Source: Bacteroidota bacterium (GTDB lineage Bacteria; Bacteroidota; Ignavibacteria; Ignavibacteriales; Ignavibacteriaceae). Taken from it: a stretch of 33,565 nucleotides of DNA. The translations under genes and the position numbers were made by a program. The number at the start of each line of letters is the position of its first letter. The stretch's first letter is position 1. Below, one piece after another: positions 1 through 33,565 of the stretch. The stretch covers positions 1 to 33,565 of the forward strand of contig JAJYDC010000027.1 of NCBI GenBank assembly GCA_021777835.1, written 5' to 3'. The notes beneath the pieces were generated by a model. That model saw nothing but the letters and a program-made list of their open reading frames with translations, ran no database searches and had not been told where the DNA came from.

Positions 1-2333
1 CCGGTCAATAGATCAACTAAATATTTGGCGTTATAAAATACAGGAAGAGCAAGATTAATTTTTAGAGGATTAGTATCTTTATTTAAGACCACCAAAACTC
101 TTTCATTCATATCAGATCTTGTATAAATGAAAACATTTGTGTCGGCTTGTAATGAGAAATAATCTCCGTAACGCAATGCAGGGTGCTGATCCCGCATATG
201 AATCATTTTCCTAATATCAGCAAGGTCTTCTTTTTCATTTTGATCTAATTGATTTCCGAATCTCATCATACGTCTATTATCCGGATCTGCGGCACCGGTC
301 ATCCCTATTTCATCACCATAATAAATTGTGGGTACGCCCGGTATTGTTAATAAATATGCTAGATATAGTCTCTCTTTATTATAACTACTCTTATACGTCA
401 CTTCCGGGGGATTGTTCCATCCGATTTCAATTGTATTAGGATCATTAATCGTTAGGTCACTATCTGCATAAGCCATATAACGGTCTTTATCCTGACTGTC
501 CATTATATTGCCCATCAAATTATTTTCACCAAAGATATAAAGCCCCTTTTTAATTTCTTTATCCAATTGTGAAAAAGAAGCACTTCTATTAATAAACGTA
601 GGAACAGCTACATCATATAAATTGAAATTAAACTGTGCCGGTAATTGTCCGTTATTAACATAGGACTTAACAAGATCATAACTGCCAAACGTTTCGCCCA
701 TTTGAAATACTTTTTTATGCTCCGGAATCTCAACTTCCTTTTCCAGCTTCCTGTTTAATGTTCTCCAAAAAACATTTGGAATATGCTTTACTGCATCTTG
801 TCTAAATCCGTCTGCACCAGTTTTCTTTAGCCACCATATTGCATCGTTGGTAACCTGATTTAAAGCTGCTTTTGAATGGATGAAGTCAAATGTCGGCATG
901 AACGGTTCGAACCATGTAGTCAGCCTGTATTCATCCCACATCCTAATATTAAGTCTTCCGTCAGGAAGTCTAAGATGTCCGAACCAATTACGATGCTCTC
1001 TGAAATAAGGATGGCTCCATTCAACGTGATGGGCAACTATATCAAGCAGCACCTTAACATTATGCTTGTGTGCTGTCCTGACTAACTCCTGAAGCTTTGC
1101 CATTGTCCCGAATTCTGTTTCAACCGATCTCGGTTTAACCGGCCAATAACCATGATAACCCGAAAACCATCTATGCGGTGCGGGGTATTCTCTAAAGGCG
1201 CTATCTACATTTTCATAAACAGGTGAAAGCCATATTGTAGTAATACCAAGAGAATCAAAATATCCCTGGTTGAATTTATTTATAATTCCTTGAAAGTCGC
1301 CTCCCATATAATTAGCTTTTTCAAATAACGAATCATGTACTAAAGGCTTATTTAGAGATTTATCTCCATCGCTGAATCTGTCTATTAAAGTATTATAAAT
1401 TATAGCGTCATGCCATGTAAAATGATTCTTATCGCTGCCGGCGGGCTTGCCGTCAAACAAAATAACGTATTGAATGTTTGTAGCTTGATCATTTTGTGAA
1501 ACCGCAACGCGTAAAGTTTTTTCTCCTTTTAAATCAGATTTATTCAAGGAGATAGTGATTGTATCTGCATTGATACTAATATCTTTTTTATCGACTTTAT
1601 TGTTATCTAAAAGAGCTATTAAATTATTATCCGATATCTGATCTTTAGTCTCTTCATTCTGGTAAATAAAAGAAAAATCCGATTGGTCACTAGTAATTCT
1701 ATCACCTTTAATTTGAAGAAAAGGCTGAGTTTTATGCTTTGGCTCAACGTTTAAAACAGAGTTATAGCTTCCCATCCCATTCGGAATTTGATTAGGATTC
1801 TCTGGGTCCAATAACTCTTTACCGTCAGCAAAAAATTTATATTGATACCTTCCTGGCTCGAGAGAAATGGCTATTTTATATACGCCATTGTCCTTTTTCA
1901 TCTCAAGACTGGTTCTATCCCAATTATTGAAGCTTCCGAAAAGAAATACTTTCGAATAATTTTTATCAGGTTTATAGGTAAAAGTTATTTCCTGTGCTTC
2001 GCTTACTCTTACCGGAATTTCATAAGTCTTTCCGGAAAAGCTAAAATCAACAAGCGTAATTCCCTGAAAATCCTTATCCGGAGTTAAAATGAGCCTTGTT
2101 TTATCATAATTAAATTTTACATCAATCTTGGCATTTTTAATAATATTAAAGCTCTTATAATTACTTGCATAAAATATATCAGAGATCATAACCGAATCAA
2201 TCCTGCCGCTGCTTAGATTCAAAGGTTGAATTGTTTGGGATATTTGTTGCGCGTTTACGAATGTAAATGCTGAAAACATAAGCAGTAAAAGCATAGAATA
2301 AAAAAAGACTCTAAAATTGTATTTCGCTATCAT
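1..2333 (-). CDS. secreted alpha-amylase family (GH13) glycosidase with starch-binding module, C-terminus cut off
   Basis: Predicted to hydrolyse alpha-1,4-glucans such as starch or glycogen outside the cytoplasm. The reverse strand reads open from an ATG at 2333 to the window edge, giving 777 residues without a stop; the C-terminus is missing. Residues 1-28 form a signal peptide (hydrophobic core, then VNAQQ). A CBM48/AMPK-type beta-sandwich follows at about 110-195, with the motif LFGSFNNWDR typical of glycogen-binding modules. The GH13 barrel comes next: region I as DIVAHH, nucleophile D513 in GFRQDAV, acid/base E547 in MGETFGS and the third carboxylate D615 in MDSQDKDR. The last deviates from the usual NHD, as in some neopullulanase/cyclomaltodextrinase-like lineages. 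The start is supported by GGAG a few bases upstream. It is transcribed divergently from the kinase at 2793. The family is secure; exact substrate and subfamily are not. Confidence 0.92.
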   Translation of the reverse strand, partial: MIAKYNFRVFFYSMLLLLMFSAFTFVNAQQISQTIQPLNLSSGRIDSVMISDIFYASNYKSFNIIKNAKIDVKFNYDKTRLILTPDKDFQGITLVDFSFSGKTYEIPVRVSEAQEITFTYKPDKNYSKVFLFGSFNNWDRTSLEMKKDNGVYKIAISLEPGRYQYKFFADGKELLDPENPNQIPNGMGSYNSVLNVEPKHKTQPFLQIKGDRITSDQSDFSFIYQNEETKDQISDNNLIALLDNNKVDKKDISINADTITISLNKSDLKGEKTLRVAVSQNDQATNIQYVILFDGKPAGSDKNHFTWHDAIIYNTLIDRFSDGDKSLNKPLVHDSLFEKANYMGGDFQGIINKFNQGYFDSLGITTIWLSPVYENVDSAFREYPAPHRWFSGYHGYWPVKPRSVETEFGTMAKLQELVRTAHKHNVKVLLDIVAHHVEWSHPYFREHRNWFGHLRLPDGRLNIRMWDEYRLTTWFEPFMPTFDFIHSKAALNQVTNDAIWWLKKTGADGFRQDAVKHIPNVFWRTLNRKLEKEVEIPEHKKVFQMGETFGSYDLVKSYVNNGQLPAQFNFNLYDVAVPTFINRSASFSQLDKEIKKGLYIFGENNLMGNIMDSQDKDRYMAYADSDLTINDPNTIEIGWNNPPEVTYKSSYNKERLYLAYLLTIPGVPTIYYGDEIGMTGAADPDNRRMMRFGNQLDQNEKEDLADIRKMIHMRDQHPALRYGDYFSLQADTNVFIYTRSDMNERVLVVLNKDTNPLKINLALPVFYNAKYLVDLLT

Positions 2334-2786
2334 GGTTGCTCCTCAAGAACAGAATTAGTTTGAAAAACTATTTATTCATTTAAAAAATTTATCATTCTTT
2401 TAGACAATATTTAGGTTAGCAAAATTCAACAATTATTCCGCTGCCTAATATTTTTATTACTTTAGGAATTACTAAGCATAATTATTCTTAAAATGCCTAG
2501 CGTAAGAAATTGAAATAGAGAATAATGCTGATTATGCAACAATACTGCTAATTCATTAAGAATGTGACAATAATCTATATATAAAATGGAAATTTGTCAC
2601 CTATCTATATGAGGTGTTTTTAATAAATAAGCCTATATATTTTAATAATATAGAACTATTTTTCATTCCGCTGTTAGAGCATAAATTAATATGAAGACAC
2701 ATATTTGTTAAAACGTTATGTCTGAGTATTGACATTTGAAATAATGTTGCATATTATAAATCATATAAACCGAAAATTGTTTTGGA
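2334..2786. other. divergent intergenic region (453 nt)
   Basis: This lies between the amylase start and the histidine kinase start, so it should carry promoters for both. Besides the sigma70-like promoter listed separately, I see an inverted repeat GTGACAA (2574-2580) and TTGTCAC (2594-2600) with a 13-nt spacer, and a small CACCT/AGGTG repeat just after it. No small ORF with a convincing ribosome binding site was found. Confidence 0.6.
2729..2757 (+). promoter_or_regulatory. sigma70-like promoter of the PAS-GAF kinase
   Basis: TTGACA at 2729-2734 matches the -35 consensus exactly. It is followed after 17 nt by TATTAT at 2752-2757, which matches five of six -10 bases. The predicted transcript would start near 2764, about 30 nt before the ATG at 2793. 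The call rests on motif and spacing only. In Bacteroidota the main sigma factor prefers a different consensus, so a housekeeping promoter of this form would be notable. Confidence 0.5.
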
Positions 2787-2792
2787 GTGGAT

Positions 2793-4451
2793 ATGTCTAA
2801 GGCTAGAATAAATAAGGCATTAAACGAAGAGGATAAGGTTATAAAAAAAATAAAAACGAAACTTGAACAAGATTTATTAAATAATATTATTGAATCAGTT
2901 CCCGATAGTATTTATTTCAAAGATCTAAATAGCAAATTTGTAAAAACAAATAGAGCTAATGCAATTAAATTGGGATTTAGTAACCCCGAAGATCTAATAG
3001 GTAAAACCGATTTTGATATTTTCGATAAAGAAAATGCCGCGGGTGCTTTCAAAGATGAGCAAGAGATAATTAGAACTGGTAAACCGTACATCAGTACAGA
3101 AAAAAAAGAGGTATGGAAAGACGGAAAAGTAACCTGGGCTATTTCTCATAAAATGCCCACTTATGATAGTGAAGGTAAAGTCATCGGCACTTTCGGATTT
3201 ACTCGGGACATTACAGAAAAGAAAAAGGCTGAAATAGTTCGTGAGGCATTGCTCCGGATATCCGAAGCTGCTTATACTACCTCGGATATGAATACCCTTT
3301 ACCAGAGAATTCATGAAGTTATTGTAACACTAATGCCGGCTAAGAATATTTATATTGCCATTTATGATGAAAAGGAAGGAGTAATTTCTTTTCCTTATTA
3401 TGTTGATGAATTCGACCCATCTCCAGTGCAAAGAAAACCTTTAAAAGGAATGACCGAATATATTATGCATATTGATAAGGCTGTCTTGATTGATGAAAGG
3501 AAATTGGCTGAACTTAATTCAATCGGACAGATCGATGTAATTGGCACTAAACCTAAAATCTTTCTGGGCGCTCCTCTAAAAGTCGGCGGCAGGACTATTG
3601 GAGTAATTATTGTGCAGGATTATGAAAATGAAAGAGCTTATGGTGAGGACGAAAGGCAATTTTTAATATTTGTTACAGAGCAGATTGCTCAGGTGATAGA
3701 AAGAAAAATGAACTCAGAAGCGATAATGAAGTATGCTGAAGAGCTTAAACAACTAAACAATACAAAGGACAAATTCTTTTCAATCATCGCTCATGATTTA
3801 AGGGGTCCGTTCAATAGCTTACTCGGTCTAAGTGAATTTTTAGTTAGTCCTGATGAAGACCTTACTGAAAAGCAGAGGAATGTATTTATACAAGAAATTT
3901 ATAATCTTCTGAAAAACGAATATGAGCTTTTACAGAATTTACTGCAGTGGGCTGCTATGCAGTTGGACAAAGTTGAATATAAGCAGACTAAAATTAACTT
4001 ATTCGAATTGGTGTCTAAGAAAATGGATTTACTTTCTTTGCAGGCTAATAATAAAAACATCGCGATAGTTAATAATGTTAAAAAGGACTGCTTTGTATTG
4101 GCTGATAATAATATGCTTGGCTCAATTGTGCAGAATTTTATTACTAACGCAATAAAGTTCACAAATAAAAATGGAGCTATAAATATAACTTCAACTTATG
4201 AAAATGAATCGGTTATTGTTACCATTGAGGACAATGGTATTGGAATGACTAAAGAAAGAGTAGAGGAAATTTTCCGCTTAGATTCAACAAAATCTTCTAC
4301 TGGTACAGAAGGAGAACGAGGTACCGGATTGGGAGTAATTCTTTGCAACGAAATGATAGAGAAGCAGGGAGGTAAGCTAACTATCTCGTCTGAACCTAAT
4401 GTCGGAACAAAGGTTATATTCAGTATTCCAATTTCAACGAAGGAATTCTAA
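2793..4451 (+). CDS. soluble PAS-GAF hybrid-input sensor histidine kinase
   Basis: Predicted two-component kinase that autophosphorylates on histidine in response to a cytoplasmic signal. No transmembrane segment or signal peptide is visible. Counting from the GTG two codons upstream (2787), a PAS domain spans about 30-146 (SVPDSIYFKDLNSKF to GFTRDITEKKKAE). A GAF domain spans about 155-310, then a HisKA helix with phospho-acceptor H336 in FSIIAHDLRGPF. The HATPase_c domain shows N box NFITNAIKF, G1 DNGIGM and G2 GTGLGV. I chose the ATG at 2793 because a GGAG (2784-2787) sits five bases upstream, whereas a GTG start at 2787 would overlap that GGAG. No receiver domain or partner regulator is adjacent, so it is an orphan kinase here. 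The signal is unknown. Confidence 0.9.
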   Translation: MSKARINKALNEEDKVIKKIKTKLEQDLLNNIIESVPDSIYFKDLNSKFVKTNRANAIKLGFSNPEDLIGKTDFDIFDKENAAGAFKDEQEIIRTGKPYISTEKKEVWKDGKVTWAISHKMPTYDSEGKVIGTFGFTRDITEKKKAEIVREALLRISEAAYTTSDMNTLYQRIHEVIVTLMPAKNIYIAIYDEKEGVISFPYYVDEFDPSPVQRKPLKGMTEYIMHIDKAVLIDERKLAELNSIGQIDVIGTKPKIFLGAPLKVGGRTIGVIIVQDYENERAYGEDERQFLIFVTEQIAQVIERKMNSEAIMKYAEELKQLNNTKDKFFSIIAHDLRGPFNSLLGLSEFLVSPDEDLTEKQRNVFIQEIYNLLKNEYELLQNLLQWAAMQLDKVEYKQTKINLFELVSKKMDLLSLQANNKNIAIVNNVKKDCFVLADNNMLGSIVQNFITNAIKFTNKNGAINITSTYENESVIVTIEDNGIGMTKERVEEIFRLDSTKSSTGTEGERGTGLGVILCNEMIEKQGGKLTISSEPNVGTKVIFSIPISTKEF

Positions 4452-4455
4452 TAAG

Positions 4456-4475
4456 AAATTATTCAAATAATTTCC
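4456..4475. terminator. perfect inverted repeat between convergent genes, possible weak terminator
   Basis: GAAATTATT and AATAATTTC form a perfect 9-bp inverted repeat around a CA, directly after the kinase stop codon. It lies between two convergent genes, where a bidirectional terminator would be expected. There is no clear T-tract on either side, so function as an intrinsic terminator is uncertain. Confidence 0.3.
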
Positions 4476-4584
4476 GCTTATCCTCAGATCATGTCTCGAT
4501 AAAAAATGATAGTATAGAACTAATATAATTTTATTTGCTGATTTAAGAAGAATATTCTTAAAAGCAGTTAATAAATGCTATCCT

Positions 4585-5349
4585 TCATGAATTTAAAATA
4601 CTTACCACTTCATTATGAATGCTGCCGCCGGTAGCTATTATACTTGTTCCGGAAAGCGGATCACCGCCTTGGTAATCAGAAATTGTACCACCCGCACCTT
4701 TAATAATTGGTATCAAAGCCATCTTATCCCACAAATTCATTATAGGATCAACCATTATATCTGCAAACCCCGTAGCAACAAGGTAATAACCATAGCAGTC
4801 ACCCCAATTTCTATAAAGCTTAACTTTCCCTGTGAGGTTATCAAACTTATTTATGTCCTGATACTGCTTAATATGAAGATGATCAGTTGTAAGAAGTACA
4901 GCATCTTTCAGCGAATCACAATTTCTTACATGAGTCGTTTGCCCATTTAGCTCGGATGAAAAATTATCACCGATTAAGAATTCATTAAGTATTGGCTGAT
5001 TTATAACGCCTAGAATAGGTTTATCGTTTTTTACTAATGCTATCAACGTTCCGAAAGTAACTGCTCCACATATAAAACTTTTTGTACCATCAATAGGGTC
5101 TAATATCCATTTATATTCTGCCAAATCATTATAAGTGCCGAATTCTTCACCAATAATTCCATGATCCGGGAATTCAGTCATAATTTCATTACGCATTAAT
5201 TCTTCAGCGCTTTTATCGGCTATAGTAACAGGCGAATTATCACTTTTTGAATCAATCTGGATATTACTTCTAAAATAACTTGCAATAACACTTCCGCTTA
5301 CCTCAGCAAGATGTTTTGAAAATAATTTGAAATCGGAAAGTTCACTCAT
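4585..5349 (-). CDS. hisN: histidinol-phosphatase, inositol monophosphatase family
   Basis: Mg2+-dependent phosphatase of the inositol monophosphatase superfamily, 254 residues, close to the usual length. The metal-binding motifs are present: GEE at 67-69, DPIDGT at 84-89 and WD at 207-208 inside NLWDKMA. The stretch WGDCYGY (182-188) followed by VATGFADIMVDP is the form I associate with the HisN subgroup (histidinol-phosphate dephosphorylation, step eight of histidine synthesis) rather than with inositol phosphatases or CysQ. No other his gene is in the window, so the substrate rests on sequence flavour alone. An inositol- or nucleotide-phosphatase role is possible. The protein is cytoplasmic with no signal peptide. 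It converges on the PAS-GAF kinase. Confidence 0.8.
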   Translation of the reverse strand: MSELSDFKLFSKHLAEVSGSVIASYFRSNIQIDSKSDNSPVTIADKSAEELMRNEIMTEFPDHGIIGEEFGTYNDLAEYKWILDPIDGTKSFICGAVTFGTLIALVKNDKPILGVINQPILNEFLIGDNFSSELNGQTTHVRNCDSLKDAVLLTTDHLHIKQYQDINKFDNLTGKVKLYRNWGDCYGYYLVATGFADIMVDPIMNLWDKMALIPIIKGAGGTISDYQGGDPLSGTSIIATGGSIHNEVVSILNS

Positions 5350-5509
5350 AAAATCCTCAATTTTAATACACTCTATAAAATAACAAATATTTTATGAGAA
5401 AATATAGTTTTTATCTGAAAGAGAAGTTTTTTTCTTTGTCATAAAAAAAAGTATTCTTATATTTGCCTTTGGAAAACTTCAATGTCAATCATTTCATAAT
5501 TCATAATAC

Positions 5510-5578
5510 AGAGAGATGGCAGAATGATTGTCATTGCTAAGCGAGGTCCCGGTATGCGGGAAATGCGGCGTTCTTGAA
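5510..5578 (+). pseudogene. degenerate 5' part of a tRNA-Ser gene, interrupted by a short hairpin insert
   Basis: About 100 bp before the intact tRNA-Ser, bases 5511-5530 match its 5' end at 18 of 20 positions. Bases 5562-5578 match its anticodon-arm region at 16 of 17 positions (AATGCGGCG, then TCTTGAA with one change before it). Between these lies an unrelated 31-nt segment (5531-5561) containing the hairpin TCCCG-GTATG-CGGGA. The variable arm, T arm and 3' acceptor strand are missing, so no functional tRNA can form. The sequences before both copies are also alike (TTCATAATT followed by an A/T-rich stretch). This suggests a local duplication that decayed. Confidence 0.6.
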
Positions 5579-5614
5579 TGATTAGAGTTCATAATTTAAT
5601 GTAATATAACAATC

Positions 5615-5701
5615 GGAGAGATGGCAGAGTGGTTGAATGCGGCGGTCTTGAAAACCGTTAAGGATGTAAGTCCTTCCGGGGTTCGAATCCCTGTCTCTCC
5701 G
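5615..5701 (+). tRNA. tRNA-Ser, anticodon UGA
   Basis: A complete 87-nt class II tRNA. Acceptor strands GGAGAGA (5615-5621) and TCTCTCC (5694-5700) pair perfectly, with discriminator G at 5701. The D arm region reads GGCAGAGTGGTTGAATGCGG. The anticodon loop is CTTGAAA (5647-5653) with anticodon TGA at 5649-5651. The long variable arm AAGGA/TCCTT is diagnostic of serine, leucine or tyrosine tRNAs, and here of serine. The T loop GTTCGAATC is canonical. CCA is not encoded. It would read UCA and other UCN serine codons. Confidence 0.97.
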
Positions 5702-5713
5702 CTAGTTCAAAAT

Positions 5714-5756
5714 AAGCCTTAAATGCAGTTCATTTTAACTGCTTTAAGGCTTTTTT
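5714..5756 (+). terminator. intrinsic terminator of tRNA-Ser
   Basis: AAGCCTTAAATGCAGTT and AACTGCTTTAAGGCTT form a long stem with one bulge, followed at once by TTTTTT. It starts 13 nt after the tRNA, which fits termination of the tRNA transcript. Confidence 0.85.
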
Positions 5757-6051
5757 GTTGAATTTTAACACAGTAGATACAATAAAAGCAAAAGAAAAAA
5801 TAGTTTCTAGTATCATTTTAGTATCATTTGCATAACTAAAACTTACAATATTTTTTCTGACTTCTATTTTATTTTACTTAGCTTTTGGACATGCCCTTAA
5901 TTTATCCGTATTTATTTTAAATAATTTGTATTTCTAATGAATATGTTTATTTTGTTAGTTAATTGATACAAATTTTTAGTGTCATAAATATAATCGGGAA
6001 GGGGAGTGGGTCATTTAAATCATCAGTAATCAATTATAATTATTTAATGAT
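5757..6051. other. intergenic region with a two-copy 11-bp tandem repeat
   Basis: About 295 nt between the tRNA terminator and the TonB-dependent receptor. The unit TAGTATCATTT occurs twice in direct tandem (5808-5818 and 5819-5829). The rest is A/T-rich. A GGGAAGGGGAGTGGG purine run at about 5997-6010 lies some 40 nt before the receptor start, too far to be its ribosome binding site. No ORF is evident. Confidence 0.5.
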
Positions 6052-8328
6052 ATGAAAGTACTTAAAATTGTATCTGTAACTCTTTTATTTATAGCTTCTA
6101 TATTACCTCAAAATAAAGGCATAATAGGCGGAAAGGTTATTGATAAATCGACGCTAAAGCCTATTCCTGGTGTCAATATTACTATCATCGGTAAGCCTTT
6201 CGGTGCAGCAACTGATACAAACGGAGTCTTTGAAATAAATGGCCTTGAAATTGGTTCTTATCAAGTACGCGCATCTGCTGTGGGTTATAAAAGCGAAACA
6301 AAGACTGACGTTGAAGTAAATTATGTAAAAGCTTCTAATTTATTATTCCAAATTTCCGAGCAGCCTATTTCTTTGCAGGGCGTAACTGTAAGATCAGATT
6401 ATTTTCAAAAAAGCCTTGATGAATTTAATAGTCTAACTAATCTTAATTATGAGGAAATTAGAAGATCACCCGGCGGATTTGAAGATGTTGTTAGAGCTTT
6501 GTCAATTTTACCCGGAGTTGCTCAGGCCAGCGCCGGTAGAAATGATTTGGTTGTTCGCGGCGGCGCTCCTTCTGAAAACTTGTATCTCGTTGACGGCTTT
6601 GTTATCCCCAATATAAATCATTTCGGGACTCAAGGCGCGACTGGCGGACCAATTAGTTATATCAATCTGGATTTTGTGCGCGAAACCAGTTTTTCCTCAG
6701 GCGGCTTTCCGGTTAATTATGGCAATAAGCTTTCTTCCGTTCTTTCAATTGATTTGCGAAATGGCAGATCTGATAGAATAGGCGGTAAAGCTACTATTTC
6801 AGCTTCCGAATTCGGACTCGACCTCGAAGGCCCCATTTCAGACAAAAGCAGTTTCATCTTCTCTTTACGCAGAAGCTATTTAGATTTTATCTTTAATGCT
6901 GCCGGATTTAATTTCGTGCCCGAATACTATGATGCACTTTCTAAAGCAACTTTTAATGTTGATTCTAAAAATCAATTATCTGTTATTTTTCTTGGCACAT
7001 TGGATTACGTAAATTTTAATAACTCTACTTCCGATAATCTTTATCAAAATTCTAAAATATTAGGCAGCAATCAGAATAATTATTTTGTCGGCGTTTCATT
7101 TCAGCACCTTTTCGATAATGGATTTTATAATTTAAGATTAAGCAGAAATTATTCTTACTACGATTCTTATCAGAACGATACTCTGCTCAATCCTATTTTT
7201 AGTGATAAATCCGGTGAGGGATACAATGAATTAAAAGTTGATGCCGTTATTAAGATTTCAAAATCATCAGAAATTGATTTCGGCGGTACTGCAGACTTAA
7301 ATGATTTTTCTGCGAATATTAAATTACCTTATTTCATATCTTCTTTTGGAGATACTTTATTGCCGGCTTCAATAAATACAATTAAGACATATTCTTCATT
7401 CGGATTGTATACTGAGTTTTCTTCAATATCATTGGATAGGTTTAATTTTAGCTTTGGCATAAGGGGCGATTATTACGGCGAAATAAATGATAAGTTTTAT
7501 ATTAGCCCTCGTCTTTCTGCAAAGTATAATCTTAATGATATTTCAAATATAAATTTCAGCATAGGAATGTATAGGCAAAGCCCTTCATACATTTGGCTTG
7601 TCGCTAATCCAATAAATAAAAATCTTAAGGCAATTCTTGTAGATCAGTATATCCTCGGCTACCAGCATGTTCTCCGCGAGGATACCCGTCTAAAAATTGA
7701 AGCCTTTTATAAAAATTATAAAGATTATCCCGCAAGTATAACCAGGCCGTATTTAGTGCTGGCTAATACCGGTGCGGGTTTCGGAGGCAGCCAGGATAAT
7801 TTTGCTTCTTTTGGATTAGACCCTCTAATAAGCAATGGCTTTGGAAATGCAAGAGGCCTAGAGCTTTCCGTGCAAAAGAAAGATTCAAAGATTCCTTATT
7901 ATGGAATTTTTAGTTTAACATATAGTAAAACCGTTTTTACTCCTTTAAATGGAGTCCAAAGTTTAGGCAGCTATGACCAGACATGGATACTCAATTTAAC
8001 CGGCGGTTATATTTTTAATAATGAATGGGAAGCTTCTTTTAAGTTTAGATACGCTACTGGCAATCCTTATACGACTTATAATAGCAGCGGCTTGCAGAGT
8101 GTTGTTAATTATAATATTGAAAGATTCCCCGCTCTTCATTCTTTGGATATAAGAGTTGACAAACGCTGGAATCTTAATAAATGGGCGTTAATAACTTATT
8201 TGGATATTCAAAATATTTATAACCATAGAAATATGGCTAGTATTAGCTGGGATTATAGAACCAACTCTCTTGATAAATCAAAAGCTATCGGTATTTTACC
8301 TTCTATAGGCATAAGCGCAGAATTCTAA
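6052..8328 (+). CDS. TonB-dependent outer-membrane receptor with CarboxypepD_reg-like N-terminal domain
   Basis: Outer-membrane transporter, 758 residues, for an unidentified substrate taken up with TonB/ExbBD energy. Residues 1-20 look like a signal peptide (basic start, hydrophobic core, then PQNK). Residues about 22-100 form a CarboxypepD_reg-like beta domain (GGKVIDKSTLKPIPGVNIT to ASAVGYKSE), common in receptors of Bacteroidota relatives. The plug follows at about 115-235 with the hallmark LVVRGGAPSENLYLVDG. The rest is a strand-rich beta barrel ending in SIGISAEF, with the expected C-terminal aromatic residue. No SusD-like partner is adjacent, so it is not a classical Sus/PUL pair. The start lacks a clear Shine-Dalgarno sequence, which is usual in this group. 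It stands alone, with over 500 nt before the next gene. Confidence 0.9.
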   Translation: MKVLKIVSVTLLFIASILPQNKGIIGGKVIDKSTLKPIPGVNITIIGKPFGAATDTNGVFEINGLEIGSYQVRASAVGYKSETKTDVEVNYVKASNLLFQISEQPISLQGVTVRSDYFQKSLDEFNSLTNLNYEEIRRSPGGFEDVVRALSILPGVAQASAGRNDLVVRGGAPSENLYLVDGFVIPNINHFGTQGATGGPISYINLDFVRETSFSSGGFPVNYGNKLSSVLSIDLRNGRSDRIGGKATISASEFGLDLEGPISDKSSFIFSLRRSYLDFIFNAAGFNFVPEYYDALSKATFNVDSKNQLSVIFLGTLDYVNFNNSTSDNLYQNSKILGSNQNNYFVGVSFQHLFDNGFYNLRLSRNYSYYDSYQNDTLLNPIFSDKSGEGYNELKVDAVIKISKSSEIDFGGTADLNDFSANIKLPYFISSFGDTLLPASINTIKTYSSFGLYTEFSSISLDRFNFSFGIRGDYYGEINDKFYISPRLSAKYNLNDISNINFSIGMYRQSPSYIWLVANPINKNLKAILVDQYILGYQHVLREDTRLKIEAFYKNYKDYPASITRPYLVLANTGAGFGGSQDNFASFGLDPLISNGFGNARGLELSVQKKDSKIPYYGIFSLTYSKTVFTPLNGVQSLGSYDQTWILNLTGGYIFNNEWEASFKFRYATGNPYTTYNSSGLQSVVNYNIERFPALHSLDIRVDKRWNLNKWALITYLDIQNIYNHRNMASISWDYRTNSLDKSKAIGILPSIGISAEF

Positions 8329-8852
8329 TTAACATATAATTACTAGTAGTGTAAATAATAATTATCTTAATGTATAAATTTTTATATAACAATAGGTGAA
8401 ATAGAATAATTCACTTATGTACTTTATCCTATATTTATAGGAACATTTTAGTATTACTGCTAAAAAATTCCACGAAATCATGATAGTCTTTCCTTTGCAA
8501 ATCGCGATAACCTGTCATTTTCATTTCATATATCATTCTGCTATTTGATAGAAAAATTCTTTTAAAATTTTAATGTATATGAAGCACACTATTTTATCCT
8601 TTAAGGGAAACAATATTTCTAAAGATTAAATTTTAATACTCTTTCATATTTGATATATGTTCGAAATAAATCAGAAGAAAATGCTGGCTTTTGACTTAAG
8701 TCAATTTTTCTTGGCTTAGCATAAAATAATTTTATTCCCAGCATAAATTATTTCTTAATTGATTCTCGTTCTAAAATGCTTTTCTATCTCTGTTCTATTT
8801 TATGTTTAAGAAATAATTCTAGTATAATTAAATATCAAAAGAGGAATAAATA
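8329..8852. other. intergenic region upstream of the nitric oxide reductase (524 nt)
   Basis: After the receptor stop there are small inverted repeats (GGTGAA/TTCACT near 8395-8417 and CCTATATTTATAGG near 8428-8441). Neither has a T-tract. The region then carries the CRP/FNR-type palindrome listed separately. No coding potential was recognised. An AGAGG ribosome binding site lies 8-12 nt before the norB ATG. Confidence 0.5.
8691..8704. promoter_or_regulatory. CRP/FNR-family operator-like palindrome before norB
   Basis: TTGACTTAAGTCAA is a perfect 14-bp palindrome with the TTGA-N6-TCAA layout of FNR/Dnr/NnrR/HcpR-type sites. It lies 148 nt before the start codon. Possible -10 hexamers at 8722-8733 (TAAAAT, TAATTT) would place it roughly 37 to 43 bases upstream of transcription start, the classic activating position. 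The motif is seen directly; the regulator is inferred and is not encoded in this window. Confidence 0.55.
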
Positions 8853-11069
8853 ATGAAGAAATACTGGATATCTTTTTCGGCTGTGTTAGTGATTTCATTT
8901 ACTATCCTGGGTTGGATAGGCAGCAAGATATATAATATGGCACCCCCTATACCAAAAGAAGTTGTGACTTCAAATGGTAAAATAATTTTTACAAAAGCAG
9001 ATATACAGGATGGTCAAAACATTTGGCAAGAGATGGGAGGGATGGAGACCGGGTCAATATGGGGGCACGGCAGTTACGTTGCTCCGGACTGGTCAGCAGA
9101 TTGGCTTCATAGAGAAGCAATGTTTGTGTTGAATTTCTGGGCATTGGATAAATTCAAGCTCAAATACGATCAGCTTTCAGATGAAAATAAAGCGATGCTT
9201 AAGGCGCGTCTTAAAGATATGTACCGCCAAAATACTTTTAGCAAGACTGACGATTTAATTACAATTGATTCAGTCCGTGCATTGGCTATTAACGCCAATA
9301 TAATTCATTATGAAGACGTTTTTATTAATGGACGAAATGCATATGCAATTAGACCAAATACAATTTCAAGTTTAGACAGAGTCAAAAAAATGTGCGCTTT
9401 CTTTTTCTGGACATCTTGGGCTGCGTCCACTAATAGACCAAATGACAATATTACTTACACAAGCAATTGGCCTCACGAAGAACTAGTTGGGAACGAGCCA
9501 ACTGGAGACACAATTGTATGGACGGGCGTTAGTATAATTGTTTTACTTGCCGGTATTGGAGGGATGGTATGGTATTATGCGTCTCAAGAAAGAATTATTC
9601 CTTCCGGCGAAGTGCAAAAAGATGACCCTCTCTTAGGTTCTCAATTGACACCGTCGCAAAGATCTGTTATCAAATATTTCTGGGTTGTAGCAGGTCTATT
9701 TGTTATTCAAATATTGATGGGTATTATAACAGCACATTATGGAGTCGAAGGAAATGGATTCTACGGAATTCCTCTTTCAAAGGTTCTCCCTTATAGTGTA
9801 ACAAGGACATGGCATCTACAATTAGGCATTTTTTGGATAGCAACCGCTTGGCTTGCTGCAGGGCTTTATATAGGGCCGGCCGTTAGCGGTGTAGAGCCTA
9901 GGGGACAAAGACTCGGGGTTAATGTTTTATTTGGCGCATTATTGGTCGTTGTGCTTGGTTCAATGGCCGGTGAGTGGTTTAGCATTCTTAATAAATTACC
10001 TAATCAGTATTGGTTTCTATTTGGCCACAGTGGCTATGAGTACATTGATTTAGGAAGATTTTTTCAAGTAGCATTATTTATTGGGTTACTATTATGGCTT
10101 TTCTTGATGTTTAGGTCAATAATACCTGCGTTAAAAAAGAATGAAGATCAAAAACAGATACTTATAATCTTTTTAATATCCATTATTGCTATTGCGTTAT
10201 TTTATGCTTCAGCATTGGTATACGGGAAACATACTAACTTATCGATAGCAGAATATTGGAGATGGTGGGTGGTTCATCTTTGGGTTGAAGGATTCTTTGA
10301 AATATTTGCTACCGTAGTTATTGCATTTCTATTTGCAAGGTTAAAGCTATTAAGTCTTAAGACTGCAGGGCAGGCTACTATTTTCTCGTCTACAATTTTC
10401 TTAGCCGGAGGAATTATCGGTACTCTTCATCATTTATATTTTTCTGGCACTCCTACAATAGTATTAGCGCTAGGTTCTGTGTTTAGCGCACTTGAGGTAG
10501 TCCCTTTGCTATTTGTAGGCTATGAAGCATGGGAAAATATAAAAAGGCTTCGATCTACTGAATGGGTACAAAAATATAAGTGGCCTATTTATTATTTTGT
10601 CAGCGTAGCTTTTTGGAATATGATTGGTGCCGGATTATTTGGTTTTATGATTAATCCGCCAATAGCATTGTATTATATGCAGGGGTTAAATACAACACCT
10701 GTACACGCACATGCTGCTCTATTCGGTGTTTATGGAATGCTTGGAATTGGGCTGATGTTATTTACCCTGAGGTCTATTAAACCTGATATTACCTGGAATG
10801 AGGGTTCACTGAAATTTTCTTTTTGGGCAATAAACATTGGGCTCTTTTCAATGGTTACCTTTAGCTTGCTGCCGGTTGGGTTAATGCAAACTTGGGCTTC
10901 AGTTGAATATGGCTATTGGTATGCAAGAAGTTCTGAGTTCTTGCAGTCACCGCTGATGAATAATCTGAGATGGACAAGGGCTTTTGGCGACACAATTTTT
11001 GCGATAGGAGCGATAGTGCTTGTTGCTTTTATATTTGTACAGTCAATTAAAATTTATACTAAGAAATAA
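8853..11069 (+). CDS. norB: quinol-dependent nitric oxide reductase (qNOR)
   Basis: Single-subunit, quinol-oxidising nitric oxide reductase (also called NorZ) of the haem-copper oxidase superfamily, 738 residues. It reduces NO to N2O in the cytoplasmic membrane, for respiration or NO detoxification. The N-terminal extension (about 30-220) is the qNOR-specific NorC-like domain without a haem c motif. Haem b ligands are H321 (TWHLQLG) and H620. The haem b3 ligand is H618 in PVHAHAALFG. The non-haem iron ligands are H475 and E479 in HLWVEGFFE plus H526 and H527 in GTLHHLYF. About fourteen hydrophobic segments are present. It is monocistronic: no norD/norQ or accessory gene is adjacent. A CRP/FNR-type palindrome upstream suggests control by an NO- or oxygen-responsive regulator. 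I am confident of the family and of the quinol subtype. Confidence 0.96.
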   Translation: MKKYWISFSAVLVISFTILGWIGSKIYNMAPPIPKEVVTSNGKIIFTKADIQDGQNIWQEMGGMETGSIWGHGSYVAPDWSADWLHREAMFVLNFWALDKFKLKYDQLSDENKAMLKARLKDMYRQNTFSKTDDLITIDSVRALAINANIIHYEDVFINGRNAYAIRPNTISSLDRVKKMCAFFFWTSWAASTNRPNDNITYTSNWPHEELVGNEPTGDTIVWTGVSIIVLLAGIGGMVWYYASQERIIPSGEVQKDDPLLGSQLTPSQRSVIKYFWVVAGLFVIQILMGIITAHYGVEGNGFYGIPLSKVLPYSVTRTWHLQLGIFWIATAWLAAGLYIGPAVSGVEPRGQRLGVNVLFGALLVVVLGSMAGEWFSILNKLPNQYWFLFGHSGYEYIDLGRFFQVALFIGLLLWLFLMFRSIIPALKKNEDQKQILIIFLISIIAIALFYASALVYGKHTNLSIAEYWRWWVVHLWVEGFFEIFATVVIAFLFARLKLLSLKTAGQATIFSSTIFLAGGIIGTLHHLYFSGTPTIVLALGSVFSALEVVPLLFVGYEAWENIKRLRSTEWVQKYKWPIYYFVSVAFWNMIGAGLFGFMINPPIALYYMQGLNTTPVHAHAALFGVYGMLGIGLMLFTLRSIKPDITWNEGSLKFSFWAINIGLFSMVTFSLLPVGLMQTWASVEYGYWYARSSEFLQSPLMNNLRWTRAFGDTIFAIGAIVLVAFIFVQSIKIYTKK

Positions 11070-11219
11070 CATTGGAATATAAATAGCAATGTCCATCAGG
11101 ATGTAATATGTACCGCTTTAATAAGCTACTTAATTTTTAGTTAAGAAATTAATCAGAACATGATTATGATAAATTAAAGGACAGGTTTTAATTTAAGGAA
11201 TATGATTTAAGGAAAAGAA

Positions 11220-11345
11220 CAGAAGAGATAATAAAAATAACTAACTATATCCTTTGAGATAAATTAAGGGAATTGTTTTCATCTAAGTATAACTTATTGA
11301 CCCTTATTCCGTCCCTAACCGAGTTAGTTTGCATTATCTCTTCTG
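11220..11345. repeat. 126-bp nested inverted repeat (MITE-like or structured RNA)
   Basis: The outer arms CAGAAGAGATAAT (11220-11232) and ATTATCTCTTCTG (11333-11345) are perfect 13-bp complements. Inside them, AACTAACT (11239-11246) pairs with AGTTAGTT (11322-11329) and TAAGGG (11265-11270) with CCCTTA (11301-11306), all in nested order. No target-site duplication is visible at the ends. It may be a decayed miniature element or the fold of a non-coding transcript. Confidence 0.45.
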
Positions 11346-11377
11346 CTTAGATATAGTCAGTTCAACTTATTATTTTT

Positions 11378-11644
11378 TCAGTAACATTTTTGTTTTGTGA
11401 GATGAATTGTAGTGTTTTTATTTCCATAATCTCTCTTCTTCTGCGGATCCATTTTCAAGGTTTGAGATTCATCAAAGTTTTTCGTTATCCTGTAATAATC
11501 ATACACAATACTCGAATTTGTAATCCATGTGTTCATGCCGCTTATACGTGCAAGGTACTTTAGTTCCAGACTCGGCTGACTTTGATTAGGAATAAAATAA
11601 GTTTGACTTACTTTATTGAAGGCTTGTTGGGGATTGGCTGCTTG
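11378..11644 (-). pseudogene. unrecognised ORF remnant
   Basis: The reverse strand reads open for 88 codons from just after a TAG (11645-11647) to a TGA (11378-11380). The translation has a protein-like composition, for example YLARISGMNTWITNSS and FDESQTLKMDPQKKRDYGN. The only ATG is mid-way (about 50 codons left), with no visible ribosome binding site. The codon pattern is more protein-like than its flanks, which suggests the tail of a gene that lost its 5' part. I do not recognise the family. It could also be chance. Confidence 0.3.
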
Positions 11645-11721
11645 CTAAGTTATTGCTATAGCGCAAATAAATTGCCATAAATGACCCTAGGTGAAATCCT
11701 AAACTTGAACTAAAGCTTTCT

Positions 11722-12483
11722 TCAGTACTTAGCCAACAGAAAAACTAACACAGTAATAATAGCCCCTGCCGAAGCCCAAAATTTTTGCCTTTTAGTATTA
11801 AAGATTAACAGCATTGTTATTATAGATACAGCAAATAATAAAACGGAGCGCATGTCAAAAATGTCCGAAAGCGGCACGCCTCCTTTTCCTATTGCTCCAA
11901 TCTCAACGGCTTTCTTAACTGTGTTAAAAACTAAAGTATATGAGAAGAATGAAATAGTCGTGAATACTGCAAGTCTTTTTATCTTCGGCTTATCACTAAA
12001 TGATTCGAGTGCAGCCCTGATGCTTAAGAATAGACCGGCAAAGAGAGTAATAAAATAAAATTGATTTATCTCATCAGGCACCGGGTTTAAGAATGTTAAT
12101 GGGACGTTTGATTCTACCGGAACAAGGTATGTTTTATTCTGATCAAATATTTTTGCTCTGTATTCAATTTGGCTCAGCGGCACTTGCTGTGGGATAATAG
12201 CATAAAGAGCTTTACCTGTATCTGTCATTGCAATTGTTTGCCAGTCTGAGTCTCCTTTATGACGCCAAAGGAGATTTCCTTTTAATCCGGCAAAGTCACT
12301 GACTATCCACACTTTGTAGCCGCTTTTAGTCCTTGCCATTTTATCAAAGCTAAAAGAAAAACTACCCTCTTTTAAATCAATTGTCCCGCTTACAGGGTAA
12401 TCTATTGAAGAAATACGTTGTGCGTACCCGACTAAAAAAGTTATTATTACCGCTGATAGCCATAATATAAATGATTGTTTCAT
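11722..12483 (-). CDS. unknown membrane protein with exported beta domain and four C-terminal membrane helices
   Basis: Family not recognised. The 253 residues start with a signal-anchor helix (about 5-22). A hydrophilic, strand-rich region of about 110 residues follows (30-135; GNLLWRHKGDSDWQTIAM, IEYRAKIFDQNKTYLVPVES) that should face the periplasm. Four hydrophobic segments then lie near 137-157, 172-190, 212-228 and 235-252. The order suggests a sensor- or anchor-like protein with a beta-sandwich outside the membrane. It has no same-strand neighbour nearby and is divergent from pgl. The ATG at 12483 is the only sensible start before the hydrophobic segment. No function is proposed. Confidence 0.75.
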   Translation of the reverse strand: MKQSFILWLSAVIITFLVGYAQRISSIDYPVSGTIDLKEGSFSFSFDKMARTKSGYKVWIVSDFAGLKGNLLWRHKGDSDWQTIAMTDTGKALYAIIPQQVPLSQIEYRAKIFDQNKTYLVPVESNVPLTFLNPVPDEINQFYFITLFAGLFLSIRAALESFSDKPKIKRLAVFTTISFFSYTLVFNTVKKAVEIGAIGKGGVPLSDIFDMRSVLLFAVSIITMLLIFNTKRQKFWASAGAIITVLVFLLAKY

Positions 12484-12726
12484 TAATAAGAATCTTGTTG
12501 TTTGTATTATTTTGTAATTTAATTATAATTAAATTAATAAAAGAATTACTCATAATACTTGATGTTTAACAAAAATTATAATCGCAAGCGATTTCACTAT
12601 TTGTCTTAGTACAATAGCTCAATAAGTATTTCTGCATATAACTGCTTTATTTGATGTGATATTAAACTTAGCAATTCTTAATCAATATAATTAAATTTGA
12701 GTAAAAGCAAAGGTATTATAATCTTG

Positions 12727-13452
12727 ATGACTAGCTCTGTTAAGATTTTTGATTCTCCACAACAACTTGCACTAAAGCTTGCAGAGGAGTTAGAGAATGA
12801 AGTTGAGAAGACTTTAGATAATATTTATATTTCACTCTCCGGTGGAAATACACCAAAAGTATTCCTGAGTAGGTTGGCACAGCCTCCATTTAAAACTGAT
12901 ATAAACTGGAACAAAGTCCAAATATTTTGGTGCGATGAAAGATGTGTACCTCCTTTTGATTCCGAGAGTAATTACGGTATGGCAAAACATGCATTGTTAG
13001 ATCAAATAAACATTCCTTCAATGAACATTCATAGAATTATAGGAGAGTCTCACCCGGAAAAGGAATCTGTACGTTATTCTAAAGAAATTGAAAAAATTCT
13101 ACCTCATGGTGTTGATAATTTCCCTCAATTTGACTGGGTATTTCTTGGCTTGGGCGAAGATGGTCATACTGCGTCGCTCTTTCCGAATTCGGATCTTACT
13201 TACAGCTGCTCAAATATTGCTGGCGTTGCAGTTCACCCGGTTACTGGCCAAAAAAGAATTTCTCTGACTGAAAAAATTATAAATAATTCTAAAAGAGTGA
13301 GTTTTGTAATTACTGGGAAAAGTAAAGCTACAACTCTTAAAGAAATTTTGGATGACCTTGCTGAGAGTAAAAAGTATCCAGCCTCACATATAAAACCTTT
13401 GAATGGAAACCTGGATTGGTGGATAGACAAAGAAGCCGCATTTTATTTATAA
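12727..13452 (+). CDS. pgl: 6-phosphogluconolactonase
   Basis: Hydrolyses 6-phosphogluconolactone to 6-phosphogluconate in the oxidative pentose phosphate pathway (cytoplasm). With the ATG at 12727 it has 241 residues, the usual size for the Pgl/DevB (NagB-like fold) family. Hallmarks are LSGGNTP (37-43), IFWCDERCVPP (66-76, with D70 and E71) and FLGLGEDGHTASLFP (140-154, with H149). A TTG at 12697 would add ten residues, but these are not like the family N-terminus, and AAAGG at about 12709-12713 fits the ATG better. It is first in a likely operon; the next gene begins 53 nt later. The gap holds the inverted repeat TTTTAACT-CT-AGTTAAAA (13468-13485). No zwf or gnd is visible here. Confidence 0.92.
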   Translation: MTSSVKIFDSPQQLALKLAEELENEVEKTLDNIYISLSGGNTPKVFLSRLAQPPFKTDINWNKVQIFWCDERCVPPFDSESNYGMAKHALLDQINIPSMNIHRIIGESHPEKESVRYSKEIEKILPHGVDNFPQFDWVFLGLGEDGHTASLFPNSDLTYSCSNIAGVAVHPVTGQKRISLTEKIINNSKRVSFVITGKSKATTLKEILDDLAESKKYPASHIKPLNGNLDWWIDKEAAFYL

Positions 13453-13505
13453 CTATTTTTATTCTAATTTTAACTCTAGTTAAAAATGTATTTAAATAAT
13501 CTTTA

Positions 13506-15017
13506 ATGAAAAATAACTTTGTGGCTAATCCGAAACTTTATGAAATAAATACTAGAGTTTGGATTAAACAATTTGGTAATCAAACAAAATTATCCGGTAT
13601 CCCGGACGCCTATTTTGAAAGCTTAGCAAATAAAGGCATAAACATTATTTGGCTCATGGGTATTTGGAAAACTACCAATATTCTTTTAGACCAGACATGC
13701 TTTACCTCCGACCTAATTACATCATATTCAAAAGCACTGAGCAATTGGGACAAAACAGATGTTATTGGCTCTCCCTTTGCTATTGATGAGTACAGTATTA
13801 ATCCCCTTCTAGGCAATGCCGATGACCTAAATTCTTTAAGGGAGAAACTGAATACTTTCGGACTTAAATTATTCCTGGACTTTATCCCTAATCATTTTAG
13901 CGCTGCAACAAAATTTCTAAAAAGCAACCCTGATTTTTTCCTCGCTGGAAATGAAGAGTTATTGTCAAAGGATCAGTTTACATTCTTTAAATCTGCAATG
14001 ACTGACAATAAAATATTTGCTCACGGTCGGGATCCTTTCTTCCCGGCTTGGGAAGACACTGTCCAGGTGAATTATTTTAATAGTGATGCTAGAAATTTCA
14101 TGACTGAAAATCTTCTGAAAATATCTGAAATGTGCGATGGCGTCCGCTGCGATATGGCTATGCTAGAGTTAAACACTATCTTTCAAAATACCTGGCTTGG
14201 TGTGCTAAATACCCAAAATTACCTTAAACCTAAAAGTGAGTTCTGGAGTGAAGCAATACAAACTGTAAAAAAGAAAAATCCTGATTTTACCTTCCTTGCT
14301 GAATCATATTGGGATCTAGAATGGCAGTTGCAGCAGTGCGGATTTGATTATACTTACGATAAGAAATTAACTGATCGGCTTGCAGCAAAAGCTGTCATTG
14401 ATGTTAAATCACATCTGAACGCAGATAACGCTTTCCAACTTAAATCAGTAAGATTTTTAGAGAATCATGATGAGGAAAGAGCTATCGAAAGGTTTGGTTT
14501 AAAGGAATCTCTTGCCGCTGCCGTTTTGATTAGTACAATTCAAGGTATAAGGTTTTATTTTGATGGACAGTTTGACGGCAAAAAGATCAAATTGCCTGTT
14601 CAACTGGGTAGAGAACCTTCCGAGAAACCCAATCTTTCTGTTAGGAAATTTTATGATAAGCTTTTATCAATAACAAAAGAAAATATATTTCAAAATGGCA
14701 ATTGGGAAATATTATATAACCTACCCGTTTCTCAGGATAATAATTCATTTGAAAATATATTTACCTGGCAATGGACAAGTTCTAACGATACAAGAATTAT
14801 AGCAATAAATTATTCGGATAATACCTCTCAATGCCGCCTTAAGTTCGATGTGACCCAAGACCAAACCGAAGTACTATTAATCGATCAACTCAATGATAAT
14901 GAATTTATTAGGAATACCAATGAAATAAAGTCAATTGGTCTCTTTATTGAATTGAAAAGTTATCAAAGCCATATATTTAGAATAGGTAAAGTGAGCGAAG
15001 CAGCTTCAACTTTTTAA
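13506..15017 (+). CDS. cytoplasmic GH13 alpha-amylase family protein
   Basis: A glycoside hydrolase family 13 barrel of 503 residues with no signal peptide, so it probably acts inside the cell on alpha-glucosides or malto-oligosaccharides. Region I is LFLDFIPNH (D125, H130). The nucleophile is D216 in DGVRCDMAML, the acid/base is E266 in FLAESYWD, and the third carboxylate is D322 in FLENHDEERA. All catalytic residues are intact. The C-terminal part (from about 420) looks like the usual small beta domain. It is downstream of pgl and 27 nt before a glycosyltransferase in the same direction, which suggests a role in storage-sugar turnover. The precise activity (amylase, glucosidase, transferase) cannot be told from sequence alone. 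Confidence 0.88.
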   Translation: MKNNFVANPKLYEINTRVWIKQFGNQTKLSGIPDAYFESLANKGINIIWLMGIWKTTNILLDQTCFTSDLITSYSKALSNWDKTDVIGSPFAIDEYSINPLLGNADDLNSLREKLNTFGLKLFLDFIPNHFSAATKFLKSNPDFFLAGNEELLSKDQFTFFKSAMTDNKIFAHGRDPFFPAWEDTVQVNYFNSDARNFMTENLLKISEMCDGVRCDMAMLELNTIFQNTWLGVLNTQNYLKPKSEFWSEAIQTVKKKNPDFTFLAESYWDLEWQLQQCGFDYTYDKKLTDRLAAKAVIDVKSHLNADNAFQLKSVRFLENHDEERAIERFGLKESLAAAVLISTIQGIRFYFDGQFDGKKIKLPVQLGREPSEKPNLSVRKFYDKLLSITKENIFQNGNWEILYNLPVSQDNNSFENIFTWQWTSSNDTRIIAINYSDNTSQCRLKFDVTQDQTEVLLIDQLNDNEFIRNTNEIKSIGLFIELKSYQSHIFRIGKVSEAASTF

Positions 15018-15044
15018 CTTCTATCCCTAAAAAATGAAAATCTG

Positions 15045-15743
15045 ATGTACGCTAATTTGAATATTATAGTGATAATACCGGCGTTTAATGAAGAGCTATC
15101 AATTGCAAAGGTTATTTCTGCAATCCCGGATAAAATAGTTAGTAAAGTTATTGTCGTGAATAATAATTCAATCGATAGAACTGTAGAGGTTGCCTCTGCA
15201 GCAGGGGCAACAGTTCTATCTGAATCTTTTCAAGGCTATGGTGCTTCTTGCTTAAAAGGAATTGAATACCTAAAAGATAAGGGTTGCGATATAGTCGTTT
15301 TTATGGACGGTGATTATAGTGATTTCCCAGAAGAAATCTCAATGTTATTAAATCCAATTATAGAGCAAGGTTTTGATTTTGTTCTTGGAAGCAGGACCCT
15401 CGGCAATCGTGAGAAAGGTTCACTTCCTATTCAATCTCGAATTGGCAGTGTAGTCGCAGGCAAGCTTATAAAATTATTCTGGAACGTTAACTATACCGAT
15501 CTTGGACCCTTTCGGGCTATTAAATATGAAAAACTCATTGAATTAAACATGCAGGATAAATGGTATGGATGGACTGTTGAAATGCAAATTAAAGCTGCAA
15601 AAAGAAAATATAAAATACTCGAAGTTCCGGTTAGCTATCGCAATAGAATAGGTAAATCAAAAGTAACAAGAACGCTTAAAGGAACTTTCATGGCTAGCTA
15701 CATTATACTAAAAACAATTTTCTTTGAATATTTCCGGGCATAA
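15045..15743 (+). CDS. glycosyltransferase family 2 (dolichyl/polyprenyl-phosphate sugar transferase-like)
   Basis: A GT-A fold transferase of 232 residues, with only the catalytic domain and no C-terminal membrane helices. It starts with the nucleotide-binding strand IIVIIPAFNEE (7-17). The metal/substrate motif is VVFMDGDYSDFPEE (D88, D90), and the acceptor-side region is GPFRAIKYEKL then WYGWTVEMQIKA. This resembles DPM1/DPG-type GT2 enzymes, which often transfer sugar to a polyprenyl phosphate. Donor and acceptor are unknown. The next gene begins 9 nt after its stop, so the two are almost certainly co-transcribed and may act on one product. Confidence 0.87.
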   Translation: MYANLNIIVIIPAFNEELSIAKVISAIPDKIVSKVIVVNNNSIDRTVEVASAAGATVLSESFQGYGASCLKGIEYLKDKGCDIVVFMDGDYSDFPEEISMLLNPIIEQGFDFVLGSRTLGNREKGSLPIQSRIGSVVAGKLIKLFWNVNYTDLGPFRAIKYEKLIELNMQDKWYGWTVEMQIKAAKRKYKILEVPVSYRNRIGKSKVTRTLKGTFMASYIILKTIFFEYFRA

Positions 15744-15752
15744 TCAATCGGT

Positions 15753-16445
15753 ATGAAAAGCAAACTTAATAACTCAGTTATTATATTCTCTAAATACCCG
15801 CGAGAGGGAAAAGTCAAAACCCGTCTTGCAAAGTCATATGGTGATAAGTTTGCTGTTGAATTTTATCGCTCCTGCGCAGAACATATTTTTAAGGAATGTC
15901 TAAAATTAATTCAAAAGGGTGTTCAGGTTTGCGTCTTTTATCCCGATGAAAATGATAAACATGAAATGTTGGACTGGGTACCCCGGAAATTTGATCTATA
16001 CAATCAAATAGGAAGTTCTTTGGGAGATAAAATCACTAATGCGTTTAACTTCGTCTTCAATAATGGCGCTGATAATGCCCTAATTATTGGTACCGATATT
16101 CCCGATATTACTTCTGAATTAATTATAACTGGTATAGATTATCTTCAAAATATTGACGTAGTTGTCGGTCCTTCACTTGATGGCGGGTATTATCTTTTAG
16201 GCATGAATCAATTTTATAAAAATTTATTTGTAGATGTTCAATGGAGTACAAGTTCAGTGCTTAATCAAACACTAAAAAACGTTAATAATGAAAGCCTAAA
16301 AATTAAATTGTTACCGGAATTAACTGATATTGACACTAATAAGGATTTATTGAATTGGATACAAAAAGAAGCAGGCAACGATACTGATTCTTTTAGATCT
16401 AAGTTTAGAAGAATAATGGGACAAAATAAATTCTTAATCCAATAA
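15753..16445 (+). CDS. DUF2064 / TIGR04282-type nucleotidyl-sugar transferase-like protein
   Basis: A 230-residue Rossmann-like GT-A protein of the family named TIGR04282 (arsenosugar biosynthesis glycosyltransferase) or DUF2064. Diagnostic stretches are FSKYPREGKVKTRLAK (12-27), ALIIGTDIPDIT and VVGPSLDGGYYLLG. The N-terminal motif recalls nucleotidyltransferases of the MobA/CofC type. Despite the family name, nothing around it concerns arsenic: there is no ArsM or radical SAM gene, so I would not transfer that function. It is the last gene of the pgl-GH13-GT2 operon. The pairing with a GT2 gene is common for this family. Confidence 0.85.
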   Translation: MKSKLNNSVIIFSKYPREGKVKTRLAKSYGDKFAVEFYRSCAEHIFKECLKLIQKGVQVCVFYPDENDKHEMLDWVPRKFDLYNQIGSSLGDKITNAFNFVFNNGADNALIIGTDIPDITSELIITGIDYLQNIDVVVGPSLDGGYYLLGMNQFYKNLFVDVQWSTSSVLNQTLKNVNNESLKIKLLPELTDIDTNKDLLNWIQKEAGNDTDSFRSKFRRIMGQNKFLIQ

Positions 16446-16636
16446 ATCTTAAAATAATCTGTATGGTGCTGATAAAAGTTGATACCTTTTATCGATAATA
16501 AAAAACCACTTGTCGAAAAAGATATATCTTAGTACTCAATTTTGATCTTAACCTCTTTTTAATTAAAGAAAATGATTTATATTTAATACATGGATAAAGC
16601 GAATATTGGATTTTATATTTAGTAGGAGTGTAAAAA
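16446..16636. other. intergenic region with a short hairpin
   Basis: GATAAAAG (16471-16478) and CTTTTATC (16486-16493) form a perfect 8-bp stem with a 7-nt loop. It lies 26 nt after the end of the sugar operon. On the forward strand it is followed by A-rich rather than T-rich sequence, so termination is doubtful. Confidence 0.4.
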
Positions 16637-16741
16637 ATGGATCTTTCATCTTTAGCAATTTCAGCAACTTCAATAGTATTTGGATCTTTCTTTTTATTTA
16701 TTGGCGGCTCCTATATCGTTTATAAAATTAAGAGAAAATGA
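16637..16741 (+). CDS. 34-residue single-pass membrane peptide
   Basis: A short ORF too small for most gene callers. ATG at 16637 is preceded by TAGGAGTG (a strong ribosome binding site, GGAG ending nine bases before the start) and stops with TGA at 16739-16741. The peptide begins MDLSSLAISATSIVFGS and continues through a hydrophobic, glycine-containing helix (about 7-29). It ends with the basic tail YKIKRK, which predicts one membrane span with the C-terminus inside. An intrinsic terminator follows within 25 nt, so it looks like a complete one-gene transcription unit. No family recognised. Small peptides of this shape are known as regulators or subunits of membrane complexes, or as type I toxins. 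Nothing here decides among these. Confidence 0.65.
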   Translation: MDLSSLAISATSIVFGSFFLFIGGSYIVYKIKRK

Positions 16742-16762
16742 TTTTCCTGCTTTCAGTTTAAG

Positions 16763-16801
16763 GATTCGACAAAGTTTGTAACTCAAAGTTGAATCTTTTT
16801 T
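16763..16801 (+). terminator. intrinsic terminator of the 34-residue peptide gene
   Basis: GATTCGAC (16763-16770) pairs with GTTGAATC (16788-16795) with one G-U pair, and an inner TTTG/CAAA extends the stem. TTTTTT follows immediately. This is a convincing rho-independent terminator on the forward strand. Confidence 0.75.
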
Positions 16802-17245
16802 AGTTTTAAACCTTTCCTTTCTTTTAGGGGCTATTTTTATCATCTAAACCAAAACAATATTTAATTATCTTTCACAATAATTAATTTCAAATTTTCCGAA
16901 TTGATAATAATAATTTATTAGCTTCTTCTGGAGACTATCTATACGAATAATTAAATTATCCTGAAAGCAGTTGCCCTTGATAGGTTCAGTTGTATTTTAC
17001 CCTCTATATTATGAATTTACTAAAAATACGTGCTCTTTAAATCCTCGCCTGGAAATATTATCTTTTAAGAGGGTTTATTGATTTCTAGCTCATTTCTACT
17101 GCAAAAGGAATGAAATCAAAGAAAATTCTGACTTAATACGTAACTTATCACGATAATCTTGACTAAATCAAATAAAAATAAATTTTTAATTCTTCCGAAA
17201 CCAAATTATTTTTACAACATCATATAAATAAGAGAATAAGTAATT
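16802..17245. other. 444-nt non-coding stretch
   Basis: A/T-rich sequence between the peptide terminator and the next small membrane protein gene. I see no ORF with a ribosome binding site, no strong repeat and no recognisable RNA. It should contain the promoter for the 17246 operon. Confidence 0.4.
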
Positions 17246-17515
17246 ATGGCACAAAAAAAAGCTAACCCAAAGGATAGGCAAATTGGAAAGAAACAGCCCC
17301 AGAAAAAACATTTAATAAATCCAAAGTATAAAAATACATTTTGGACTATTGTGGTGCTTTTAATTTTAATAATATTTTTCATTGTAAATAATACTAGAAC
17401 TGTTGCAAAACAAGGACCTTATCCTCCTGGTTATGATCCGCAGAAAATGGATAAGCCTACTACTGTTGTGGATAAAAGATTACAAATGGATACTCACATA
17501 AAAAAAACAAACTAA
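17246..17515 (+). CDS. small single-pass membrane protein of unknown function
   Basis: Not recognised. The 89 residues have a lysine- and glutamine-rich cytoplasmic N-terminus (1-30) and a hydrophobic helix at about 32-48 (TFWTIVVLLILIIFFIV). A polar, proline-containing tail follows (GPYPPGYDPQK) that should be periplasmic. The positive-inside rule gives N-in/C-out. It lies 16 nt before a TlpA-like lipoprotein gene, so both are likely one operon, and its tail faces the same compartment as the thioredoxin domain. A partner or tether role for the thiol protein is a guess. Confidence 0.75.
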   Translation: MAQKKANPKDRQIGKKQPQKKHLINPKYKNTFWTIVVLLILIIFFIVNNTRTVAKQGPYPPGYDPQKMDKPTTVVDKRLQMDTHIKKTN

Positions 17516-17531
17516 AGAAGAGGAAATAAGA

Positions 17532-18098
17532 ATGATAAGAAAATTGTTTTTAGCTATTATATTATTAGCTTCATCTTCCATTTTTGGGTGCAGCCGAAAC
17601 GCTGGTTCCGATGATGTAAAAAATAATCCTCCTGTAACAGAAAATGAACAATATGTACCAACTTCATCACCAACAGCAGCTTCAAAAGCCCCTGACTTTA
17701 CTCTTGTTGATACTGAAGGAAAGAAAATCTCTCTCTCAGATTATGCAGGCAAAGTTGTTATTGTGGATTTCTGGGCAACTTGGTGTCCTCCTTGCAGAAG
17801 AGGAATTCCGGATTTAATCGATATTCAAAAGCAATTTAAAAATAAGGTTGCTGTTATTGGTATTTCTGTTGATACAGATACCAAATCTAAGGTTGTACCT
17901 TTCATGAAGACTATGGGCATTAACTATCCGGTAGTCTTTGCAAACTCCGATGTTGTTCAGTCTTACGGCGGTATCGAAGCAATTCCAACCTCTTTTATTA
18001 TCGATAAAAAAGGAAACATATCAAATCAGCATGTTGGCTTAACTGATAAAAGCGTACTCATTGACGAAATAAATAAGCTTCTAGGTAGTAAGTCCTAA
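17532..18098 (+). CDS. TlpA/ResA-like thiol-disulfide oxidoreductase lipoprotein
   Basis: A periplasm-facing thioredoxin-fold protein of 188 residues. The N-terminus is a lipoprotein signal with a lipobox ending at C20 (SIFGC), followed by a polar linker of about 30 residues. The redoxin domain starts at APDFTLVDTEGKKISLSD and has the active site WCPPC (C85, C88), the form typical of TlpA, ResA and related reductants. The cis-proline loop EAIPTSFIID and the final helix are present. Such proteins reduce disulfides, for instance in apocytochrome c or copper-centre assembly. No cytochrome-maturation gene is nearby to confirm this. The ribosome binding site AAGAGGAAATAAGA precedes the ATG. Confidence 0.9.
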   Translation: MIRKLFLAIILLASSSIFGCSRNAGSDDVKNNPPVTENEQYVPTSSPTAASKAPDFTLVDTEGKKISLSDYAGKVVIVDFWATWCPPCRRGIPDLIDIQKQFKNKVAVIGISVDTDTKSKVVPFMKTMGINYPVVFANSDVVQSYGGIEAIPTSFIIDKKGNISNQHVGLTDKSVLIDEINKLLGSKS

Positions 18099-18110
18099 AT
18101 AGAAAATTTT

Positions 18111-18154
18111 AATCCCTGTACTATATTATAACATAGCTACAGGGATTCCTGTTT
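18111..18154 (+). terminator. probable terminator after the TlpA operon
   Basis: AATCCCTGTA (18111-18120) and TACAGGGATT (18138-18147) form a perfect 10-bp stem with a 17-nt loop, 12 nt after the stop codon. The following CCTGTTT is only weakly T-rich, so efficiency may be modest. Confidence 0.6.
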
Positions 18155-18502
18155 ATTGTGATAAATTATGACAATCTATTGTATTACTTAGCTCTTATTG
18201 AATTTTTGTTATGGTTATGATTCAGAGGTTTTCATTATCAATATTCTATTAAAGCTTCTGAAAAAGGGATTATTTCTTCAACAACTGGCTAACACATTTC
18301 CATAACAATAATTAACATGCTTATTGAATTTGATTTTTTCTGGCATAAACGAAAATCATTAATAATATATATTTGTATTTTTATCTAGAAAATTGTAAAA
18401 TTATTACAAAAGAAATCTATTATATTTAACTAATGGTCTTATTATCTTTTCAAATAGAATTTCCTAAACTAGATAGCTCCAAAATATGTGTTTCCTTATA
18501 AC
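18155..18502. other. intergenic region before the HisKA_3 kinase (348 nt)
   Basis: A/T-rich sequence with no ORF, no repeat longer than background and no clear operator. It must hold the promoter of the two-component operon that follows. Confidence 0.4.
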
Positions 18503-19669
18503 ATGAAAATTCCACGTTTGATTGTTAGCCTTGGTAATCCGCTAAACTTATCTTTACTTATTGGGATAGCTATAGTTGGAGCAATTTATTTCTATTATGT
18601 AAATATTAATAATCCTCATAGACGCATTAATATTTTTAGAAGAAATAGACTCGGATTTAACAACAATAGGTTAATGGCTCTTTTTGTAGAACTCAATCCT
18701 AACCCTCTATTCCAATTTAACCTCAATGGCAAAATAACCTTTTCTAATACTGCCGGGTTCAATATGAGCCATAACAATGAAATTGTAGGGTTATCTGTCA
18801 ACACCGTTTTTAACGGGTTACCGGATTTCGATTTTAAGGATTTCATACTTAAAGGGAAATCATATCAATGTTCAGTTCAAATAAAAGATAATTATTATAA
18901 CTTGATGTTAATAGGAGTTCCAGAGATAGGATTGGGAAAAATATTTTGCGTTAATACTACTGAACAAAAAAGAATTGAAGAAGAATTAATCCAATCAAGA
19001 ACAAATCTCCGCAATCTTTCTAACCACATCCAGAAATTGCAAGAGGAAGAAAAACAAAAAATCTCAAGAGAGCTTCATGATGGTATTGGACAAATATTAA
19101 CTTCAATAAAACTAAATATTGAAGCTATAGTTAGCGAGTCCACTGATTATGAAGGCAAGCGTGAGAGATTTAGAGATATTACTAAATTGGTTGATACAGC
19201 TATTACTGAAACTAAGGAAATGTCTTATCAACTGAAACCGAGAATCTTAGATGACTTTGGTCTGGTACCTTCTTTGAATACTCTTTGTAAAGAGGTATCG
19301 AAAAAGAGCGGCATTTCCGGTAATTTTAAATCTTTTAAGCTTGATGATAGATTAAGTCCGGAAATAGAAACAGTACTTTTCCGGATTGCTCAGGAAGGGC
19401 TAAATAATATTGTCAAACATTCCCATGCGAAAGAATTTAGTATCCAATTATTTAAACATCCGGAATTTATTAGGCTGATGATTGAAGATGATGGCGTAGG
19501 ATTTGAAATGGACAAAATACATACCGACGAATCAAAGCAAAAATGCATGGGCTTAATAAATATAAATGAACGCGCCCTTTCAATAAATGGTAAAGTAACT
19601 ATTGATTCACAAAAGGGAGCAGGTACTGATATTATTGTAGAAATTCCTTTAGAGGAAGAAAATGCGTAA
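18503..19669 (+). CDS. NarX/DesK-type (HisKA_3) membrane sensor histidine kinase
   Basis: Kinase partner of the NarL-type regulator that overlaps its end. From the ATG at 18503 it has 388 residues. One N-terminal hydrophobic segment (about residues 13-33) anchors it. A PAS-like region spans about 60-160 (LFQFNLNGKITFSNTAGFNM). A coiled coil follows with the HisKA_3 dimerisation motif ISRELHDGIGQ, whose histidine is the phospho-acceptor. The HATPase_c domain shows FRIAQEGLNNIVKHSHA, EDDGVGF and MGLININERA. A GTG at 18488 would add five residues and has no better ribosome binding site. A single membrane helix with hardly any periplasmic loop suggests it senses a cytoplasmic or membrane signal. 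Confidence 0.9.
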   Translation: MKIPRLIVSLGNPLNLSLLIGIAIVGAIYFYYVNINNPHRRINIFRRNRLGFNNNRLMALFVELNPNPLFQFNLNGKITFSNTAGFNMSHNNEIVGLSVNTVFNGLPDFDFKDFILKGKSYQCSVQIKDNYYNLMLIGVPEIGLGKIFCVNTTEQKRIEEELIQSRTNLRNLSNHIQKLQEEEKQKISRELHDGIGQILTSIKLNIEAIVSESTDYEGKRERFRDITKLVDTAITETKEMSYQLKPRILDDFGLVPSLNTLCKEVSKKSGISGNFKSFKLDDRLSPEIETVLFRIAQEGLNNIVKHSHAKEFSIQLFKHPEFIRLMIEDDGVGFEMDKIHTDESKQKCMGLININERALSINGKVTIDSQKGAGTDIIVEIPLEEENA

Positions 19670-20327
19670 GGTTAAATTACTAATTGTTGATGACCATCTT
19701 CTTATTCGCATAGGTGTTATAAATTTATTAAAAAAGAATACTAATATTAGTATTGTCGGCGAAGCTGAAAGCGGGCATGAAGCGATAAGTATGTTTGAAA
19801 AACTTAAGCCCAATGTAGTATTAATGGATATCTCAATGCCGGATATTTCAGGTATTGAAGCTACAAAAAGAATAAAAGCAAAATACCCTCTTGCAAATAT
19901 CCTTATTCTTACAATATTTGAAAATGAAGATTACGTATTTAACGCAATAAGAAGTGGCGCCTCAGGTGTCCTGCATAAGAATATCGGCAAAAAGGAACTC
20001 GTAGAAGCAATTCTTACTGTTGCAGAAGGAAAAAAATATTTCGGACAGGGTCTAACTCAGTTGCTTATCGAAAATTTAATGAGTAAGCATGAAGAGGAAA
20101 TAAACCCTAAACTAAAGGAAAAAACTTTTCTTACTCAAAGAGAAATTCAAATATTATGTAGCATTGCCGAAGGCTTATCCGCTGAAAGTATAGGGGAAAA
20201 ACTTAACATTAGTACAAGAACAGTTGAAACTCATAAAACAAATATGATGCAAAAACTAAATATTAATACTACCGCTGCCCTTGCCCTTTATGCTTTTGAG
20301 AGCGGCTATTATCCTGAAAAAAAATAA
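19662..20327 (+). CDS. NarL/FixJ-family response regulator
   Basis: DNA-binding response regulator of 221 residues. The N-terminal receiver has acidic residues D10 and D11, phospho-acceptor D56 (VLMDISMP) and the conserved lysine in GVLHKNIGKKEL. The C-terminal LuxR/GerE helix-turn-helix reads LTQREIQILCSIAEGLS then STRTVETHKTNM. Its start overlaps the kinase stop by 8 nt, so translation is coupled and the two form a cognate pair. Target promoters are unknown. The TACGTA palindrome cluster directly downstream (20473-20556) is an obvious candidate binding region. Confidence 0.94.
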   Translation: MRKVKLLIVDDHLLIRIGVINLLKKNTNISIVGEAESGHEAISMFEKLKPNVVLMDISMPDISGIEATKRIKAKYPLANILILTIFENEDYVFNAIRSGASGVLHKNIGKKELVEAILTVAEGKKYFGQGLTQLLIENLMSKHEEEINPKLKEKTFLTQREIQILCSIAEGLSAESIGEKLNISTRTVETHKTNMMQKLNINTTAALALYAFESGYYPEKK

Positions 20328-20472
20328 ACTCACTTTCTAAATTCCTATCTCTTGCTAACTATATAATTCGTGCTTGTGAATGATTTACTCCTTCTAAGCA
20401 CTACTTAAGAAATACACTTAAGATTTCTAATCAATCATTATATAAAAATTGTGCTTACATAAATCTTGGCAT

Positions 20473-20556
20473 ATCGATCTACGTAATTTTACGTAGATCG
20501 ATCTACGTAAAATTACGTACGTTAAATTACGTAGAAGCATCTACGTAATTTTACTG
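20473..20556. repeat. cluster of six TACGTA palindromes in three inverted-repeat pairs
   Basis: TACGTA starts at 20480, 20490, 20504, 20514, 20528 and 20542, giving spacings of 10, 14, 10, 14 and 14. The first two copies lie in a perfect inverted repeat with 14-bp arms ATCGATCTACGTAA (20473-20486) and TTACGTAGATCGAT (20489-20502). The next pair has TACGTAA/TTACGTA around AA. The third has ATTACGTAGA and TCTACGTAAT around AGCA. It lies in a 361-nt gap between the NarL-type regulator and the first REC-only protein. It may be a multi-operator array, a structured transcript end, or a repeat element. Confidence 0.8.
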
Positions 20557-20628
20557 ATGTGCTTAATTAAACAATTAATTATGTTTCCGAACAATTATTT
20601 ACAGGGCAGGGAAACCTTGGGGGTATCT

Positions 20629-20664
20629 GAGAATCGCTGAATGCTTTGGCAAACAGCGATTCTC
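20629..20664 (+). promoter_or_regulatory. strong leader hairpin before the first REC-only gene
   Basis: GAGAATCGCTG (20629-20639) and CAGCGATTCTC (20654-20664) are perfect 11-bp complements. Within the 14-nt loop TGC/GCA can extend the fold. It ends 24 nt before the ATG at 20689. No T-tract follows, so a terminator is unlikely. It may be a 5' leader structure or the end of an upstream RNA. A purine-rich stretch with GGGCAGGGAAACC lies just upstream. Confidence 0.55.
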
Positions 20665-20688
20665 TCATCATATAAAAGTTTACTAATT

Positions 20689-21069
20689 ATGCTTAAAGAA
20701 AAAATACTAGTAGTTGAGGATGATGTCGATACTCAAAAATTCCTTCAGCTTTTTCTCCGAAAATATTATGAAATTGATATTTGCTGGACCGAAGATTCCT
20801 TCTATAAGTTATTATCACTTAATCCTTATAAACTAATTATTATGGATATTTCTATTAAAGGTCGTAAAGATGGTCTCCAATTAACTAATGAATTAAAAAA
20901 TTCCAAATCTTATGGTCATATACCGATTATCTGTCTTTCAGCCCACGTACTATATAGCGACGTTCAGAATGCCTATGACGCTGGTGCTGATGTATTCCTA
21001 AGTAAACCGGTTAGCAACGAATTACTTTTACGCACGATTAGCGATACTCTGAAAAAGTTTAGCCTTTGA
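20689..21069 (+). CDS. single-domain (REC-only) response regulator, copy 1
   Basis: A CheY-like receiver of 126 residues with no output domain. Acidic pocket E10/D11/D12 (VVEDD), phospho-acceptor D53 (IIMDISIKG), the switch region CLSAH and the conserved lysine in FLSKPV are all present, so it should be phosphorylatable. An in-frame ATG at 20641 would add 16 residues, but it sits inside the loop of a strong hairpin and gives an N-terminus unlike receivers, so I prefer 20689. It is paralogous to the next gene. Likely roles are phosphorelay intermediate or protein-protein signalling with an orphan kinase such as the one at 2793. Confidence 0.85.
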   Translation: MLKEKILVVEDDVDTQKFLQLFLRKYYEIDICWTEDSFYKLLSLNPYKLIIMDISIKGRKDGLQLTNELKNSKSYGHIPIICLSAHVLYSDVQNAYDAGADVFLSKPVSNELLLRTISDTLKKFSL

Positions 21070-21241
21070 ATTAAAATTATCATCACTCTAAAAATCTTAC
21101 TTGAATTATATCTTTTACTTATTATTTTAAGCATAAACGATTTTACAAATAAATCTGTATGATAATAATTGTTTGCGCTTAAATTTGTATTACCTTTACA
21201 TCCTGTAATGCGCCAACCATTATGAAAAAGGAATTTTTAAC

Positions 21242-21631
21242 ATGGAATATGATCTTGATATTAAAAAGCCCAAAATCCTCATAACTGAAGATGATTTTGA
21301 AAATCAAAGATTTCTTAAATTGTTCCTGAAAAAGAATTTTGATGTATACATGTGCGACTCGGATCAAACATTCTATGAGAACCTAAAGAACACAAAATTT
21401 GATGTTATCTTAATGGATATTTCTCTTCGCGGTAAAAAGAATGGTTTGCAGCTTACTAAGGAATTAAAAGAGACTCCTGGTTACGAAGATATCCCGGTTG
21501 TTTGCTTAACTGCTCATGCTTTTAAAAAAGATCGGGATAGTGCATTTGACGCCGGAGTAAATGTTTTCCTAACAAAACCTGTAGAAAATCATATTCTTAT
21601 GGAAACTCTCCTGGGAGTTTTGAAGAAGTAA
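21242..21631 (+). CDS. single-domain (REC-only) response regulator, copy 2
   Basis: A second stand-alone receiver, 129 residues, 172 nt after the first and clearly homologous. Both share a leucine/lysine-rich FLKLFLKK/FLQLFLRK helix, the MDIS phosphorylation motif, GLQLTKELK/GLQLTNELK, and DAG...VFLTKPV/VFLSKPV. The acidic pocket is E17/D18/D19, the phospho-acceptor D59, and the lysine is in LTKPV. There is no output domain. GGAA about ten bases before the ATG is a possible ribosome binding site. The gap and the separate 5' region suggest the two may be expressed independently. It converges on the PorV-like gene. Confidence 0.9.
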   Translation: MEYDLDIKKPKILITEDDFENQRFLKLFLKKNFDVYMCDSDQTFYENLKNTKFDVILMDISLRGKKNGLQLTKELKETPGYEDIPVVCLTAHAFKKDRDSAFDAGVNVFLTKPVENHILMETLLGVLKK

Positions 21632-21666
21632 ATCAAAAATAAAATGCACAAGTTACCCGCTTACAC

Positions 21667-21682
21667 TTATAAATATTTATAA
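21667..21682. other. 16-bp palindrome at a convergent gene junction
   Basis: TTATAAATATTTATAA is perfectly palindromic and overlaps the stop codon of the reverse-strand PorV-like gene, 35 nt after the REC-only stop. It could contribute to bidirectional termination, but it is purely A/T, so chance is plausible. Confidence 0.3.
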
Positions 21683-22717
21683 TCCCTTCCTTAGAAACTT
21701 TGGCTCTTCTAAAGTAAGTGTCAATGATATCCTATGCGTATTTCCTAAATCATTTTCTGTTGAACTAAATGTTGCAAAAGAATAGTCAATATTCAATTTT
21801 GGCAGCTTTACTCCCGCACCAATAGTGAATTGCTTAATGTCGTTGTAGCCCGCTCTTACTGAAATAATATTCTTAAAATCGTATTCTAATCCGGCATGCA
21901 TATCAAAACTGACAGGGCCGATATAAAATTCAGAAGCAAACTGCCTGTTTTCAAATCGTATATCACAATCAACAGCAGGCGTAAATGTTCCGGCAAGAAA
22001 TTCAACCTGATATGCAGCACCTACTTTTGCTGTTGGCGATATAAGCTCATTCCTTCCTGTACTCCATGCTACTAATGTAGTCGTTATATCTTGTAAATTT
22101 ACTCCTACCGCAAATCTGTTAAAAGGTGTGTACCATGCTCCAACATCAAACCCAATTCCTGTAGCGTTATATTCGGCAATATTTTCATGAATGACTTTTG
22201 CATTCACCCCGTAGTATAATTTATCAGAATATCTCTTTGCAAATGTTAAATAAAATGCCCAGTCCTGATCGCTAAATTGCGTTATCTGATTGTAATCAAG
22301 TCTTGCGTTTGGATTATTAATATCAGTAATATATTGCCCAGTCGTTGGATCGTATAATGCATTTCTCGTATCCGGAATTCCGTCTACCCCTAATCTAATA
22401 ATGCTTAAACCAAAGCTCATGTCCTTGCCGTAAGGTATTGCAACAGCTGCATAATCATAATTCTCTAAACTGCCGAATCTTTCATCATGCATCAACTCAA
22501 CCTGAGGATAATTTATCCTCGCTAATGCTGCCGGATTATAATAGCCCGCTGTTACATCATTTGCTACAGCTACATATGCTCCGCCCATTCCTAGGGGTCT
22601 CCCACCGACTCCTATTGCCATAAATTCTCCAGCATATTTTCCCCAAACTGTCTGTGCTTTTACAATTGGAAAGCATAAAATCGAGGCGAGAATGACGAAT
22701 AAAATTTTTTTAAGCAT
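21677..22717 (-). CDS. PorV/PorQ-family outer-membrane beta-barrel protein
   Basis: A 346-residue protein with a signal peptide (1-21, ending VKAQT). It carries the characteristic N-terminal stretch AGEFMAIGVGGRPLGMGGAY then VANDVTAGYYNPA, shared by PorV/PorQ and FadL-like barrels. The rest alternates strands typical of a barrel (YGVNAKVIHENIAE, VSFDMHAGLEYDF, VRAGYN). In Bacteroidota relatives PorV is the shuttle of the type IX secretion system, but members of this family are numerous in Ignavibacteria-like genomes and many are not PorV itself. No other T9SS gene is in the window, so I leave the function as outer-membrane protein. It lies downstream of gpmA on the same strand, with a terminator between. 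Confidence 0.85.
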   Translation of the reverse strand: MLKKILFVILASILCFPIVKAQTVWGKYAGEFMAIGVGGRPLGMGGAYVAVANDVTAGYYNPAALARINYPQVELMHDERFGSLENYDYAAVAIPYGKDMSFGLSIIRLGVDGIPDTRNALYDPTTGQYITDINNPNARLDYNQITQFSDQDWAFYLTFAKRYSDKLYYGVNAKVIHENIAEYNATGIGFDVGAWYTPFNRFAVGVNLQDITTTLVAWSTGRNELISPTAKVGAAYQVEFLAGTFTPAVDCDIRFENRQFASEFYIGPVSFDMHAGLEYDFKNIISVRAGYNDIKQFTIGAGVKLPKLNIDYSFATFSSTENDLGNTHRISLTLTLEEPKFLRKGL

Positions 22718-22803
22718 TTATGAAGTTTCCCATCATTGTGTAATTTAAAATCTTATTAAAAGATTGACAAAATGAAATTGAAAATCAAGACTATTTTATT
22801 AAG

Positions 22804-22849
22804 GTAAAAAGGCAGCGCGAATTTATTATTAATTATAGATTCTGCTGCC
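22804..22849 (-). terminator. intrinsic terminator of gpmA
   Basis: Read on the reverse strand, GGCAGC-A-GAAT pairs with ATTC-GC-GCTGCC through a small internal loop, followed by TTTTTA. It starts about ten bases after the gpmA stop codon, on the correct strand for that gene. Confidence 0.7.
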
Positions 22850-22859
22850 CCTTTTACAA

Positions 22860-23609
22860 TTATTTAGCCTTTGCTTGGTTTGCTACGGCTGCAGCCTTCT
22901 TTGCTATTTCATCCGCATTACCTAGATAGTAATGCTTTACCGGACTAAGATTTTCATCTAATTCATAAACAAGCGGTGTGCCCGTCGGAATATTTAATTC
23001 AACAATTTCGTTGTCCGCAATCTTATCCAGATGCTTTACCAACGCCCTTAAACTGTTGCCGTGTGCTACTATAATTATTCTTTTCCCTTGTTTTACTAAT
23101 GGTACAATCCTTTCTTCCCAGAAAGGCACAACTCTATCGACAGTATCTTTTAAGCATTCTGTTAGTGGAAGTTCGGCTTCAGACAAATTCTTGTACCTGG
23201 GATCATTACCGGGAAATCTAGGATCTGTTTTCTCTAACGCAGGCGGCTGAATATCATAGCTCCTTCGCCAAATCTTTACTTGATCTTCTCCGTACTTAGC
23301 CGCTGTCTCTGCCTTATTTAATCCCTGAAGCGATCCGTAATGTCTCTCATTTAACTCCCATGCCCTTTCTACAGGTATCCACATTAAATTTAAGCCGTCA
23401 AGCGTTAACCATAATGTCCTTATCGCTCTTTTTAAAACCGAGGTAAATGCCATATCGAAAACAAAACCTTCTTTCATCAATATATCGCCTGCGCTCTTTG
23501 CCTCTTCAATCCCTTTCGCTGATAAATCGACATCTGTCCATCCAGTAAATTTATTTTCTTTATTCCATTCGCTCTCCCCATGTCTAAGCAAAACTATCCT
23601 ATGTTTCAT
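22860..23609 (-). CDS. gpmA: 2,3-bisphosphoglycerate-dependent phosphoglycerate mutase
   Basis: Interconverts 3- and 2-phosphoglycerate in glycolysis and gluconeogenesis. The length of 249 residues is normal for the dPGM family. The phosphohistidine motif [10 protein letters not shown] (H10) is followed by [10 protein letters not shown], both classic. [12 protein letters not shown] contains the catalytic glutamate, and [16 protein letters not shown] supplies the second histidine. It ends with an alanine/lysine-rich tail ([11 protein letters not shown]). A GGGAG ribosome binding site precedes the ATG. It appears monocistronic: a terminator lies just downstream and the upstream gene is divergent. 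Confidence 0.97.
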
Positions 23610-23891
23610 TCAATAACTCCCAAATTGTTATTTTTGTTATTAGTATTCAATAATTTCCACCCCAAAAATAGACAATGATTCAAGCTTTATCAAAACTAAT
23701 TACTCATTGATCTTAAAAAAATAAATATAATTAGTGTTTATATACCGTAGACTAACATAATCCCCAAGCTTTATCCTTAACCCCTCCTTTATTCTTTTTA
23801 CCCAAGTATAATATTAGTTGAAATAATATGGATTCAACATTTATATTTCACTTATGCTTTTTATTCTTTCTTATATAGTAAAGAGGAAATT

Positions 23892-24254
23892 ATGAGACAT
23901 TTGTTTGCTTTGCTTCTCATCCTAATTGTACTTGTTCCAATTATTTCTGCACAGTCCAGCATGGAAAAAGATGTAGATATGGCATATCAATATGCAAAGA
24001 AGGGGATATATTGGGGGCTTTCAAATATTCCTGACTCTAAATCAAAAATATCTAATGACCTTATAGCAGATAATAAACTATATGCAAAGGTAAAACTAAA
24101 TAAGCTTGTTGACGGAATAAAAGTAGAATCAACAGGCTATTTTAATTCAAACGAAGTATCAATTAAAGTATATAAATCAAACGATAGCTTAGTTGATGAA
24201 GGTTATCTCGAGAAGAATAAGAAAGCTGTAATTCCCACTCATAAGAAGAAATAA
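23892..24254 (+). CDS. small secreted protein of unknown function
   Basis: Not recognised. The 120 residues begin with a clear signal peptide (about 1-21, LLLILIVLVPIISAQSS). The mature part of about 100 residues is lysine-rich, with alternating strand-like segments (KLYAKVKLNKLVDGIKVEST then EVSIKVYKSND) and the basic tail THKKK. AGAGGAAA a few bases before the ATG is a good ribosome binding site, so translation is likely. It converges on the Rrf2 gene with only 11 nt between the stop codons. Confidence 0.75.
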   Translation: MRHLFALLLILIVLVPIISAQSSMEKDVDMAYQYAKKGIYWGLSNIPDSKSKISNDLIADNKLYAKVKLNKLVDGIKVESTGYFNSNEVSIKVYKSNDSLVDEGYLEKNKKAVIPTHKKK

Positions 24255-24265
24255 CAGCTATACAA

Positions 24266-24745
24266 TTATGTAATTGAAATATTAGATTCGGCAACATCCG
24301 CAAAGTTTGAAACAATAATAGATACCTTTTGCTCACTGCCAATCAGATCCTTTAATGTTAGCTTGCTTAAAACACCGTCAAGCAGCGATTGAATCGTTCT
24401 CCACAAAGATCTTATTGAACAATCAATCGTATGTGTACAAATCATCTCAGTGCCTGCGTGTATATCACAAAAACTAGATTCAAATAACTTTCCGCCTAAG
24501 ACAGAGAGTACTTCACCAATTACAATTTCATTTGCAGGACGCGCAAGTTTGTAGCCGCCTGTCTGTCCTCGAGTGCTTTCAATAAATCCACCAAGCCGCA
24601 AAGCTCTTAAAAGCTTTCCGGCATTGGCAGTTGAAAGTCCTTCCATTTGACTTATCTCGGGAATGGTCAATCCGTTTTGAGAAGTCGACATTCCAATTCT
24701 CAACAAACATCTTAATCCGAACTCTTCTTGCGAACTAAATTTCAT
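24266..24745 (-). CDS. Rrf2-family transcriptional regulator, probable iron-sulfur sensor of the suf operon
   Basis: A winged-helix Rrf2 protein of 159 residues. The helix-turn-helix is ISQMEGLSTANAGKLLRAL (31-49) and the wing is ESTRGQTGGYKLARP. Three cysteines, C93, C103 and C109 (SFCDIHAGTEMICTHTIDC), sit where IscR and relatives bind a [2Fe-2S] cluster, although the first spacing is wider than in E. coli IscR. It is the last gene on the strand, 34 nt after the bacilliredoxin gene and downstream of sufBCDSU, so it most likely senses Fe-S status and controls the operon by feedback. The palindrome in the sufB promoter is a candidate target. I avoid the symbol iscR or sufR because orthology cannot be shown here. 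Confidence 0.88.
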   Translation of the reverse strand: MKFSSQEEFGLRCLLRIGMSTSQNGLTIPEISQMEGLSTANAGKLLRALRLGGFIESTRGQTGGYKLARPANEIVIGEVLSVLGGKLFESSFCDIHAGTEMICTHTIDCSIRSLWRTIQSLLDGVLSKLTLKDLIGSEQKVSIIVSNFADVAESNISIT

Positions 24746-24779
24746 TTTACTTTCTCATAATATCAAAATTAATTAACTA

Positions 24780-25313
24780 TTAACCTTTGAATAAAGGAAT
24801 CTTTGATCCGCATTGTTTTGCATAATTTACTTTCTCGAAGTTCTCTGCACTTATAGAAGGACCCTTTGCTGTGCAGAATTCATTGAATACATCAACTAAT
24901 TCATTTGCTATATACTCTGCACTGTTTCCTTCAATTGCATGCCTCGGCATGAAATAAATCAGTGTACCATTCTTAAATAATGCAACACTAGGTGATGACG
25001 GGGGATAGTTTCCTATTAACTGACGTATTCTATCAACAGCTGTCCTTTCCTGACCGGCAAATCCAGTATATAGTTTATTAGGTATTTTATCATTCTGAAG
25101 TGCTAATGAAACTCCGGGACGAGCGCTGCCTGCTGCACATCCGCATACTGAATTTATCATTACTAACACTGTTTCGTCACCCTGAATATTAATTGCTTTA
25201 TCTACATCTTCGGGTGTCAAAAGCTCTTCGAACCCTACGGCAATCAATTCATCTCTCATTGGCTGAACAGCGTCCTGATCATACATTGGCGGACGCGATA
25301 CTATATTGAACAT
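24780..25313 (-). CDS. BrxA/BrxB-type bacilliredoxin with a C-terminal extension
   Basis: A thioredoxin-fold protein of the YphP/YqiW (BrxA/BrxB, DUF1094) family. In Firmicutes it removes bacillithiol from protein thiols. The start MFNIVSRPPMYD and the active site NSVCGCAAGSARPG (C57, C59) are diagnostic. The later blocks KLYTGFAGQERTAVDRIR and SPSVALFKNGTLIYFMPRH also fit. It has 177 residues, about 30 more than the usual 140-150. The extra C-terminus holds another cysteine (YAKQCGSKIPLFKG). It lies 110 nt after sufT and 34 nt before the Rrf2 gene, so it probably belongs to the suf transcription unit. That hints at a low-molecular-weight thiol link to iron-sulfur assembly. Confidence 0.9.
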   Translation of the reverse strand: MFNIVSRPPMYDQDAVQPMRDELIAVGFEELLTPEDVDKAINIQGDETVLVMINSVCGCAAGSARPGVSLALQNDKIPNKLYTGFAGQERTAVDRIRQLIGNYPPSSPSVALFKNGTLIYFMPRHAIEGNSAEYIANELVDVFNEFCTAKGPSISAENFEKVNYAKQCGSKIPLFKG

Positions 25314-25423
25314 ATCTTAGCTCCTATCATTTATTATTATTAATCACTTTCTTAAACGTAAACTTTATCTAAACCTTAGTCTTCCTTTTAATCTAAACTC
25401 GCTCTTACTACTATTACTTCTTG
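25314..25423. other. intergenic gap between sufT and the bacilliredoxin gene
   Basis: 110 nt of A/T-rich sequence, the longest gap within the suf cluster. No convincing terminator hairpin is visible, so read-through from sufT is plausible, but an internal promoter for the bacilliredoxin-rrf2 pair cannot be excluded. Confidence 0.4.
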
Positions 25424-25744
25424 TCAGTACATTCCCAATTCAACCTTCGCATACTCAGACATCATGTCTCGATCCCAAGGGGGATTCCATACTAACTCAA
25501 TATCCACAGATTTGATTTCCGGCAAAGAGCGGACTTTTTCTGCTACTTCCGGTGGCAACGAACCTGCTACAGGACACGCAGGTGATGTCAAAGTCATGCT
25601 AATCTTTACGTTAGCTTCATTGTCTATTCTAATTTGGTATATTAATCCAAGCTCGAAGATATCGACTGGAATCTCCGGATCGTAACATGTCTTTAATACT
25701 TGAATAATTTTATCTTCTAATTCTTGCTTATTTAGTTCGCTCAT
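25424..25744 (-). CDS. sufT: SufT/DUF59 (MIP18-like) iron-sulfur cluster assembly factor
   Basis: A compact 106-residue DUF59 protein. It contains the family signature CYDPEIPVDIFELGLIY (20-36) and the conserved cysteine C57 in TSPACPVAG. Such proteins (SufT, PaaD-like, eukaryotic MIP18) help in maturation of Fe-S proteins. Here it starts 2 nt after the sufU stop and is clearly part of the SUF operon, which supports SufT rather than the PaaD branch. It is cytoplasmic with no extra domains. Confidence 0.9.
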   Translation of the reverse strand: MSELNKQELEDKIIQVLKTCYDPEIPVDIFELGLIYQIRIDNEANVKISMTLTSPACPVAGSLPPEVAEKVRSLPEIKSVDIELVWNPPWDRDMMSEYAKVELGMY

Positions 25745-25746
25745 AA

Positions 25747-26202
25747 TTATTCCGTTGAAACAGATTTTTCTTCTTGCTTAAACGCCGCTACCATTGTGTG
25801 CCACGCAAGACTAGCGCATTTAACCCGTGAAGGAAACTCTCTTACTCCTGCAAAAACAGCTAACTTGCCTAACTTATCAATATCCTCTTCTTCAGTAATT
25901 CTACCCGTGATTACGGCTTGGAACTTCTCAAAAAGTTTCTCAGCTTCTTCTACCGGCAATCCTTTTACTATAGAACTCATTAGTGATGCCGATGCTTTTG
26001 ATATTGCACAACCGGATCCTTGAAAAGAAATATCTTTTATTTTTCCGTCTTCTAACTCAACATAAATATTCAGCTTATCGCCGCATAAAGGATTATAGCC
26101 TTCAGCAAAATGATTTGCCCTTTCCATCTTCCTGAAGTTACGCGGGTTCTTATTATGATCTAAAATTACCTGCTGGTAGAGCTCCTTAAGTTCGCTATCC
26201 AT
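25747..26202 (-). CDS. sufU: SufU, zinc-dependent sulfurtransferase / scaffold-like partner of SufS
   Basis: IscU-like protein of 151 residues that accepts persulfide sulfur from the SufS cysteine. The SufU ligand set is present: C40 and D42 (NPLCGDKL), C65 (GSGCAISKAS) and C129 (RVKCASLAW). The segment between C65 and C129 includes the SufU-specific insertion (about residues 85-110) that distinguishes it from IscU. The start ATG overlaps the sufS stop codon by one base (TAATG), so translation is coupled. Family members from Firmicutes bind zinc and transfer sulfur to SufBCD; the same role is inferred here. Confidence 0.95.
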   Translation of the reverse strand: MDSELKELYQQVILDHNKNPRNFRKMERANHFAEGYNPLCGDKLNIYVELEDGKIKDISFQGSGCAISKASASLMSSIVKGLPVEEAEKLFEKFQAVITGRITEEEDIDKLGKLAVFAGVREFPSRVKCASLAWHTMVAAFKQEEKSVSTE

Positions 26203-27461
26203 TAATTAAAAACCTCAATAAGTTTTATTATTCCTTTAACAAGTATGTCCACTTCTTCTTCAGTATTATATACAGCAAAAGAAGCGCGTGATGTTGCAGG
26301 TATATTATATCTATCCATTACCGGTTGCGTGCAGTGGTGACCGGTTCGTATTGCTATTCCTTCAAAATCCAAAAATGTTCCTGCATCATGCGGATGAATA
26401 TTATCAAACACAAAAGAGACAACACTGCTCTTATGTTTGGCTTGTCCTATTATTTTCAACCCGGGTATCTGCATCAGACTCTTAGTTGCATAATCTAAAA
26501 TCTTGGTTTCATGGGCTATTATATTATCAAGCCCTATACGAGAAATATAGTCTAGAGCAGTACCTAACCCAATTGCATCGGCAATATTTGATGTCCCTGC
26601 TTCAAACTTGTAAGGAAGCTCATTAAAAGTAGTCTTTTCAAAGGTAACCTTTGAAATCATATCGCCTCCGCCCTGGAATGGGGGAAGTGACTCTAAAAGC
26701 TTTTCCTTTCCATATAATACTCCAATTCCCGTAGGACCGTATATCTTATGTCCCGAGAAAGCAAGAAAATCACAATTAAGTTTTTGTACATCAATCTTCA
26801 AATGTTGAATTGCCTGAGCTGCATCAATTAGTACTGGTATATTATGTCGATGTGCTTCCTCAATGATCTTTTCTATAGGATTGATTGTCCCTAGTGAGTT
26901 TGAAACATACACTATAGATATTAATTTCGTTTTTTCACTTATTAACTTCAGGAACTCATCATATATTATATCACCATTATCGTCGATAGGTATTATTTTA
27001 AGTTTGATCTTCTTTTGTTCTTGAATAAGCTGCCATGGGACTATATTGGAATGATGTTCCATTGCAGAGATAATTATTTCATCTCCGTCCTTCAAAATAG
27101 CTTTGTTGAAGATATTCGCTACCAGGTTAATTGACTCAGTCGTGCCGCGTGTAAATATTATTTCCTTCTCGCTTGAAGCATTAATGAAATCCTTTACTTT
27201 AATACGCGCATCTTCAAATTCCTTAGTTGCAAGTTCGCTTAAATAATGCACACCGCGATGAATATTAGCATTCTGATGTGTATAATATTTTACAATAGTG
27301 TCAATTACAGCTTGCGGCTTCTGTGTAGTAGCAGCATTATCTAGATAACATAATGGCTTGCCATGAACTATTTCCTTTAATATAGGAAAGTCTGCACGTA
27401 TTTCGTTCACATTAAAAGAGTGTGGCTCTTTCTTTTTTTGAGTTACTATTTCTGTTGCCAT
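26202..27461 (-). CDS. sufS: SufS cysteine desulfurase
   Basis: PLP-dependent class V aminotransferase-fold enzyme that removes sulfur from L-cysteine for the SUF pathway, 419 residues. The N-terminal YLDNAATTQKPQAV is typical. PLP lysine K239 lies in FSGHKIYGPTG, and H136-H137 in ISAMEHHSN stack on the cofactor. The persulfide-carrying C377 sits in RTGHHCTQPVM, the group II (SufS) form with a short active-site loop. A lysine-rich leader of about 15 residues precedes the conserved domain. It lies 9 nt after sufD and overlaps sufU by one base, in the standard operon order. Confidence 0.97.
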   Translation of the reverse strand: MATEIVTQKKKEPHSFNVNEIRADFPILKEIVHGKPLCYLDNAATTQKPQAVIDTIVKYYTHQNANIHRGVHYLSELATKEFEDARIKVKDFINASSEKEIIFTRGTTESINLVANIFNKAILKDGDEIIISAMEHHSNIVPWQLIQEQKKIKLKIIPIDDNGDIIYDEFLKLISEKTKLISIVYVSNSLGTINPIEKIIEEAHRHNIPVLIDAAQAIQHLKIDVQKLNCDFLAFSGHKIYGPTGIGVLYGKEKLLESLPPFQGGGDMISKVTFEKTTFNELPYKFEAGTSNIADAIGLGTALDYISRIGLDNIIAHETKILDYATKSLMQIPGLKIIGQAKHKSSVVSFVFDNIHPHDAGTFLDFEGIAIRTGHHCTQPVMDRYNIPATSRASFAVYNTEEEVDILVKGIIKLIEVFN

Positions 27462-27470
27462 CTTAGCATC

Positions 27471-28793
27471 TTAACTTTCTTTGTTAAATCTTTGATCAAG
27501 TATATTTTCAAGATAATTTTTTATACTATCTATTTTAATAGACTTTACAACATCGCTTGCAAACGCATGAATTAATATTGTGCGAGCCGTTTCTTCACCT
27601 ATACCCCTTGATTTTAGATAGAACATCGACTCATCATCAAGTTGTCCAATTGTTGCACCATGCGAACATTTCACGTCATCCGCAAAGATTTCAAGTTGCG
27701 GCTTTGTATTTACTAATGCTTCATTGGATAAAATAATGTTATTGTTCTCCTGGAAAGCATTTGTTTTCTGAGCATTTGGTCTCACCATTACTTTCCCATT
27801 AAAAACCCCCCGGGATTTCCCGTCAAGAATTCCTTTGAAATGCTCATGGCTATTGCAATATGGCTTTGCATGATCAATCATAGTATGTGTATCATGTAAT
27901 TGAGTATTGTCCATTAAATATAGACCGTTCAATGTACATTCTCCGCCTTCTCCGTTAAACTTTGATGAAATGTCATCGCGTGAAATTTCAGCACCTAAAG
28001 AAATTGAAACTGATTCGTAATTACTGTCCCTCTCCTGGTCGATCTCAGTTCTTGAAATATGAAATGCGCTGCTGCTTTCTTCCTGAATCTTTATATGATT
28101 AAGAGTTGTATTTTCTCCAACTACAATTTCTGTAACTGCATTAGTAAAATATGTATTACTTGATAGAGATATATAATGTTCAACAAAAGTAACTTTAGAA
28201 TTTCTGCCTGTTATATATAAATTCCTTGGCTGAACTAAAGGCTGATTATTCATCGCTGTAGATATAAATAAAACCAGTATAGGTTCTTCAACTGAAATAT
28301 TGTCAGGCACAGAAATAAATGCTCCGTCCTTTATGTATGCCGAATTTAAAGCTGTGAATGCATTATCTTGAAAATGAGCATATTTACTGAAATGCTTCTT
28401 AAATAATTCCTGATCTTCCTTACATGCAATAGATAAGTTCTTTACTATTACAAGCTTATCTAAACTGTTTGACGCTGATAATTCTTCAGAGAAAATACCA
28501 TCCACAAAAACTATATGATTCTTAAAAGAATCCTTCAGTTTGAAATTTGAAATATCTTTAACATTAAGTTCATGCTTATCAACTATAGGATCAAAACTAT
28601 ATTTTAACAAAGGTAAAATGTTTGTGAAGCGCCATTCTTCATCTTTAGTAGTAGGGAATTTAGTTAATGAAAACCTTTCCAGTGCTTCTTTCCTTATGGA
28701 TTTTAATAGAATTGGACTGCTTCCATTTAAGCTTTTCTCAAACTCTCCAAACCTTTCAGTAATTAACTCCCTAAAATCTACCACATCATTCAT
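27471..28793 (-). CDS. sufD: SufD, component of the SufBC2D scaffold
   Basis: SufB/SufD-family protein of 440 residues with the beta-helix core (LYLMDNTQLHDTHTMIDH, HEHFKGILDGKSRGVFNGKV, FADDVKCSHGATIGQLD). The N-terminal helical region EEWRFTNILPLLK is typical of SufD. It forms a heterodimer with SufB and binds SufC; the complex assembles Fe-S clusters in the cytoplasm. The histidine in KCSHGATIGQ corresponds to the conserved SufD histidine implicated in cluster formation. It follows sufC after 71 nt. Confidence 0.96.
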   Translation of the reverse strand: MNDVVDFRELITERFGEFEKSLNGSSPILLKSIRKEALERFSLTKFPTTKDEEWRFTNILPLLKYSFDPIVDKHELNVKDISNFKLKDSFKNHIVFVDGIFSEELSASNSLDKLVIVKNLSIACKEDQELFKKHFSKYAHFQDNAFTALNSAYIKDGAFISVPDNISVEEPILVLFISTAMNNQPLVQPRNLYITGRNSKVTFVEHYISLSSNTYFTNAVTEIVVGENTTLNHIKIQEESSSAFHISRTEIDQERDSNYESVSISLGAEISRDDISSKFNGEGGECTLNGLYLMDNTQLHDTHTMIDHAKPYCNSHEHFKGILDGKSRGVFNGKVMVRPNAQKTNAFQENNNIILSNEALVNTKPQLEIFADDVKCSHGATIGQLDDESMFYLKSRGIGEETARTILIHAFASDVVKSIKIDSIKNYLENILDQRFNKES

Positions 28794-28864
28794 TCTAAAT
28801 AATTCTCCAATTTATTAAATACTGGTCAAATGTATTCCTAATAATCATATACTTGTGCTGAAAC

Positions 28865-29620
28865 TTAAACTTGCGGAATATCTTCCTTTACCCAATCGTA
28901 TCCTTTGTCTTCAAGCTCTAGTGCTAGTTCCTTGCCGCCTGACATAACTATTTTGCCTTTATATAGTACATGAACAAAGTCTGGGATTATATAATCTAGC
29001 AAACGTTGATAATGAGTAACCACAATTGTAGCATTATCTTTAGTCTTTAATTTATTCACTCCATTAGCTACAATCCGAAGTGCATCAATATCAAGCCCTG
29101 AATCAGTTTCATCAAGAATTGCAAGCTTTGGTTCAAGTACTGCCATCTGAAAAATCTCGTTTCTTTTCTTCTCTCCGCCTGAAAATCCTTCATTAACGGC
29201 GCGGCTTAAGAGTGACTGTTCCAACTCAACAAGTTTCATTTTACTTTTTATCATAGACAGGAATTCCATTGTATCGATTGCTTCCAGTCCTCGATATTTC
29301 CTTATTTCGTTTAAGGCTGTTTTTAATAGATTTGTATTACTTACACCGGGAAGCTCTATAGGATATTGGAATGCAAGAAATACTCCTTCCCGTGCGCGAA
29401 CTTCCGGAGATAGGTCCAAAAGATTTTTTCCTTCGAATAGTGCTTCACCATTGGTTACTTCATATTCAGTCTTACCTGCTAGGGTTTGTGCAAGCGTACT
29501 TTTACCAGAACCGTTCGGTCCCATTATGGCATGAACTTCTCCGGCATTTACTGTTAAATTTATTCCTTTTAATATTTCTTTGCCTTCAACTTTTACGTGA
29601 AGATTCTTTATTTCTAACAT
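28865..29620 (-). CDS. sufC: SufC, ABC-type ATPase of the SUF complex
   Basis: Cytoplasmic ABC ATPase of 251 residues. Walker A is GPNGSGKST (34-42), the signature is FSGGEKKRNEIFQM, Walker B is LAILDETDSGLDID, and the H-loop lies in VVTHYQRLL. The DETDSGLD and KKRNE forms are specific to SufC rather than transporter ATPases. It energises structural change of SufBC2D. It lies 34 nt after sufB and in the standard order before sufD. Confidence 0.97.
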   Translation of the reverse strand: MLEIKNLHVKVEGKEILKGINLTVNAGEVHAIMGPNGSGKSTLAQTLAGKTEYEVTNGEALFEGKNLLDLSPEVRAREGVFLAFQYPIELPGVSNTNLLKTALNEIRKYRGLEAIDTMEFLSMIKSKMKLVELEQSLLSRAVNEGFSGGEKKRNEIFQMAVLEPKLAILDETDSGLDIDALRIVANGVNKLKTKDNATIVVTHYQRLLDYIIPDFVHVLYKGKIVMSGGKELALELEDKGYDWVKEDIPQV

Positions 29621-29654
29621 TCTTAATTCCTAATTATTGATTCGTAATTACTTA

Positions 29655-31103
29655 TTATCCAACACTGCCTTCGAGGCTAATGCTTAATAATTTTTGTGCT
29701 TCTACTGCGAACTCCATTGGAAGTTCCTTAAAGACTTCTTTGCAATATCCGTTGACTATTAGCCCGATAGCATCCTCGGTAGAGATGCCTCTTTGATTAA
29801 GATAAAAAATTTGATCTTCACCTATCTTTGATGTTGTTGCTTCATGCTCAACTTGTGCCGATGGATTATTTATTTCAAGATAGGGGAATGTATGTGCTCC
29901 GCATTTATCGCCGAGCAAAAGGGAATCGCACTGTGAAAAATTCCTTGCATTTTCGGCGCGGCGAGCGACCTTAACTTGTCCCCTATAGCTGTTATTGCTT
30001 CTCCCAGCAGAAATACCTTTTGAAATTATTGTGCTTCTTGTATTTCTTCCAAGGTGAATCATCTTAGTGCCGGTGTCTGCCTGCTGAAGATTATTTGTTA
30101 CTGCTACCGAATAAAATTCTCCGATTGAATTGTCGCCTTGCAAAATACAGCTTGGATATTTCCATGTAATGGCTGAACCTGTTTCAACTTGCGTCCATGA
30201 AATCTTTGAATTAACACCTCGGCATGCTCCTCGTTTCGTAACGAAATTGTATATGCCGCCTTTACCATCTTTATCACCCGCATACCAGTTCTGAACAGTA
30301 GAATATTTTATCTGTGCATTATCAAGTGCAATCAATTCAACAACTGCTGCATGAAGCTGGTTTTCATCTCTTTGAGGTGCTGTGCATCCTTCGAGATAGC
30401 TTACGTATGCACCTTCATCTGCAATAATTAATGTTCTCTCAAACTGACCTGTATTTGCGGCATTCATCCTGAAGTAAGTTGAAAGCTCCATTGGACAGCG
30501 CACACCTTTGGGAATGTAAACAAAAGAGCCATCGGAAAATACTGCGGAGTTGAGGCTTGCAAAAAAGTTATCTGTGTGGGGAACAACGCTTCCAAGATAT
30601 TTTTTAACAAGATCGGGATGATTCTTAACTGCTTCTGAAAAAGAGCAGAAGATTATTCCTAACTCAGAAAGTTTTTCTCTGAATGTAGTTGCAACAGATA
30701 CACTATCAAATACTGCATCAACTGCAACTCCGGAAAGTCTCTTTTGTTCATCCAATGAAATACCGAGCTTCTCAAAAGTTTTTCTTAGTTCGGGGTCAAG
30801 CTCATCAAGGCTGTTGAGCTGTGGTTTCTTCTTAGGGGCAGAATAATATGAAATTGCTTGGTAATTTATTTTCGGGTAATGCACGTTTGCCCAATGCGGT
30901 TCAGTTAAAGTCAACCAATGCCGGTATGCTTTCAGCCGCCATTCAAGCATAAACTCAGGCTCTCCTTTAATGGACGATAATTTTTTTATAGTTTCTTCAT
31001 TTAGTCCAATTGGGAGACTCTCAGCCTCAATGTCCGTGACAAATCCAAACTTATATTCTTTATTAGCTAGCTCTTCAATTGTCGAAACTTCTGTAGAACT
31101 CAT
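29655..31103 (-). CDS. sufB: SufB, Fe-S scaffold subunit
   Basis: First gene of the suf operon, 482 residues, typical SufB length. Recognisable blocks are [13 protein letters not shown] near the N-terminus, [58 protein letters not shown], and the C-terminal [11 protein letters not shown] with [19 protein letters not shown]. The cysteine in GDKCGAHT and the nearby histidine/glutamate segment are those associated with cluster building. SufB accepts sulfur via SufS/SufU and works with SufC and SufD. It is preceded by a long intergenic region with a Bacteroidota-type promoter and palindrome. Confidence 0.97.
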
Positions 31104-31212
31104 CGGTTCACCTTACGGGAAAATTACTCTTAAATTGTCCATTTAACTTTTAAACTAGTTCTTTACCTTAAAATTGTCGTGAACGAGTTCAAATACATTT
31201 CAAATTCACATA

Positions 31213-31243
31213 CAAACTTATCTAATCTGTACTAATTAGTCAA
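31213..31243 (-). promoter_or_regulatory. Bacteroidota-type promoter of the suf operon with embedded palindrome
   Basis: On the reverse strand TTG (31243-31241) is followed after 20 nt by TAAGTTTG (31220-31213), an exact match to the TAnnTTTG -7 element used by Bacteroidota sigma factors. The spacer contains the 10-bp palindrome ACTAATTAGT (31231-31240) directly next to the -33 element, where a bound repressor would block polymerase. It lies 110 nt before the sufB start. Motifs are seen; regulation by the Rrf2 protein is inferred. Confidence 0.55.
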
Positions 31244-31471
31244 GATTGAATTCTCAAATATTTAAGATTGATCCTAATCGTGATCATAGATCACAGGTTG
31301 GATATTTTAGCCTATTTTTGTGAAAGTAACCCTTATTAGGCAAACTACTATAGAATGCTCAGCCAAACTCCACAAGAATTGCTTAGCAAATATTCTATTA
31401 AATTTACTTACTGTCTTTTAGTGAAATAAATTGAAAAAGAAAGAAATCATGATTATTAACTTCATTGATTA

Positions 31472-31487
31472 AGTCATTATAATGACT
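31472..31487. promoter_or_regulatory. perfect 16-bp palindrome, possible operator
   Basis: AGTCATTATAATGACT is a perfect palindrome in the long intergenic region, about 370 nt from sufB and 660 nt from the glycosyltransferase start. The size and symmetry suit a homodimeric regulator, but its regulator and target gene are unknown. Confidence 0.35.
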
Positions 31488-31612
31488 CAGTTTGACTTTT
31501 TTCTAAAATTTTTTATATTGGTTTACAATTTAGTAACCTTTGTTCTTATGGTCTTTGATTTGTTGTCTGATTTTCGGTGTGTCTATAACAGGAAATAAAC
31601 TCCTTTATTGTT

Positions 31613-31629
31613 TCTGCCATTTTGGCAGA
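31613..31629. repeat. short hairpin TCTGCCA/TGGCAGA, echoed at 31772-31779
   Basis: TCTGCCA and TGGCAGA form a 7-bp stem around a 3-nt loop. TGGCAGAC (31623-31630) is the exact complement of GTCTGCCA (31772-31779). The pair therefore brackets the 11-bp tandem repeat array. Confidence 0.45.
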
Positions 31630-31694
31630 CGGTAAAATTTATCTACCACAAATAGTTCGTTTTTAGCTCATTTTCGCGTTTTTCCTTTTTCTCT

Positions 31695-31749
31695 TATCTT
31701 GCTCATATCTTGTACTTATCTTGTACTTATCTTGCTCTTATCTTGTACT
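31695..31749. repeat. five tandem 11-bp repeats
   Basis: Five head-to-tail units starting at 31695, 31706, 31717, 31728 and 31739, with consensus TATCTTGTACT. The first and fourth units carry a GCTC variant in place of GTAC. A partial sixth unit (TAT) follows. Units 2, 3 and 5 are identical. The period is close to one DNA helical turn. Confidence 0.85.
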
Positions 31750-32147
31750 TATATTATACCTCTAATAGGTAGTCTGCCATTTTTGACAATTTGTGTCTTA
31801 AAATTATAGATTAGTTCTCACTTTTTGCTCAGATATTTCGATATTCAATTCCCGCTTTTATAAACAGATTTTTTTATTCAATATTTGCCTTTTATAAATT
31901 AAAGTGCGTCAGAATGAAAACAAAATTAAATCATTTTGAATAAGGAAGAGATTTTCGAGAGAGCCATTAAGACAGCTTATTAAGAATTAGAGTAAGTCAT
32001 TATCAATCTTTTGAATAAGCTAAGTAGACTATTGGCGTAGCTTCATTTATTAATTTTATCAACTTTTTTCAGTATGGAGCAGTCAGATTGTTTTTATCCG
32101 ATTATTCCGTTAATTTTATGATCATTTTTAAATAAGGTAATAGATAA

Positions 32148-33269
32148 TTGGAAGAAAATATAAGACCAGAAAACGAAGTTCCGAGCGAAAATAAACCCGC
32201 TCAAAATCCGGAATCGCAATCAGACGATAAATCCCAAAACAAAGGTACTTACAAAAAGCCTTATTATAATAACTATAATAGAAGACGTAAATACTATAAT
32301 AACCGCCAGTTTCAGGGACAATCTACTCAACAAGACAAAGTATCTTTCAAAAAAGTGTCTGTTGTTGTTCCTCTTTTAAATGAAGAGGAGTCTATCAATC
32401 CTTTAGCAAATGAGATTAGAAAAGTTCTAAAGATGATAGACATTCAATTTGAGGTAATATTTGTTGACGACGGGAGCACGGATAAGTCTCTAAAAGTAAT
32501 AAAAGAAATTTGTAGACAGGACAAAAGATTTAGATATGTAAGCTTTAGAAAAAACTACGGCAAATCAGCTGCGCTTCAAATTGGTTTTAATCAGGTTACG
32601 GGTGATGTAGTAATTACAATGGATGCAGATCTTCAGGATGATCCAAATGAAATTCCTAATATGTTAAAAAAATTAGAAGAAGGATTTGACTTAGTCTCAG
32701 GATGGAAGAAAAAACGTCACGACCCATTCATAAAGAAAATCTCTTCAAGATTTTTTAACTTCGTTACTCGTTTAATGACGGGAATAAAAATACACGACTT
32801 CAATTGCGGATTGAAAGCCTATCGTAAAGAAGTTGTAGAGGTAATAAAAGTTTACGGTGAACTTCATCGTTATATGCCAGTGTTAGCGGATTGGGAAGGC
32901 TTTACCGTGGCAGAAGTTGTAGTAAAGCATCACCCAAGGCGCTACGGGAAAACCAAGTTTGGTATTTCAAGGTTCTTCAAGGGATTTGTTGATTTAATTA
33001 CAGTAGTCTTTTCAACTCGTTACATAAAAAGACCGATGCATTTTTTCGGATTTTTCGGAGCCTTATCCTTTATAGTAGGTATAATTGTGAATGGATATCT
33101 TACTTACGATTGGATAATGGGGCATGCATTAAGTAACCGTCCTATGCTGTTCTTGGGTATGCTGCTGATAATTGTAGGTGTACAGCTATTTTCAGTTGGT
33201 TTGCTGGGTGAAATGCTCGTTCATAATTCAAGGGACGAAAAGGAATATATAATTAAGGATAAAGGTTAA
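32148..33269 (+). CDS. GtrB/ArnC-like family 2 glycosyltransferase with two membrane helices and a disordered N-terminal tail
   Basis: Membrane-associated GT2 of 373 residues, probably transferring a sugar from a nucleotide donor to a polyprenyl phosphate. The catalytic domain starts at about 68 (VSVVVPLLNEEES) with FVDDGSTDKS (106-115) and TMDADLQDDPNEIP. FNCGLKAYRKEV and HRYMPVLADWEGF then follow, as in polyprenyl-phosphate sugar transferases. Two hydrophobic segments close the protein (about 299-320 and 333-358). The first 60 residues are unusual: an acidic/polar part, then a Tyr/Asn/Arg-rich stretch (KPYYNNYNRRRKYYNNRQ). The start is a TTG at 32148 with AAGG ten bases upstream; no in-frame ATG precedes the catalytic domain. 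A second transferase follows after 56 nt. Confidence 0.88.
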   Translation: MEENIRPENEVPSENKPAQNPESQSDDKSQNKGTYKKPYYNNYNRRRKYYNNRQFQGQSTQQDKVSFKKVSVVVPLLNEEESINPLANEIRKVLKMIDIQFEVIFVDDGSTDKSLKVIKEICRQDKRFRYVSFRKNYGKSAALQIGFNQVTGDVVITMDADLQDDPNEIPNMLKKLEEGFDLVSGWKKKRHDPFIKKISSRFFNFVTRLMTGIKIHDFNCGLKAYRKEVVEVIKVYGELHRYMPVLADWEGFTVAEVVVKHHPRRYGKTKFGISRFFKGFVDLITVVFSTRYIKRPMHFFGFFGALSFIVGIIVNGYLTYDWIMGHALSNRPMLFLGMLLIIVGVQLFSVGLLGEMLVHNSRDEKEYIIKDKG

Positions 33270-33325
33270 GAATTATACTTGGCTTGAGACTCCTTCGTAC
33301 ATCAATTAATATTTAATTTTATTTG

Positions 33326-33565
33326 ATGAAAATTACAATTCTTTCCACAGCCTATCCGTTGCGCGGTGGAATTGCGCATTTTATTGGACTGCTATTCAAG
33401 GAGCTCAATAAGAATCACGAAGTGAAAGTAATAACTTTCAAGCGCCAGTATCCTTCGATTCTATTTCCAGGCAAATCGCAACTAGAAGAGGGAGATAGTG
33501 TTGATAGCATTCCAACAGAAGTTATGCTTGATTCAATCAATCCGTTTAATTGGATAAAAGTGGGA
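33326..33565 (+). CDS. GT-B fold (GT4-like) glycosyltransferase, N-terminal fragment
   Basis: The forward strand is open from ATG at 33326 to the window end, giving 80 residues. The start MKITILSTAYPLRGGIAHFI matches the nucleotide-free N-terminal domain of family 4 glycosyltransferases, which begin with a beta strand followed by a glycine-rich acceptor loop (here PLRGGIAH). HEVKVITFKRQYPSILFPGK is the second strand region. The C-terminal donor-binding half is beyond the window. It is co-directional with the GT2 gene 56 nt upstream, which suggests a glycan- or lipid-linked sugar operon. Confidence 0.75.
   Translation, partial: MKITILSTAYPLRGGIAHFIGLLFKELNKNHEVKVITFKRQYPSILFPGKSQLEEGDSVDSIPTEVMLDSINPFNWIKVG

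Follow-up and report, generated by a model that had tools for sequence, protein, structure and literature searches.

GacA is a NarL-like regulator, and the rsmX/Y/Z RNAs bind CsrA/RsmA. A palindromic upstream element, described as a potential GacA site, precedes these short-RNA genes (PMC2375449). For DevR/DosR, promoters with closely packed sites have been reported, in which the proximal site overlaps the -35 element and cooperative binding is important for full induction of some targets (PMC3029386). The 7-2-7 site of E. coli NarL is composed of inverted heptamers with a 2-bp spacer and TAC at the outer ends (PMC4549865). RcsB belongs to the FixJ/NarL family and touches bases of its half-site, TTAGGAA, through two helix-9 residues, K180 and S184 (PMC5829831).

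We analyzed a 33,565-nucleotide stretch of DNA from a Bacteroidota bacterium (the window) that harbors an array of palindromes between the genes of RR-A, a NarL/LuxR-type response regulator (REC + GerE, PF00072 + PF00196; 19662-20327, forward strand), and of REC-only response regulator 1, REC1 (Response_reg, PF00072; 20689-21069, forward strand). As with DevR, a NarL-type response regulator with REC and GerE domains is encoded at the locus, and at least two inverted-repeat sites are closely packed. Unlike DevR, the regulator and the organism are different ones, binding here is putative, and the arrays comprise up to five units at a pitch of ~22-24 bp (with a 14-bp step in the window's own genome, G000, and in G007) whose letters differ between relatives. 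Inverted heptamers, a regulator of the same family and several sites per promoter are shared with E. coli NarL (PMC4549865); however, the array has a spacer of 3-4 bp with TAC innermost in the right half and is not of the 7-2-7 type. The CTAGGAA half-sites of three relatives (G002, G005 and G012) resemble the TTAGGAA of RcsB, whereas the window's own half-site is TACGTA. Since RcsB contacts TTAGGAA, an operator variant with CTAGGAA is plausible; no claim of orthology between RR-A and RcsB is made. The array is best read as belonging to a known kind, the NarL-family multi-site operator, its uncommon aspect being letters that differ on a largely fixed scaffold. Judging from the sequence comparisons below, it is likely to be a cooperative activator operator ladder of ~18-bp palindromes for a NarL-family regulator, most likely the adjacent RR-A.

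The array and its register to a promoter box

The first-pass annotation reported six TACGTA copies in 84 nt, and all six were recovered, with starts at 20480, 20490, 20504, 20514, 20528 and 20542 and spacings of 10, 14, 10, 14 and 14 nt. They span 20480-20547, inside the 20328-20688 gap between the NarL/LuxR-type and the REC-only regulator genes. The reported 14-bp inverted repeat is likewise present, ATCGATCTACGTAA (20473-20486) and TTACGTAGATCGAT (20489-20502) being perfectly complementary by eye, and a gapless perfect palindrome of 20 + 20 nt at 20480-20519 exceeds it in length. The claim that this density is beyond chance also held: when the window was dinucleotide-shuffled 1000 times, no shuffle exceeded two TACGTA copies per 84 nt, and shuffling the 362 nt of 20328-20689 5000 times never gave more than three. 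As for the proposed three inverted-repeat pairs, the repeats are there but a different parsing is preferable, as relatives point to ~18-bp units at 20479, 20503, 20517 and 20541.

Two of these units are operator-like palindromes without an assigned strand, CTACGTA-N4-TACGTAG (20479-20496) and CTACGTA-N4-TACGTAC (20503-20520), at registers -80 and -56 from the TACTGAT end. The third, GTACGTT-N4-TACGTAG (20517-20534, also unstranded, register -42), is imperfect and overlaps the end of the second palindrome. It is probably a separate unit, a reading taken from the register in relatives, as the script did not report the window copy; the unit at -42 is better formed in G007 (6/7) and G011 (7/7). 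The array ends in TACGTA-N4-TACTGAT, whose TACTGAT half was absent from the first-pass annotation. With the preceding C, this promoter-proximal operator (CTACGTA-N4-TACTGAT, 20541-20558, forward strand) emerged from the comparison with relatives as the conserved anchor of the array. The spacing of 14 or 24 bp puts successive units on different faces of the helix, which counts against the ladder reading.

The strict three-copy TACGTA pattern occurs at a single place in the own genome, which also contains only one exact TACGTA-N4-TACTGAT site, so that no regulon can be demonstrated there. An Rfam search over the window and four loci assigned neither the array nor the leader RNA to a family at the gathering threshold, the sole two matches being tRNAs. 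The best sub-threshold Rfam match in 20440-20720, TD-2 (32.6 bits versus 48.7 needed), spans the palindromes and was judged to be due to chance. No paper on the TACGTA array motif was apparent from the titles and abstract openings covered by a literature search.

A -7-like promoter box, TATGTTTC, is located at 20580-20587 on the forward strand, 22 nt past TACTGAT. In flavobacteria, the -7 box TAnnTTTG is reported to occupy -12 to -5 (PMC9723704). With the window's box at about -12 to -5, transcription is predicted to start at ~20592. Compared with the DevR site overlapping -35, the proximal operator would then lie at about -51 to -34 from this predicted start. Of 56 distinct exact TACGTA-N4-TACTGAT sites from genomes of the same order, 36 hold a fixed register to the box, with TA[TC]nTT exactly 22 nt after TACTGAT (other offsets, at most 5). 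The remaining 20 include some sites inside long open frames, which are likely chance matches. An alignment of 11 leader regions, with G003 left out, is gapless from TACTGAT to an invariant TATnTT.

The exact TACGTA-N4-TACTGAT motif gave 58 matches against 7 for a reversed-pattern control in 160 genomes of the order (present in 27), and 26 against 0 in the 13 genomes of the genus. With one mismatch it was found in 54 of 59 genomes with control counts equally large, and thus carries no signal alone. TACTGAT-N21-TAnnTT with one mismatch in the own genome gave no signal either (70 matches versus 85 for the control), and CTACGTA-N4-TACGTAG with one mismatch occurred in 9 of 59 genomes, its reversed control also being found in many.

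If the array acts as a cooperative ladder, the sensor histidine kinase paired with RR-A (HisKA_3 + HATPase_c by Pfam; 18488-19669, forward strand) would phosphorylate RR-A, and RR-A dimers would occupy the ladder starting at the TACTGAT site and proceeding upstream. The dimer at 20541-20558, directly upstream of the Bacteroidota-type promoter box, could contact RNA polymerase as class II activators do. The additional palindromes, 14-24 bp apart, would admit more dimers cooperatively and make the response sharper or stronger. Polymerase recruited in this way would transcribe the leader RNA and then REC1 by read-through. The locus provides candidates for the operator, promoter and leader RNA of the kinase-regulator pair. 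By comparison with G007 and G011, the true start of the kinase may be 18503 rather than 18488, and REC1 probably starts at 20689 and not at 20641. Among the best NCBIfam matches listed, no model above its cut-off named the kinase/RR-A pair.

Ladder spacing and half-site letters among relatives

Of 59 genomes searched, three contained the strict three-copy pattern, namely G000, G007 and G011, and in the latter two the array is flanked by the orthologues of the regulator and REC genes. Three further arrays in G007 each lie upstream of a lipoprotein-like gene, and all four G007 arrays are upstream of genes in the same promoter register. Other letters occupy the same interval elsewhere in the genus: CTACGTA palindromes in G006, a mixture in G009, CTACGTA/CACGTAG in G010, and CTAGGAA-type palindromes in G002, G005 and G012. 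The G003 contig stops just past RR-A, and CTACGTG-type arrays are found on two other contigs of this genome. CTAGGAA-N3-TTCCTAG with at most one mismatch was found at seven places in three of the 13 genus genomes (G002, G005 and G012 only); its control gave 11 places over seven genomes, and only the promoter position supports this motif.

Registers were counted from the TACTGAT end, with upstream positions given as left-half starts. Each leader-locus array terminates in a proximal site with a TACTGAT right half. Upstream left halves lie at about -41/-42 and -64/-66 in G002, G003 (second copy), G005, G006 and G009-G012, and at -41 only in the other G003 copy. The ladders of G007 (-80, -56, -42) and G000 (-80, -56 and an imperfect -42) contain one 14-bp step. 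Across 74 distinct proximal sites, collected with a wider site definition than the exact motif, strict CTA-type palindromes were found at -41/-42 in eight cases, at -64 to -66 in seven, and at -38, -50, -56, -80, -85 or -87 in eight. In these comparisons, the ladder spacing is largely kept among relatives and the half-site letters differ. The 80 loci of 33-42% identity, from many phyla, that were kept from a scan of genome contigs were excluded from every count.

Within a genome, the array type is common to unlinked promoters, with four TACGTA arrays in G007, four CTAGGAA arrays in G005 and two CTACGTG arrays in G003. The expectation that an operator would be conserved in close relatives and at REC genes was borne out, but confinement to signalling genes was not: arrays and single sites were seen ahead of lipoprotein-like and further genes as well, which suggests a role wider than signalling genes. 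One target in G005 resembles, by eye and unaligned, proteins encoded in G001, G008 and G012 by genes with just one proximal site. A gene for a ~322-325-aa protein (L096:2289-3260, with similar-looking genes in L093, L086 and L314 past 1587) carries an operator at its promoter in G001, G005, G008 and G012; the G001 copy of this protein matches no Pfam family.

A more far-reaching proposal, which we put forward tentatively and consider rather improbable, is that the scaffold (a 22-24-bp pitch, the TACTGAT anchor and the box at +22) was held as the half-sites (TACGTA, CTACGTG or CTAGGAA) were exchanged together with changes in RR-A specificity, and that the array chiefly controls an RNA and not the REC protein. 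The structured RNA would be the main target here because it outlives the REC gene in G009. Whatever the merit of this proposal, related species show different half-sites at nearly identical registers, and the locus is therefore a natural experiment on the joint change in specificity of a response regulator and its full operator set, with ten regulators and their arrays available.

Candidate regulators and alternative explanations

RR-A orthologues (E ≤ 1e-60) were found in 10 of 31 genomes searched, the own genome included, all within the genus, where 9 of the 12 other genomes have one. In nine of these ten, the array sits within the corresponding regulator-REC interval, and in the tenth (G003) it is on separate contigs. 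The distance from array to RR-A is ~1.4 kb in G005 and smaller in the other genomes. In G009, the array is present with no REC frame after it. In G001 and G008, the proximal site, leader and REC gene are kept at the locus, the kinase and RR-A are missing, and there is no upstream array; G004 has neither an RR-A orthologue at E ≤ 1e-60 nor a leader match. For the leader-REC locus, upstream arrays are thus confined to genomes with RR-A. The RR-A tree agrees with the array type: TACGTA in G000, G007, G011 and G006 with the mixed G009 beside them, CTACGTG in G003 and G010, and CTAGGAA in the remaining three, whose branching is not resolved. This agreement is not independent proof, since the RR-A tree is probably the species tree. 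In the recognition helix, TV (PV in G010) is followed by E in six genomes (G000, G003, G006, G007, G010 and G011) and by D in four (G002, G005, G009 and G012). This residue tracks the array type except in the mixed G009, but most D-bearing paralogues likewise have TACGTA or TACTGAT sites, and we regard the residue only as a lead. In other genera, sites adjoin kinase-NarL regulator pairs in G031, G078, G101 and G124. A kinase N-terminal motif was found within 5 kb of at least 12 of 58 distinct exact sites, with flanks that were often shorter and a motif that misses some kinases.

The operator could instead serve a different LuxR/NarL-type protein, such as an RR-B-type paralogue or a LuxR-domain protein whose own gene bears a site, with RR-A a mere neighbour. 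We consider this unlikely, even though proximal sites persist in the three genomes without RR-A. Some other factor must be capable of using the proximal site, because exact sites occur in genomes without RR-A at E ≤ 1e-60 (G001, G004 and G008). G053 has seven exact sites, and the flanks examined contained the kinase motif at none of them. RR-B pairs in G006, G008 and G009 have ATCAGTA-N4-TACTGAT palindromes immediately upstream, and LuxR-like genes recognized by eye lie downstream of sites in G004, G005, G008, G009 and G012, the 67-aa one of G004 matching GerE in Pfam. What favors RR-A over such a protein is that the upstream array of the leader-REC locus occurs only with RR-A (none in G001 or G008), and that the half-site type fits the RR-A tree.

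Ten loci of paralogous NarL-type regulators were inspected, a minority of the paralogues, as the regulator search gave 29 matches. Five came from a search for CPPxC proteins (G006, G009, G012 C208, G024 and G038) and five from the regulator search (G001 C2, G008 C214, G012 C25, G053 C78 and G053 C14), the G008 stretch having originally been selected for its site. An operator-like palindrome lies close to four of the ten (G006, G008, G009 and G038, the last with ATACGTATTAATACGTAT). With the patterns used, no such operator was seen at the other six (G012 C208, G012 C25, G024, G001 C2, G053 C78, which is a lone regulator, and G053 C14), and the operator is therefore not universal among paralogues. 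The less similar regulator of G004 C4 has no operator-like site, and G053 C97 has a single TACTGAT with a box on the opposite strand. In G008, a kinase-NarL regulator pair and a divergently oriented 216-aa gene are separated by a gap with two operator-like sites, ATCAGTAGTACTACTGAT and TACGTAATACTACTGAT (L088:2197-2263).

The CPPxC-ending small proteins mostly look exported (L173:7502-7957 on C44 of the own genome, L048:8367-8807, L175:5958-6323 and others) and have matches in 41 of 59 genomes. A gene for a membrane protein of ~190 aa is a frequent neighbour, and several genomes have NarL-type kinase-regulator pairs next to the CPPxC genes. Five of the 42 exact sites listed for the 59 genomes lie within 5 kb of a CPPxC-family gene (G005, G001, G012 and twice in G031), against an estimated chance expectation of less than 0.4, given that a genome has no more than 1-3 genes of this family. 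Two members of the family had no Pfam match above cut-off and one had no NCBIfam match. The predicted fold (mean pLDDT 88.7) had no PDB match at E ≤ 0.001, and its weak best matches were sliding clamps.

The palindromes might also work at the RNA level, as terminator or leader hairpins in a kinase-regulator read-through transcript. The array would indeed fold, given its perfect 20+20-nt palindrome, and a terminator scan flagged two hairpins of the G006 array. The same scan of 20328-20720 in the window found nothing terminator-like, however, the array lies upstream of the predicted start in a fixed register to the promoter box, and the same arrays are found ahead of other genes in G007 and G005, which makes this explanation very unlikely. 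Still less credible is a REP-like mobile palindromic repeat or a cluster of methylase/restriction sites, both kinds having been raised by the first-pass annotation. Tandem palindromes, the palindromic nature of the TACGTA hexamer itself and the presence of four arrays in G007 would suit these ideas, but dispersed copies were not found in the genome, where the three-copy pattern sits at one place in a fixed promoter register, and the G007 arrays are all at the same promoter register. The methylase version is without support because the same positions in relatives carry CTAGGAA or CTACGTG. The suggestion of a cooperative operator array fared better: the register to the promoter box is fixed, the array takes the same regulator-REC place in relatives, and the same array type recurs at other promoters of a genome.

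The leader RNA and neighbouring genes

Between the promoter and the REC1 gene lies a conserved leader RNA (20603-20675, forward strand; alignment A3, model R1) composed of a AGGGCAGGG element and a hairpin, the latter having 11 bp and showing covariation in a comparison of 11 sequences (20629-20664, forward strand). Model R1 gave one strong match each in 11 of the 13 genus genomes, G003 and G004 being the exceptions, and these 11 leaders are the same sequences from which R1 was built. All 11 sit downstream of a TACTGAT promoter. G003, which has RR-A, was excluded from alignments A2 and A3 (contig end, no matching hairpin); it carries a leader copy without a box at exactly +22 and has no R1 match, both points against the operator reading. 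The other eight R1 matches listed have E values of 0.006 or weaker, five lying on the strand opposite a known leader and three elsewhere. The leader was considered as a multi-copy small RNA, and this was rejected, only these weak matches being found beyond the 11 strong ones.

In the 11 sequences, 97.5% of the hairpin cells pair and four pairs are changed on both sides. With relatedness uncontrolled, the covariation score and the count of cells with both-sided changes were reached by none of 500 shuffles, whereas the number of pairs changed on both sides was matched by 155 of 500 and the number of pair types by 339 of 500. A T-run follows the hairpin in G006, with a terminator-like match, and in G009, where the scan gave no match; past the window's hairpin there is no T-run, and the terminator scan found nothing. 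By eye, the REC protein of G006 is without the usual acidic pair. The leader RNA may matter by itself, because no REC gene follows the G009 leader and the G006 REC is without this pair. As for CsrA-type GGA sites, several of which would be expected in a Csr/Rsm-type RNA, a G-rich stretch is present in most, though not all, A3 rows. A G-quadruplex in the leader was also considered and rejected: G-runs compatible with one occur in several relatives, but neither G006 nor G009 has them, and quadruplex-enabled folding left the minimum-energy structure unchanged in 12 of 12 leaders.

The locus resembles GacA and the rsm genes in that the array is a palindromic element upstream of a short leader RNA and that CsrA (PF02599) is found in 11 of 13 genus genomes. 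In contrast to the rsm genes, the leader falls into no Rfam family at gathering and a REC gene follows it in most relatives. CsrA was not found in G003 and G011, the latter genome being 89% complete. Of the 11 genomes in which the leader was matched, all but G011, ten in total, encode CsrA, and G004 has CsrA but no leader match. Given the presence of CsrA, an Rsm-like role for the leader is possible but unproven, and a free, CsrA-binding small RNA is a putative product only.

A second, REC1-like REC-only regulator is encoded at the same locus (21242-21631, forward strand), and a TACGTA cluster was not found upstream of it. A PorV/PorQ-family protein follows at 21677-22717, with a match above the family cut-off and the closer PorV2 model below its own; this protein points to type IX secretion. 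Elsewhere in the window, a nitric oxide reductase-like protein with a NorB cytochrome c-like domain and COX1 is encoded at 8853-11069. At 24266-31103, an Rrf2-type regulator lies next to an apparent SUF iron-sulphur assembly cluster, recognized as SUF by eye from the translations. Finally, a tandem repeat is located at 31693-31759, with an 11-nt unit, CTTATCTTGTA, and a higher unit of 33 nt.
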